Shown piece after piece: positions 1-51,861 of a stretch of 51,861 nt of DNA (positions are counted from its first letter, which is position 1; the number at the start of each line of letters is the position of its first letter). Origin of the DNA: an uncultured Caryophanales bacterium (GTDB lineage Bacteria > Bacillota_I > Bacilli_A > RFN20 > CAG-826); the NCBI GenBank assembly GCA_947302535.1, contig CAMYVX010000008.1, positions 1 through 51,861 of the forward strand, given 5' to 3'. The notes beneath the pieces are model-generated. The model saw nothing but the letters and a program-made list of their open reading frames with translations, was not told where the DNA came from and did not search any database. Position numbers and translations under genes: made by a program.

Positions 1-55
1 TCTGACATGGGGTATTGAGCTTTTTTGAACTGTCTACTTTTCGTTGACCAGTTCA
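1..55 (+). mobile_element. 3' end of an IS3-type transposase gene plus right terminal repeat
   Basis: The window opens with in-frame codons for Ser-Asp-Met-Gly-Tyr and a TGA stop (16-18). About 10 nt later comes a 28-base end sequence (28-55) which, read inward from base 55, begins TGAACTGGTCAACGAAAAGT. The TGAACTG... start and the position right after a short C-terminus resemble the right end of IS3/IS150-group elements. A second copy of the same stop-plus-terminus occurs at 51446-51558 in the same orientation. The rest of the element would lie left of the window. The family assignment is inference from the shape of the end; no transposase domain is visible here. Confidence 0.5.
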
Positions 56-84
56 TAAGGGCCTTAATCATTATCATTTATTGA

Positions 85-624
85 TTAGTAGTTCATCGCT
101 CTTAATTCAAAATAGCTTTGAGCGTGGTTACAAGTTGGGCACACCTTAGGTGCTTCTTTACCCACATGAATATGTCCGCAGTTACGGCATTTCCAGACGA
201 CCACATCATCAGCGATATAAACCTTACCACCTTTAACGTTTTCTAAAAGTTTCAAATATCTCTTTTCGTGTTCGGCTTCAATCTTACCCACCATTTCAAA
301 TTTAGCGGCAATTTCCATAAAGCCTTCTTCTCTTGCAACTTGAGCGAATTCTTTATACATATCAGTCCATTCATAGTTTTCGCCATCCGCTGCATCTTTA
401 AGATTTTCAACAGTAGTTGGAACTGCACCACCATGGAGATATTTAAACCAAAGTTCCGCATGTTCTTTTTCGTTATCCGCGGTTTCTAGGAAAATCGCAG
501 CAATTTGTTCATATCCTTCTTTTTTCGCTCTACTAGCGTAATAAGTGTATTTATTTCTTGCTTGTGATTCACCAGCAAAAGCGGTTTGTAAATTCTTTTC
601 AGTTTTTGATCCTTTTAATTCCAT
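85..624 (-). CDS. rbr: Rubrerythrin
   Basis: This 179-residue protein has the classic two-part rubrerythrin layout. Residues about 1-135 form the ferritin-like di-iron bundle, with metal-ligand Glu/His motifs AGESQAR (near 17-23), ETADNEKEHAE (near 47-57) and GKIEAEHEKR (near 114-123). A C-terminal rubredoxin-like domain holds an Fe(Cys)4 site at C146, C149, C162 and C165. Rubrerythrins reduce hydrogen peroxide in the cytoplasm of anaerobes, passing electrons through the rubredoxin iron. The ATG at 622-624 has an AGAGGTAA ribosome site about 8 nt upstream, so the start is secure. It appears to be a single gene. Length and motifs are complete. It marks an anaerobic or microaerophilic lifestyle with peroxide defence. 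Confidence 0.95.
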   Translation of the reverse strand: MELKGSKTEKNLQTAFAGESQARNKYTYYASRAKKEGYEQIAAIFLETADNEKEHAELWFKYLHGGAVPTTVENLKDAADGENYEWTDMYKEFAQVAREEGFMEIAAKFEMVGKIEAEHEKRYLKLLENVKGGKVYIADDVVVWKCRNCGHIHVGKEAPKVCPTCNHAQSYFELRAMNY

Positions 625-696
625 ATATTAGTTACCTCTATCATTAATCTTAACTAAAAATTACTCATTATTTCAATATAAACGAAGTTGATTAGA

Positions 697-1266
697 TTAT
701 ATACGTGGATTATAAGCGTATAAGCCAGCGACATAGATAGGACACGGATCACACGTCGCTCCATCAGGGCAATGGCAGTATTCTTTTTTCTTTTTGAGGT
801 TTTCGCTTATATATAATTCGTTTCCTTCGTAAGCATCTAAAGAAACATATCTACCTTCTTCATCTAGAATAACGTATTGATTATCTAAAAAATATCCACC
901 CACAAGTTCACTAGTGGGTATCATTTGTATTAATGTCTCATTAAGACTATAGCTTGCTATTTTACCTTTAATTTCACATCTAGAAGGATAGGATTCGTCA
1001 CATATCACTTCATATTCACCATCAAAGTTTATGTATAGTTGGTCGCCTGCGACTAAAGGGACATCTAACTTAATATCGTTAGGAAAAGAATAATATCTTT
1101 CGTTATAAAGTAAGGTAGCAGTGTTATCTCCACCACTATCAAAAGCAAAACCAACATCCAAAACCAAAGTCTTAATTAAGGGTTTATCTTCATCTTGAGG
1201 CTTAGAAGAAGCGCAGCTAGTAAAAAGAAAAGTTAATAGCGGAATAGCAAATAGCTTATATTTCAT
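697..1266 (-). CDS. Putative lipoprotein of unknown function
   Basis: The protein starts with a short lipoprotein signal peptide (Lys at 2 and 4, hydrophobic stretch, then LFTSC with the lipidated Cys near residue 18), so it is predicted to be anchored outside the membrane. The mature part is beta-rich and ends with a Cys cluster of pattern CHCPDGATCDPC, possibly disulphide-bonded or metal-binding. I recognise no family. The ATG at 1264-1266 is preferred to an upstream TTG (1290) because it begins the signal peptide directly. A TATAAT at 1282-1287 lies 15 nt upstream and no clear ribosome site is visible, so the 5' leader would be very short. It lies downstream of a terminator-like hairpin (1288-1320) and a possible structured leader, so it may be attenuated. 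Confidence 0.7.
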   Translation of the reverse strand: MKYKLFAIPLLTFLFTSCASSKPQDEDKPLIKTLVLDVGFAFDSGGDNTATLLYNERYYSFPNDIKLDVPLVAGDQLYINFDGEYEVICDESYPSRCEIKGKIASYSLNETLIQMIPTSELVGGYFLDNQYVILDEEGRYVSLDAYEGNELYISENLKKKKEYCHCPDGATCDPCPIYVAGLYAYNPRI

Positions 1267-1287
1267 ACAACAGATATCTTTATTATA

Positions 1288-1320
1288 CAAAAAACAGCAC
1301 CGATTAGCATTGGCACTGTT
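1288..1320 (-). terminator. Terminator-like hairpin upstream of the lipoprotein gene
   Basis: On the minus strand AACAGTGCC pairs over nine positions with GGTGCTGTT (two G-U pairs) around a 10-nt loop, followed by a T-run. It lies at the end of a putative short RNA and immediately before the TATAAT (1282-1287) of the lipoprotein gene. It either ends the upstream RNA or acts as an attenuator. A related hairpin lies at 1505-1537. Confidence 0.55.
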
Positions 1321-1424
1321 ATTTTTTAAGAAAAAACGTTTTTAGGTGCGTTACCACCGCGCGAATAGGTTTTAGGTCTCTATTCCGACCAATCTCGAGG
1401 AGTTTTTAATGCCTTCCTCTTGGC
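1320..1424 (-). ncRNA. Possible short structured RNA or leader (unassigned)
   Basis: On the minus strand TTGCCA (1453-1458), 16 bases, then TATATT (1431-1436) make a fair promoter, predicting a start near 1424. The next ~80 nt fold into several stems: CCAA-GAGGA pairing with TCCTC-(GAGA)-TTGG, GAATAG pairing with CTATTC, and GGTG pairing with CACC around GGTGGTAACGCACC. The last element superficially recalls a T-box sequence, but no matching CGTCC-type antiterminator arm or specifier stem is visible. The hairpin at 1288-1320 would end the RNA. I cannot assign a class; it could be a leader of the lipoprotein gene or a free small RNA. No open reading frame explains this stretch. Confidence 0.25.
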
Positions 1425-1504
1425 AACTAGAATATAACATTAAGACAAATTGTGGCAATAAATATTTTAGTTTCTAAAATGCACACTCTTAGATTACTAA
1501 AGCA

Positions 1505-1537
1505 AAAAAACAGCACCGATTATCATCGATACTGTAA
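1505..1537 (-). terminator. Rho-independent terminator of the AAA_14 ATPase gene
   Basis: On the minus strand ACAGTATCGAT pairs with ATCGGTGCTGT over 11 positions (three G-U pairs) with a 4-nt loop and then at least six T. It lies about 80 nt past the stop of the ATPase gene. Confidence 0.75.
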
Positions 1538-1547
1538 TTAGCGATTG

Positions 1548-1612
1548 GGTGTTGACTGCTAAAATGGTACTTTTTGCCCTAAAAGCTGGGGTGCAGACAA
1601 CTAAAGTGCTAC
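1548..1612. repeat. Two diverged copies of a ~22-bp direct repeat, possible IS end scar
   Basis: GTGTTGACTGCTAAAATGGT and GTGCAGACAACTAAAGTGCT match at about two thirds of positions and lie about 42 bp apart just past the stop of the ATPase gene. Spaced, related repeats of this sort occur at termini of IS21-like elements. No transposase accompanies them, so the IS interpretation is weak; the repeat itself is visible. Confidence 0.3.
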
Positions 1613-1613
1613 A

Positions 1614-2831
1614 TTAGCTAATATATAAATCAGTCTTCCCAAGCAAAAAATCTATAATGTTTAAATGAATAATGCCGTCACGAGACATATCAACCTGATC
1701 CAGAGACATAACGTATTTCGGAGATCCATCTTTAATTGGACTAAAGGCACTAAACTCTCTATCTATTGTTTCTTGTTGTTCCATGGTTAAGGCCACCTGT
1801 ATAAAACATTTTTTACCATTTTTAGAAGCCACAAAGTCAACCTCACCTTTGTAAGTTTTACCAACAAACACCTCATAATCTCTAGATAGAAGTTCTAGTA
1901 GAACAACATTTTCAAGAAACTTACCTCTATCATAATTGTTTCCGTTTGAACATATATATCTCATCCCATTATCTATTGCGTAGTATTTTGGATTAGATTT
2001 AAGCATCGTTTTTCCAGCAATATTGTATCTATAAATTGGTTTAATAAGGAAACTCATTTCCATCTTTTCTAAATAATTATAAATAGAGCTCAATGCACAA
2101 TATTCCTTACCACCATTTTCGGTTTTTAAATAGTTATATATTTTTTCCGGATTAAAATCACATCCAGCATTTAATAAAACATATTTTGCAATTTTAATGA
2201 ATTTATTCTTTTCAATCTCGGAATCTCTAACAAAGATATCTTTTTGACAAATATTATCAAACAATTCATTTAAATAATCTCTTTCAGCCTTTTCATTATT
2301 TATTTCTAATCTTAAAGGATATCCACCTAAGCGGAGATAATTATTGAAATCAATCTCACTACGATGATTTAACTTTAAATATTCATTTGACTCTTCAAAT
2401 GTAAATGGATAAATATTGAATTCGATAATTCTGCCTGTCAATAATGTTGAAATCTCAGTAGAAAGCATTTTTGAATTAGAGCCAGTAATAAAAATGGAAC
2501 AATCAAAAGAAACTCTAAACGAGTTGATAGCTTTTTCGAAAGAAGCAACATGTTGTATTTCATCAAAGAACAAGTATTGCTTACCATTTCCTTTATGTTT
2601 CAGCACATAATCATTTAGTTTCTTGTAGTCATCAATTTCATCATATTCCAAATCTTCAAAATTGATATAAATGATGTCTTTATCTTTTACTTCTGATTCC
2701 TTCAATTCCTTAATTATTAGCTCGATAATTTTAGATTTTCCAGCTCTTCTTGAACCTGTTAAAATCTTAATGACGTCTGCGTTATAGAATGGTCGAATCC
2801 TTGATAAGCATTTTTCTCGTTTTAATAACAT
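1614..2831 (-). CDS. ATP-binding protein, AAA_14 + DUF4143 type
   Basis: The 405-residue protein has an N-terminal AAA_14 ATPase domain with Walker A GSRRAGKS (near residues 27-34) and Walker B YLFFDEIQ (near 86-93). A winged-helix-like middle follows. The C-terminal DUF4143 region contains GEVDFVASKNGKKCFIQVA, which has the D...(x)K spacing of a PD-(D/E)XK nuclease fold. Such proteins are common accessory genes of unclear role, often found in many paralogues in gut bacteria; a link to mobile DNA or toxin-antitoxin-like systems is suspected but unproven. The ATG at 2829-2831 has GAGGT seven bases upstream and is chosen over the longer form beginning at 2849. It has its own terminator, no operon partner, and an IS-like repeat scar just beyond its 3' end. 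Confidence 0.8.
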   Translation of the reverse strand: MLLKREKCLSRIRPFYNADVIKILTGSRRAGKSKIIELIIKELKESEVKDKDIIYINFEDLEYDEIDDYKKLNDYVLKHKGNGKQYLFFDEIQHVASFEKAINSFRVSFDCSIFITGSNSKMLSTEISTLLTGRIIEFNIYPFTFEESNEYLKLNHRSEIDFNNYLRLGGYPLRLEINNEKAERDYLNELFDNICQKDIFVRDSEIEKNKFIKIAKYVLLNAGCDFNPEKIYNYLKTENGGKEYCALSSIYNYLEKMEMSFLIKPIYRYNIAGKTMLKSNPKYYAIDNGMRYICSNGNNYDRGKFLENVVLLELLSRDYEVFVGKTYKGEVDFVASKNGKKCFIQVALTMEQQETIDREFSAFSPIKDGSPKYVMSLDQVDMSRDGIIHLNIIDFLLGKTDLYIS

Positions 2832-2983
2832 ATTAAATACCTCGACCATATTATTGCATCATCTTGGAAAAATTACAAATATTTTAAGTTTTTCTAAGTT
2901 TATTCTTTTTATTTTGTCACTATTTTATTTTAGTCAGCGCTTTTTTATTTAATTTCGACAATGTCCATTTTTATAAATAAAAA

Positions 2984-3017
2984 CGACATTCTGCTTTTTA
3001 AACAAAATGTCGACTTT
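2984..3017 (-). terminator. Terminator of the tRNA-Ala/tRNA-Met operon
   Basis: CGACATT and AATGTCG form a seven-pair stem with A/T tails on both sides, so it can work in either direction. On the minus strand it ends with TTTTTAT just after the tRNA-Met gene. Confidence 0.7.
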
Positions 3018-3024
3018 TTGCATT

Positions 3025-3101
3025 TGGTAGCTGGAGGCGGACTCGAACCGTCGACCGACCGGGTATGAACCGATTGCTCTAGCCAACTGAGCTATCCAGC
3101 C
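3025..3101 (-). tRNA. tRNA-Met (CAT), elongator type
   Basis: The cloverleaf is complete and CCA is encoded. The anticodon loop TTCATAC has anticodon CAT within stem ATCGG/CCGGT. The acceptor is GGCTGGA/TCCAGCT with a 1-72 G-U pair. It lacks the C1-A72 mismatch of initiator tRNA and resembles the Bacillus elongator Met tRNA; a lysidine-modified Ile tRNA is less likely. It is co-transcribed with tRNA-Ala 9 bp upstream. Confidence 0.9.
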
Positions 3102-3110
3102 ATAACACTT

Positions 3111-3186
3111 TGGTGGAGCTAAAGGGACTCGAACCCTCGACCCCCTGAATGCAAATCAGGTGCTCTCCCAGCTGAGCTATAGCCCC
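3111..3186 (-). tRNA. tRNA-Ala (TGC)
   Basis: The cloverleaf is complete, with anticodon loop TTTGCAT (anticodon TGC), acceptor GGGGCTA/TAGCTCC with one G-U pair, T-loop GTTCGAG and encoded CCA. It is the first gene of a two-tRNA minus-strand unit. Confidence 0.95.
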
Positions 3187-3265
3187 AAAGCGCTCAAAGC
3201 GCATTAATGAATATACATTAGTAAACAAATTATTTCAATAGAAAACTCATTCTTGTAAAATCTTT

Positions 3266-4390
3266 ATGGATATGAATAAAGCCAATCAATGTATCTATCA
3301 AATCTTTACAAGAAACTATTCTAGTGAAGGAACTTTTAAACGCGTCGAAGAAGATTTACCACGTATTAAAGAATTAGGTATTGATATAGTCTATCTTTTA
3401 CCCATTCACGAGATTGGAGAAATTAACCGTAAAGGGACATATGGCTCCCCCTACTCTATTAAGGATTATTATTCCATTTGTTCTATGTATGGGACACTTG
3501 AGGATTTTAAATCATTAGTTAATAAAGTTCATGAATATGGGATGAAGGTTATTCTTGATATGGTTTTTAACCATACTTCCTACGATAATGTCTTAATTAA
3601 AGAACATCCAGACTATTATTTTTATCGTGACGGACATCTCGCCAATAAGGTTGGGGATTGGAGCGATATCTGTGACTTAGAAACTAGTAAAAAAGAGACA
3701 CAGGAATACCTATTAAATGTTCTTAAATATTGGATAGATTTAGGTGTTGATGGTTTTAGATTTGATGTCGCTAGTATGATTCCTTTATCTTTCTTTGAGA
3801 AAGCTCATAAACTTTTAGGAGAAAAAGTTATCTTTATCGGAGAATCTATCTCCATTGATTTTGCCTCCTATTTAAAAAGTATCAATGTTCCCGTAACTGA
3901 AGACAAAGATATGATTCCTCCTTTTGATACTTTATATAACTACTCTTGGTTCCGCTCCTTCACGGATTTCTTAAAAGGGAGAGGTTCGCTAGAAACATTT
4001 ATCAATATTTTTAATTCAGATCCTTTAAATAATGGAGGCACTTATCGCGTTAATTGTTTAGATAATCACGATAATGAAAGAATTGCTTCTTTTACAAATG
4101 AATCACAATTAAGAAATGCTTTAGAGTTTGTCACATTCATTAAAGGTAATTTGTTTATCTATGCCGGAAGTGAGAATGGAGATAAAAAGAAACCTCCTTT
4201 ATTTGAAAAAGAGGCCATTGATAATACATATAATCCTTCTATTTACTCTTTATATAAAGAATGTATTAAAAAGAAACATCATCAAAAGGAAATTATCCAT
4301 CAATATATCAAGCAAGCAGATGAACATAGTTTTATCGTTCATGTAACTTATTTTGATAATAGCGAAGAAGAAAGATTATTTATCTTTTAA
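3266..4390 (+). CDS. Alpha-amylase family (GH13) glycoside hydrolase, short cytoplasmic form
   Basis: The 374-residue protein carries the four GH13 signatures: DMVFNH (98-103), GFRFDVAS with nucleophile D167, IGES with acid E193, and DNHDNE with D269. It has no signal peptide or accessory binding module and is shorter than typical amylases, with a reduced B domain and almost no C domain. It therefore probably acts in the cytoplasm on maltodextrins or glycogen-like oligosaccharides; the exact bond specificity is not readable. An extended -10-like TTGTAAAAT ends only four bases before the ATG at 3266 (ten before a second ATG at 3272) and no ribosome site is seen, so translation may be leaderless or start at the second ATG. 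Its last 15 bases overlap the 3' end of the convergent DUF3810 gene. Confidence 0.85.
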   Translation: MDMNKANQCIYQIFTRNYSSEGTFKRVEEDLPRIKELGIDIVYLLPIHEIGEINRKGTYGSPYSIKDYYSICSMYGTLEDFKSLVNKVHEYGMKVILDMVFNHTSYDNVLIKEHPDYYFYRDGHLANKVGDWSDICDLETSKKETQEYLLNVLKYWIDLGVDGFRFDVASMIPLSFFEKAHKLLGEKVIFIGESISIDFASYLKSINVPVTEDKDMIPPFDTLYNYSWFRSFTDFLKGRGSLETFINIFNSDPLNNGGTYRVNCLDNHDNERIASFTNESQLRNALEFVTFIKGNLFIYAGSENGDKKKPPLFEKEAIDNTYNPSIYSLYKECIKKKHHQKEIIHQYIKQADEHSFIVHVTYFDNSEEERLFIF

Positions 4391-5527
4391 GCGATAATAT
4401 TTTTCTAAATATAGTTGCTGATAACGGCTCGGGTATAAACGAGCTTTTTCTTTATCATAGTCAACATCAGTTCCCCCGCTATAGGAGGCTGTTCCTTCTT
4501 TAACTCCAGATAACTTAATATATAAGTCATTAAAGAAATCTCCTATGTCCTTAAAGAAAGTATGAGACTTCCAGAAGTCACGAATATATTTTTGTGTGAG
4601 AAAATATTGATTGTTAATAGGATGAAGCATTTCTAATTCTTCATCAGTAAGATACATCTTGTTATTAAGCATTCTAATTTGATAGAAATAACTTGAATAA
4701 GCTGAATATCTTAATATTGGATCATCACTATTTAAAAGAACATAAAACGCAACTTGATTAGCTTCATCTTCTCTGGCTACTCCCTTGGTGTGGGCTATTT
4801 CATGAGCCATACAGAAAGGAATGTCAGCGTTCGGGGTCATATAGTTAACATTAGCCTCACCTAATGGGGCAAATGTCACCCCGGTAATATTAAGCTCAGT
4901 ATATAAAAATGAAGATAGCATTCTTTTAGAATAAGTTGTACGCTTCGTAAAATAAGATGAATTATCTAGTATGTGATAAGCTTCTTCAATCTTCTTATTC
5001 AAAGTGGAAAAAGAAGTAGATTCAACATCTCCGTTTTCTAAAAATGTTAAGGAAGCGATACATTCATTTAAATCATCCGCGTAAAAATTATATAAATCGA
5101 CAAACTCTTTATTCTCTACTTCCCCTTTATAAAAAGGTAAATCCACACTTTTTCGATTATACGCAAAAGAGAAAGTGAGGTTATATAAACACACTGTAGA
5201 AATAGCGATGATAAGGATATTTAATAAGTATTTACTTGCTATATCTATCGCGTTCTTTCTTAAAGCTTTAATAATAAAAACAAGAAAAACGATGCCCACT
5301 ACTATGATGGCTACATAATATAGTTCAGTTAAAGAAAAAGGAATATATTTACTAATAAATGAAATAAGATAAAAATAACCTCTATCTATACCTCTAGTAA
5401 ACCATTCAGCAATAGAGCTATTTCTTTTTAAAAGTCCAAAAAATACAAGCAAAAAGCCAATAATTCCGAGAATAATAGAGCGAATACGTAATTGCTTATT
5501 GATGTCTTTTACTGTCTTTTCTTTCAT
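4376..5527 (-). CDS. DUF3810 family membrane protein (zinc-peptidase-like)
   Basis: The 383-residue protein has three N-terminal membrane segments (near 15-35, 50-75 and 80-115) followed by a large domain. That domain contains HEIAH (near 243-247) and a downstream GVAREDEANQVAFY, the HExxH...E pattern that typifies DUF3810 and suggests a zinc-dependent peptidase facing outside. The substrate is unknown. Its ATG overlaps the stop of the upstream ABC permease by one base (TAATG), so it is the last gene of the ABC operon, and the transporter and this protein probably act together. Its 3' end overlaps the convergent GH13 gene by 15 bp with no terminator between them. Family assignment is good; activity is inferred. 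Confidence 0.75.
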   Translation of the reverse strand: MKEKTVKDINKQLRIRSIILGIIGFLLVFFGLLKRNSSIAEWFTRGIDRGYFYLISFISKYIPFSLTELYYVAIIVVGIVFLVFIIKALRKNAIDIASKYLLNILIIAISTVCLYNLTFSFAYNRKSVDLPFYKGEVENKEFVDLYNFYADDLNECIASLTFLENGDVESTSFSTLNKKIEEAYHILDNSSYFTKRTTYSKRMLSSFLYTELNITGVTFAPLGEANVNYMTPNADIPFCMAHEIAHTKGVAREDEANQVAFYVLLNSDDPILRYSAYSSYFYQIRMLNNKMYLTDEELEMLHPINNQYFLTQKYIRDFWKSHTFFKDIGDFFNDLYIKLSGVKEGTASYSGGTDVDYDKEKARLYPSRYQQLYLEKYYRLKDK

Positions 5528-6276
5528 TAACTCTCTTTCTTCTCGTTAATTAAATAGGATATGAAAATAGCCGCCATGATATATAGAGCACCCACTAAGA
5601 ATGTAATACCAATTTCAATCAGTTCAACATTATATGCACCTAGTATTGTTAATCTTCCATCAATCCAATATGTAGAAGCATTTGTGTTCTTGCCTTTAAA
5701 CATGAGACTATCAATAAATAGTAGGATAAGCTCTATAACTAAAGGCCCAATAATGCAAATGGCAATAGAGCCACCATTACGTCTTATACTAATAGCGATG
5801 GCAAAGAAGATAGAATGATAGACTAACGCCATAAAGAAGGTGGCTAATATAGATAGGAAATAGTTACTTCCAGCAGTACCTAAACCAAAGAAGGCACTAC
5901 CGAAACCTAAAGAGACGATATCATCAAGAAGAACTATGATACAAGTCTCTACCAATGTAACGACATAGTCGACAATATAAACATCTTTTCTGGAATAGCC
6001 TTTTGCATAGATATTTTTAATTGTTTCTTGCATAAAGTCTTCGCAGACAAATAAAGAAACCATAATCCCTAAAATAATAGATAGCATCCCATTACCAAAT
6101 CCTTTTTTCAGTTCGGTTAAGCCATTCGTAGGTTCTGTGATATCTGGATAAAAACTACTAATAGCTTTAATAGAAGAAATAGAAATGATGATTGCTAGAA
6201 CACTAATAGCGAGCAAAATATAGAAAGATTTGCTTTTAAATAAGCGACGGAACTGTAAACGGAATAAATTAGTCAT
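5527..6276 (-). CDS. ABC-2 type transporter permease
   Basis: This 249-residue hydrophobic protein has about six membrane segments and the charged MTNLFRLQFRRLFKSKSFY start typical of single-chain ABC-2 permeases. The first segment is near residues 18-36 and a pair lies near 65-120. It sits between the ATPase (one base between stop and start) and the DUF3810 protein (one-base overlap), so it is translationally coupled. The exported substrate, perhaps a peptide or lipid-linked compound, is not predictable. If the ATPase is truly truncated, the transporter may be impaired. Confidence 0.8.
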   Translation of the reverse strand: MTNLFRLQFRRLFKSKSFYILLAISVLAIIISISSIKAISSFYPDITEPTNGLTELKKGFGNGMLSIILGIMVSLFVCEDFMQETIKNIYAKGYSRKDVYIVDYVVTLVETCIIVLLDDIVSLGFGSAFFGLGTAGSNYFLSILATFFMALVYHSIFFAIAISIRRNGGSIAICIIGPLVIELILLFIDSLMFKGKNTNASTYWIDGRLTILGAYNVELIEIGITFLVGALYIMAAIFISYLINEKKES

Positions 6277-6277
6277 C

Positions 6278-7171
6278 TTATTTACCTAACCTTTCTATGA
6301 AATAATCCTCAATAGAAGCATTGATATGGAGTAATTCGCTCACTTCAACGCCTTCCTTAACCAAGGTTTCATTAATTTTTGCAGTCTTATCAAGATGAGA
6401 ATATAGATAAAGCGCACCATTCTTTTCTTCATATTGATCAAGATATTTTTCTTTCTTTAAAATAGCGATAGCTTTCTTATTATCATTGGTAACAATTCTT
6501 AAAGCCTTTTGACATTTTTCATTTAATTCTTCCGCACTGATTTCATTTACCAATACACCATTATTGATAATACCATATCTAGTAGCGATTTTTCATAACT
6601 CATCTAAAAGATGAGAAGAAATAATAAATGTCACGTTTTTCTCTTTATTAAGTTTAATGATTAAGTCTCTTATTTCTTTAATACCCGCGGGGTCTAGGCC
6701 ATTGATTGGTTCATCTAAAATTAGTACTTCTGGATCTCCTAATAAAGCAATGGCTAAACCTAGTCTTTGTTTCATTCCTAAAGAATAAGCGCTTACTTTT
6801 CTATCTTTAGCTTCACTTAAACCCACAAAATCAATCAACGCTGGGATATCTATTTCTTTTCCGCCACTGATATAAGAGAAACGTTTTAAATTCTCATAAG
6901 CGGTTGCGTTTTTATATAAACCTGGAGCCTCTATCAAAGAGCCGATTCTTTTTCTTTGTTTTGTTAAATTAGAATCATCAAATAGATATACTTCACCTTC
7001 GCTAGGTTTTAACATTCCTAACATAATCTTCATGGATGTGGTTTTACCTGCTCCATTACGACCAATAAGACCATAGATATCACCTTTCTCAACATGAATA
7101 TCAACATGGTCAAGAGCTAATTTACCAGGAAATCTTTTACATAATCCTCGAGTCTCAATAACGTATTCCAT
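6278..7171 (-). pseudogene. ABC transporter ATP-binding protein interrupted by an in-frame TGA
   Basis: Codons 1-192 encode a complete nucleotide-binding core: Walker A GRNGAGKT (near 37-44), signature SLGMKQRLG, Walker B LILDEP, D-loop and H-loop SSH. Codon 193 is TGA (6593-6595). The same frame then continues for about 100 codons with KIATRYGIINNG... and a C-terminal regulatory-like domain to a TAA at 6278-6280. Relatives usually read LLDELSKIATxYGIINxG, so TGA replaces an expected Ser codon (TCA to TGA). UGA is a genuine stop elsewhere here (the xdhC and nadK gene ends). This is therefore a nonsense mutation, a sequencing error, or readthrough. The truncated protein could still bind ATP. 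A GGAGG site precedes the ATG. It is the first gene of an ATPase-permease-DUF3810 operon. Confidence 0.8.
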
Positions 7172-7211
7172 ACTATCCTCCAGAACAATATCGCTTTCAT
7201 TATATAATAAA

Positions 7212-7232
7212 AACTATCTACAAAAGATAGTC
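7212..7232 (-). terminator. Terminator after alkD
   Basis: ACTATCT and AGATAGT form a stem with a short loop, followed on the minus strand by TTTTTATT. A TATAAT for the ABC operon (7199-7204) directly follows, so the two transcription units are separate. Confidence 0.7.
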
Positions 7233-7233
7233 T

Positions 7234-7908
7234 TTATCGTAATGATTTTAAATACCGTTTATGTTCTTCGCTTACTCGATAACTTTCAAGTGCTTTTTGA
7301 ATCGCTTTTTTATGAACCCAGTCATCTAACTTATGATTTTCGAAATAGATAACTGTAGCATCATATTGTTTGGCTAAAGCGGTAGCAAAATACCAAGCCA
7401 CCATCATCTTTAAATAATAATCTTCGCCTTTTTTAGATGCCGCTAAAGAAAGATATTCTTCTTTAAAATCATCATCAAGATATTCGTTCATCAATATTCT
7501 TAAGCCAAATCTAGCGGTATATATATGAGACGAAGCAATCCATCTTTTAACGTGTTCGAGAAGTTCTTTGTGGTGCTTTTTGAAGACTTTAGGACAACCT
7601 TGGTCAGACACTGGCCAGCAATCAACATAAGGAAGGAATTTATCAACTTCTTTAATGCACTCATCAAAATCTTTGATTAAAGCAATGATAAAGAAGTGAA
7701 TGAGATTCTCTTCATAATAATGATGAGGAAGGCTAGCTAAAAAGTCTTCTCTATCTTTAGATAAAAAAATTTCTTTAGCTATTCTTTTAAGTTCAGGAGA
7801 TTTTATACCAAGAATGCTTTCTTTAGGAATATTAGGCACTAATTTAGATTGGAATTCTTGATACTTTGTATCTTTTATAGATTCAAGTTTCTTGCTACTA
7901 TATGACAT
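7234..7908 (-). CDS. DNA alkylation repair enzyme, AlkD-like
   Basis: The 224-residue all-helical protein belongs to the HEAT-repeat-like DNA alkylation repair family (AlkC/AlkD). Supporting features are the early YQEFQSKLVPNI/GIKSPELKRIAKE segment, the FIIALIKDFDE helix, the CWPVSDQGCPK turn and the MMVAWYFATALAKQYD helix, all in the usual order. Members remove bulky or alkylated bases such as 3-methyladenine from DNA. The gene follows the PsbP-like ORF by 11 bp in the same direction and has a terminator behind it, so the two likely form a transcription unit. The ribosome site is weak (AAGAAG). Family confidence is high; the exact lesion range is unknown. Confidence 0.88.
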   Translation of the reverse strand: MSYSSKKLESIKDTKYQEFQSKLVPNIPKESILGIKSPELKRIAKEIFLSKDREDFLASLPHHYYEENLIHFFIIALIKDFDECIKEVDKFLPYVDCWPVSDQGCPKVFKKHHKELLEHVKRWIASSHIYTARFGLRILMNEYLDDDFKEEYLSLAASKKGEDYYLKMMVAWYFATALAKQYDATVIYFENHKLDDWVHKKAIQKALESYRVSEEHKRYLKSLR

Positions 7909-7919
7909 AAATTAGCTTC

Positions 7920-8393
7920 TTATGATTCAACATATTTAAAAGAGTCAATAAAGCGTTTAAATAATTGCTTGCTCTCTTCTTTCTCTTCGAATCGACAAAT
8001 GCAGTAGACAGTATAAAAAGCATTTCTAATCTTAAAGGCGCTAAATTCTCCGTACTGTTTAATTCCTTCTTCATTAGTTACATAAGAAAAGCATTCAGTG
8101 ATGGAGATTCGATCCATGATTGTGGCTTGCCATCCTCCTAGAGATTCATAATCTTTCAAATTCTTTTCAAGCACTGAAAGTGAACCATTAATAACAGAGG
8201 CAACATTAATGAGGCGATTGATAAAAGAGTTCTTGCTCTTCGCTAAAGATAGCAATATATGCTTTTCTTTATCTTGAAAAGATAATCGTAACAAATCTCC
8301 AGAAAAATACTTTTCATTTTCTTCTTGATTCAGCTCAACAAATTCTTCTGGATATTCAAGTTCAATAAGTTCATTAAATATAGCCTTTTTCAT
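7920..8393 (-). CDS. Small protein of unknown function, possible PsbP/Mog1-like fold
   Basis: This soluble 157-residue protein has no signal peptide or membrane segment. Its alternating strand pattern and its ending (EESKQLFKRFIDSFKYVES) recall the PsbP/Mog1-like (DUF1795) fold, but the match is only by shape. It is the first gene of a two-gene unit with alkD. On the minus strand a TGTTATAAT promoter element lies about 30 nt upstream and an AAGGTAG ribosome site precedes the ATG. Function is unknown. Confidence 0.65.
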   Translation of the reverse strand: MKKAIFNELIELEYPEEFVELNQEENEKYFSGDLLRLSFQDKEKHILLSLAKSKNSFINRLINVASVINGSLSVLEKNLKDYESLGGWQATIMDRISITECFSYVTNEEGIKQYGEFSAFKIRNAFYTVYCICRFEEKEESKQLFKRFIDSFKYVES

Positions 8394-8474
8394 GATTACT
8401 ATTTTCTACCTTACCGTGATTATAACATTAATATAAAGTAAGACAAATGTCTTTGCTGCTTTGTTTAAATAAAA

Positions 8475-8494
8475 GACAATTCATGAGAAATTGC
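8475..8494 (-). terminator. Weak terminator-like hairpin
   Basis: GGCAATT and AATTGTC pair at all but one position and are followed on the minus strand by TTTTATTT. It closely resembles the hairpin at 8925-8945, suggesting duplication of a terminator cassette. No clear gene ends here. Confidence 0.35.
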
Positions 8495-8536
8495 CTTATT
8501 ATTTGTTTCTGGAATAATTTACTTTCTTTAATACAA

Positions 8537-8598
8537 TGTCCCCTAGGTTTCAATTTGTCCCTTAGAAAACTTTTTGTCCCTTGAAGGCAATATGTCTA
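8537..8598. repeat. Three TGTCCC boxes at exact 19-bp spacing plus a degenerate fourth
   Basis: TGTCCC starts at 8537, 8556 and 8575, and TGTCTA follows at 8593. The spacing (19, 19, 18 bp) is about two helical turns, so a protein could bind all copies on one face. Similar spaced boxes occur at ends of IS21-like elements and as iterons; no transposase or replication gene is nearby. The flanking gene-free DNA is otherwise unremarkable. Confidence 0.5.
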
Positions 8599-8676
8599 TC
8601 TTAAAACCTTTAATTTTCTTTTCGTCATGCAATAATTTTAAGACGATGGCACATATTTCTCAAGAGAAATAGGCAT

Positions 8677-8864
8677 AAAAAAATCCCTATTTCTAGGGAG
8701 AGGACAGGAGTCTCCTATTCCTCAATTAGGTTGAACCTGGTTCTTTCGAACAGCTCACCATTATAATATCACAAATCTACGAAGATTCAAGATATTTGCG
8801 AGACGATCTCTCGCAATGGGATGGGACCTAAATCGGCACCATATCAAGAGGTTTCCCTTTTGAC
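8677..8864 (-). ncRNA. Candidate ~190-nt structured RNA with its own promoter and terminator
   Basis: On the minus strand TTGAAG (8894-8899), a 17-base spacer and TATATT (8871-8876) form a strong promoter; start is expected near 8864. The RNA contains GCGAGA-(gatcg)-TCTCGC, an ATGG...CCCAT stem and a GAGGAATAGGAGACTCCTGT stretch. It ends at CCCTA-GAAA-TAGGG followed by seven T (8677-8698). A second TATAAT lies inside (near 8761). An upstream AGGGA...CCTC segment could compete with the terminator arm, as in an attenuator. Fragments (AGGGAA, GGTG, GGAGAC) faintly recall cobalamin riboswitches, but the core is not convincing and the next gene on this strand has its own promoter. There is no coding frame. 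Confidence 0.4.
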
Positions 8865-8924
8865 ATCAATAATATAGCACGCTTTACTTTCCACTTCAAT
8901 TTTTTCTTAATTTTTAAGTAAAAA

Positions 8925-8945
8925 GACAACCTATGCAAGATTGTC
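8925..8945 (-). terminator. Terminator of tRNA-His
   Basis: On the minus strand GACAA pairs with TTGTC around an 11-nt loop, followed by TTTTT, just beyond the tRNA-His gene. Confidence 0.6.
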
Positions 8946-8959
8946 CTATTATTTGTCGA

Positions 8960-9037
8960 TGGGGCGAGTGACCAGATTCGAACTGGCGAATGCCTGGTTC
9001 ACAGCCAGGTGTGTTAGGCCTCTTCACCACACCCGCC
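8960..9037 (-). tRNA. tRNA-His (GTG)
   Basis: The anticodon loop CTGTGAA has anticodon GTG in stem CCTGG/CCAGG. The acceptor shows the extra G-1:C73 pair typical of tRNA-His (GGCGGGTG pairing with CACTCGCC). The T-loop is GTTCGAA and CCA is encoded. Confidence 0.95.
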
Positions 9038-9091
9038 ACAACGCCTTATAATCTTACTTTAATAAGGAAGATTTGTAAAGCGTTAATATGA

Positions 9092-10462
9092 TTAATATTT
9101 AAGGAATGCCTTATAAGCTAAGAAAGCCTCATAAACATCGACTTTGCTAACGATTTCCATAGGTGCATGCATGTTATGAACACCAATGCCGGCATCAATA
9201 ACATTCATATTGTAGTTACCAAGGATATAAGCGATAGTTCCTCCACCGCCTTGATCAACTTTGCCAAGTTCAGCATTTTGCCAACAAATTTCGTTTTCAT
9301 CCATGATACGACGCACTTCAGCATAGTACTCAGGATTAGCATCGTTAGAGCCAGATTTGCCGCGGCTACCAGTATATTTATTAAAGACAATACCTTCACC
9401 AAAATAAGCCGCGTTCTTTGGATCGTTAACACTAGCGTATAAAGGATCAAATCCAGCAGATACGTCACTTGATAACATCTTAGAGTTACTTAAGATTGTT
9501 CTTGCGTTCCAAAGAGGGTTTTTGCCACCAACTTTAAAAGCTAATTCCGCGACTAGATTTTCAAAGAATAAGGAATGAGCGCCAGTCGCACCAACGCTAC
9601 CAATTTCTTCTTTGTCCACTAAGATACAGCAAGCTGTATGTTTAATGGCTTTTGCATCACTTTCAAGCAACGCCATTAAAGAAGTATAAGCACAAACGCG
9701 GTCATCATGGCCATATCCAGCAACCATAGAACGATCTAAGCCATAGTCACGTGCTTTACCAGCTGGAGTCACTTCAATCTCGGCGGAGATTAAATCTTCT
9801 TCTTCGATATCATATTTTTCTTTTAAAATGCGTAAGACATTGGCTTTAACCGCTTCTTTTTCATCTCCTGCTAAAGGCATACTGCCTAAAGAAATATCAA
9901 GGTTTTCTCCTTCAATAGCTTTAGCTAATGTTTTTGCCATTTGATCAGCAGATAAATGAATTAATAGATCAGTAATTCCCACTACTGGGTCTTTTTCGTC
10001 TTCACCAATATTGATATCAACAACTGTTCCATCTTTTTTCACAACAACGCCATGTAAAGCTAAAGGAATAGTCACCCATTGGTATTTTTTCACTCCGCCA
10101 TAATAATGGGTGTCACCTAAAGCAAAACCATTTCTTTCATAGATTGGATGTTCTTTTAAATCTAATCTAGGAGAATCAATATGCGCTCCTAAAATTCTCA
10201 TACCTTCTTCAAGTGGTAAAGAGCCAATAATAAAAGCGGCAACGTTTTTATTTTTATTGACGAAATAAACTTTATCTCCAGCTTTTAAGCTAGCTTTATC
10301 TTTTAAATCAACAAAGCCTTTAGCTTTTAATAATTCGACAGCCTTCTTCGCGGCTAATCTTTCAGTTTTACTAAAAGATAAGAAATCTTTATATCCTTCA
10401 GCAAAATCCATAACTGGAGAAACATCTTTTTCATATTTTTTCCATGCATTACTACGATACAT
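9092..10462 (-). CDS. M18 family aminopeptidase
   Basis: The 456-residue protein matches M18 aspartyl-type aminopeptidases, which form large cytosolic complexes and release N-terminal (often acidic) residues in peptide recycling. Visible metal-site and core motifs include LGAHIDSPRLDLK (near 92-104), the HYYGGVKKYQW segment, AGYGHDDRVCAY, VDKEEIGSVGATGA (catalytic Glu) and the C-terminal GIGVHNMHAPMEIVSK with a metal His. The ATG at 10460-10462 with GGAGGTGAT upstream is clearly the start; the frame extends 15 codons further without a ribosome site. A TAAAAT -10 lies upstream. It is transcribed alone and divergently from the thioesterase. Confidence 0.93.
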   Translation of the reverse strand: MYRSNAWKKYEKDVSPVMDFAEGYKDFLSFSKTERLAAKKAVELLKAKGFVDLKDKASLKAGDKVYFVNKNKNVAAFIIGSLPLEEGMRILGAHIDSPRLDLKEHPIYERNGFALGDTHYYGGVKKYQWVTIPLALHGVVVKKDGTVVDINIGEDEKDPVVGITDLLIHLSADQMAKTLAKAIEGENLDISLGSMPLAGDEKEAVKANVLRILKEKYDIEEEDLISAEIEVTPAGKARDYGLDRSMVAGYGHDDRVCAYTSLMALLESDAKAIKHTACCILVDKEEIGSVGATGAHSLFFENLVAELAFKVGGKNPLWNARTILSNSKMLSSDVSAGFDPLYASVNDPKNAAYFGEGIVFNKYTGSRGKSGSNDANPEYYAEVRRIMDENEICWQNAELGKVDQGGGGTIAYILGNYNMNVIDAGIGVHNMHAPMEIVSKVDVYEAFLAYKAFLKY

Positions 10463-10549
10463 AATAATCACCTCCGTTAACTTAATGATTTTAGCACAAC
10501 TATGCAAAAAATATTATTTTTTTTCTTATAAAGGTGTTAAGGTAGTACT

Positions 10550-11266
10550 ATGTACAAAGAAAAGATATCCATTTCTTCTAATGATGTTGATAGCTCCTTA
10601 ACATTAAGGGTGTCTTCTTTGTTTAAGCTCATTCAAGACGTCATTATGCACCACACCGAAGAGTTAGGAGTCGGTGTTAAAGAAACAATTGATAAAGGTA
10701 TCCTCTGGGTTATCTCAAGAGCGTATGTTGAATTCTATCGTCTTCCTCATTATCAAGAAGAAGTTACATGCTACACATATCCAGGAGATCCTAAATTAGG
10801 TCTTATCTATCCCCGTTATTTCTATATGGTCGATAAAAACAATGAAGTCTTGTTACGTTTTTCTTCAATATGGGCCTTGATAGATAAGAACACACGTCGA
10901 CCAGTATCAAGCAAGATAATTGAAGAAAGAAGTAAAGGCGAAAAATATAGTGATGAACTACCTTTGCCGAAAAAGATAGAAGAAATTCCTTCATCTTTAG
11001 TTATGGAAAAAGTTATCAAATATAGTGATGTCGATTTAAACGGTCACCTCAATAACACAAAATATATCGAATTATTCCAAGATTTACATTCATCTATATT
11101 CTATAAAGAAAAGAAAATGGCCACTTTATTATTAAACTACAATAGAGAAATAAAAGAAGGACAAAAAGTTTCTATATACACCTCTGAAGGCGACGAAGAA
11201 TTTATCAAAGTCACCGCTAATGGAGAAACTTCATTTTTTGCTATTATCACTTATAATTCCAGGTAA
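10550..11266 (+). CDS. Acyl-ACP thioesterase family protein
   Basis: The 238-residue double hot-dog protein is of acyl-ACP thioesterase type. It has the N-terminal SLFKLIQDVIMHHTEELGVG helix, the GILWVISRAYVEF strand, and in the second hot-dog SDVDLNGHLNNTKYIE, which carries the conserved Asn/His pair. It hydrolyses acyl-ACP to free fatty acid and ACP in the cytoplasm. Free fatty acids could be re-activated by the AMP-forming ligase at 48788-50443, though the genes are far apart. An AAGGTAG site precedes the ATG. A bidirectional terminator (11321-11348) follows. Confidence 0.88.
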   Translation: MYKEKISISSNDVDSSLTLRVSSLFKLIQDVIMHHTEELGVGVKETIDKGILWVISRAYVEFYRLPHYQEEVTCYTYPGDPKLGLIYPRYFYMVDKNNEVLLRFSSIWALIDKNTRRPVSSKIIEERSKGEKYSDELPLPKKIEEIPSSLVMEKVIKYSDVDLNGHLNNTKYIELFQDLHSSIFYKEKKMATLLLNYNREIKEGQKVSIYTSEGDEEFIKVTANGETSFFAIITYNSR

Positions 11267-11320
11267 TTTTGGCATTATTTTTGCAATTTATCAAATATAC
11301 ACTTTTCCAATCAACAAAAA

Positions 11321-11348
11321 ATACGACTTAATAGCCGTATCTTTTTTT
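11321..11348 (+). terminator. Bidirectional terminator between thioesterase and lipoprotein genes
   Basis: ATACG and CGTAT form a short stem with T-runs on both strands, placed between two convergent genes. Confidence 0.6.
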
Positions 11349-11371
11349 ATCACTAACAATAATGTAACCAA

Positions 11372-11920
11372 TTAACCTTTATATGATATATCTATTTCAA
11401 CCGTCTCATTAGAAGCAGTAGTCGTTCCATCTACGACAGTTGTAAGTTTGTATTCGCCTTTATAAGAAGTTAATCGGCCTTGGTCATTATAGGTTCTTGT
11501 ATAAACATAGTACTCAGTGATTTCTTCTTCTTCAGTGATTTCTTGTACAACAATTTCTTCAATATATTTAAGAGGGCCAACAAAGTAACGGTATTTATGC
11601 CCTTCTATTTCTTCTAAGGCTAATGGGTTCTCATTAAGTAAGTCGCCACATAATTCACAATAAGCTAATTCCGATTCTTTATAAGTGTTATTATCGGCTT
11701 TCCAATAACTAGTGAATGTAAAAGAAAAATTATATGTAATTTTAGTCTTTTCAAAAGTCTCTAAAAGGAATTCTGCTTCCGCTCTTGTTTTATCAAATTC
11801 TTTTTCTCTATGTTCTTCCATTCTTTCAAGGAATAAATTGTGATCCACTATTACTCCAGAGCAAGAGATTAAAGAAACTAAGCCACACAAAGAAACAATT
11901 AATCTTAATGATTTTTTCAT
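11372..11920 (-). CDS. Putative lipoprotein of unknown function
   Basis: The 182-residue protein begins with a clear lipoprotein signal (MKKSLRLIVSLCGL, lipobox SLISC, Cys near 20). The mature part is acidic, with a run of Glu around EEEEITEYYVYTRTY, and includes a CELC pair. No family is recognised. The gene starts five bases past the serine dehydratase stop, yet it has its own extended -10, TGG-TACAAT, six bases before the ATG and no ribosome site, predicting a leaderless transcript initiated within the end of the upstream gene. Lipidation is inferred from the signal. Confidence 0.75.
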   Translation of the reverse strand: MKKSLRLIVSLCGLVSLISCSGVIVDHNLFLERMEEHREKEFDKTRAEAEFLLETFEKTKITYNFSFTFTSYWKADNNTYKESELAYCELCGDLLNENPLALEEIEGHKYRYFVGPLKYIEEIVVQEITEEEEITEYYVYTRTYNDQGRLTSYKGEYKLTTVVDGTTTASNETVEIDISYKG

Positions 11921-11924
11921 GACG

Positions 11925-13127
11925 CTATTGTACCAATTTCGCTAAACCTTTTGTAGAGGTTTCGCGATATCCTTTATTTAAATCTTTTCCTGTTTGATAC
12001 ATAACCTTTAAAGAAGTATCAAAACTCACTTTAGCGTTCGTTGCTGGAATTACTTTAGCTAAGTTAGATGCAGTCGTAGCTTTTATCGCAAAAACAGCAT
12101 TTCTTTCTATACATGGTATTTGTACATATCCATCAACTGGGTCACAAGTTAAACCTAATGAATGTTCAATGGCAATTTCCGCTGATTGAGCAATATCACT
12201 GTTACTAAATTCTTTAACAGTTGATATCATCGCCGCCCCCATAGCACAAGCAACACCAATCTCAGCTTGACAACCTGCTTCCGCTCCAGAAATAGAGGCA
12301 TTTGTTTTACAAATGATTCCTATTAATCCAGCCACTAATAAACCACGAGTAATTTGATATTTGTTATATCCTTTCTTCTGCAAATATGTAATACAAGCAG
12401 GAATAACACCACAACTACCACATGTTGGAGCAATAACCACTACTCCACCTGAAGCATTCTCTTCGCTAACTGCATAAGCAGTAATAGCCATATTTAAATG
12501 AATATCATGTTCACTACCAGGAGTAGAGAGCATTTGTTGAAACATTAATGGAGCTTTTCTTGTTAATTTCAGTTTTCCTGGAAGAGTGGAAGTATGAGAA
12601 AGTCCACGAGCTTTGCATGCCTCCATTTGTTCATAAATATAAGACATATAATTAAGGATATCTTTATCTTCGTGTTTTAAAATAAAGTCTACCAACGATA
12701 TTCCTTCTTTATCGCAATGATTAAGAATCTCGCCTAATGTCTTTTCAGAATAGATTTCTTCGCTATTTAAAGAATTAATATTGTCTTTAGTAACAATACT
12801 TCCTCCTCCAATAGAAACAATTGTTTCGTTGTGTTTAGAATCATCACTCAGTGTGATATTAAAAACCATTGTGTTTGGATGAGAATAATGCTTCTTAGTA
12901 TCAAATACAATTTGATGAGGGATGTTTTTTAGTTTTAGATCAATAATATAATCTGTTAAGTGACCTTTGCCGGTTAAAGCTAAAGAATCATACAAAGTCA
13001 CTTCAACATGTTTAATTGCTATATATTTTTTTAAAATATATTCACACGCTAAAGCTGGTCCCATTGTATGAGACGAGGAAGGACCATGGCCCACTCTAAA
13101 TATTTCTTTAATCGAACGAAAACCCAT
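11925..13127 (-). CDS. sdaA: L-serine ammonia-lyase (single-chain, iron-sulphur type)
   Basis: The 400-residue protein fuses the beta domain, with [12 protein letters not shown] near residues 13-24, to the alpha domain, with [19 protein letters not shown] carrying [4Fe-4S]-ligating Cys residues and a further Cys in the later [16 protein letters not shown] region. It converts L-serine to pyruvate and ammonia in the cytoplasm and needs an oxygen-sensitive cluster, matching the anaerobic picture. Its start is two bases after the esterase stop on the same strand with no ribosome site, implying coupling to the esterase gene. The lipoprotein gene follows but has its own promoter-like element. Confidence 0.93.
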
Positions 13128-13129
13128 AA

Positions 13130-13987
13130 TTATTTTTTATTAAACCAAAACTTAATACATTCGTTGAAATGTTTAGACCAAGTTGGTTCGTTGTGTTCTC
13201 CTTTATCGTCTATTGTTAAGGTAATATTTTCTTGTTTGATTCCTTTATCTAAAAGATGATGATACATATCGATTGTTGGTTTTTTAAATGTTGATTCAAA
13301 TCCAACATTGCCGCTATATAAATAAATCTTGTGATTCTTAATCTTATCTACTCTTTCATCCATATATTCATATATCTTCTTTTTATCATAAAGGAAGTAT
13401 GCTGGAGAATAGATAAAAGCCGCTCCAAATATATCTGGATAAGAGGTTAATAATGATGTAGCGAATATCCCTCCCATCGAAGAACCACAAACTGCTGTTT
13501 CTTCTATTTTTGATGAAGTAGAAAAATAAGCATCCACCAAAGGTTTGATTACATTAACTAAATAAGCAAAATATTCATGTGAGAATAAAGCCATATCATT
13601 ATTCATCATAAATCTAGATTTGAATTTATTTTCAATATCAATATGAGGGAAAGAATATTCTAGTGTTCTAGCTGCCACTCCCTTTGGACAATCAATACCA
13701 ACAACAATATAGGACGGGTATCCCTTCTTACATAATTCATGCTGTCTTTCATCAATATTCCATTCGCCATAAGCAGAAGTATAACGATCAACAATATTTT
13801 GTCCATCAGACATATAAATAACTGGGTATTTCTTTTTTTCATCATAATCTTCAGGAACATAGACACGAATAACTCTTCTTTGATAATGAGGAGTAGGAAA
13901 ATATTTAACAGCGGTATACAAAAACCCATAAGCAATAGCGTTAGGTTCTTTGGTATATAAACGGAATGGACCAATTTGTTTTTTCAT
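13130..13987 (-). CDS. Alpha/beta hydrolase, putative esterase (esterase D-like)
   Basis: The 285-residue enzyme has the nucleophile elbow CGSSMGG (Ser near 169), an oxyanion-loop region at IYMSDGQN, a VVGIDCP strand and the catalytic His in GEHNEPTW near the C-terminus. This architecture fits the putative esterase family (PF00756), which includes esterase D and enterochelin esterase-like proteins. There is no signal peptide, so it is cytosolic. The substrate is unknown. TATAAT (13995-14000) lies seven bases before the ATG with no ribosome site, so a leaderless mRNA is expected. It heads the unit containing serine dehydratase and lies divergent to degV. Confidence 0.85.
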   Translation of the reverse strand: MKKQIGPFRLYTKEPNAIAYGFLYTAVKYFPTPHYQRRVIRVYVPEDYDEKKKYPVIYMSDGQNIVDRYTSAYGEWNIDERQHELCKKGYPSYIVVGIDCPKGVAARTLEYSFPHIDIENKFKSRFMMNNDMALFSHEYFAYLVNVIKPLVDAYFSTSSKIEETAVCGSSMGGIFATSLLTSYPDIFGAAFIYSPAYFLYDKKKIYEYMDERVDKIKNHKIYLYSGNVGFESTFKKPTIDMYHHLLDKGIKQENITLTIDDKGEHNEPTWSKHFNECIKFWFNKK

Positions 13988-14129
13988 TAAAATGATTATA
14001 AATCTTATTTTAATGATTATAAAGAGAAAAGATAGTAGAGAGGCAATTCTCCTTTTAGTAGATAAAAGCGTGTATGAGTGTATACATAAATTAGTATCAA
14101 ATAAATATAATTCTTGCGAGGTGAAGAAA

Positions 14130-15008
14130 ATGATTAAGATCTATGCCGATGCTGGAAGTAATTTATTCCCTAGTATATTAAAAGAAAAGAACCTTGATAT
14201 AAGAGTTATTCCCATGACCCTTCAAATAGAAGATGAACAGCTCATTTGCTATGAGGATAAAATTGATGTAAATGAATTCTCAAAAAGCTTCTATGAAAAG
14301 ATGAAAGAAGGGAAGAAAGTTTCCACTACTTTAATTAACCCATATCGCTTTATGGAAGAATTCGAAAATGATGTCATGAACGGAAACGATATTATCTGCT
14401 TTACTATGGCCAAAGGAATCTCTGGAACTTATCAAGCGGCGAAGATGGCGGAAAAGGAACTGAATGAAAAATATCAAAGAAATGCTATTCATGTTATAGA
14501 TAGTAGAACAGCAGGTTTTGGGGAAGGACTTCAAGCCATTCATGCTTATGAATTAAGCAAAAATATCCAGGATTTTGGTGCACTAATAGAGAAATGTGAG
14601 CAATTTGTCTATAAAGTTAGAAGCGAATTTACTGTTGACAAAATTAAATATCTAGCCCGTACTGGAAGAGTTAATCCTCTCATGGCAAAAGGAGCAGATT
14701 TGTTACATATCAAGATTATTTTAAAAGGGACAAATGACAGTAAGATCGCTAATACCGCTAAAGTGCCAGGAAGGAAAAATGCGATTAAATATTTAGCAGA
14801 TACATGTTTAACACACATTGATAAAAACATAAAACAAACTATTTTCATTGCCCATTGTCATGATTATCAAGCAGCAGAACAATTAAAAATGCTACTTAAT
14901 AACGGTGGATTAAATAGCATTGAAATATATGATTATGATTTAGTTACTGGAAGCCACGTTGGTCCAGGAGCCTTAGCGATATTCTATATTGGAGAAAATC
15001 GCGATTAA
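14130..15008 (+). CDS. DegV family fatty-acid-binding protein
   Basis: The 292-residue protein starts IKIYADAGSNL and contains MAKGISGTYQAA and VIDSRTAGFGEG, the hallmarks of DegV proteins, which bind a fatty acid (FakB-like) for phosphorylation by a fatty-acid kinase and entry into phospholipid synthesis. No FakA partner is in the window. An in-frame extension to 13950 exists, but the ATG at 14130 has GAGGTG eight bases upstream and TATAAT near 14106, so the short form is chosen. The stop overlaps that of the convergent membrane protein by sharing TTAA. Confidence 0.9.
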   Translation: MIKIYADAGSNLFPSILKEKNLDIRVIPMTLQIEDEQLICYEDKIDVNEFSKSFYEKMKEGKKVSTTLINPYRFMEEFENDVMNGNDIICFTMAKGISGTYQAAKMAEKELNEKYQRNAIHVIDSRTAGFGEGLQAIHAYELSKNIQDFGALIEKCEQFVYKVRSEFTVDKIKYLARTGRVNPLMAKGADLLHIKIILKGTNDSKIANTAKVPGRKNAIKYLADTCLTHIDKNIKQTIFIAHCHDYQAAEQLKMLLNNGGLNSIEIYDYDLVTGSHVGPGALAIFYIGENRD

Positions 15009-16567
15009 GGTAATACTGTATCTTTTCTAATAACATCAAGTTTCAAAGTATGATCGCTGCTAAGTTGAGCTTCGGCGATTGTTTTTTCATCGCTTAATTC
15101 AACTTTTTCACGTGGGACACCATGCTCATCAGCGTATTGATATAAACCTTTTTGGATTGGTTCAACAAAGTTGAATACTAAATTACGTTCTTCGTCCATC
15201 ACTAAACAAGTATCCGAACTCTTGTTCTTTAAAGAGTCGTACATAAACTTATATAATCTTTCTTCAAATGTTTCACTTACAGCAGTGTCCCCTAATTTAA
15301 TTTCATCGATTTTTAAGGTAATCTTACCAAACTCATGAGCTTCAGGATTAACATCACTAGCAATAAAATCTACAACTAAAGGGAAGCCGTTAACGTTCAT
15401 TGTCATAACAAAGATTAAAGCGTTTTCGTCAATCTTACAGTAGAAGTTATCGAATGTCATATAAGCAATCTTATATCTACTTGAATCAACATAACGAGAC
15501 ACTGTATAAGTCTCACCCATTAAACTAATACCACCTAAGTACTCATTAAGTTCTTCTTCATTCATAGTAAAAGTAATAGGAACAGGAGGCTCCGCTAAAT
15601 AATCAGTAGCGCTGTTTTTAAACTTTTCAGTAATCTTTTCTGCAACTTTATAATCATGAGGCTCGGTTTCTACAAATTCCTTAACATAGATTTCTTTAAA
15701 TTTAGCTTTAACATCTTTTTCTTCAATTGTCTTGGATAATACCTCTTTGGATATTTCATCAGAAACAACACCTTTTATATCACGAGATAAGTTGACAAAA
15801 GTCTCATCATAATATTCGTTATCACGAACATCAAAAGAGGATAAATCTAAACCGATGTTTAATTGGCTTTCGCTCACCACTTTAATCTTTTCTAAGCGGG
15901 CTAATTCTTGCATCATTTCTACCATGAAATCGATATCTTTAGCGTTGCCCATCATATCAACAACGTCTTTAATCAATCCATCAACTTCATAGATAAGAGT
16001 GCTAGTTTCTTTGTCAAATGTCGCATTTTTTAATCCGGATTCAGAGAAGATTTTTTGTAAATCATATCCCCCTGTAAAATTATTGACCAAATCCATACCA
16101 ACTTTTAAACGGCCAATATTGATATGTTTAATTTTTAGTTCAATACGATTAGCAACTGAAGTATTAAACGTAGTTCTTAAAATTAATCTTGTTTTAAAAA
16201 ATGCAGCTTGTAAATCAATATAAAAGTCATAGTCATTGCCAGAAATCATTGTGTAAAATTTCTTCACATAACTACCTGCACTACCCAAAGATACTTTCTC
16301 TTGAGCAAGATAAAGGAGCTTATCGAAATCATCTTCTGTTAATATTAAATTAACAGTTTCTTCCTTTTCTGTCTTATCAAAAGCATCAACCATGATACGT
16401 TTACCAACATTTTCAGAAGTAACAGTGGAGTCCATATGAACATTTTTAGTGTGGTTATCAAAAACCAAACCGAATAGTAAGGCAATTGGTGTCACGATAA
16501 AAACAATAATCACACAAATGATTATGATAAGCATAACGTGACTATGGGATTTCTTTTGGCTAATCAT
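15005..16567 (-). CDS. Single-pass membrane-anchored protein of unknown function
   Basis: The 520-residue protein has a cytoplasmic N-terminus rich in Lys/His/Ser, one strong membrane segment (near 12-34) and a large outer domain. That domain shows repeated strand-helix units (TVNLILTEDDFDKLLY; PITFTMNEEELNEYLGG; ALIFVMTMNVNGFPLVVDF), reminiscent of YpmS/DUF2140-like anchored proteins but longer. This likeness is by pattern only. Its ATG overlaps the xdhC stop (ATGA), so it is translationally coupled to xdhC although no functional link is obvious. Its 3' end shares TTAA with the convergent degV stop. Confidence 0.7.
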   Translation of the reverse strand: MISQKKSHSHVMLIIIICVIIVFIVTPIALLFGLVFDNHTKNVHMDSTVTSENVGKRIMVDAFDKTEKEETVNLILTEDDFDKLLYLAQEKVSLGSAGSYVKKFYTMISGNDYDFYIDLQAAFFKTRLILRTTFNTSVANRIELKIKHINIGRLKVGMDLVNNFTGGYDLQKIFSESGLKNATFDKETSTLIYEVDGLIKDVVDMMGNAKDIDFMVEMMQELARLEKIKVVSESQLNIGLDLSSFDVRDNEYYDETFVNLSRDIKGVVSDEISKEVLSKTIEEKDVKAKFKEIYVKEFVETEPHDYKVAEKITEKFKNSATDYLAEPPVPITFTMNEEELNEYLGGISLMGETYTVSRYVDSSRYKIAYMTFDNFYCKIDENALIFVMTMNVNGFPLVVDFIASDVNPEAHEFGKITLKIDEIKLGDTAVSETFEERLYKFMYDSLKNKSSDTCLVMDEERNLVFNFVEPIQKGLYQYADEHGVPREKVELSDEKTIAEAQLSSDHTLKLDVIRKDTVLP

Positions 16568-17403
16568 AAGAAATAACGATCCTCCTCCACTAATAAATCT
16601 CTTAAATGGGTGACTCTATCATCATTATGATAATAAACGGAAATAATCTCTGCTGCAATAGATAACGCAACTTCTAAAGGTGAGTCTCCACCCATCAATA
16701 AACCCACAGGAGCGTATAATCTAGAAAGATCCGCTACGACACCTTTTTCTTTTAAGCGAAGCACATATTCTTTAATTTTCTTTTTGCTACAAACCATTCC
16801 TAAATACTTGTAATTAAATTTATTAATAAAAATATTATCAAGAACATCAAAATCGCTATGATGCGATGGAGTAGCAACGACAATAAAAGCATTGTCTTTG
16901 ATTACTTTTTTATTGATAAAACTAATAAACTCATCATTGACCAAAGTGGCTCGAGAATCTACTGAATCTAAAACTTCTTTTCGTTTATCGATAACAATCA
17001 CTTCAAATCCTAAGTCTAATAGAATAGGGGCAAGCGCTTTATTACAATGACCACCGCCAAATAAATAAACATATTGTTTTGGACCAATAAATTCGTAATA
17101 TAAGGTTGCTCCTCCACCACATGCCATAGGTAGTACAACAGCGGTTTCACTTTTTTGGCCGTTATTATCTAAAACATAATTAACTGTACGAGATTGTCTT
17201 TTTCTTAAAACTTCTTTACAGGTTTCAAGAGCAGTAAACTCAATTAATCCACCTCCGACAGTGCCAAAAAACTCTCCGTTATCAACATAAAGGATTTTCT
17301 TTCCTATGTCAGAAGGAGCCATCCCTTCTTTATTGGTGACGGTCACTAAAACTAAGTCATGACCTTTTTCCTTATATTCGTTAATGAGCTTATAAATATC
17401 CAT
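16564..17403 (-). CDS. XdhC/CoxI family protein
   Basis: The 279-residue protein has an N-terminal XdhC_CoxI domain (VTNKEGMAPSDIGKKIL, FFGTVGGGLIE, PMACGGG) and a C-terminal Rossmann domain (YLFGGGHCNKALAPIL, VIDKR). Family members insert sulphurated molybdenum cofactor into xanthine-dehydrogenase-type hydroxylases. No molybdenum hydroxylase or cofactor gene is in the window, so the partner lies elsewhere or the role differs. TGC-TATACT ends six bases before the ATG with no ribosome site: a leaderless candidate. It ends with TGA overlapping the next start, which also shows UGA is a stop in this genome. Confidence 0.85.
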   Translation of the reverse strand: MDIYKLINEYKEKGHDLVLVTVTNKEGMAPSDIGKKILYVDNGEFFGTVGGGLIEFTALETCKEVLRKRQSRTVNYVLDNNGQKSETAVVLPMACGGGATLYYEFIGPKQYVYLFGGGHCNKALAPILLDLGFEVIVIDKRKEVLDSVDSRATLVNDEFISFINKKVIKDNAFIVVATPSHHSDFDVLDNIFINKFNYKYLGMVCSKKKIKEYVLRLKEKGVVADLSRLYAPVGLLMGGDSPLEVALSIAAEIISVYYHNDDRVTHLRDLLVEEDRYFL

Positions 17404-17409
17404 ACATTA

Positions 17410-17418
17410 AGTATAGCA
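17410..17418 (-). promoter_or_regulatory. Extended -10 element directly before xdhC
   Basis: TGC-TATACT on the minus strand with six bases to the ATG at 17401-17403. Transcription would begin at or next to the start codon. Confidence 0.55.
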
Positions 17419-17423
17419 ATGTT

Positions 17424-18056
17424 TTATTCAAAAAGTTCCATCAAAGATGTAATTTTTTGATATTCGCATTGTTGCGAGTTGTTTCTATCTAATAAATATG
17501 TTTCAATTCCAGCGTTTTTGGCTGCCAAGCAGTCATTTAAAGAATCACCAATATAAACAACGTCTTTTTTATCGCCGTGATAATCTAATAAACGTAACGC
17601 TTGATATATTGGATCAGGGTCAGGTTTTGTGGCTTTACTAATCTCATTTCCTACAATAACAGAAAGGATGTTTTTATCAATTTTAAAGAAGTTCAAAACA
17701 TCTTCAACATGTCTTCTTCTATTGCTTGTGACAATACCGCAACTTATGCCGTTTTTCTTAATAAAATCAAAAAAATAACGGGAATCTGCAAATAATTTTG
17801 TCTTTTTTAATGCTTCTTCACTGTCTAAAGCTTCTTCAATTGCTTTAATAAATTTGTCTATATGTTCATCATCTCTTATACCGTGGTAATGGTCATAAGA
17901 TTCATCTAAAGGAACTCGTGACATCCATGGTACGTCTTTCTCGTCAATCTCAATACCAACAGCTTTAAAAGCGCGTGCAAACACAACATATAAAGAATCA
18001 AAAGAATCAACTAGGGTACCATCAAAATCAAATAAGTAATAACGATATTTTTTCAT
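17424..18056 (-). CDS. HAD superfamily phosphatase (phosphoglycolate phosphatase-like)
   Basis: The 210-residue enzyme shows HAD motif I DFDGTLVDS near the start, motif II VTSN, and motif III/IV GDSLNDCLAAKNAG, with a helical cap between I and II. Members hydrolyse small phosphate esters such as phosphoglycolate; substrate is not readable. The start at 18054-18056 (MKKYRYYLF) is preferred to one eight codons earlier, because TGT-TATCAT ends seven bases upstream and the core begins immediately. No ribosome site: another leaderless candidate. It precedes xdhC by 20 bp, yet xdhC has its own promoter element. Confidence 0.88.
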   Translation of the reverse strand: MKKYRYYLFDFDGTLVDSFDSLYVVFARAFKAVGIEIDEKDVPWMSRVPLDESYDHYHGIRDDEHIDKFIKAIEEALDSEEALKKTKLFADSRYFFDFIKKNGISCGIVTSNRRRHVEDVLNFFKIDKNILSVIVGNEISKATKPDPDPIYQALRLLDYHGDKKDVVYIGDSLNDCLAAKNAGIETYLLDRNNSQQCEYQKITSLMELFE

Positions 18057-18063
18057 TATGAGA

Positions 18064-18072
18064 ATGATAACA
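18064..18072 (-). promoter_or_regulatory. Extended -10 element directly before the HAD phosphatase gene
   Basis: TGT-TATCAT on the minus strand lies seven bases before the ATG (18054-18056), with no purine-rich ribosome site between. Confidence 0.55.
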
Positions 18073-18084
18073 AAAAACAAAGAA

Positions 18085-18117
18085 TAAAAAAAGAGAAATA
18101 GATTTATCTATCTCTCT
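18085..18117 (-). terminator. Terminator of the InlB-repeat lipoprotein gene
   Basis: AGAGAGATAGAT pairs with ATCTATTTCTCT on the minus strand and is followed by seven T. Confidence 0.8.
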
Positions 18118-18137
18118 ATTTTGTAAGTATTTATTGA

Positions 18138-19232
18138 CTAACCAGCGTAGCCAACATAGATTTGGTCATTTCCGTATGACCATTTGATGTACATATCGTA
18201 AGTACCGTCTTCGATACAGACAATTTTGCCACCTTCAGATGCAAATCCTTTAGAAGCAGGATCAAGATTTTGAATGGTCCAGGTGACATCGTTTTCATTA
18301 TCGTGAACTTGTAATTCTTCACCGACATAAGCTTGGACGCCTAACGCCATGGATTCGTTTTCATTAGCTGGGTTGGTTGGAGCATCAACCATTCTGCCAC
18401 CAATAATGATGGAATATTTGGTATCAGTAATTGGGCCTGGGCCTGTTCCTCCACCATCATGATCAGCACTAGTTCCACCTTGAATAAAGAATGTAACCCA
18501 ACCTTTATTCTCGTTATCTGGTGCTGGAGCCCAAACGCTTAGATACATATTAATTGCGCTAGCAGTAGCTTGAACGGTATAGCCATCTTCAAGTGAACCA
18601 ACATAGTTATTATAGTTTGCGTGGGCGGTATCATCTCCAGATGGAGAGAAATTAGAAGTAATAATTTCACCTTTCTTATAGAACACCAAACTTTGTTCGG
18701 CAGTGACATTAACGGAAGAGGCAATATAACTAGCTTCACGGTTAGCGATGCTGTGATCATCATTTGGATCTAATGTGAAGATGACTTCACTTCCACCCAC
18801 TAAGACACCATAATCAGCAGCGATGAATTCTGGAGATAAATCTCCTGGTTCTGGTGGTTGAGGTCCTGGACCTGGGTCTTTTTCAGACCAGCCAGCATAT
18901 AAAGTGAGATTGGCATTAACTTTACTAGCAAAATCATAAACTGTTAAACCAGCTATATCTTTGTACCAATTAACAAAATCGTATCCTTCACGAGTAGGAT
19001 TAGCTGGCTTAGCAACGGTTTCACCTTCTTTGACCTGCACTGTGCTAGCAGCAGGAGCACCCTCATAATTAAGATTAAAAGTTACAGTGTATTCTGTTGC
19101 AACTGGAGTAGGTGTTGGAGTTGGATCAACTGTTGGTGTGTTACTATCACTATTCTCTTTTGCTTTGCTACAAGCCGCTAAAGACATAGTGAAAATAAAA
19201 CATGGTAATAAAACAAATAGTTTTTTGTTCAT
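18138..19232 (-). CDS. Surface lipoprotein with InlB-type repeat and a C-terminal module shared with the amylase
   Basis: The 364-residue protein has a lipoprotein signal (lipobox SLAAC, Cys near 21), a Thr/Pro linker (TPTVDPTPTPTP) and a Listeria-Bacteroides InlB-type repeat (about 47-115, from YTVTFNLNYEG to LTLYAGW). A middle beta-rich domain (about 128-255) follows. The C-terminal module (about 270-364) is about 90% identical to the end of the neighbouring amylase. The module probably binds carbohydrate or serves attachment; that is inference from its place on an amylase. An AAAGGACA ribosome site precedes the ATG. It lies just downstream of the amylase on the same strand but behind the amylase terminator, with its own upstream A/T-rich promoter region. 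Confidence 0.8.
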   Translation of the reverse strand: MNKKLFVLLPCFIFTMSLAACSKAKENSDSNTPTVDPTPTPTPVATEYTVTFNLNYEGAPAASTVQVKEGETVAKPANPTREGYDFVNWYKDIAGLTVYDFASKVNANLTLYAGWSEKDPGPGPQPPEPGDLSPEFIAADYGVLVGGSEVIFTLDPNDDHSIANREASYIASSVNVTAEQSLVFYKKGEIITSNFSPSGDDTAHANYNNYVGSLEDGYTVQATASAINMYLSVWAPAPDNENKGWVTFFIQGGTSADHDGGGTGPGPITDTKYSIIIGGRMVDAPTNPANENESMALGVQAYVGEELQVHDNENDVTWTIQNLDPASKGFASEGGKIVCIEDGTYDMYIKWSYGNDQIYVGYAG

Positions 19233-19264
19233 ATAAACAATGTCCTTTCGCGCGTTCTTCTATA

Positions 19265-19282
19265 GGAATAAACGCTTTTATA
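19265..19282. promoter_or_regulatory. Weak catabolite-control-like (cre-like) element
   Basis: ATAAACGCTTTTAT lies in the promoter region of the lipoprotein gene. It shares the AA-CG centre of LacI-family operators (CcpA, MalR), but the outer bases TG...CA do not match, so it is only a suggestion of sugar control. Confidence 0.2.
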
Positions 19283-19327
19283 CTACTTATTATATACTTT
19301 TTTATGAAAACAATAAATATTGTTAAA

Positions 19328-19356
19328 AGAGAGATAGGAAATCCTACCTCTCTTAT
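19328..19356 (-). terminator. Terminator of the amylase gene
   Basis: AGAGAGGTAGGA pairs with TCCTATCTCTCT on the minus strand around a two-base gap and is followed by TTTT. It resembles the terminator of the next lipoprotein gene (18085-18117). Confidence 0.75.
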
Positions 19357-19375
19357 TAAATTCGATTACTATTGA

Positions 19376-22339
19376 TTAGCCAGCGTAACCAATATAAATT
19401 TGGTCATTTCCGTATGACCATTTGATGTACATATCGTAAGTACCATCTTCGATACAGACAATTTTGCCACCTTCAGACTTGAATCCTTTAGAAGCAGGAT
19501 CAAGATTTTGAATGGTCCAAGTCGCGCCACTCTCATTATCGTGAACTTGTAATTCTTCACCAACATGAGCTTCAACGCCTAACGCCATGGATTCGTTTTC
19601 ATTAAATGGGTTAGTTGGAGCTTCGATCATTCTGCCACCAATGATGATGGAGTATTTGGTATCGCCAACAGGAGCGCCACTTAACTTAATTAAGGCAGCA
19701 GAACGAGCACCAACAGAAGAAGTACTAGCAGTGCCATATGATAAGGCAAGGGTACCACCGCTAGAAATGTTCACTGGGTTATCGCCAAGATTCACAACAA
19801 GACGATAAGATTCATCTCCAAGAGTTCTTGTGAAGGAGATAACACTAGCCTTAGTTCCAGCATTTGTAATATCGCCATAATAAGGAGCAAATAAACCTTT
19901 AATTAAAGTTTGAGAAGAAGTCTTAAGAGAAGCGAATTTGGCAATATTAGAGAAGTGAGAATTGCTATCTTTCACTTGGGCTTCAGCACCTGGAACATGA
20001 GAAGAAGCATTGACTTCGTCCCATTTAACAGAAGTGCCACTACCATTAATCTTATAACCAGTAGTCATAGAGCCGTCACCAACTTGACCATTCGCAACCC
20101 ATTTCATAGGTTGTCTATAGGCTAAGTCAGAATAACCATCATCGGCAGTTTTTCCATCGAGGAAGTTACCAGTCATACCAAGTTCATCACCATAGTAGAT
20201 CCAAGTAATACCAGGTAACATTAATTCACTAATTTCCACTAAAGTGGCATAGTTTTCAAATGTTGAATAATCATTCTTACTAACGGAGCCTTGTGCAGTC
20301 AATCCAGAGTTATTGAATGAAGTTCCAGCAACTCTATTAATAGCACGAGCGATATCGTGGTTAGAAGTGAAAGCGCCATCAATCATGGAGTATCCACTTG
20401 CAGCAGTCGCGCTACTTCCGCCAGTTCGATATTTGTTATTAGTATTTAAGACATCTGCTAAATTCCATTTACCTTCAAATTTAATGGATTTAGTATTGCC
20501 TTCTAAATCTTTATCACTGCTCTTTGTATATGGATCAGCAGCTTCACCAATGAATTGAGAAGCATCGCCGATATAAGCTCCAGAAGAACCACCATGGGCA
20601 TATCTAGAAGCTAAAGATGTGAAATTGAAATATGAATAGAAATCAAACAAGGAATCAAATCCTTCGTAGAATGGAGAAACGTGATAAGCATGACCATCAA
20701 AGTTTTCACCAACGAAGAAGGCATTTGGATAATCTTGCTTAATTGAGTAATTGATTTCTCTCCAGAAGTTCAAGTTCTTGGTTAAATCTGAAGAATAATC
20801 TTGTGTTTTGCCAGTAGTTGGGTTCACAGATACATCTTTAATGTATGTATCGTTGCCATCATAAGCAATTTCATCTTTAATGAAGATGTGTTTAACAGCG
20901 TCCATACGGAAGCCATCAACACCAATTTCGCACCAGTTCTTCGCCATTGTTTCAACAGCGGTACGGGTGTCGGCATAAGCATAGTTTAATTCAGGCATGG
21001 CTGAACCAAATTTTGCATAATATGAATAGCAGTGGTCTCCATATGGATACCAATACTTATCTTGATTAATATTTGCGGAGTCAGTTTCGTGGTTACCCCA
21101 TTGATAATAACCTCTCATAGTTTCAGAGAGTTTAGCTGATTCAACGAACCAAACGTTTGAAGTGGAAGTATGATTCAAGACTAAGTCCATGATGACTTTC
21201 ATGCCGCGAGCATGAGCGGCATCAAGTAAGGACTTATAGTCCTTCATAGCGGTTTCTTCGCTTCTACCGCCAGCAGCTTGAGCGGCTGGAGAAACTTTAG
21301 AAGCAAATTTTTCATCGACCTTAAGATAGTCGGTGATGTCATAACCGTGATAGGAATCGGATTGTTGAATTGGTGTTAACCATAAAACACTAACACCTAA
21401 ACTTTGGATATAGTCTAATTGTTGTTCGATACCATAGATATCACCAAAGCCATCTTTGTCACTATCAGCGAAGGAAGAGACCATGATTTGATAACCAACA
21501 CCGTCGTTTTGGAAACTACTTGCTGTTGGTTGCAATGCCTTGTCATTCCAATCAGCGGTGATATATTTATTATCACCATAGGTGACATTAGTGCCATCGT
21601 CGTGTTTGAATGGATCATCGATTGTGGAAGCATTAACAACAGGTTTGGCGCTTGGATATTTTGCATTATCTTTATAAACAAATGCGTGATAAGAAGTAGA
21701 ACCATCAGTATTTGTTAACGCGTAATCTTCTAAAAGAATATAGACGTTACCACCATCATTATTCCAGAAGCCGGAACTACTGGTTCTAGTCGCAGATTCA
21801 ACAATTTGAACGCCAATTTGAACATCGCTAGTTACCTTCCCCTCAGGTAGGTAATTAATAGGTAAATCGAGCATCTTTTTGTTCTTATTGTCCCATCCAC
21901 CGCCATAAGTCTTAGTTAAATCAACGTCGATGTTGACATAACCAAATGAGTCTATACTGGCGTTACCAGTCGCACTCATCTTATCTTCGGACGTTGTTCT
22001 TCCAACCCAGTCAAAACGAACACCTTCATCTTCATTTGGACGATATGGCCAAGTCCAGACATCCCATTTATTGTAATCAGAAGCCGTTTGTTCAGTACGG
22101 AGGTAATGATAATAGAAGTGATTACCTAATGAATTGTCCGCAAGAGACTTCATGTACTTTTCAAGATCATCATCAGGAATTGGACCTGGTTCTGGTTCTG
22201 GTGAGGGGCCTGGGCCAGGAGTTGGGGTCGGTGTCGGAGTTGGCTCTGGTGTTGGATTATTATTATCACTACTGCTCTTACTACAAGAAGCAAGAAGTAA
22301 AGGAACACACACCAAAGTCAGTAAAAACTTTTTGTTCAT
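19376..22339 (-). CDS. Cell-surface alpha-amylase lipoprotein (GH13)
   Basis: The 987-residue protein has a lipoprotein signal (lipobox LLASC, Cys near 19), a Pro/Thr/Gly linker (about 28-55) and an N-terminal beta-rich region (about 60-280). The GH13 barrel carries DLVLNHT (D385), GFRMDAVKH with nucleophile D480, VGENFDG with acid E545, and SNHD with D662. A C domain and a C-terminal module (about 893-987) shared with the neighbouring lipoprotein follow. The barrel includes Asp-rich DSDKDGFGD, a likely calcium site. It should degrade starch or related glucans outside the cell while anchored to the membrane. AAGGAAA precedes the ATG. The module order, with two flanking accessory regions, suggests binding to insoluble starch. 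Substrate is inferred from family. Confidence 0.92.
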   Translation of the reverse strand: MNKKFLLTLVCVPLLLASCSKSSSDNNNPTPEPTPTPTPTPGPGPSPEPEPGPIPDDDLEKYMKSLADNSLGNHFYYHYLRTEQTASDYNKWDVWTWPYRPNEDEGVRFDWVGRTTSEDKMSATGNASIDSFGYVNIDVDLTKTYGGGWDNKNKKMLDLPINYLPEGKVTSDVQIGVQIVESATRTSSSGFWNNDGGNVYILLEDYALTNTDGSTSYHAFVYKDNAKYPSAKPVVNASTIDDPFKHDDGTNVTYGDNKYITADWNDKALQPTASSFQNDGVGYQIMVSSFADSDKDGFGDIYGIEQQLDYIQSLGVSVLWLTPIQQSDSYHGYDITDYLKVDEKFASKVSPAAQAAGGRSEETAMKDYKSLLDAAHARGMKVIMDLVLNHTSTSNVWFVESAKLSETMRGYYQWGNHETDSANINQDKYWYPYGDHCYSYYAKFGSAMPELNYAYADTRTAVETMAKNWCEIGVDGFRMDAVKHIFIKDEIAYDGNDTYIKDVSVNPTTGKTQDYSSDLTKNLNFWREINYSIKQDYPNAFFVGENFDGHAYHVSPFYEGFDSLFDFYSYFNFTSLASRYAHGGSSGAYIGDASQFIGEAADPYTKSSDKDLEGNTKSIKFEGKWNLADVLNTNNKYRTGGSSATAASGYSMIDGAFTSNHDIARAINRVAGTSFNNSGLTAQGSVSKNDYSTFENYATLVEISELMLPGITWIYYGDELGMTGNFLDGKTADDGYSDLAYRQPMKWVANGQVGDGSMTTGYKINGSGTSVKWDEVNASSHVPGAEAQVKDSNSHFSNIAKFASLKTSSQTLIKGLFAPYYGDITNAGTKASVISFTRTLGDESYRLVVNLGDNPVNISSGGTLALSYGTASTSSVGARSAALIKLSGAPVGDTKYSIIIGGRMIEAPTNPFNENESMALGVEAHVGEELQVHDNESGATWTIQNLDPASKGFKSEGGKIVCIEDGTYDMYIKWSYGNDQIYIGYAG

Positions 22340-22461
22340 AGTTTTTTCCTTTCTTCAAAACGAATAGATAAATTTAGGTTAGCCCATTTTCCTATTTTTT
22401 TCAAGCGCCCATATATGTGCATATAGGAACAAAATGTTATTTTCAAAAAAGTTTTAAAAAA

Positions 22462-22491
22462 TTGACGCTTTTCTCCGTCTATTTATATAGT
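22462..22491 (+). promoter_or_regulatory. Promoter of the multi-hairpin RNA locus
   Basis: TTGACG (22462-22467), an 18-base spacer and TATAGT (22486-22491) make a good promoter; transcription should start near 22498. The AGGAGG at 22493-22498 would then lie mostly upstream of the transcript, which argues against it serving as a ribosome site. Confidence 0.55.
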
Positions 22492-22497
22492 AGGAGG

Positions 22498-22790
22498 ATT
22501 CTTCATGAAATGATTAATCTTTCCGTGACTTTGGTATATGTGTTTTGCACTTGTAAGTATATGTCAAAGTCAGAAAGGCGGTTGGTCTCTAATGAGAAGG
22601 CGACTTCTCTTAGTGATGAAATTGGTACTAATACTGATATTAGTTCTTTGGACTCTAGCTAGATTCGTCTAATTAGATAAAAAGAGACTCCCTAGATGTA
22701 GGGGAGTCACCAAAACACAATCATATATTACATCACCCATCAGTGGTTTACAAGGCCCAATCGGGTAAAGACACCACTGTTGGTTATTAA
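22498..22790 (+). ncRNA. Candidate ~290-nt structured RNA with five hairpins (unassigned)
   Basis: Five stem-loops follow one another. H1 (22519-22577) is CTTTC/GAAAG, TGACTTTG/CAAAGTCA and ATAT/ATAT. H2 (22589-22613) is CTAA-GAGAAG/CTTCTC-TTAG capped by a GCGA tetraloop of GNRA type. H3 (22627-22644) is ACTAATA-ctga-TATTAGT. H4 (22686-22708) is GACTCCC/GGGAGTC. H5 (22741-22779) is CAGTGGT/ACCACTG with an inner TTAC/GTAA. The density is far above that of other gaps in this window. A 50-codon frame (22510-22662) overlaps H1-H3 but looks incidental. The locus has its own promoter and lies before the rex promoter. No known class could be assigned; it might be a trans-acting RNA or the 5' region of a long rex leader. 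Confidence 0.5.
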
Positions 22791-22813
22791 ATAAAAAATA
22801 TATGTTTCAAGAG

Positions 22814-22842
22814 TTGAAAAGAGATAAAGGTTATGGTATAAA
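22814..22842 (+). promoter_or_regulatory. Promoter of the rex-adhE operon
   Basis: TTGAAA (22814-22819), exactly 17 bases, then TGG-TATAAA (22837-22842). The perfect inverted repeat TCAGTA-N6-TACTGA (22847-22864) follows at the expected start point. It is a possible operator, though it does not match the TTGTGA-type Rex site. Confidence 0.7.
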
Positions 22843-22867
22843 TAATTCAGTAAAAAAATACTGATAT

Positions 22868-23503
22868 ATGAAAAAGGCTTCCCCTAACCAAATAGAAAGG
22901 CTTCCTCTTTATTTAAAGACTCTCAAACTGTTAAAAGATGAAAATGTTTTAATTGTGTCCTCAGCTTATCTAGCTAATGAATTAGGGTTTAGTGAAGAAC
23001 AAGTAAGGAAAGACCTTCAGCTTGTTTCTAAAAAAGCCGGGAAACCAAAGACAGGTAGAAGTGTTAATTTATTAATTAGTGATATAGAAGATTTTTTAGG
23101 ATATAAAACAGTTAATGAGGCAATAGTTATAGGTGTTGGTAATCTCGGACATGCTTTAATGTCATACCAAGGGTTTAATAATTATGGTTTAAATATTATT
23201 GCTGGTTTTGATATCGATGAAAACAAAATAGGAACCACTATTGCTGGTAAACCAATATATGACATCAATGACTTAGAAAAAATTGAAGATAATCTTCATA
23301 CTAAATTGGTGATATTAACAACACCAAGTGACAAAACAATGGAAATCTATCATCGTTTGAAAAAGATGGATATCAAAGCAATATGGAATTTCGCCCCCAT
23401 TCATTTGAAAGATAATAGTAAGAAAATCATTATTGAAAATGTTGATTTAGCAACGTTGTTTGCTAAGTTATCACATAAAATTAAAGAAAAGGAGTGTCAA
23501 TAA
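22868..23503 (+). CDS. rex: Redox-sensing transcriptional repressor Rex
   Basis: The 211-residue protein has the Rex N-terminal winged helix (LPLYLKTLKLL...SAYLANELGFSEEQVRKDL) and a C-terminal Rossmann domain (VIGVGNLGHAL near 81-91; GFDIDENKIG). Rex dimers sense the NADH/NAD ratio and repress fermentation genes when NADH is low. It directly precedes adhE (one base between stop and start), so the operon is likely autoregulated and induced by reducing stress. There is no clear ribosome site; the palindrome at 22847-22864 lies four bases before the ATG. Confidence 0.95.
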   Translation: MKKASPNQIERLPLYLKTLKLLKDENVLIVSSAYLANELGFSEEQVRKDLQLVSKKAGKPKTGRSVNLLISDIEDFLGYKTVNEAIVIGVGNLGHALMSYQGFNNYGLNIIAGFDIDENKIGTTIAGKPIYDINDLEKIEDNLHTKLVILTTPSDKTMEIYHRLKKMDIKAIWNFAPIHLKDNSKKIIIENVDLATLFAKLSHKIKEKECQ

Positions 23504-23504
23504 T

Positions 23505-26105
23505 ATGGCAGAACTATTCCAAGAAGAAGTGAATACTCTAGTGAAAAAAGCACAGAAGGCACTGGATGAATTCTTGCTTCTTGACCAAGAAAAAGTCGAC
23601 TACATAGTCGCAAAATGTTCCGTTGCGGGACTTGATCATCATGGTGCTTTAGCGAAAGCGGCTATCGATGAAACAAAAAGAGGTGTCTTTGAAGATAAAG
23701 CAACAAAGAATCTCTTTGCATGTGAATATGTTGTAAATAACATGCGTCACTTAAAAACCGTCGGCATCATTAAAGATGATCCAGTGACTGGAATTACGGA
23801 AATCGCTGATCCTGTTGGTGTAATAGCGGGTATTACTCCTGTTACAAACCCAACTAGCACAGTTATCTTTAAGTGTTTGATTTGTTTGAAAACAAGGAAT
23901 CCAATTATCTTTGCTTTCCATCCATCTGCGCAACAAAGTTCGAAGCAAGCGGCTATTATTATGAAAGAAGCCGCTGAAAAAGCCGGCGCTCCAAAAGACT
24001 GTATCCAATGGATTGAACATCCAAGCATGGAAGCCACTACTGCTTTAATTCATCACGAAGGCGTGGCTACTATCTTAGCAACAGGTGGTAATGCCATGGT
24101 CAAAGCAGCTTATAGCTGCGGTAAACCCGCTATGGGCGTAGGTGCTGGTAACGTCCCTGCTTATATGCATAAGAGCTGCAATGTTGAACAAGCAGTCAAT
24201 GATATTGTTTCTTCTAAATCGTTTGACAACGGTATGGTTTGTGCTTCCGAATCCGCTGTCATTATTGATGAACAAATCTATGATGAAGCCAAAGCTTTGT
24301 TTAAAAGATTTAAAGTTTATTTTGCTAACGAAAAAGAAACAGAAATGCTTTCAAGATATATGTTTGGTTACGCCCAAGGGGATAAAGACGTTGAGTTAGC
24401 AAGACTAAATGGTGACGTCGTTGGTAAAAAGGCTTCTTGGATTGCCGAACAAGCTGGTTTTAAAATCCCAGAAGATACACCTATTATTGCTGTTGAATGT
24501 AAAACAGTGGGCCCAAAAGAACCATTATCTAAAGAAAAACTATCCCCAGTTTTAACTTTCTATAAAGTAAAAAACGAGCAAGAAGGTTTTGCTAAGGCAA
24601 AAGCCATGGTTGAATTTAATGGCTTAGGTCATAGTGCCGCTATTCACTGTAAAGAACAAGCTCTCGCTGATGCCTATGGAGAAGAAGTCAAGGCTATGAG
24701 AATTATTTTCAATTCCCCATCAACATTTGGTGGAATTGGTAATATCTATAATTCTTTCCTCCCATCTATGACACTAGGATGTGGAAGTTATGGACATAAC
24801 TCTATTGGCGGTAATGTCAGCGCCGTTAACTTATTAAATGTAAAAAAAGTTGGTAAAAGGAGAAATACAGTGCAGTGGTTTAAAGTGCCTCGCAAAATTT
24901 ATTTTGAGAGAAATTCAATTCAATATTTACAATCTTGTAAAGATATGGAAAAAGTCTTTATCGTCACCGATACTTCAATGGTGCAATTTGGCTTTTTCAA
25001 AAAGATTACTGAGCAAATCAATGCTCGTAGAAACAAAGTGACAATGCAGTTATTCTGTAATGTCGAACCAGATCCAGATATCGAAACAGTAAGAGCGGGA
25101 ACAGAAATGATGCGTATCTTTAAGCCCGACACCATCATCGCTCTTGGTGGAGGTTCAGTTATGGATGCGGCCAAAGGTATGTGGTTATTCTATGAACATC
25201 CAGAGGTGAACTTTGATGATTTAAAACAAAAATTCATGGATATTAGAAAAAGAGCATTTAAGTATCCAGAATTAGGTAGACAATCAAGATTAATTTGTAT
25301 CCCAACAACTTCAGGAACTGGCTCAGAAGTAACCCCATTCGCCGTTATTTCTGATAAAAAGAATAATAAAAAGTATCCATTAACAGATTATTCTTTAACC
25401 CCCACTATCGCTATTATCGATCCAGAATTCACCACTAATTTACCGCCAAAACCAACAGCAATGACTGGTATGGATGTTCTCACTCATGCTATCGAAGCTT
25501 ATGTTTCTGTTATGGCGAATGATTACACTGATGGTTTATGTTTAAAAGCAATTAAATTGGTTTTTGATTATCTCCCAAGAGCGGTCAAGGATGGACCAAA
25601 CGACCTTGAAGCAAGAGAAAAGATGCATAACGCTGCTACAATTGCTGGTATGGCATTTGCCAATGCTTTCTTAGGAATGACTCACTCATTAGCCCATAAA
25701 GTTGGAGCAGAATTCCACACAGTCCACGGCTATACATGTGCGGTCTTACTACCTCATTGTATTAGATATAATGGTACAGTCCCAACCAAGTTATCAGTAT
25801 GGCCAAAATACAATACCTATTGCGCTGATAAGAAATATCAAGAAATCGCTCAGTTATTAGGCTTAAAAGCTTCTACTCCAGAAGAAGGGGTTGAATCCTT
25901 AGCTCAAGCCATCATCGATTTGAACAAAGAAATCGGTTTAGATCCAAATTTTCAAGCAATGGGAATCGATGAAGAACAATTCATGTCAAAACTTGATGAA
26001 ATTGCAGTATTAGCATATGAAGATCAATGCTCTCCCGCTAATCCAAGAGTTCCACTAGTGGAAGACATGAAAGAAATTTTGAAGAAAGCCTATAAAGGTA
26101 ACTAA
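23505..26105 (+). CDS. adhE: Bifunctional acetaldehyde-CoA/alcohol dehydrogenase AdhE
   Basis: The 866-residue protein fuses an N-terminal CoA-acylating aldehyde dehydrogenase (catalytic C246 in NGMVCASE) to a C-terminal iron-dependent alcohol dehydrogenase (GGGSVMDAAKGMW; iron-binding region with TGMDVLTHAIEAY and GMTHSLAHKVGAEFHTVHG). It converts acetyl-CoA to ethanol in two NADH-consuming steps and forms cytoplasmic spirosome filaments in relatives. Start at 23505 is set by AAAAGGAG seven or so bases upstream, within the end of rex; the frame extends further upstream without support. Length is standard. A strong terminator follows (26113-26134). It is probably the main ethanol branch of this fermenter and under Rex control. 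Confidence 0.97.
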   Translation: MAELFQEEVNTLVKKAQKALDEFLLLDQEKVDYIVAKCSVAGLDHHGALAKAAIDETKRGVFEDKATKNLFACEYVVNNMRHLKTVGIIKDDPVTGITEIADPVGVIAGITPVTNPTSTVIFKCLICLKTRNPIIFAFHPSAQQSSKQAAIIMKEAAEKAGAPKDCIQWIEHPSMEATTALIHHEGVATILATGGNAMVKAAYSCGKPAMGVGAGNVPAYMHKSCNVEQAVNDIVSSKSFDNGMVCASESAVIIDEQIYDEAKALFKRFKVYFANEKETEMLSRYMFGYAQGDKDVELARLNGDVVGKKASWIAEQAGFKIPEDTPIIAVECKTVGPKEPLSKEKLSPVLTFYKVKNEQEGFAKAKAMVEFNGLGHSAAIHCKEQALADAYGEEVKAMRIIFNSPSTFGGIGNIYNSFLPSMTLGCGSYGHNSIGGNVSAVNLLNVKKVGKRRNTVQWFKVPRKIYFERNSIQYLQSCKDMEKVFIVTDTSMVQFGFFKKITEQINARRNKVTMQLFCNVEPDPDIETVRAGTEMMRIFKPDTIIALGGGSVMDAAKGMWLFYEHPEVNFDDLKQKFMDIRKRAFKYPELGRQSRLICIPTTSGTGSEVTPFAVISDKKNNKKYPLTDYSLTPTIAIIDPEFTTNLPPKPTAMTGMDVLTHAIEAYVSVMANDYTDGLCLKAIKLVFDYLPRAVKDGPNDLEAREKMHNAATIAGMAFANAFLGMTHSLAHKVGAEFHTVHGYTCAVLLPHCIRYNGTVPTKLSVWPKYNTYCADKKYQEIAQLLGLKASTPEEGVESLAQAIIDLNKEIGLDPNFQAMGIDEEQFMSKLDEIAVLAYEDQCSPANPRVPLVEDMKEILKKAYKGN

Positions 26106-26112
26106 AGAGAAG

Positions 26113-26134
26113 CCGATGGAAACATCGGTTTTTT
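26113..26134 (+). terminator. Terminator of rex-adhE
   Basis: CCGATG-GAAA-CATCGG followed by six T. Confidence 0.9.
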
Positions 26135-26156
26135 CTTGTAATAAATAAAATTTATC

Positions 26157-26186
26157 TATAAAATGAATATACCACCAGGGGGTATA
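26157..26186 (+). promoter_or_regulatory. CsoR-type copper operator and promoter
   Basis: TATAAA (26157-26162) is followed by the inverted repeat TATACC-ACCAGGG-GGTATA (26168-26186). This is close to the TACCC...GGGTA operators of CsoR-family repressors and is placed over the expected transcription start. Its G-run also supplies the ribosome site for csoR, so repressor binding site and start region are compacted. Confidence 0.75.
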
Positions 26187-26190
26187 TATT

Positions 26191-26493
26191 ATGGAAGAAT
26201 GTCCAGCATGCAAAAGATATAAGTCTCGTCCAAAAGATGAAGAAATGAATAGAAACATCAAAACCCGTCTCAATAGAATAGTTGGACAAATTAATGGTGT
26301 TAACAAAATGGTTGATGATAATCGTTACTGTAGTGACATCCTCATACAAATCGCAGCGATAGAAAACGCTTTAAAAGAAGTTGGATTCCTTATTTTAAAA
26401 GATCATATGATGTCTTGCGTTGCTAGCGACATAAAAGAAGGAAATCTTTCTTCATTAGAAGAAGCAATAGATATTTCTAAAAGGTTACAATAA
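26191..26493 (+). CDS. csoR: CsoR-family copper-sensing repressor
   Basis: The 100-residue all-helical protein belongs to the CsoR/RcnR (DUF156) family: [12 protein letters not shown] motif near 26-37 and the Cu(I) ligand set C47, H72 and C76 in the C-H-C pattern of copper-type members. Two additional Cys (C4, C7) at the N-terminus form a CPAC motif not needed in classic CsoR. Copper binding releases the repressor from the operator just upstream. Its stop overlaps the copA start by one base (TAATG), so the operon is self-controlled. Confidence 0.92.
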
Positions 26494-29063
26494 TGATTTT
26501 AGATGAAAAATATGAAATAACAGGAATGAGCTGTGCGGCTTGTAGCGCTCGTATTGATAAGGCTATCCGTTCATTACCAGGAATAAAAGAATTATCAGTC
26601 AATCTTTTAACAAACTCTATGGTGGTTTCCTATGATGAAACTCTTTTGTCAAGTGAACAAATCATCAATAAAGTAAAGTCTAGCGGATATGGCGCTTCCT
26701 TATATATTAATAGCGATAACGATGTACAAATTCCACAAATTAAAGATAAAGAAACCCCTAAATTATTTAAGCGATTAGTTATCTCAATTATCTTACTAAT
26801 TCCCCTGTTCTATCTAGCTATGGGTTATATGCTTTCGTGGCCCTTAGGCTTTTTTGCTAATAACCTACTACTTTTAGCATATACTCAAATGGTTTTAGCC
26901 ACCATTATTATGGTTATAAATCGTTCTTTCTTCATAAACGGATCGAAAGCTATCATTCATTTATCCCCAAATATGGATTCGCTTGTCATGTTAGGGAGCG
27001 GAATCGCTTTTATCTATTCGTTTATCATGAGTATCATCCTTACAGTCCAGGTCGTTAACAACGCTTCAGATGTTTCTATTAACATGAGTATGATGAATAT
27101 CTTCTTCGAAACTGCTGGTATGGTGCCAACTTTAATTACAATTGGTAAAACATTAGAAAGTTATTCAAAGATAAAAACCACTAAATCATTGAAGTATTTA
27201 ATGGACCTATCTCCAAAGACGGCAACAATCATAAAAAACGAAAAAGAAATAGAAATACCTGTAAATGAGGTACAAATTAACGATATTTTCATTATAAAGC
27301 CTGGGGACGCTATACCCGTTGATGGCCTTGTCATTAGAGGTCAGTCTAGCATTAATGAATCAATGTTGACAGGAGAGCCGTTACCTATAGAAAAGGATGT
27401 TGGTTCGCTAGTAAAAAGTGGGACGATAAATCAAAACGGAGCCCTTCTATGTCAGGCCATTAGAGTAGGAAAAGACACCACTATTAACCAGATTATAGAT
27501 ATGGTTGATAAAGCCTCTAACAGTAAAGCCAAAATATCCCAAATAGCGGATAAAGTATCCGGTATTTTCGTTCCAATCGTCCTTTTTATTGCTATTATCG
27601 TATTTGTTATATGGCTAATTATTGGAAAAGACTTTTTAACTTCTCATAGCGACATACATTATAACCTATTATCATATGCTATTAATCGCGCTATTTCTGT
27701 TCTTGTAATTTCGTGCCCTTGTGCTTTAGGTTTAGCGACACCTGTAGCGATAATGGTAAGTTCAGGAAAGGGTGCGAGGAACGGTATCTTATATAAGAAC
27801 GCTATTGCTATAGAAGAAAGTGGAAAAGTCCAATATCTTTTACTCGATAAGACTGGGACGATAACAGAAGGTAAACCGGTAGTTAATGAAGTAATAGCTA
27901 TTAATAATGAAATCGAACTATGGAAATACGCTTATTCTTTGGAACTAAATAGCGAACATCCATTGGCTCTTGCTATCACCGCCAAAGGTAAAGAAAAAGG
28001 TATCTCGCCATATGAAATACATGATTTTATAGCTATATCCGGAAGAGGAATTAAAGGAAAAATCAATAAAGATGAAATAATTGGAGGAAATCTTGCATTT
28101 ATGCAAGAAAATGGAGTTGATATTACTAACTTAATGAGCGCTATTGATTCTTTATTAGAAAAAGGGAGTACACCACTTCTATTCGCGAAGAATAAACAAT
28201 TACTTGGTCTTATTGCTATAAGCGATTCCATTAAAGCCACTTCTTTAGAGGCGATTAGACAAATCAAATCTCTAGGAATAGTTCCTATTATGATTACAGG
28301 AGATAATTATAAAGCTGCGCATCATATTGCCAAACAAGTAGGTATAGATTATGTTCTTTCTGATTTATTACCTAGAGGTAAATTAGATGTTATTAATGAA
28401 ATTAAAAAGCATGGAAAGGTTATGATGGTTGGAGACGGAATCAATGATGCCGCTGCTTTAGCTAGTGCTAATATAGGAATGGCCATTGGTTCAGGAAGCG
28501 ATATTGCTATAGAAAGTGCAGATGTTGTTTTAATGAAATCAAGTTTACTTGATTGTTATAGCGCTATTCGTCTATCACGTTATACCTATTTAAATATTAA
28601 AGAGAACTTGTTCTGGGCATTTATCTATAACATTGTCATGATCCCGATTGCCGCTGGTGCTTTGTCCTATTTTGGTCTATATAAGTTAGAACCATGGATG
28701 GCAAGTGCAGCTATGGCTTTATCTAGCGTTTTTGTTGTTTTAAATGCTTTAAGAATTAATCTTTTAAATGCGAAAAAAGAAACCAAAATACGCAAAAAAG
28801 CCCCAAATACGGACTTTTTAGATAAAATTAATCAATGTATAATACCAAAAAGGAGAGAGAATATGAGTATCAAATTAAAGATTGAAGGAATGATGTGTGA
28901 ACACTGTGTCTCACACGTAAAGAAAGCGTTAGAAGATTTTGATGAAGTTGACTATGCTGATGTTAATTTAGAAAGAAAAGAAGCAATGGTCTATTTAAAA
29001 AACGACATCGCTAAAGAGGTCTTAATTGACGCTATTGATAAAGCTGGTTATAAAGCTCAATAA
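26493..29063 (+). CDS. copA: Copper-exporting P1B-type ATPase fused to a C-terminal CopZ-like domain
   Basis: The 856-residue protein starts with a heavy-metal-associated domain (C14-A-A-C17 in GMSCAAC), then the P1B core: TGEPLP (actuator), CPC at 408-410 in the membrane, phosphorylation site DKTGT (D452), the HP locus NSEHPLA and GDGINDA near 648. After the last membrane helix and a Lys-rich linker (about 763-790), residues 791-856 are a second metal-binding domain with GMMCEHC (C802, C805) that looks exactly like a stand-alone CopZ chaperone. Normal CopA lacks a C-terminal domain, so this is a gene fusion or read-through of a former copA-copZ boundary. It exports Cu(I). A bidirectional terminator follows. 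Confidence 0.93.
28839..28862 (+). promoter_or_regulatory. Internal -10 element and ribosome site before the CopZ-like part of copA
   Basis: Inside the fused frame, TG-TATAAT (about 28836-28843) is followed by AAAAAGGAGAGAGAAT and an ATG at 28863. These are intergenic-type signals retained within a coding region. No convincing -35 is seen. Confidence 0.45.
28863..29063 (+). CDS. copZ: Possible separately translated copper chaperone (CopZ) nested in copA
   Basis: In the same frame as copA, an ATG preceded by AAGGAG seven or eight bases upstream would give a free 66-residue protein, [15 protein letters not shown]... to the copA stop. This is the normal size and motif set of a CopZ chaperone that carries Cu(I) to CopA and CsoR. 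In E. coli, a free chaperone is likewise made from the copA gene (there by frameshifting), so dual output has precedent. Here it is inferred from the embedded start signals. Confidence 0.45.
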
Positions 29064-29084
29064 AAAGATTAAGTAAATAAAAAA

Positions 29085-29120
29085 CTGAACCGAATATTAT
29101 GATTGGTTCAGTATTTTTTT
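29085..29120 (+). terminator. Bidirectional terminator between copA and tRNA-Ser
   Basis: CTGAACC and GGTTCAG form the stem with T-runs outward on both strands. It serves copA on the plus strand and tRNA-Ser on the minus strand. Confidence 0.85.
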
Positions 29121-29124
29121 ATCG

Positions 29125-29215
29125 TGGCGGAGTAGGAGAGACTCGAACTCTCGCACCAGTTTCCCGATCTACCTCCTTAGCAGGGAGGCCCCTTCACCGA
29201 CTTGGGTACTACTCC
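29125..29215 (-). tRNA. tRNA-Ser (GCT)
   Basis: Class II tRNA with a long variable arm. Anticodon loop CTGCTAA (anticodon GCT) in stem CCTCC/GGAGG, acceptor GGAGTAG/CTACTCC, discriminator G and encoded CCA. It lies downstream of proS on the same strand. Confidence 0.95.
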
Positions 29216-29263
29216 AAACCTCACTTACTTTATCACAAGTGAGGATTATTTTAAAACATATTT

Positions 29264-30700
29264 TTAATATGCTTTGGCAAATAAAACAACTTTCTTGGCT
29301 TTCTTGCCACAAACAGGGCAAGTATCACCAAACGGAATTTGGTTAAAAGGCATGCATCTTGCTGTAGCGACAAATCTTTCTTTAATCTTGTTTTCGCAAG
29401 CTTCTTCACCACACCACATCATCTTTGCAAAGCCACCAAGTTTCATCGCTCCATCAAATTCATCAAGATTATGAACTTCACTAACATGTTTAAGCAAATA
29501 GCCTAAAGCTTTTTGATACATCTCTTTTTGAATTTCTTCTAAGAGTTCAGGAATAGCTTTTTCCAACTCCTCATTCTTCAAAGAAACCTTTTCTCCGTTA
29601 TGACGTTTAGCAACAGTCACAACACCATTTTCCATATCACGTGGTCCAAGTTCAATTCTTAATGGAACGCCTTTCATTTCATATTCAGAGAACTTCCATC
29701 CGGCAGATTTATCAGATTCATCTAATGAAACTCTAACGCCAATATCCTTTAACCTCTTTTCAATCTCTCTACAAGCAGGAATAACTCCAGGTTTTTGCGC
29801 TGCGATAGGAATAATAACTGTTTGAATAGGAGCAATCTTTGGAGGCAAAGAAAGACCATTATCATCACCATGTGCCATAATGACAGCGCCAATTAAACGT
29901 GTACTAACACCCCAAGAGGTTTGATGAGGATAAGCAAGTTTACCGTCTCTTCCTAAATATTGAATTCCAAACGCTTGGGCAAAGCCTTGGCCAAAGTAAT
30001 GAGATGTACCACTTTGTAAGGCTTTTCCATCAGGCATTAACGCTTCAATTGTATAGGTCTCAAGAGCGCCGGCAAATTTTTCTTTATCCGTTTTTCTTCC
30101 TTTGACAAAAGGAATAGCTAATAAATCTCTTCCTAAATCATCATAGATTTCTAACATCTTTAATGTTTCAGTACGAGCTTCTTCTTCGGTTTCATGAATA
30201 GTATGACCTTCTTGCCATAGGAATTCGGCTCCTCTAAGGAATGGTCTAGTCGTTTTTTCCCATCTTAAAACTGAACACCATTGATTATAGAGTTTCGGTA
30301 AATCTCTATATGATTTAGTGATTTTAGAATAATGTTCAGAGAACAAAGCTTCGCTTGTAGGACGAATAATAAGCGGGTCTTCAATTTTATTTCCACCACC
30401 TTCAGTAGCCACTAAGCATTCGGGAGCAAATCCTTCGACGTGATCTTTTTCTTTCTGAAGCAAAGAAGTAGGAATCACAGTGGGCATATAGACATTTTGA
30501 TGTCCTGTTTCTTTAAAACGCTTATTAAGATATTCTTGAATTAATTCCCAAATAGCGTATCCATAAGGTCGATAAATAATGAAACCTTTAACAGATGAAT
30601 AATCCATTAATTCGGCTTTTTTGCAGACGTCAGTATACCACTGAGCAAAATCATCTTCTTGACGAGTAATTGACTCGTTTTTAATTTGGTTGTTTTCCAT
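29264..30700 (-). CDS. proS: Prolyl-tRNA synthetase (short, archaeal/eukaryote-like type)
   Basis: The 478-residue class II synthetase carries motif 2 around WSVLRWEKTTRPFLRGAEFLWQEGHT and motif 3 near GVSTRLIGAVIMAHGD. Its anticodon-binding domain is followed by a C-terminal zinc-like domain with Cys spaced as C-G-E-E-A-C and CPVC. It lacks the large editing insertion of the usual bacterial enzyme, so it is the archaeal-type ProRS found in some low-GC bacteria. It charges tRNA-Pro. The start at 30698-30700 has GGAGG upstream; a longer frame to 30736 lacks support. It lies 16 bp after the GGDEF-EAL-like gene and probably shares its transcript. Confidence 0.93.
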   Translation of the reverse strand: MENNQIKNESITRQEDDFAQWYTDVCKKAELMDYSSVKGFIIYRPYGYAIWELIQEYLNKRFKETGHQNVYMPTVIPTSLLQKEKDHVEGFAPECLVATEGGGNKIEDPLIIRPTSEALFSEHYSKITKSYRDLPKLYNQWCSVLRWEKTTRPFLRGAEFLWQEGHTIHETEEEARTETLKMLEIYDDLGRDLLAIPFVKGRKTDKEKFAGALETYTIEALMPDGKALQSGTSHYFGQGFAQAFGIQYLGRDGKLAYPHQTSWGVSTRLIGAVIMAHGDDNGLSLPPKIAPIQTVIIPIAAQKPGVIPACREIEKRLKDIGVRVSLDESDKSAGWKFSEYEMKGVPLRIELGPRDMENGVVTVAKRHNGEKVSLKNEELEKAIPELLEEIQKEMYQKALGYLLKHVSEVHNLDEFDGAMKLGGFAKMMWCGEEACENKIKERFVATARCMPFNQIPFGDTCPVCGKKAKKVVLFAKAY

Positions 30701-30716
30701 ATGTTTAACCTCCAAT

Positions 30717-32471
30717 TTATCTAAAGTTAGATGCAATATTCACTAACTTAGCCATGCGTTTTTTATCTACTGGAAGGAGCATATCATTGCTCTCACTAAT
30801 CGCATCACTTGAGACGTTATTAAGTCCAGCTTTAATAATAAGTTCCACTGATTGCCATCCATCTAAATCAGTAGCAATAATGGTCTTATGGAATTTTAAT
30901 AATTGTTCAATGAGTGTATGAATAGATAATCTAATACGGTTGTTCTTTTTAATTTCTGACATGTTCGCTCCACCAACAACGAAATAGTCAAATAAGCGAT
31001 AAAAGTTCTCTACAAGCAAGAGATTACGGTCTTTTAAAGATAAACCTAATTCAAAACCTAATCCCTTGATTTTTTCTAGTGAAGTGGTTAATAAATCAAG
31101 TTGGTTAGAGTTTTCATTAATTTCTTGTTCATCAAAGAGTAAAACTAAATGAATCTTATTAGCAAATGGTACTTGTGGCAAAACAGAGGAGATATGATCC
31201 AAATCAACTAAGGAAACATAATAGAACAAACGAACATATTCATTGCTCTTTTCGTTATAGAATTTCTCCACTACTTTTTTACTAACAAATGAGAAAAATT
31301 CCTTATTTTTGCCACTTTCTGCAGCGCTTTTTGAAAATTCAGCGGCATTTTTCATCGCGGTATCATAAGCCTTCAAATAGGAAAAATAGCCAAGAGCTCT
31401 TTTACGTGAGACATCAATAATTGGGCGATATAAATAACGTAACTTGCCACCTTTCATCAACTCTTCGATCGCATTTCCATTATCTGATTGAATAGATGAA
31501 GCACCGAGCGTCTTACGATAGAAATAGACGTTTTGATTCTTTTGTTGAGCCAAGATGCATGCTTCCTGAGCTTTCGAGACAATCATTTCAAAATCTTTAT
31601 AATATTGTTGGTTTTGAATAACACCAATAGAGAAATTAATTTGTCCACCATAACCATTAACACCAATTGATTGTCTTAAGACTCTTTCTAAAGAGCCAGC
31701 CAGCATACGAGCGTCTTCTTCACTATTCATTCTCAAATCAAAAAGAATGATTTCATTATCGCCATCATCAATAATTTGTCTTGGATAACGAGTAGAAGAA
31801 GCAAATGGATAGACTTGATTCTTTAAAGTCATAGTCATATATTTTTCAATTTTATCATTAGATAAAACTTTTTGACGAATATAGAAGAATCTAATTGAGA
31901 AAGTATAACCTCTAAGAGATTTGCTACGACTAATAAGATTAGCCATTTGGCTTCTTTTGACAACACCAGTAAGCATTCCACGCTTATTGCGTTTGCCGTT
32001 TCCTGTAGGAGTAATAAATTTCAATAAATGGCTTTCAATATGAATAGTTCCACTAGCGGGTTCATATTTAATTAATTTTAATAGTGAGAAATAAGGGGTA
32101 CGACCTTTACCAGTATAAACACTAGCTTCTAAATATGGTTCTGCGCTCTTAGGATCAAAACAAATAGAGAAAATCCAATTCTTAATCTTTTCCGAATCTT
32201 CAATATAGAAATGATTATAGAAACTATTTAAGTCCATTGTCCTCTTATTTCTTAAATCACTCCTATTAAAATAGGAGACTGTGTTCTGTTTTGGATTTAC
32301 AATAAAGACACGGATGGTATTGCTTTCATCAATTATCTTTTTTGTAAAAGCTACATCTTTATTCTTTGAAATAACAAAAGTAGTTGTAAAAAAGATAAGT
32401 AAAACTAATAAAGTTACAATGATAATAAAGAACGTTAAGAAAGTTTCATCTTGAAAATTAAACCATTTCAT
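30717..32471 (-). CDS. Membrane-anchored protein with degenerate GGDEF and EAL domains
   Basis: The 584-residue protein has one N-terminal membrane helix (near 10-34), a PAS-like input region (about 45-150), a GGDEF-shaped domain (about 165-320) and an EAL-shaped domain (about 340-584). The GGDEF site reads DDGDNE in place of GG(D/E)EF, and the EAL stretch at YRPIIDVSRKRALGYFSYL lacks the catalytic E-A-L and later metal ligands. It is therefore unlikely to make or break cyclic-di-GMP and could be a receptor or scaffold. TATAAT ends nine bases before the ATG with no ribosome site. It precedes proS by 16 bp, an unexplained pairing of a signalling relic with a tRNA synthetase. Confidence 0.75.
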   Translation of the reverse strand: MKWFNFQDETFLTFFIIIVTLLVLLIFFTTTFVISKNKDVAFTKKIIDESNTIRVFIVNPKQNTVSYFNRSDLRNKRTMDLNSFYNHFYIEDSEKIKNWIFSICFDPKSAEPYLEASVYTGKGRTPYFSLLKLIKYEPASGTIHIESHLLKFITPTGNGKRNKRGMLTGVVKRSQMANLISRSKSLRGYTFSIRFFYIRQKVLSNDKIEKYMTMTLKNQVYPFASSTRYPRQIIDDGDNEIILFDLRMNSEEDARMLAGSLERVLRQSIGVNGYGGQINFSIGVIQNQQYYKDFEMIVSKAQEACILAQQKNQNVYFYRKTLGASSIQSDNGNAIEELMKGGKLRYLYRPIIDVSRKRALGYFSYLKAYDTAMKNAAEFSKSAAESGKNKEFFSFVSKKVVEKFYNEKSNEYVRLFYYVSLVDLDHISSVLPQVPFANKIHLVLLFDEQEINENSNQLDLLTTSLEKIKGLGFELGLSLKDRNLLLVENFYRLFDYFVVGGANMSEIKKNNRIRLSIHTLIEQLLKFHKTIIATDLDGWQSVELIIKAGLNNVSSDAISESNDMLLPVDKKRMAKLVNIASNFR

Positions 32472-32537
32472 ACAACAAAGATTATAAACAAACCTTTTAA
32501 ATTATTCAATTTAATGATTAGATATGACTTAACATTA

Positions 32538-32567
32538 TTGAAAATAGAGCGCCTAGTTCGCTATAAT
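32538..32567 (+). promoter_or_regulatory. Promoter of tRNA-Ser (CGA)
   Basis: TTGAAA (32538-32543), 18 bases, TATAAT (32562-32567), ten bases before the mature tRNA 5' end. Confidence 0.8.
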
Positions 32568-32576
32568 TCTTTTCAC

Positions 32577-32667
32577 GGAGAATTACCCAAGCGGTTGAAG
32601 GGGGCAGTTTCGAAAACTGCTAGGAGGTGCAAGCCTCGCTAGGGTTCAAATCCCTAATTCTCCGCCA
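32577..32667 (+). tRNA. tRNA-Ser (CGA)
   Basis: Class II tRNA with long variable arm; anticodon loop TTCGAAA (anticodon CGA) in stem GCAGT/ACTGC; acceptor GGAGAAT/ATTCTCC; discriminator G and encoded CCA. Single-gene unit with its own promoter and terminator. Confidence 0.95.
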
Positions 32668-32681
32668 CTATTAATAAAATA

Positions 32682-32715
32682 GCTCCTAAGCCAAAAACTT
32701 AGGAGCATTATTTTA
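32682..32715 (+). terminator. Terminator of tRNA-Ser (CGA)
   Basis: GCTCCTAAG and CTTAGGAGC form a perfect nine-pair stem followed by a T-rich tail. Confidence 0.85.
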
Positions 32716-32728
32716 ATTTCATAAGAAA

Positions 32729-33075
32729 TTATTCCTTATTTGTATCAGCATTATTATCGTTGAACTTAGTTTCATCAACCTTATCATCTTTCTTTTCGTC
32801 GCTTCCTTTTGTTTCGTTATAAAAGTTAACAATAACACTAGTAATTGACGCTACGACAATAATGCTATTAATACCTAAATAACACTAAGGATTCTTGATG
32901 TCAGACTAACAGCGGCATAAACTTTATTAAACTGCAAAATTGTAATATCGATGTCATAATTTGCGCCCGATTTAAGCAGGCTTAACAATTTGAGAACAAA
33001 GCTGAATTGAGTTATAAACAAACAAAGCCATCCAGCAACCTTAAAATGACGGTAACGAAAAGTTTTTTCGATTTC
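32729..33075 (-). pseudogene. Frameshifted remnant of a small membrane protein
   Basis: On the minus strand one frame encodes EIEKTFRYRHFKVAGWLCL and a long hydrophobic stretch continuing to SLTSRILSVI, then hits a stop (near 32880). The adjacent frame picks up at once with LGINSIIVVASITSVIVNFY, a further membrane helix, and a charged tail ending DNNADTNKE with a TAA at 32729-32731. Read together they form a two- or three-helix membrane protein with an acidic tail, broken by one frameshift near 32880 and lacking an N-terminus and start. No family is recognised. The rest of the gap to the T-box is A/T-rich with no gene. Confidence 0.5.
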
Positions 33076-33147
33076 TTACTAAAAAGACTCAATCGGTCTT
33101 AGCGTATCTAAGATACGTTTGATATTTTATATTTGTTTTAATAACCA

Positions 33148-33415
33148 AATATGGTAAATTAGTCCTAAGGCGTTGAAAGAAACAAGTAACGATGAACTTT
33201 AGCCTATAGAGAGTGTTCGGTTGCTGAAAGAACATGACGGGTTCATCGCGAATACATTCTGGAGCTGCTTCTTGAAATCATAGTAGAGAAAGACGGGTAG
33301 GCCCGAGATAGCCCTAGTGTGCAATAGCACACACTAAGGGATAATTCGTGAGAATTGTCTAAATTGAGGTGGTAACACGATAACAAATCGTCCTCAAAAG
33401 AGGGCTTTTTATTTG
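33148..33415 (+). ncRNA. T-box riboswitch of tyrS (Tyr specifier)
   Basis: The leader upstream of tyrS shows the Stem I layout, with specifier loop GCGAATACATTCTGG; the codon TAC at 33253-33255 matches tyrosine. The T-box itself is AGGTGGTAACACG (33366-33378). Its partner CGTCCTC forms either the antiterminator or, with GAGGGC and TTTTT, the terminator near 33392-33411. Uncharged tRNA-Tyr should stabilise the antiterminator and switch on tyrS. A TGG-TAAATT -10 element lies near 33146-33156. Confidence 0.92.
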
Positions 33416-33431
33416 CCTAAAGGAGATATTT

Positions 33432-34649
33432 ATGGGTATTTATGAAGAATTAGTAGCACGTGGCTTAATTGCCCAAGTAACGGATGAAAAAGAAATTCGC
33501 GAATTAATTAATAAAGGTGGAGCTAGATTTTATATCGGCTTTGATCCCACTGCGGATTCTTTACATGTTGGCCACTTCATGGCTTTGTGCTTAATGAAAA
33601 GATTACAAGAAGCCGGCAACAAACCTATCGTATTATTAGGTGGCGGAACAGGAATGATTGGTGATCCAACCGGAAGAAGCGACATGCGTGCCATGCTTAC
33701 AAAAGAAGAAATTCAATATAATATTGATTGTTTTAAAAAACAAATGTCACGTTTTATTGACTTCGGAGAAGGTAAAGCTATCGCGGTCAATAATGGAGAT
33801 TGGCTCCTCAATTTGAACTATGTTGATGTCTTAAGGGATGTTGGTCCTCATTTTTCTGTTAATAAAATGCTCACTGCAGAGTGTTTCAAATTAAGAATGG
33901 AAAGAGGATTAAGTTTCTTAGAATTTAACTATATGATCATGCAGGCCTATGACTTTTATTATTTACATGAAAAATATGGATGTAATATGCAATTCGGTGG
34001 TAACGATCAATGGAGTAATATGCTTGCTGGTACCGAACTTATCAGAAAGAAAACCGGAAAAGATGCATACGCTATGACTATTACACTATTACTAAATAGC
34101 GAAGGTAAAAAGATGGGTAAAACTGCCGCAGGAGCAGTGTGGCTTGATGAGAAAAAGACAAGCCCGTTTGATTTCTTCCAATATTGGAGAAACATCGACG
34201 ACGCTGATGTTGATAAATGTCTAAAAATGTTGACCTTTATTCCATTAAACGAGATCAACGAAATGGAAAAATGGCCAGATAATCGTATTAACGAGAAAAA
34301 AGAGATTCTTGCATTTGAATTGACTAAACTCATCCATGGAGAAGAAGAGGCTTTAAAAGCTAAACAAGCCGCCAGAGCATTATTCACTGGAGAAGGGGAT
34401 GATGAAAATATGCCATCAACTGAATTAGATAATGTTTCTAGTGAAGGTTTGGGAATACTAGATATTTTAGTGATTACTAAACTCGCATCTTCTAAAGGAG
34501 AAGCGCGTCGATTAGTCGAACAAGGAGGCGTATCTCTAGATGGAGAAAAGGTTACTAACTTTAATCTTGTTGTTAGTAAAGAACAATTAACAAAAGGAAT
34601 TAAGATTAAAAAAGGAAAGAAAATCTTCCATCGTGTTTCCTTAAAATAA
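33432..34649 (+). CDS. tyrS: Tyrosyl-tRNA synthetase
   Basis: The 405-residue class I synthetase has the HIGH-like motif HVGH (near 46-49), a KMSKS-like KMGKT (near 227-231) and a C-terminal S4 RNA-binding domain (about 345-405). It attaches tyrosine to tRNA-Tyr in the cytoplasm. AAAGGAG lies seven bases before the ATG. It is controlled by the T-box leader directly upstream and ends at its own terminator. Length is standard. Confidence 0.97.
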
Positions 34650-34652
34650 AAG

Positions 34653-34674
34653 AGCGGTCACAAACCGCTTTTTA
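34653..34674 (+). terminator. Terminator of tyrS
   Basis: AGCGGT and ACCGCT form the stem, followed by TTTTTAT. Confidence 0.8.
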
Positions 34675-34699
34675 TATAGGTTAATAATTATAATGTAAA

Positions 34700-35710
34700 T
34701 TAATCAATTGGTCTAATGAAGAAATTGCCGTAAACTTGAACAAGTGGAACAACCGAAATAAAAGCATGTTCGTCGACTTTTTTGGCAATAGAAACAACCT
34801 TCCTCATCTCAAAGGAAGAAACAACCATATAGATGACTTGTCTCTCGTTATGAGAATAAGCACCTACACCTTTTGTGATCGTCGCACCATGTGGGAAATT
34901 TGCCATCAAAACCGGCGCCATTATGTCTTTTTCAGTTATTATTTCTATTTGTAACTTCTTGTTTCTCAAGTTGATCATATCGATAACAAAACCAGCGATA
35001 AACTGGTAAACAATGGAGATGAACAATGAGATAACCGCACTGCTCCAGTCGCTCGCGTTATCTATAATCATTAATAAAGAATATAAGGATATAATAGCGC
35101 TATTAATTGCGATGGAATATTTGCCAACAAATGTCGACTTTCTAAGAGACATATAGTAGGTTACAATATCAATGCCGCCACAACTGAATTCACCTTTAAA
35201 GGCTAAGGCACTAGCTACACCAGTACACACACCTGCAAAAAGGATTCTAAATACAAGCCCATAATTAGCGATCAATGGATTAGAAGCGATTGCCTCGGAT
35301 AATCCCCAAATTGGAAGATAGTTAATAAATAGAGAAGACGCTAAAACATTGATACTAGTTTGAATAGCGAATCTTTTACCAATCATAAAGAAGGCAAAGA
35401 TAACTAGCGGAATGTTAAAACATGTATAACCAATAGCCTGGACAGTCGTTTCAGTAACATTTAAACGGAGTAAGCGACAAATCATGGCTACGTTTTGCGA
35501 TAAACCAGAAACGCCACCAGTAACAATTCTGAAAAAAGGATCTGTCACACCTTCTATTGGTGTTGTAAAACAACAAAACCCAAAGGCAAAAATAAACGCG
35601 GATGTTAAACCAACCAGTACACCACCAACTTCATGAAGACTTTGCTTCAAGCGGAAATGGTCATACATAAAGTTGTTGAGTCTTTTCTTGAACCGAGCAA
35701 TCTTTTTCAT
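34700..35710 (-). CDS. YitT family membrane protein
   Basis: The 336-residue protein has five or six membrane segments (YitT/DUF161, about 28-235, with GGVSGLSQNVAMI and FSCGGIDIVTYY motifs). A C-terminal DUF2179 cytoplasmic domain contains ITKGVGAYSHNERQVIYMVVSSFE. The family is widespread in Firmicutes; function is unproven. The N-terminal cytoplasmic extension is strongly basic. A TAAAAT lies about 12 bases before the ATG and no ribosome site is visible, so the leader would be a few bases at most. It is a single gene, convergent with tyrS. Confidence 0.9.
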   Translation of the reverse strand: MKKIARFKKRLNNFMYDHFRLKQSLHEVGGVLVGLTSAFIFAFGFCCFTTPIEGVTDPFFRIVTGGVSGLSQNVAMICRLLRLNVTETTVQAIGYTCFNIPLVIFAFFMIGKRFAIQTSINVLASSLFINYLPIWGLSEAIASNPLIANYGLVFRILFAGVCTGVASALAFKGEFSCGGIDIVTYYMSLRKSTFVGKYSIAINSAIISLYSLLMIIDNASDWSSAVISLFISIVYQFIAGFVIDMINLRNKKLQIEIITEKDIMAPVLMANFPHGATITKGVGAYSHNERQVIYMVVSSFEMRKVVSIAKKVDEHAFISVVPLVQVYGNFFIRPID

Positions 35711-35879
35711 ATTTACGCTAGTATTTTACTACTAGTTTCGGAGAATACAATAAAGCATTTTGCATTTTTAAAATAAGCCAACACAATTATCTTTACGTGC
35801 GTATAAAGACTTGTTGCAATAAAAAAACATTAGTGATAACATATTTAACGCTATATGCATATATAGGAGGCTATTACAC

Positions 35880-36713
35880 ATGGTAGTATTAAGAGCAATC
35901 GGAAGATTCTTTGCAAAAATCGGACGCTGGATTAGAGATACAGCTTGGATCCAACCATTACTTATCGTCGGTGGTATCTTTGCAATTATCTTCTCTATCC
36001 CATATATCACTAAATGGGTACAAAGTTGGTTCTCCAGCGGTAACGCTTCAGAATCCTATTACGAAAAAAGAGAACTCTCTTGGAAAAACATCGATAAGGG
36101 AACAAGTGAAGTTGACGAATTCTTCTCTTACATTTCTGATTACGATAAAGAAAAAGCAAACAATTCCGATTTATATAAGGAATATGGTTCAAAATTCTTT
36201 ATGGTCTTCGTACAAGAAGGTTGTGAAGGTTGCGAAAATGACTACTATGGTTTCAAAACTCTTCAATCAAACTGGGATACTTATGTTAAAAACGATCCTG
36301 AATTAGATGAAGCTAGTAAAGATTTTAAATTATTTACTATCTACATCGACGAAGAAGATGAAGATGAAGAAGTTGAAAAGAACTATTTCAAAAAATACAT
36401 CACAGGTGATGCCTCAACCTGCCGCTATACTCAAATCTTTGAAGACTTCTCTACATTCGAATCCAACTACACAAATAGAAAAGATTTAGACATCGAACCA
36501 AAATTCGTTGAATTAGTCACTTCTCCAACTGTCTTATTATTCGATTTTGATTTTGAACCAAAAAGCGGTGACTTATACACTCAATCAAGTTACGGTTTAA
36601 GCGAAGTGTTCTTCGAAATCGGTTCTGATGATGCAAGCACCAACAACGAAAAAGCTAGATTCGTTTGGGAATGCTGGACTCATTCTGGTGTCTTCTCTAA
36701 AGAAGGAAAATAA
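35880..36713 (+). CDS. Membrane-anchored thioredoxin-like protein
   Basis: The 277-residue protein has an amphipathic basic N-terminus, one membrane helix (about 25-45) and an outer domain with FMVFVQEGCEGCEN (C115, C118), a CxxC set after a hydrophobic strand as in thioredoxin folds. An acidic insertion DEEDEDEEVEK (about 158-169) and a second region containing SPTVLLFDFD, like the cis-Pro loop strand, support the fold. It could act in redox control of outer proteins; partner unknown. A strong AGGAGG ribosome site lies eight or nine bases before the ATG. It has its own terminator. Confidence 0.7.
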   Translation: MVVLRAIGRFFAKIGRWIRDTAWIQPLLIVGGIFAIIFSIPYITKWVQSWFSSGNASESYYEKRELSWKNIDKGTSEVDEFFSYISDYDKEKANNSDLYKEYGSKFFMVFVQEGCEGCENDYYGFKTLQSNWDTYVKNDPELDEASKDFKLFTIYIDEEDEDEEVEKNYFKKYITGDASTCRYTQIFEDFSTFESNYTNRKDLDIEPKFVELVTSPTVLLFDFDFEPKSGDLYTQSSYGLSEVFFEIGSDDASTNNEKARFVWECWTHSGVFSKEGK

Positions 36714-36718
36714 TTATT

Positions 36719-36743
36719 AACCGCTTTCAAAGCGGTTTTTTTA
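36719..36743 (+). terminator. Terminator of the thioredoxin-like gene
   Basis: AACCGCTTT and AAAGCGGTT pair over nine bases around one C, followed by TTTTT. Confidence 0.85.
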
Positions 36744-36756
36744 TCGGAGTAATAAT

Positions 36757-37476
36757 ATGAAATATTATGAATATGAACTAGAACACAAAAATATTAAAGC
36801 CTTAACCACAACTGTTGAATGTGGAAATATGGCTTATCAAGTAGGCGAAGATAAAGACGAGGTCTATCGTAACCGTGAAGCCTTATATAAAGAACTTGGA
36901 TTAGACCGCTATCATGTCGTCTATGTTCATCAATCTCATAGCGATGTCATCAAGGAAGTATTTATTGATGATGGTTTTAAAGGCGGCGAAAGCTTTGAGG
37001 AAGGCATTGAAGCAGACGCTTTGTATACTAAACAAAGGGAACTAGCCTTAGGGATTTTTCACGCTGATTGTTTACCCGTAATCTTTTATGATCCAACTGT
37101 TCCATTAGTGGGCGTTATCCATTCTGGCTTTAAAGGAACTTTAAAACATATTACACAAAAAGCTTTAAGAAAAGTTATTGATAAAGAACATCTTAACCCA
37201 AGCAATATTCAAATTTATATTGGGCCCTACCGTCACCCTGAAACATTTATTTTAGAGCCAGAGGACTTTGAAAAACTCATGATGGCCTATCTTCCAATTA
37301 GACAAGATGGTCATATGGATTTATTGGATGGAATTAAGTTCGACTTAACTTGTTGCTTTATTCCTTTAGAGAATATTCATAATGTTAATATCGATACCGC
37401 TAAAGATGAACGATTCTTCTCCGCATATAAAAAAGATCCTGTCGGAAGAAGTGTGACAATGGTCTATCTTAAATAA
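36757..37476 (+). CDS. pgeF: PgeF/YfiH family (laccase-domain) protein
   Basis: The 239-residue protein shows the family motifs VYVHQSHSDVI (His), EADALYT, GIFHADCLPVIFYDP (His-x-Asp-Cys metal set) and GVIHSGFKGT (His). These once-called multicopper oxidases are zinc enzymes acting on purine nucleosides, and PgeF edits peptidoglycan precursors. A GGAG site precedes the ATG. The stop directly abuts the convergent coaD stop. Confidence 0.88.
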   Translation: MKYYEYELEHKNIKALTTTVECGNMAYQVGEDKDEVYRNREALYKELGLDRYHVVYVHQSHSDVIKEVFIDDGFKGGESFEEGIEADALYTKQRELALGIFHADCLPVIFYDPTVPLVGVIHSGFKGTLKHITQKALRKVIDKEHLNPSNIQIYIGPYRHPETFILEPEDFEKLMMAYLPIRQDGHMDLLDGIKFDLTCCFIPLENIHNVNIDTAKDERFFSAYKKDPVGRSVTMVYLK

Positions 37477-37944
37477 TTACTTTTTTAATCTTTTAATAAC
37501 ACTCGGGGGGACTAACGAAGAAATGTCTACCCCGTTTTCATTTAATTCCATAATAACCGAAGAATTAATGAATGATTTTTCCACTTTGCTCATAAGGAAA
37601 ACAGTGTCTACACGGCTATCAATATATTCATTCGCAGATGCCATCTGGAACTCGTAATCAAAATCAGTCACCGCTCTTAAACCTCTAATAAGGTGGAAGA
37701 TGTTATGTTGTCTTAAATATTCAATGGTCAAGCCATCCCAAATATCAACCTCCACATTTTTTAAATGTGAAACAGCTTCAACAATCATTTCTTTTCTCTC
37801 AACAGGAGAAAAACGAGATTTCTTCTCGGGGTTAACACCAATTAATACAACAACTTTATCAAAAACCTTTAGAGCTCTTTCCAAAACATCGAGATGTCCA
37901 TTAGTGATGGGGTCAAAACTACCAGGATAAACAGCAACTTTCAT
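37477..37944 (-). CDS. coaD: Phosphopantetheine adenylyltransferase
   Basis: The 155-residue nucleotidyltransferase has the N-terminal YPGSFDPITNGHLD (TxGH motif) and IRGLRAVTDFDYEFQMA, typical of CoaD. It makes dephospho-CoA from phosphopantetheine and ATP in coenzyme A synthesis. It is the last gene of ylbF-rsmD-coaD, three bases after rsmD, the same order as in B. subtilis apart from a missing ylbG. Confidence 0.97.
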   Translation of the reverse strand: MKVAVYPGSFDPITNGHLDVLERALKVFDKVVVLIGVNPEKKSRFSPVERKEMIVEAVSHLKNVEVDIWDGLTIEYLRQHNIFHLIRGLRAVTDFDYEFQMASANEYIDSRVDTVFLMSKVEKSFINSSVIMELNENGVDISSLVPPSVIKRLKK

Positions 37945-37947
37945 AAT

Positions 37948-38490
37948 CTAATACCAATAAATATAAACAAGGATTTCTCCGTGCTTATATTCTTTCATTT
38001 TTTTATAAGGGAAAGCAATATCAAGTTTGTGGTCAGCTTCAATAACGATAATATGATGAGGATTTAATATATCACTTCTAAGTAAGCGCTCCACTATTTC
38101 TTGATATCTTCCTTTTTGATATGGTGGGTCAATAAAAACAATATCAACTTTTGCTTTTCGCTTAATTAAAAAATCAATCATACTTTCATCATCTAAATAA
38201 CAGGTTTCCACGTAATTAAGCGGTATTTGCAGGGTTTTTATGTTGTTTTTGATGCATTTTATGGCTTCGTATGAGTTATCAGAGAAATAGCAAAATATAG
38301 CTTCTCGAGATAAACTTTCTAACCCCATTGAACCACTACCAGCGTATAAGTCTAAACACACTTTTCCTTTTATATCGCCAAGTGCATTAAAAATCGACTC
38401 ACGAATCCTATCTTTAGTTGGTCGAGTAATGTTTTGGTCCAACGGATACTCTATTAGACGATGTCGATATATACCTGCAATAATTCTCAT
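37948..38490 (-). CDS. rsmD: 16S rRNA (guanine-N2)-methyltransferase RsmD
   Basis: The 180-residue SAM-dependent methyltransferase begins MRIIAGIYRHRLIEYP, has the SAM loop DLYAGSGSMGLESLSR (near 48-63) and the catalytic VFIDPPYQKG (near 124-133). It methylates G966 of 16S rRNA. It lies one base after ylbF and three before coaD, forming an operon. Confidence 0.95.
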   Translation of the reverse strand: MRIIAGIYRHRLIEYPLDQNITRPTKDRIRESIFNALGDIKGKVCLDLYAGSGSMGLESLSREAIFCYFSDNSYEAIKCIKNNIKTLQIPLNYVETCYLDDESMIDFLIKRKAKVDIVFIDPPYQKGRYQEIVERLLRSDILNPHHIIVIEADHKLDIAFPYKKMKEYKHGEILVYIYWY

Positions 38491-38491
38491 C

Positions 38492-38842
38492 TTATTTTGC
38501 CTTCAAACTTAAATCAGAGAATAATATCTCATTCATCTGTTGATATAATTCTCTTACTTCCTTATATGCTTTTAAATATTCTCTTACTAATGGGTGATTA
38601 TCTAAAACAAGCTTAGCTTCATGCAATTCCTTTAAAGCCTTACTCACTTCCTTGCTTTCGTTAGGATAGATCTTACTTAATTCTTCATAGCTAGCTAGAC
38701 ACTGGTCTTTCTTTTTGGAAAGAAGAATTACTTCTTCATTATTTTCTAATTCCTTTTCTAATTTATTTAATGTAATAATGCGTGAATCGTTGGCCAACGA
38801 TTCTTTTAATTCATATGCGCTTTTTAAGATTTCTTCATTCAT
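38492..38842 (-). CDS. ylbF: YlbF/YmcA family regulator
   Basis: The 116-residue all-helical protein matches the YlbF family (Com_YlbF): SAYELKESLANDSRI, SYEELSKIYPNESKEV, and HPLVREYLKAYKEVRELYQQMNEIL at the C-terminus. In B. subtilis YlbF forms the Y-complex with YmcA and YaaT, modulating RNase Y. Its position before rsmD and coaD agrees with that genome. TGC-TATGAT lies six bases before the ATG with no ribosome site, predicting a leaderless message, and the divergent def gene has the same arrangement. Confidence 0.85.
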   Translation of the reverse strand: MNEEILKSAYELKESLANDSRIITLNKLEKELENNEEVILLSKKKDQCLASYEELSKIYPNESKEVSKALKELHEAKLVLDNHPLVREYLKAYKEVRELYQQMNEILFSDLSLKAK

Positions 38843-38848
38843 ACAATT

Positions 38849-38857
38849 ATCATAGCA
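38849..38857 (-). promoter_or_regulatory. Extended -10 element directly before ylbF
   Basis: Minus-strand TGC-TATGAT with six bases (AATTGT) to the ATG at 38840-38842. Confidence 0.55.
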
Positions 38858-38892
38858 TATCTTTTAATTCTCTTCACATTAATATCACAAAG

Positions 38893-38901
38893 TGATATAT
38901 T
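38893..38901 (+). promoter_or_regulatory. Extended -10 element directly before def
   Basis: Plus-strand TGA-TATATT with six bases (TTCTAT) to the ATG at 38908; no ribosome site. Confidence 0.5.
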
Positions 38902-38907
38902 TTCTAT

Positions 38908-39453
38908 ATGAAATATAAAATTTTTAAAGATAGTCATCCCATTATGAGAAAAAAGAGTCTCCCCGTCGAACTCCCATTAAGTAAGGAAGATAAAGAGACA
39001 CTTGATTTCATGCTTGAATATTTAAAGAAATCTCAAGATGAAGATTATGCAAGAAAACATAATGTACGCGCTGGAATTGGTCTAGCCGCTATTCAACTTG
39101 GTATCTTAAAGCGGATGTTTGTTGTCTATTACGAAACCGACAAGGGTATTGTTCAATATCAATTAGTCAATCCTCGTATCCTTGAAACATCTATTAAAAA
39201 ATGTGCTTTGAAAAATGGAGAAGGTTGCCTTTCGGTTGATAAATCTTATGAAGGCTATTCTCATCGCTACTATAAAATAGTAATTCAAGCCTTTGATGCT
39301 TTATCTAATAAACAAGTAACCTTATCAGCCACAGGATTTGATGCTATTGTGTTACAACATGAATATGATCATTTAGATGGTGTCTTCTTCTACGACCGCA
39401 TAGATAAAAATAATCCAAAATCTACTTTCGCTGGAGAAGTATTAATCGACTAA
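38908..39453 (+). CDS. def: Peptide deformylase
   Basis: The 181-residue enzyme has all three deformylase motifs: GIGLAAIQLGI (near 53-63), EGCLSV (near 108-113, metal Cys) and QHEYDHLDG (near 151-159, HExxH). It removes the N-terminal formyl group from nascent proteins. It has no ribosome site and an extended -10 element six bases before the ATG. If leaderless, formyl-Met initiation of its own mRNA would use the leaderless route. Terminator follows. Confidence 0.96.
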   Translation: MKYKIFKDSHPIMRKKSLPVELPLSKEDKETLDFMLEYLKKSQDEDYARKHNVRAGIGLAAIQLGILKRMFVVYYETDKGIVQYQLVNPRILETSIKKCALKNGEGCLSVDKSYEGYSHRYYKIVIQAFDALSNKQVTLSATGFDAIVLQHEYDHLDGVFFYDRIDKNNPKSTFAGEVLID

Positions 39454-39461
39454 TAGATAAG

Positions 39462-39486
39462 CCAAGATAAAAAATCTTGGTTTTTT
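39462..39486 (+). terminator. Terminator of def
   Basis: CCAAGAT-N5-ATCTTGG followed by TTTTTT. Confidence 0.88.
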
Positions 39487-39569
39487 ATTATATTTTTTAT
39501 TAACAAAAAAATAGTTGTGCTATAATTCCACTAGATAAAAAACATAGTCAATATCTTTAGGAGGGGCTT

Positions 39570-41246
39570 ATGGAAAAGAAAATTATTTCTTCATCACCGG
39601 TTTCTATTTATGCTCTTGGCGGTTTAGGCGAAGTAGGCAAAAACATGTATTGTGTCGAGAATGATGATACTATCATCATTTTAGATTGTGGTGTTCGTTT
39701 CCCTGGCGTTGAATTTCCTGGCATTGACTATATTGTTCCTGATTTTACTCATCTTAAAAATAATCGTAATAAAGTAAAAGCACTATTTATTACTCATGGT
39801 CACGAAGACCATATTGGTGGCATCCCTTTCTTATTACAAAATATATCTATTCCTGTCATATACGCTCCAAAGCTTGCTTCAGCTTTAATTAAAAATAGAC
39901 TTGATGAACACCGTCTAAGTGACCGTGTCAGGATTAGTGAATATGATTCAAATACAAAAATAAAAATAGACTCTTTTAATGTGACCTTCTTTAGAGTAAC
40001 TCACTCTATTCCAGACTCCTTTGGTATTGTTGTTGATACCGAAGAAGGAAGAATCGTTTCTACTGGCGACTTTAAAGTTGACCTTACTCCAGTTGGAGCC
40101 GATATTGAATTAAGTCGCATTTCCGATTTAGGAGAACAAGGAGTAACGTTGTTACTCAGTGACTCTACTAACGCTGAAAACGAAGGCTATACACCAAGTG
40201 AAAGAAATGTCTATGAATCCATTGATGAAATCTTTAAACATACGAATGGTCGTTTAATTGTTTCAACATTCTCTAGTAACATTTCTCGTATTCAACAAAT
40301 ATGCGAATGTGCGGTTAAACATATGCGTAAAATCGCTATCATCGGTCGTTCAATGGAAAAAGCCGTTGAAATATCACGCGGCTTAGGTTATATCCTTATT
40401 CCTGATGCATCTTTAATTGACGCCGCAAATGTAAAACTATATAAAAACAACGAAGTTGTTATTCTTTGTACTGGTAGCCAAGGAGAACCAATGGCAGCCC
40501 TTTCACGTATTGCTCAAGGAGATCATAAAGACATTCATATAATGCCTGGCGATACTGTGGTCTTCTCTAGTAGCGCTATTCCAGGAAATACTGTCATGAT
40601 TCAAAACATGGTTGACCAATTAACTAGATGTGGGGCTGATGTTATTACAAACTCTATTCTTAGCGACGTTCACTCTTCAGGTCACCCAAGCAAACAAGAA
40701 TTAAGACTTGTCTTAAAATTATTTGCGCCTAAATATTTCATGCCAATGCATGGAGAATACCGTATGCTCCGCATTCATGCGGAAATTGCTCAATCTTTAG
40801 GCATCCCTAAAGAAAACTGCTTTGTGATGGATAATGGTGACACCTTGATCATGAATAACGGTAAAATTCAACGCGGATACGCTGTTGAACATGGTTCCAC
40901 TTATATCGATGGAAAAGATATTCGTGGTTTAGCCGACTCTGTGATGGAAGATCGTCGTATTCTTACTAATGATGGAATGATGACGATTGCTATATCTATT
41001 GATAGTCGCACTAATCAACTATTAATGAAACCAGAGATTTATTCTCGTGGAATGATTAATCAAAATAAACAAAAAGTGTTAGATGAATGCATTCGTTTAG
41101 TAGAGAACGCTATTCAAGAAAAACTTAACACTAAAACTAATTTCAACGAGCTTAAAGTTGTTATCAAACAAGTCGCGGGAGATTATATCTACTCCAAGAT
41201 TAATCGTCACCCAATGATTATACCCGTAATATTGAGTAAGAATTAA
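39570..41246 (+). CDS. rnj: Ribonuclease J
   Basis: The 558-residue beta-CASP metallo-beta-lactamase has the zinc motif THGHEDHIGG (near 75-84), further His/Asp ligands at HSIPDS and GDFK, the SDSTNAE stretch, the beta-CASP core, PMHGEYRML (near 391-399) and a C-terminal dimer domain. RNase J is the 5'-to-3' exoribonuclease/endonuclease that initiates mRNA decay in low-GC Gram-positives. A canonical AGGAGG lies before the ATG and TGC-TATAAT lies about 45 bases upstream. Its stop overlaps the maf start (TAATG). Confidence 0.97.
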   Translation: MEKKIISSSPVSIYALGGLGEVGKNMYCVENDDTIIILDCGVRFPGVEFPGIDYIVPDFTHLKNNRNKVKALFITHGHEDHIGGIPFLLQNISIPVIYAPKLASALIKNRLDEHRLSDRVRISEYDSNTKIKIDSFNVTFFRVTHSIPDSFGIVVDTEEGRIVSTGDFKVDLTPVGADIELSRISDLGEQGVTLLLSDSTNAENEGYTPSERNVYESIDEIFKHTNGRLIVSTFSSNISRIQQICECAVKHMRKIAIIGRSMEKAVEISRGLGYILIPDASLIDAANVKLYKNNEVVILCTGSQGEPMAALSRIAQGDHKDIHIMPGDTVVFSSSAIPGNTVMIQNMVDQLTRCGADVITNSILSDVHSSGHPSKQELRLVLKLFAPKYFMPMHGEYRMLRIHAEIAQSLGIPKENCFVMDNGDTLIMNNGKIQRGYAVEHGSTYIDGKDIRGLADSVMEDRRILTNDGMMTIAISIDSRTNQLLMKPEIYSRGMINQNKQKVLDECIRLVENAIQEKLNTKTNFNELKVVIKQVAGDYIYSKINRHPMIIPVILSKN

Positions 41247-41806
41247 TGTTTATATTAGCTTCCAATTCCCCGAGACGAAAAGAGTTGATGCATGAAATAT
41301 GCTCTTCTTTTCTTGTTGTCCCTGCTGATGTGGACGAAAAGAAACTATCTGTACCTTCACCATTAGATAGCGTACATATTATCGCAAGAGCCAAAGGAGA
41401 AAAAATCCATAAAGAATATCCAAATGATATTGTTATAAGTGCCGATACTATAGTTGTTTATAATAACCAATTAATTGGTAAACCAAAAAGCGAAGAAAAA
41501 GCTTATCAAACTTTGACTTTATTAAGTGACAAAACTCACGAAGTAATTACTTCCTATTGCATTTTTTATAAAGATAAGTTAATTCAAAAAGAGGTTATTA
41601 GTTTTGTAACTATGAATCCTCTATCCAAAAGTTTAATTCAAGATTATATTGCTACTAAATCTCCATTAGATAAGGCTGGTGCTTATGGGGTACAAGATAA
41701 TGATAAATTCCCCATCGTCAAAAGCGTTAAAGGAAGTATTAAAAACGTCATTGGTTTTCCCACTGACGAAATTATTGAATCTTTAAAAGAATTAAAATTG
41801 CTCTAA
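41246..41806 (+). CDS. maf: Maf-like nucleotide pyrophosphatase
   Basis: The 186-residue protein has LASNSPRRKELM at its start, the ISADTIVVYN motif (near 69-78), GKPKSEEKA and DKAGAYGVQD, which define Maf proteins. They hydrolyse non-canonical or pyrimidine nucleoside triphosphates and may delay septum formation. One-base coupling with RNase J. The 3' end faces the convergent EIIB-like gene with an eight-base gap. Confidence 0.93.
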   Translation: MFILASNSPRRKELMHEICSSFLVVPADVDEKKLSVPSPLDSVHIIARAKGEKIHKEYPNDIVISADTIVVYNNQLIGKPKSEEKAYQTLTLLSDKTHEVITSYCIFYKDKLIQKEVISFVTMNPLSKSLIQDYIATKSPLDKAGAYGVQDNDKFPIVKSVKGSIKNVIGFPTDEIIESLKELKLL

Positions 41807-41814
41807 AATAGGGC

Positions 41815-42201
41815 TTATTTAATGTTATTTTGTATCTTTTCAGCAATATCACTTGCGGAATTTTCCACTACCAAAACGATCTTTCCACTCATTTTCATAA
41901 TGGAAGTAACGCCTAACTCTTTAATATCTTCTTTTAGTAAACTATCATCTTTAAGCTCTATGGATAATCTAGAACCAATTCCTGAAACTGAAACAATATT
42001 ATCTTTACCACCTAATTTTTCAATCCAGAGGTTAAAGTTTTCATTATATTGCGGCTCATCTATTTTCTTTTTGCGGTTCTTTATAACATAGATAACAATA
42101 ATCGTAGCGATAATAAGCGCAATAATTCCTAAGCAAATATATAAAGCTCCGTTTTTTAAAAATGAGGAGAAATCTTCTTTCCATGTATCAGCAAGTATCA
42201 T
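41815..42201 (-). CDS. Membrane-anchored PTS EIIB-like domain lacking the phosphorylation Cys
   Basis: The 128-residue protein has one membrane helix (about 19-41), a basic stop-transfer (KNRKKK) and a domain (about 55-125) that follows glucose-type PTS EIIB. LWIEKLGGKDNIVSVSGIGSRLSIELKD aligns with the usual LIxALGGKENIxxVDxCITRLRVxVKD, but the phosphorylatable Cys is Gly here. VTSIMKMSGKIVLVV fits the EIIB end. There is no EIIC channel. It thus cannot carry phosphate and may be a regulatory or scaffolding derivative. Its start overlaps the nadK stop (ATGA), suggesting coupled expression. Confidence 0.65.
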   Translation of the reverse strand: MILADTWKEDFSSFLKNGALYICLGIIALIIATIIVIYVIKNRKKKIDEPQYNENFNLWIEKLGGKDNIVSVSGIGSRLSIELKDDSLLKEDIKELGVTSIMKMSGKIVLVVENSASDIAEKIQNNIK

Positions 42202-42998
42202 TCTTCAATAAAACTCCTTTTAAATCTTCTTATACAATTCATATCTTTCTTGTTTAATAAAGTGATTTGTTTATTCGAAATACTAACAGCAAGTTCCTTA
42301 ACACCACTTAAATCAAAATTTTGATAATCAAAGCCTAATCTCATCGTGGAGAAATCGCCCTTAAATGAAATAGTGTTGTCCTTGGATAAAACTAAGGGAG
42401 AACCAATTGAACGATATACGTGATTATTAATTGGAGCAATCTCACTTAATTCCATAATATTTAATTTATGATCAACCAAAGCTCCGTTAAGGGATTTGTT
42501 ATAACCACTACTACCTAGGCTTGTACAAACGGATAAACCATTTCCTCTAAATTTTTCTAACGGTTGATTATTAATAGCGACATCACAAATGAGTGTTTTA
42601 AATGGTGATTCAATTCTAATCTCGTTAAGCGCTAAAACATGTTTATGTTCGTTGTTATCTAAAATGATATCCCCATCTAATAAATAATGAGGATTCTCTA
42701 CTAACTCATTATTAATAATAAGATTGATAACTTGTTCATATTCGTCTTTATTAAAGTCATAGAAAAAGCCAAGTGTTCCCGCCTTTAGACCTAAAAATTT
42801 AATATGATCTATTTGGTCAATATAATGATTGACCGCTCTTAAGAAAGTCCCATCTCCACCAATATAAAATAAAATGTCTGGACTAACATTATCAAAAATT
42901 AGTCCTTTCTTAATGAGGATTTCTTTTATTTTATCTTCAACTTCTTTCTGAGGATTGGTGGAGCGGTAATAGACGCCGATTTTTAATTTGGTAATCAT
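42198..42998 (-). CDS. nadK: NAD kinase
   Basis: The 266-residue protein has the kinase motif YIGGDGTFLRA (near 46-56), LGLKAGTLGF, ALNEIRIESP and SLGSSGYNKSLNGA. It makes NADP from NAD and ATP or polyphosphate. It is transcribed with the EIIB-like gene (four-base overlap) and divergently from the CYTH gene. TGT-TATCAT ends seven bases before the ATG, with only a weak CAGG in between, so it is a leaderless candidate. Confidence 0.93.
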   Translation of the reverse strand: MITKLKIGVYYRSTNPQKEVEDKIKEILIKKGLIFDNVSPDILFYIGGDGTFLRAVNHYIDQIDHIKFLGLKAGTLGFFYDFNKDEYEQVINLIINNELVENPHYLLDGDIILDNNEHKHVLALNEIRIESPFKTLICDVAINNQPLEKFRGNGLSVCTSLGSSGYNKSLNGALVDHKLNIMELSEIAPINNHVYRSIGSPLVLSKDNTISFKGDFSTMRLGFDYQNFDLSGVKELAVSISNKQITLLNKKDMNCIRRFKRSFIEE

Positions 42999-43005
42999 CC
43001 TGTTT

Positions 43006-43014
43006 ATGATAACA
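43006..43014 (-). promoter_or_regulatory. Extended -10 element directly before nadK
   Basis: Minus-strand TGT-TATCAT with seven bases to the ATG at 42996-42998. Confidence 0.5.
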
Positions 43015-43036
43015 TAAAAATGGGAAATAGTTATAT

Positions 43037-43633
43037 ATGTCTATTGAAATGGAATACGAAAAACGGCTCATGCTCAGCGAAAGACAATATTTGGATATTA
43101 TCTCTTTTTATCTTAGAAGAAATGCTCGTTATCCTTTCATCCACCAGATTAATCACTATTTTGATACACCTGATTTACTTTTAAAAAATAACCATATGGT
43201 TTTAAGAATAAGAACTATTCTTCATAAAAGAAACGAACTTACTTTAAAAATAAAACAAGAACAAGGTGATAAAGAAGTTAGTCAAACTCTCGGAATGACT
43301 GATTATAAAAATCTTATGGATAACAGCATTATCCCGGAAGGGGAAGTGAAAACAGCTTTATATGAAACTGGATTAAGTATTCATAATATTGCCTATATCA
43401 CATCTTTAAAAACTATGCGCTTAGAAATTAAAGAAGATGATTATTTAATCGTCATTGATAAAAATGAGTATGGTTCTATTATTGACTATAATCTAGAAAT
43501 AGAATCAACAAGCAAACCAAGAGCGGAACAGGTCATTTTAAAGATGTGTGACATTTTCCATCTTGAATATAAAAAAGGCTACAAGAGCAAATCCTCTCGC
43601 GCCTTTGAATATTATTTAGAGAACAAAGATTAA
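43037..43633 (+). CDS. CYTH domain protein (triphosphatase-like)
   Basis: The 198-residue protein begins IEMEYEKRL, the ExExK signature of CYTH enzymes, followed by NHYFDTPD, LRIRT and ELTLKIKQ strands carrying the alternating Arg/Lys/Glu of the tunnel fold. Bacterial members hydrolyse inorganic triphosphate or related compounds. In B. subtilis the CYTH gene yjbK lies near nadK and a RluD-like gene, as here. Start at 43037 follows GGGAAATAG; signals are weak. The stop shares TTAA with the convergent spx gene. Confidence 0.85.
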   Translation: MSIEMEYEKRLMLSERQYLDIISFYLRRNARYPFIHQINHYFDTPDLLLKNNHMVLRIRTILHKRNELTLKIKQEQGDKEVSQTLGMTDYKNLMDNSIIPEGEVKTALYETGLSIHNIAYITSLKTMRLEIKEDDYLIVIDKNEYGSIIDYNLEIESTSKPRAEQVILKMCDIFHLEYKKGYKSKSSRAFEYYLENKD

Positions 43634-44061
43634 TCAATATCCTTCGCGTATTCGCACTTATTATATTTAGGACAATTCTTTTCTGTACACGCCCATTCCG
43701 CTAATCGACGAGCATGAGGAATAAAAGAACGGATTTCATCGGGATTATATCCCACTTGAATCTTGCTATCGTCCACCATAATAGGGCGTTTTAAAACAGA
43801 AGGGTTTTCTTTTATAAAAGAAATTAACTCTTTTAATGACATCGATTCGACATCGATTTGTTGTTCTTTAATAATCTTGCTTCTTTCAGAGATAATATCT
43901 TCTGTTCCGTTTTCACTTTTAGCAAGAATATCTTTAAGTTCACCTTCATTTAAAGTCGCAACAAAAATATTCTTTTCCACATAAGGGATCTTTTGGTCGT
44001 CAAACCATCTTTTGACTTTACGACATGATGAACAAGAAGGAGCGGTATAAATCTTAATCAT
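43630..44061 (-). CDS. spx: Spx/ArsC-like regulator with Cys-rich C-terminal tail
   Basis: The 143-residue protein has the Spx thioredoxin-like fold with CSSC (C10, C13) near the start, the RPIM motif near 91-94 and VGYNPDEIRSFIPHARR after it. Spx binds the RNA polymerase alpha subunit and activates disulphide-stress genes after CxxC oxidation. The tail adds ACTEKNCPKYNKCEYAKD, three Cys in about a dozen residues that B. subtilis Spx lacks, possibly a metal site or second redox switch. Its start overlaps the phosphoglucomutase stop by eight bases, so it is the last gene of the RluD-pgcA-spx unit. Confidence 0.85.
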   Translation of the reverse strand: MIKIYTAPSCSSCRKVKRWFDDQKIPYVEKNIFVATLNEGELKDILAKSENGTEDIISERSKIIKEQQIDVESMSLKELISFIKENPSVLKRPIMVDDSKIQVGYNPDEIRSFIPHARRLAEWACTEKNCPKYNKCEYAKDID

Positions 44062-45760
44062 TAATAGCTAAAACTCGTTTAATCTCTTTATATAATTCGT
44101 CTGGCAAAGCTTCCGCATTCTTTTCGTCTTTAGCCACCGCTCCAATATAGAATTTAACTTTTGGTTCAGTACCGCTAGGACGAACAGCCACAGTGCATTT
44201 ATTTTCTAAGAATAACTTAACAACATCGGATTTAGGTAAATCGATTTTGCTAATCTTACCGTTATCATTTCTTTCAAGTTTTAAATAATCTTCAACTTTA
44301 TAAATCTTGTGGCCCATTAATTCTGTTAACGGATGATCATGAAGTTCTTTCATAATCTTATTCATATTAGCTTGTCCACTTGGACCTTTAAATTCAATGG
44401 AATAAACCTTATCCGCATGCCAACCAAGTCTTTCGTTTAATTCTTTCCAAGCCACATCCAAGGTTTTGCCTTGTAAATGGTAGAATAAAGCCATTTCCGC
44501 ATAAAGAAGAATAGCTTGGCAACCATCTTTATCACGAGCAAATGGAGCGATTAAAGCACCATAGGATTCTTCATAGCCGAATTCAAATTTTGGTCCACCA
44601 TGTTTTTCATAATAATCAATGCGGTTACCGATAAATTTAAATCCTGTTAAGAATTGTTCGGTTTTCACACCATAATAAGAAGCAACTTCTTCTCCTAAAG
44701 AAGAGGTAACAATTGTGTTATACATAACTCCATCTTTTGAAAGAAGACCAAGTTTCTTTCTTTCAGAAAAAATATAATCAGCAAGTAAGGCTGCGGATTG
44801 ATTACCAGTTAAAGTTTGATAAGATCCATCACTATGTTTATAAGCTAAACCCACGCGGTCTCCATCTGGATCAGTCATCACCACTAAATCAGCATTAATT
44901 TCTTGTGCTAATTTAATTGGCTCAATATAAGATCTTTGATCTTCAGGGTTAGGAGAGAGAGTTCCAGAGAAATCAGGATCAGGATCACATTGACTTAATA
45001 CTGGATAAATCTCATAGCCTAAATCCTTAAAGATTCTCATAGAGTTCACATAACTCGTTCCATGGTTAGGTGTAAATACAATCTTATAACCTTTTTTATC
45101 AAGCTCAGGATGAATTTGAATACTTTCACATAATCTTACATATTCATCATCTACTTCATGAGACAAAACAACATTCTTTCCTTTAATCTTTTCGGGAACA
45201 TAAGTAACATCAAGTTCGTTTGGTAAAAAGGCAACAATATCTAAAAGTCCTTTGATTTTATCAGGGACTAATTGACAACCAGTTTCATCATATACTTTAT
45301 AACCGTTATATTCTTTTGGATTATGGCTAGCGGTAATCATAATGCCCGCGCACGCCTTGAGATAACGAACAGCAAAAGAAAGTTCAGGTGTAGGTCTTAA
45401 TGAATCAAAAATATATGTATTGATACCAAAGTCATTAAGAACTGAGGCACTGAGTAAAGTAAATTCACGCGATTGATGACGGTTATCATGAGAAATGACA
45501 ACACCTTCTTCTTTCGCTTTTGGGAATGTCTTCAATAAATACATAGCAAAGGCAACAGTCACTTTTCTAATAGAATAGACATTAAGTCTATTAGTGCCTG
45601 GCCCTAGCACTCCACGCATCCCCGCTGTACCGAATTCTACATTCTTGAAGAAAGCATCTTCTTTTTCGTCTTGTTTCATATTACGAAGAATCTTTTTGCT
45701 CTCTTCATCAACGACAGGAGAAGTTAGCCAACGTTGATACTCTTTTTCGATATTGTTCAT
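44054..45760 (-). CDS. pgcA: Phosphoglucomutase/phosphomannomutase
   Basis: The 568-residue alpha-D-phosphohexomutase has the active-site serine loop ITASHNPKEYNGYK (near 141-154), the metal loop DPDGDRVGLA (near 298-307), the sugar loop GYEESYGA and the phosphate loop RPSGTEPK near the C-terminus. It interconverts glucose-1- and glucose-6-phosphate, linking glucan use (both GH13 enzymes) with glycolysis and wall precursors. AAGGTG precedes the ATG; the pseudouridine synthase gene ends four bases upstream. Confidence 0.95.
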   Translation of the reverse strand: MNNIEKEYQRWLTSPVVDEESKKILRNMKQDEKEDAFFKNVEFGTAGMRGVLGPGTNRLNVYSIRKVTVAFAMYLLKTFPKAKEEGVVISHDNRHQSREFTLLSASVLNDFGINTYIFDSLRPTPELSFAVRYLKACAGIMITASHNPKEYNGYKVYDETGCQLVPDKIKGLLDIVAFLPNELDVTYVPEKIKGKNVVLSHEVDDEYVRLCESIQIHPELDKKGYKIVFTPNHGTSYVNSMRIFKDLGYEIYPVLSQCDPDPDFSGTLSPNPEDQRSYIEPIKLAQEINADLVVMTDPDGDRVGLAYKHSDGSYQTLTGNQSAALLADYIFSERKKLGLLSKDGVMYNTIVTSSLGEEVASYYGVKTEQFLTGFKFIGNRIDYYEKHGGPKFEFGYEESYGALIAPFARDKDGCQAILLYAEMALFYHLQGKTLDVAWKELNERLGWHADKVYSIEFKGPSGQANMNKIMKELHDHPLTELMGHKIYKVEDYLKLERNDNGKISKIDLPKSDVVKLFLENKCTVAVRPSGTEPKVKFYIGAVAKDEKNAEALPDELYKEIKRVLAIND

Positions 45761-45764
45761 ATAC

Positions 45765-46739
45765 TCACCTTTCTTGCAACATATTTAAAACCTGTTGCTC
45801 TTCTTGGCATAAATCTGCCTTGAATGATTTATTACTTAAATAATTCAACTCACCTATTATTTTACCAAATCTAATCTCATGTGCATGAAGAAATTGATTT
45901 TTTAAATGGAAGCGTTCTTTAAAAGAAGCATTTAAAGCAAAGTCTCCATACTTACTATCTCCAATGATTGGGTGTTCAATATAGGCCATATGAACACGAA
46001 TTTGATGCGTTCTACCTGTTAATAATTTAACATCCAAAAGCGTAACTTCATCATAACATTTAAGCGGCTTATAAAGTGTCTTTGAAGGCTTCCCTCCTTC
46101 TTCAAGAGTGGAAACAAATACTCTATTCATGGCTTCATTTTTCTTTAAAGGAACATCTATAATTCCTTCTTCATCTAACACGCCTTTTACCAAGGCTAAA
46201 TAATGTTTTTCAATCAGCTTATGATCTTGCAAAAGTCCGCTTAATTCCTGTAAAACCACCTTATTTTTACCAAAAATGATTAATCCTGATGTATTTCTAT
46301 CTAATCTATGAGCTGGTGAAGGAGCAAAGGCTAAATCAGTCTCTGGATCAAATTCATGAGTGAAAAACAAATATTCTCTCAACATTTTTGTTAATGACTT
46401 AGCGTTTGTGTCGTCATCTTGAGTCAAGACTCCTTGGGGCTTATTAATGATGATGATATTTTTATCCTCATAAATGATCCAAGGCTTTATATAATCGCTT
46501 GGTTCATAAGTTTCAATACGGTTCTTAAATTCTTCAATTTGTCCATCGGTAATGTAAATAGAAACTTCGTCACCACTTTTAAGAAGATATTTTTCTTTTT
46601 GCCAATGCCCATTTACTTTAATATCCTTTTTCCTAAAAAGTTTATATATAAAAGACATTGGAGCGTACGATAGAACCTTCTTTACATACTTCTCCAAAGT
46701 AAGTCCATTTTCTTTATTAGAAACAAAAAACTTTTGCAT
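45765..46739 (-). CDS. RluD-type 23S rRNA pseudouridine synthase
   Basis: The 324-residue protein has an N-terminal S4 RNA-binding domain (LTLEKYVKKVL..., about 13-80) and a pseudouridine synthase domain with the catalytic HRLDRNTSG (Asp near 144), KHYLALVKG and GRTHQIRVH. It modifies uridines in large-subunit rRNA. TAGAAT lies six bases before the ATG without a ribosome site. It heads the unit with pgcA and spx. Which rRNA position it modifies (RluC or RluD) is unclear. Confidence 0.92.
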   Translation of the reverse strand: MQKFFVSNKENGLTLEKYVKKVLSYAPMSFIYKLFRKKDIKVNGHWQKEKYLLKSGDEVSIYITDGQIEEFKNRIETYEPSDYIKPWIIYEDKNIIIINKPQGVLTQDDDTNAKSLTKMLREYLFFTHEFDPETDLAFAPSPAHRLDRNTSGLIIFGKNKVVLQELSGLLQDHKLIEKHYLALVKGVLDEEGIIDVPLKKNEAMNRVFVSTLEEGGKPSKTLYKPLKCYDEVTLLDVKLLTGRTHQIRVHMAYIEHPIIGDSKYGDFALNASFKERFHLKNQFLHAHEIRFGKIIGELNYLSNKSFKADLCQEEQQVLNMLQER

Positions 46740-46745
46740 AGCAAC

Positions 46746-46751
46746 ATTCTA
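46746..46751 (-). promoter_or_regulatory. -10 element directly before the pseudouridine synthase gene
   Basis: Minus-strand TAGAAT with six bases (GTTGCT) to the ATG at 46737-46739, no ribosome site; TG is absent from the extended position here. Confidence 0.4.
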
Positions 46752-46823
46752 CTACAAATAATAGGTGCATTAATTATTTTTTTTGTTATAATATATGACG
46801 CGCAAGCAAAATACTGTTCAGCT

Positions 46824-46914
46824 GGAGGAATACCCAAGAGGCTGAAGGGGCGGGCTTGGAAAGCTCGTAGACATGTAACAGTGTGCGAGGGTTCAAATCC
46901 CTCTTCCTCCGCCA
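46824..46914 (+). tRNA. tRNA-Ser (GGA)
   Basis: Class II tRNA with long variable arm; anticodon loop TTGGAAA (anticodon GGA) in stem CGGGC/GCTCG; acceptor GGAGGAA/TTCCTCC; discriminator G and encoded CCA. TATAAT at 46787-46792 lies 31 bases upstream. It is the third tRNA-Ser in the window. Confidence 0.95.
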
Positions 46915-46927
46915 TAATCGATGAAAT

Positions 46928-46961
46928 ATCCCCAAAGATTTTGTCCAAGGGGATTTTTATT
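46928..46961 (+). terminator. Terminator of tRNA-Ser (GGA)
   Basis: ATCCCC and GGGGAT form the stem with a long loop, followed by TTTTAT. Confidence 0.7.
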
Positions 46962-47096
46962 TATATTGAATATGATAGCTATAAAAAGTCATGCCTTATT
47001 TGGCAATAATTAGCATTATTATAAGAAAAAGTATTAATGACTATTAATTAAGGCCCACTATTTGTAAAATAGAATCATAAAGAAGGAGAAATGTTT

Positions 47097-48533
47097 ATGA
47101 AGAAAAAAGTATTATTATTAACAGCAGCTTGTCTATTCTCACTTTTAGTGAATGCTTGTGATTCAAGCGCGGGTGGAAACGATAACCCACCAACGCCTAT
47201 TGATCCAACCCCAACGCCAGGACCTGAACCTGGGCCAGGACCTGAACCAGAGCCCGAGCCAGGAACAATTAAGATTAATGCCAAAATTCTCGGTGGAACA
47301 TTTAATCCCGATAAACCATATTACGATGTCACTATTAACTATGCTGATACTTATTTCGATAAATCTTCAGCTATATTTAATAAAGATTTAGCCACTCTTT
47401 TGATGGCGTGTTCTTTCACTTCCAATGATCTTGATGAATACAATTCATTATTAGGCCAAGCTGATTATAGTCTTACATATAAGTCTTCTGATTATGAAGT
47501 TGAACCAACTCAAGATACCTTAGGATATACTTTTTCTAAAAAATCATTAGAGAATAAGGATATCATCCTTGTTTGTGTTAGAGGTATCAATTACAAATCT
47601 GAGTTTGCCAACAATATGGAAATTGGCGAATCCGGCAACCATGTCGGATTTGAAAGGTCAACAAATAGAGTTTATAACGATCTTGTCTCCTATATTAATG
47701 AAAATGAACAGAACAAAGATGTTTCGCTAATATTAACCGGCTATTCTCGTGGAGGCTGTGTCGCTAATATGCTCGCAGATAAGATCATGAAAAACGAGGA
47801 CATTAAAGTCGAGAAAAATGACCTGTATACATACACCTTTATGGCGCCACGTGCTATCCATAAATCCAATGTTGTCGCCTATCCAAATGTCTTTAACATT
47901 GTCAATAGCGGTGAACTTGTCACTTCTATTGTTCCAGCTGATTATAATCTTTATAGATGCGGTATCGATTTAGATATCTATAGTAAAGATGCTGATGAAA
48001 TTGTTAAAGGATTTGACGATAAAATCACTCTTCATCCTTTCACAAGCAGTAGCGATTACAAAAATGAAGAAGAAATCATTAGATATGTCCTTAAAGCTGT
48101 TGTCGATTCCACAAAAGTTGATGAGACCGGAAAAAGCGAAGATGAAATAAAGGATGAGATGAGAAAGAATTTCTGCGATTATTATCAAACAGCAATGATG
48201 TTTATGATACGCGCTTTTTATACCTTAAAACCTGAAACGGTTGAAAAGATTAAAAACGACATTTTAGGTGGAAGTAAAATCTTTGATTTGCTTAGTGAAG
48301 ATACCACATATACCCTCTTAAAAGGTTATCTTGATGAAGACGGTATGGAATATGATGATGCCGAACTAAGAGTGGTTTCAAAACAACTCTCAAATTTCGT
48401 TATGAAGGTTGGAATCTCGCTTGTTGGTGTTCTAATGTCTGATAGCGCGAAGGATAGTTTATTAAGAACAATTGATTTCCACTATCCAGAAATAACATAT
48501 TCATTATTCGCTAATTATCAATATCAAGCATAA
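47097..48533 (+). CDS. Surface lipoprotein with lipase-like alpha/beta hydrolase domain
   Basis: The 478-residue protein has a lipoprotein signal (VNAC, Cys near 21), a Pro/Glu/Gly linker (about 30-55, TPTPGPEPGPGPEPEPEPG) and a hydrolase domain. The GYSRGG nucleophile elbow (S217) lies after a VSLILT strand, as in class 3 lipases, and YTFMAPRAIH follows. The acid and His residues cannot be fixed by eye. It could cleave lipids or ester-linked polymer at the surface. GGAG lies eight bases before the chosen ATG, against two for an ATG at 47091. It is a single gene with its own terminator. Confidence 0.75.
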   Translation: MKKKVLLLTAACLFSLLVNACDSSAGGNDNPPTPIDPTPTPGPEPGPGPEPEPEPGTIKINAKILGGTFNPDKPYYDVTINYADTYFDKSSAIFNKDLATLLMACSFTSNDLDEYNSLLGQADYSLTYKSSDYEVEPTQDTLGYTFSKKSLENKDIILVCVRGINYKSEFANNMEIGESGNHVGFERSTNRVYNDLVSYINENEQNKDVSLILTGYSRGGCVANMLADKIMKNEDIKVEKNDLYTYTFMAPRAIHKSNVVAYPNVFNIVNSGELVTSIVPADYNLYRCGIDLDIYSKDADEIVKGFDDKITLHPFTSSSDYKNEEEIIRYVLKAVVDSTKVDETGKSEDEIKDEMRKNFCDYYQTAMMFMIRAFYTLKPETVEKIKNDILGGSKIFDLLSEDTTYTLLKGYLDEDGMEYDDAELRVVSKQLSNFVMKVGISLVGVLMSDSAKDSLLRTIDFHYPEITYSLFANYQYQA

Positions 48534-48550
48534 ATATACTTAGAATAAAG

Positions 48551-48573
48551 AATCTGGGTTACCAGATTTTTTA
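48551..48573 (+). terminator. Terminator of the lipase-like gene
   Basis: AATCTGG-GTTA-CCAGATT followed by TTTTTAT. Confidence 0.88.
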
Positions 48574-48641
48574 TTTTGGGAAAAACAATATAAGAAATGG
48601 CAAAAAGAAATTAAAAGATATTGGCAAAGAAGACTAATAAA

Positions 48642-48682
48642 AAACCCCTTTTCTCGAAAAAAGCAAGAAAAGGGACTTTTTT
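48642..48682 (-). terminator. Bidirectional terminator beyond tRNA-Leu
   Basis: CCCTTTTC and GAAAAGGG pair over eight bases with T-runs outward on each strand, mainly ending the minus-strand tRNA-Leu transcript. Confidence 0.75.
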
Positions 48683-48687
48683 TAATT

Positions 48688-48772
48688 TGGTGCGGCCGAG
48701 AAGACTTGAACTTCCATGACTTGCGTCACTAGTTTCTGAGGCTAGAGCGTATACCAATTCCGCCACGACCGC
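48688..48772 (-). tRNA. tRNA-Leu (CAG)
   Basis: Class II tRNA with long variable arm. Anticodon loop CTCAGAA (anticodon CAG) with stem CTAGC/ACTAG, where the pair next to the loop is a C-A mismatch. Acceptor GCGGTCG/CGGCCGC with one G-U pair, discriminator A and encoded CCA. Confidence 0.9.
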
Positions 48773-48787
48773 AGGTGAAGAGGAATC

Positions 48788-50443
48788 TTATTTACTTATT
48801 CCTCGACGAGCATTTTCTTCTTCTTGAAGCTTCTTGAAATCAATTTTTCCAAGAAGTGTTTTTGGTAATTCATTCACAAATTCAATTTCTTTAGGAACAG
48901 CCCAACGAATTAAATATTTACGGCAAGTATCGATAATTTGTTCCTTCATACCTTCTTCATCAAAGTACTTAGCTACTACAAATAGTTTAATCGCGGCTTT
49001 AAGACGAGTATCAGGTATTTCAATAGCACAAACTCCTTCAACTCCTGGAACAGTTTCCACTAATCTTTCAATCTCAGTTGGGAAGACTCCGACTCCCGAG
49101 ACCTTAACCACTCTCTTCTTTCTTTGGTCGAAATAGACAAACCCATCTTTATCAACATGTCCATAGTCTCCAGTAAATAACCAGCCATTACGAATAGCAG
49201 TTTTTGTCCCTTCTTCATTATCTAAATAACCAAGCATGGTTTCTCCAGACAGGATTGTAATTTCTCCTGTTTGACCAACTGGAACTTCTTTTCCATCATC
49301 GTCAACAATCTTAAATTCAATTCCATCGATTGGTTTACCAATAGAACCTTCTCTATGAGCTTTAAATGTATTAACAGAATTAGCGCCAACAGCTTCTGTT
49401 AAACCATAGCCTTCGAAGACACGGCACTTGCTTCCATTCTTTTCCATAAGAGAATTGAATTCTCTTTCAAGTTTGATTGGCATAGTGTCTCCTCCACAGA
49501 AGAACATACCAAGATGGCCCAAATGTTTGTTGTTAACAAACTCAGAACATTTCAATAAAGATTCAATTGCGGTTGGAACCGCGCCAACTACAAGAATTCT
49601 ATATTTATCAACATATTTACTAATCTCCTTAGCATCAAACTTAGGAAGTAAAATAACTCCACTACCAATAGCTAAAGGAGAATGCATTGTAACACAGAAG
49701 CCAAAACCATGGAAAGAGGGTAAAAAACTTAAGAAGTAACTACCAACAGCATCTTTCTCTTCGTTACACATAATTTTAAAAGCGCGATTAGAGAAGAAGT
49801 TAAAATTACGGTCACATAAACAAATGGTTTTTGGATCTCCTGTCGTCGAGCCACTATGTAAAAGAACACTTAATTCATTAACATCAGTGTGTCTAACTTC
49901 ATAATGTTGTTTTGCTTTTGGAATCTTGTGAAAATACTTAAATCCTTGGAATTTCCCCCTCCATTTGCCGAGTTTTCGACGAATTTTTGAATTCATAAAG
50001 TGATAAATTAATTTCTTTCCAAGAGGTAGATAATCTTCTACTCGAGTGACATAAATAATAGAAGCTATATCACGATACTTTTCTACTTCTTTAGCAATTC
50101 TTTGCTCGAAAATAAAAGCAACTTTGGTTTTCGTTTTACTGATAATGTTTCTTACTTGATTAAATGGAGTAAATGGATGAACGAGGTTAACAACTGCTCC
50201 AATTTTATTAAGTGCATAAACAAGAATTAAAACATTTGGAATGTTTGGCTGGGAAACTAAAACCACATCACCTTTTTGAATATGGAGATGCTCAATTAAA
50301 CTATCAGCGTAACGATCTACTAATTTTTGAAATTTCCTAAAGGAAATCTTTCTGCCTTTATAAACAATAGCTTTTTGATTTGCTAGTCTATTAGCAGAAT
50401 GTTTAACAGCTTCGTACAATGTAAGCTTCTCTAAATCTTCCAT
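48788..50443 (-). CDS. AMP-forming acyl-CoA synthetase/ligase
   Basis: The 551-residue ANL-superfamily ligase has the P-loop LLHSGSTTGDPKT, YGLTEAVGANS (A5 region), FTGDYGHVDKDGFVYF (A7) and a C-terminal GKIDFKK lysine. It activates a carboxylate, probably a fatty acid, through acyl-AMP to acyl-CoA; chain length is unknown. The ATG at 50443 is chosen because GGAGG lies 11 bases upstream inside the end of the acyltransferase gene; a TTG nine bases earlier is too close to it. One base separates the two genes, so the ligase may supply acyl groups for the membrane enzyme. Confidence 0.88.
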   Translation of the reverse strand: MEDLEKLTLYEAVKHSANRLANQKAIVYKGRKISFRKFQKLVDRYADSLIEHLHIQKGDVVLVSQPNIPNVLILVYALNKIGAVVNLVHPFTPFNQVRNIISKTKTKVAFIFEQRIAKEVEKYRDIASIIYVTRVEDYLPLGKKLIYHFMNSKIRRKLGKWRGKFQGFKYFHKIPKAKQHYEVRHTDVNELSVLLHSGSTTGDPKTICLCDRNFNFFSNRAFKIMCNEEKDAVGSYFLSFLPSFHGFGFCVTMHSPLAIGSGVILLPKFDAKEISKYVDKYRILVVGAVPTAIESLLKCSEFVNNKHLGHLGMFFCGGDTMPIKLEREFNSLMEKNGSKCRVFEGYGLTEAVGANSVNTFKAHREGSIGKPIDGIEFKIVDDDGKEVPVGQTGEITILSGETMLGYLDNEEGTKTAIRNGWLFTGDYGHVDKDGFVYFDQRKKRVVKVSGVGVFPTEIERLVETVPGVEGVCAIEIPDTRLKAAIKLFVVAKYFDEEGMKEQIIDTCRKYLIRWAVPKEIEFVNELPKTLLGKIDFKKLQEEENARRGISK

Positions 50444-50444
50444 A

Positions 50445-51326
50445 TTAAGCAATGCCTCCGGTAACGATTAAATTAATAATCATGAAAATGCCTCTCATGA
50501 TGATGAAATGAGCAAGATAAATAATCAGAGTATGTCTTCCTAGGAAACATACAGGTCTTTCCCATTCATAACGATGTGGGAATATAGATTGTCTTTTTTC
50601 TTTATAAACGAAATAAGAAACGAAGGCTCCTAAAAAGAAAACCACGATATATGGGAACAAAGGAACAAAATCAGCCTGCTCTGGATATTCCCAAAATAAA
50701 GGCATATAGAATTTTGGAGTGCCATTCTCGCCATAATTAACGCCAGTTCTCGTATTACTCCATCCTCCACAGGCTTTCACCAATATTTCTCTAAGTGAGA
50801 GTGAAAGATATTGAGAAACTAAAAATCCAAAAATAATGCATGCAAGAAGAATCTTCCACGATCTTTTTTCAACTAGACAATACGCTCCCATAGAAAGAGC
50901 TAAAACCCCAATGATATTCAAATCAACACGGATAATCATATCTACTTGATTGGATTCAAGAATAATTTGAATAAGATTAGAGAAAAGGAAAATAACAGCC
51001 CAAAAGATGATAGCAATAAGTGCTCTTTTTTTATTGTTCCTTGAAAAGGAACATGAAATACCAGAAATGAAACAGAACGCCATTAAGGCTAAAGGTTGAA
51101 TAATAGCTCTAGCGGTACTAGTCCAATAGAAATTAGCTGCACCATAAACCCAACTACTTTCCCCCCACCATATTTGTCCATAGTATTTAAAGTTCCAAAT
51201 AAGGTGGTCAATCATAACGATGATAATCAAAAGTCCACGAGCAAAATCAATCTCATGAATTCGTTTAAGAAAGATATCTTTTTTCTTCTTATTAGAAGTT
51301 TGCTCTATATTACTAATTTGTTCCAT
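50445..51326 (-). CDS. Membrane acyltransferase-like protein (HGSNAT/DUF1624 type)
   Basis: The 293-residue protein has about seven membrane segments. RIHEIDFARGLLIIIVMIDHLIWN near the start is the signature of the DUF1624/heparan-glucosaminide N-acetyltransferase-like family, with a conserved R and the catalytic-type DH pair. Members transfer acyl groups across the membrane to sugars or wall polymers. On the minus strand TATAAT is followed directly by the hairpin CTATCA-GTTT-TGATAG about 20 bases before the ATG, a possible operator. Operon with the acyl-CoA ligase suggests ligase-made acyl-CoA is its donor. Substrate unknown. Confidence 0.72.
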   Translation of the reverse strand: MEQISNIEQTSNKKKKDIFLKRIHEIDFARGLLIIIVMIDHLIWNFKYYGQIWWGESSWVYGAANFYWTSTARAIIQPLALMAFCFISGISCSFSRNNKKRALIAIIFWAVIFLFSNLIQIILESNQVDMIIRVDLNIIGVLALSMGAYCLVEKRSWKILLACIIFGFLVSQYLSLSLREILVKACGGWSNTRTGVNYGENGTPKFYMPLFWEYPEQADFVPLFPYIVVFFLGAFVSYFVYKEKRQSIFPHRYEWERPVCFLGRHTLIIYLAHFIIMRGIFMIINLIVTGGIA

Positions 51327-51445
51327 CGAAATAAGTCTATCAAAAACTGATAGATTATAAAACTCAAAAATGTTTTATAAAACCTTTTTCCATTGTCAAT
51401 ACATTTAAATAAAAGAAAAGACACCACTAGGTGTTGATTAAGTAA

Positions 51446-51558
51446 ATGTCTTTTACCTACACGACCAATGCATTGCGATATAAAACCCCACATCAATATA
51501 AAGTTGACATGGGGTATTAAGGATTTTTTTAACTGTCTACTTTCGTTTGACTAGTTCA
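51446..51558 (+). mobile_element. Solo right end of an IS3-type element with transposase C-terminal relic
   Basis: From 51446 a 24-codon frame reads NALRYKTPHQYKVDMGY then TAA (51518-51520), the typical C-terminal tail of an IS3-group DDE transposase. After ten bases comes the end sequence at 51531-51558, which read inward begins TGAACTAGTCAAACGAAAGT and matches the terminus at 28-55 in all but a few positions. A stop just upstream (51443) and the lack of the rest of the gene show the element is reduced to its right end. No left end is visible nearby. Confidence 0.6.
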
Positions 51559-51581
51559 ACATCGTCTAGCTCTTTTGCATT

Positions 51582-51861
51582 TTATTGTTCGAGTTGAGGA
51601 ATTTCAACTTTGTAGTGAACCACTAATCTTTTGACCTTAAAGAAGTTAACGTCACTAATATTATCAGGAATACTGATTTTGATTTCGTCTTTTGTAAAGT
51701 TATCGATATAGAATTTAGAAATCTTTTTGCCGTCAGTATCATTGATATCTAATTTGGTGCGGGCAAAATTGCCACCAGTAATTGAAAGATCATCTCTTGC
51801 ACACGAATCACTCTTATCGAGCACTAATTCAATGCAGCTAACTTTATCAGGATCGAAGTCT
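51582..51861 (-). CDS. C-terminal part of an unidentified protein (runs off the window)
   Basis: An open frame enters from the right edge (..DFDPDKVSCIELVLDKSDS) and ends at a TAA at 51582-51584, giving at least 92 residues. It is strand-rich with charged residues (KKISKFYIDNFTKDEIKISIP) and ends VKRLVVHYKVEIPQLEQ. No start lies inside the window; an internal GTG at 51824 is not a likely start. The 3' end is only about 24 bp from the IS3-type end. Family is not recognised. Confidence 0.55.
   Translation of the reverse strand, partial: DFDPDKVSCIELVLDKSDSCARDDLSITGGNFARTKLDINDTDGKKISKFYIDNFTKDEIKISIPDNISDVNFFKVKRLVVHYKVEIPQLEQ

Follow-up and report, generated by a model that had tools for sequence, protein, structure and literature searches.

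What does a short run of strong hairpins in the genome of an uncultured bacterium encode? The window, as we call the whole stretch of DNA analyzed (51,861 nt), comes from contig CAMYVX010000008.1 of an uncultured Caryophanales bacterium (GCA_947302535.1; CAG-826; genome G000). A sequence-only reading had described the hairpins as an RNA locus with its own promoter. We compared the locus with its copies in the same genome and with homologues in other genomes.

Fold and hairpins of the locus

Strong hairpins lie at the places where that reading had put them. The region 22490–22800 folds at −90.5 kcal/mol, compared with −67.6 ± 4.0 kcal/mol for dinucleotide shuffles (z = −5.8, 0 of 100 shuffles), and comprises hairpins P2–P6 followed by a 3′ hairpin. 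On the plus strand, P2 (22527–22571) is located in the 5′ UTR of the predicted mRNA, and its stem is preserved in copies of divergent sequence. P3 (22594–22609) and P4 (22627–22644) lie within a short ORF for a predicted toxin, and P5 (22654–22677), with a UUCG loop, holds its stop codon. P3 has an invariant stem and a loop, GCGA or GAAA, that is always GNRA. P6 (22686–22708) can be read on both strands, as part of the 3′ UTR of the toxin mRNA on the plus strand and as the stem of a predicted antitoxin terminator on the minus strand. The terminal hairpin of the mRNA (22741–22779, plus strand) features a variable stem that is preserved in most copies. A scan of the locus against Rfam 15 returned nothing at gathering score and nothing at E < 1, in agreement with the previous reading, which could not fit it to tmRNA, RNase P, SRP, 6S, or common riboswitches.

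The promoter proposed earlier, TTGACG-N18-TATAGT (22462–22491, plus strand), is indeed present upstream of the predicted toxin mRNA and scores 10 of 12, but 1.7 equally good matches are expected in the stretch by chance, so that the match proves nothing alone. Its −35 element is not conserved among the copies. The promoter is followed by AGGAGG (22492–22497, plus strand), which is either a Shine–Dalgarno-like box of a leader or the transcript start, and by ATG AAA TGA. Most homologues likewise carry AGGAGG or an equivalent rich in G. Reading the TGA as a sense codon was dropped because the large neighboring ORFs use translation table 11. A 50-codon leader frame (22510–22662, plus strand) is found downstream of the box.

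Copies and homologues

BLAST returned nine matches of the stretch in G000 (1.17 Mb, 40 contigs), seven of them complete over the core and two partial, truncated by contig ends. These are the window copy, two copies on C24 (4943–5277 and the contig start), a tandem pair on C1, one copy at each end of C3, one at an end of C15, and one at the start of C16. The copies are flanked by ordinary chromosomal genes, as judged from Pfam matches in their neighborhoods (flavodoxin-fold reductase, CNNM, PFOR, ABC permease, glycosyltransferase, metalloenzyme, and ABC ATPase), and a DNA search of phage and plasmid records with the element gave no match. At both ends of C3 (L042 and L043), the element is followed by an identical flank (GAATTCTTAAAGTAAATTCCGTTTC...), which probably marks a repeat where the assembly broke.

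Alignment of the seven complete copies shows that the hairpin arms covary, the kind of support that the sequence-only reading had named. In the named structure, 97% of the cells pair, and seven pairs (12 cells) are changed on both sides, a count equaled in 0 of 500 shuffles; on the same seven copies, slid-register controls gave no both-side changes. Two of the pairs changed on both sides are located in P4 and three in P6. One P4 pair varies between A-U, G-U, and G-C, and the outer stem of P6 is variable around a constant loop, UAGAUGUA.

Homologues in other genomes were collected with successive covariance models, R1 (built from the G000 copies), R2, and R3. R1 found two weak full-length matches, both in other genera, and R2 extended the set to eight other genomes of the family and to G250, one genome of a second family. 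By AdhE (81% identity), the closest relatives with a name are MAGs from goat, rumen, and horse feces labeled Erysipelotrichaceae/Bacilli. With R3, the element is present in at least 12 of 224 family genomes including G000 (E ≤ 0.001), i.e. in at least 11 others, which is a lower bound because the first-look filter scored only ∼13 candidates per genome. Several genomes carry many copies: five each in G101 and G147, and in G180 four found by the model plus one tandem copy found by eye. P3–P5 are confined to the G000 copies and gone in distant members. The latter retain P6 and the 3′ tail, along with the small ORF, its AAGGAGG RBS, and an A-run; they also keep the minus-strand promoter, a 5′ segment of CCUUG type, and a leader ATG behind an AGGAGG-type box.

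Several matches were set aside. A BLAST match in G030 (E = 4e-4) lies inside a coding gene, and a model match at window position 44674 (E = 0.04) falls in coding-looking sequence. R3 matches in G433 (three near-identical copies) and G591 are without a toxin-like ORF and were not counted. G433, a genome of the class, consists of one 3.2-Mb contig, and its matching stretches (L149, L151, and L152) have an A-run, a hairpin, and a minus promoter-like layout with no toxin-like ORF adjoining. The exact P6-loop motif matched viral contigs 16 times, never with element flanks and mostly in apparent coding sequence; longer P6–tail patterns were found in neither viral nor genome contigs. Near two G101 modules, Rfam gave sub-threshold matches to an L20 leader (L048, 1815–1934, 39.7 bits) and a T-box (L143, 1819–1966, 60.4 bits). 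The window itself contains a T-box leader at 33164–33398 (RF00230, E = 1e-28).

A conserved hydrophobic ORF

The plus strand contains a predicted toxin ORF of 26 amino acids, MRRRLLLVMKLVLILILVLWTLARFV (22592–22672), and a hydrophobic ORF occupies the same place in nearly all homologues. Its predicted RBS, AGAAAGG (22572–22578, plus strand), is 13 nt from the ATG in the window copy and closer to the start codon in most homologues. The homologous ORFs comprise 19–26 codons, are hydrophobic, precede the A-run, follow an AAGGAGG-type RBS, and mostly end in a charged C terminus (for example METLVYLVIIVVIIMIIVLALTR, MQYLLVLVIILLVICLLVK, and METATILLILFILIITIRRKD). The exception is L146, where the ORF is cut to 13 codons. 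Pfam and NCBIfam profiles gave no match to the peptide.

For 15 close pairs taken together, the toxin frame has a pN/pS of 0.36, versus 0.56 and 1.09 in the other frames, indicating that the predicted toxin ORF is under purifying selection in the homologues. Without the G000 pairs the ratio drops to ∼0.25. Within G000 it is ∼0.86 (summed rows), and the protein signal there is therefore weak; the changes within G000 are conservative (I/V/L/A and R/K). The toxin ORF overlaps the 50-codon frame in a different register, where pN/pS of ∼1.1 rules out the longer frame as the gene. The sequence-only reading was thus right to look past that frame.

In many loci, the leader ATG behind the AGGAGG-type box overlaps the toxin ORF, and the transcript may start at the box. 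In L143 and L145 (both G101), the toxin frame lacks the usual start codon: its first codon past the inner RBS is ATA or ATC. No stop codon separates this frame from the leader ATG, and these two loci may instead be translated from there, as a protein of 38 amino acids.

A predicted antisense RNA on the opposite strand

Opposite the 3′ UTR of the predicted toxin mRNA, the minus strand is predicted to encode an antitoxin RNA of ∼40 nt (22679–22719), which would start near 22718–22719 and end in a U-run at 22683–22679. Its promoter (22725–22753, minus strand) consists of a −35 element TTGTAA (22753–22748), a 17-nt spacer, and a −10 element TAATAT (22730–22725). Of 32 loci, 30 have a minus-strand promoter of the form TTGnnn-N16–18-TAnnnT a short distance behind P6 (2.9 expected from shuffled sequence), and 28 have the stricter −10 TAnnAT (0.7 expected); these loci are related to one another and hence are not independent trials, and the −35 signal partly reflects selection by models R2 and R3, which ended in ...CAAG. 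At P6, one minus-strand terminator was found versus 0.1 expected, with the A-run reading as a U-run on this strand. The predicted antitoxin, with a length of about 38–51 nt across loci, would be antisense to the 3′ UTR of the toxin mRNA and end at P6 and the U-run.

Two observations on individual loci bear mention here. In L047, the first module is followed by a second in tandem, whose toxin ORF is interrupted in frame by a TAG shortly after its start, whereas the antitoxin promoter, with a perfect TATAAT as −10, and the terminator are intact; here the toxin may have decayed with the antitoxin still live. The core of the P6 loop is identical or nearly so among the copies within each of G000, G101, and G147 and differs between genomes, which suggests antitoxin cross-talk or concerted evolution.

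The opposing RNA also bears on whether the locus could be a stand-alone structured non-coding RNA of the plus strand, with the small ORF accidental. The covarying stems (0 of 500 shuffles), the GNRA and UUCG loops, and the weak protein constraint within G000 would all fit such an RNA. However, P3–P5 are lost in distant homologues, where the hydrophobic ORF and its RBS are kept under purifying selection, and the opposing promoter and terminator are conserved. We consider this explanation improbable. The earlier description as an RNA locus therefore holds for the structure and its covariation and not for an RNA standing alone, since a shorter conserved frame for a hydrophobic peptide is present; the prediction places the main regulatory RNA on the strand opposite to the one proposed.

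Long-range pairings in the mRNA

The P6 loop contains GAUGUA (22695–22700, plus strand), the predicted contact site of the antitoxin, which can form a pseudoknot with UACAUC in the 3′ tail of the mRNA (22729–22734, plus strand). UACAUC is identical in sequence to the antitoxin loop, and the tail segment therefore appears to be an antitoxin mimic. The corresponding loop/tail pairs differ in sequence between genomes: GAUGUA/UACAUC in the window, GAUUUAC/GUAAAUC in G101, GCUGUG/CACAGC in G147, and GUGUUA/UAACAC and GUGCUA/UAGCAC in G180. The loop–tail pairing score is 14.4 within a locus versus 8.9 for mixed loci (0 of 10,000 permutations; likewise 0 of 10,000 in a one-per-lineage set). For a wider set of 14 loci, 0 of 20,000 permutations matched, and strong pairings occur in 6 of 14 own versus 2 of 182 cross combinations, with L164 and L165 mis-parsed in this set and pairing over 7 bp when corrected. 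The pairing is absent or weak in L137, L155, L156, and L158.

A second long-range interaction connects the two ends of the mRNA. CUUGUAA in the P2 loop (22550–22556, plus strand) is complementary to UUACAAG in the 3′ hairpin (22748–22754, plus strand), and this 5′–3′ pairing is matched in 0 of 10,000 permutations over 14 loci and in 18 of 10,000 in the one-per-lineage set. Folding predicts ∼10–12 long-range pairs in most mRNAs outside G000 and predicts the pairing weakly for the window copy. Removal of the 3′ tail in folding shifts the predicted exposure of the Shine–Dalgarno sequence both ways across loci. Together, mimic and end pairing would keep the full-length mRNA closed to both the ribosome and the antitoxin until 3′ trimming opens it.

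A candidate type I toxin–antitoxin module

The loop–tail mimic and the antisense position in the 3′ UTR point to a type I module whose antitoxin acts in the 3′ UTR. On the strength of these comparisons, the locus is probably a chromosomal toxin–antitoxin module of type I that belongs to a new family. We infer both transcripts, the 3′ processing, the role of RNase III, and toxicity.

In the working that we propose, the plus strand would give an mRNA for the 26-amino acid peptide with a single membrane span, the predicted toxin, and the minus strand the RNA antisense to the mRNA 3′ UTR, which would consist of little besides hairpin P6 and its U-run. The full-length mRNA would be inert, with its 3′ end paired to the 5′ UTR and with the antitoxin-loop-like 3′ segment covering the P6 loop. 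Trimming of the 3′ end would open both the end pairing and the cover of the loop. The antitoxin could then kiss the freed P6 loop and extend into a duplex that is cleaved by RNase III. Upon a shortfall of antitoxin, the peptide would be made and act on the membrane of its own cell. More tentatively, and with a little less than even confidence, we propose that the toxin mRNA carries a covarying decoy of the antitoxin loop past the target hairpin, which masks the target until 3′ trimming, is coupled to the 5′–3′ lock, and is encoded in the spacer and −35 element of the antitoxin promoter.

Such a family, without an entry in Rfam, Pfam, or NCBIfam, would occupy up to nine chromosomal sites in a 1.17-Mb genome and be shared by several genera of uncultured Bacilli from gut and rumen. 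Its antitoxin would be unusually small (∼40 nt), and its mRNA would act as an RNA switch, joined end to end by one of its segments and carrying a copy of the antitoxin loop in another. With so many copies in a reduced genome, one may ask what purpose chromosomal type I modules serve. No paper in the literature collection searched brings together type I toxins, antisense RNA, and Erysipelotrichaceae.

Relation to par/Fst and to mobile repeats

An assignment to the par/Fst family of Gram-positive bacteria, as one of its divergent members, appears very unlikely. The par locus of Enterococcus pAD1 (fst/RNA I–RNA II) has convergent promoters, a toxin mRNA of ∼230 nt, and an antitoxin of ∼40 nt; its RNAs meet at the antitoxin terminator hairpin, and it encodes a small membrane peptide (PMC7472228). 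Convergent promoters, a predicted antitoxin of ∼40 nt, predicted contact at the terminator loop, a small membrane peptide, and low-GC Gram-positive relatives are shared with the locus described here. In contrast to par, however, the locus lacks direct repeats joining the antitoxin 5′ part or tail to the toxin start (the longest shared word averages 4.2 in own versus 4.1 in cross comparisons, 3129 of 10,000), and it has no bidirectional terminator, as a T-run is found on the minus side of P6 only. The peptides matched neither the Fst PxxxG motif nor a curated Fst profile, nor any Pfam or NCBIfam entry. Instead of ending at a plus-side U-run, the mRNA continues past the hairpin and pairs back onto both hairpin and 5′ UTR.

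Least credible of all is a non-autonomous, MITE-like mobile repeat with the hairpins as transposon ends or repeat structure: the element is indeed multi-copy and dispersed, with copies at contig ends and a tandem pair on C1, but no terminal inverted repeats were seen in the copies read, the copies differ by pair-preserving changes, the homologues are too diverged for recent transposition, and no mobile-element protein was found among the scanned neighbors of copies.

Comparison with known type I systems

Considered as a type I module of its own, the locus shares features with several other systems. The hok/sok system has a leader ORF, mok, and an mRNA whose ends pair. Here, a putative leader ORF may precede or overlap the predicted toxin ORF, and the mRNA ends can likewise pair (weakly in the window copy). 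In hok, the 5′–3′ end pairing acts as a lock that is opened by 3′ trimming (PMC4147584). Unlike in hok/sok, the predicted antitoxin is complementary to the 3′ UTR rather than to the leader, the peptide has 19–26 amino acids and is not Hok, and the RNA fold is a different one without an Rfam match.

The aapA/IsoA systems of Helicobacter also possess a 5′–3′ long-distance interaction in the full-length mRNA that opens upon 3′ trimming, the mRNA 3′ end trapping the Shine–Dalgarno sequence itself (PMC6733600). Several chromosomal copies and the long-distance interaction are common to both. At the present locus, a CAAGG-type segment at the 3′ end would pair with its CCUUG-type counterpart in the 5′ part, and a further 3′ segment would cover the site of antitoxin contact.

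The ibs/sib genes of Escherichia coli are multi-copy, and the locus resembles them in copy number, peptide size, and hydrophobic span. The size of the peptide has a precedent in IbsC, a type I toxin of 19 amino acids (PMC8309996). The Sib antisense RNA covers the whole ibs ORF and its start (PMC4147584). At the present locus, the predicted antisense RNA is instead confined to the 3′ UTR.

In the txpA/RatA and bsrG/SR4 systems of Bacillus, the antitoxin overlaps the 3′ end of the toxin mRNA. The predicted antitoxin resembles these, as well as SR6 of yonT/SR6, in its overlap at that end. We know of no mimic like the P6–tail segment in any of the three. For yonT/SR6, the antitoxin also overlaps the mRNA 3′ end (PMC5848175). 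Toxins of the Bacillus systems are larger (58 amino acids for yonT), as is the SR6 antitoxin (∼100 nt). Overall, the architecture of the locus mixes features of par/fst with features of hok and aapA.
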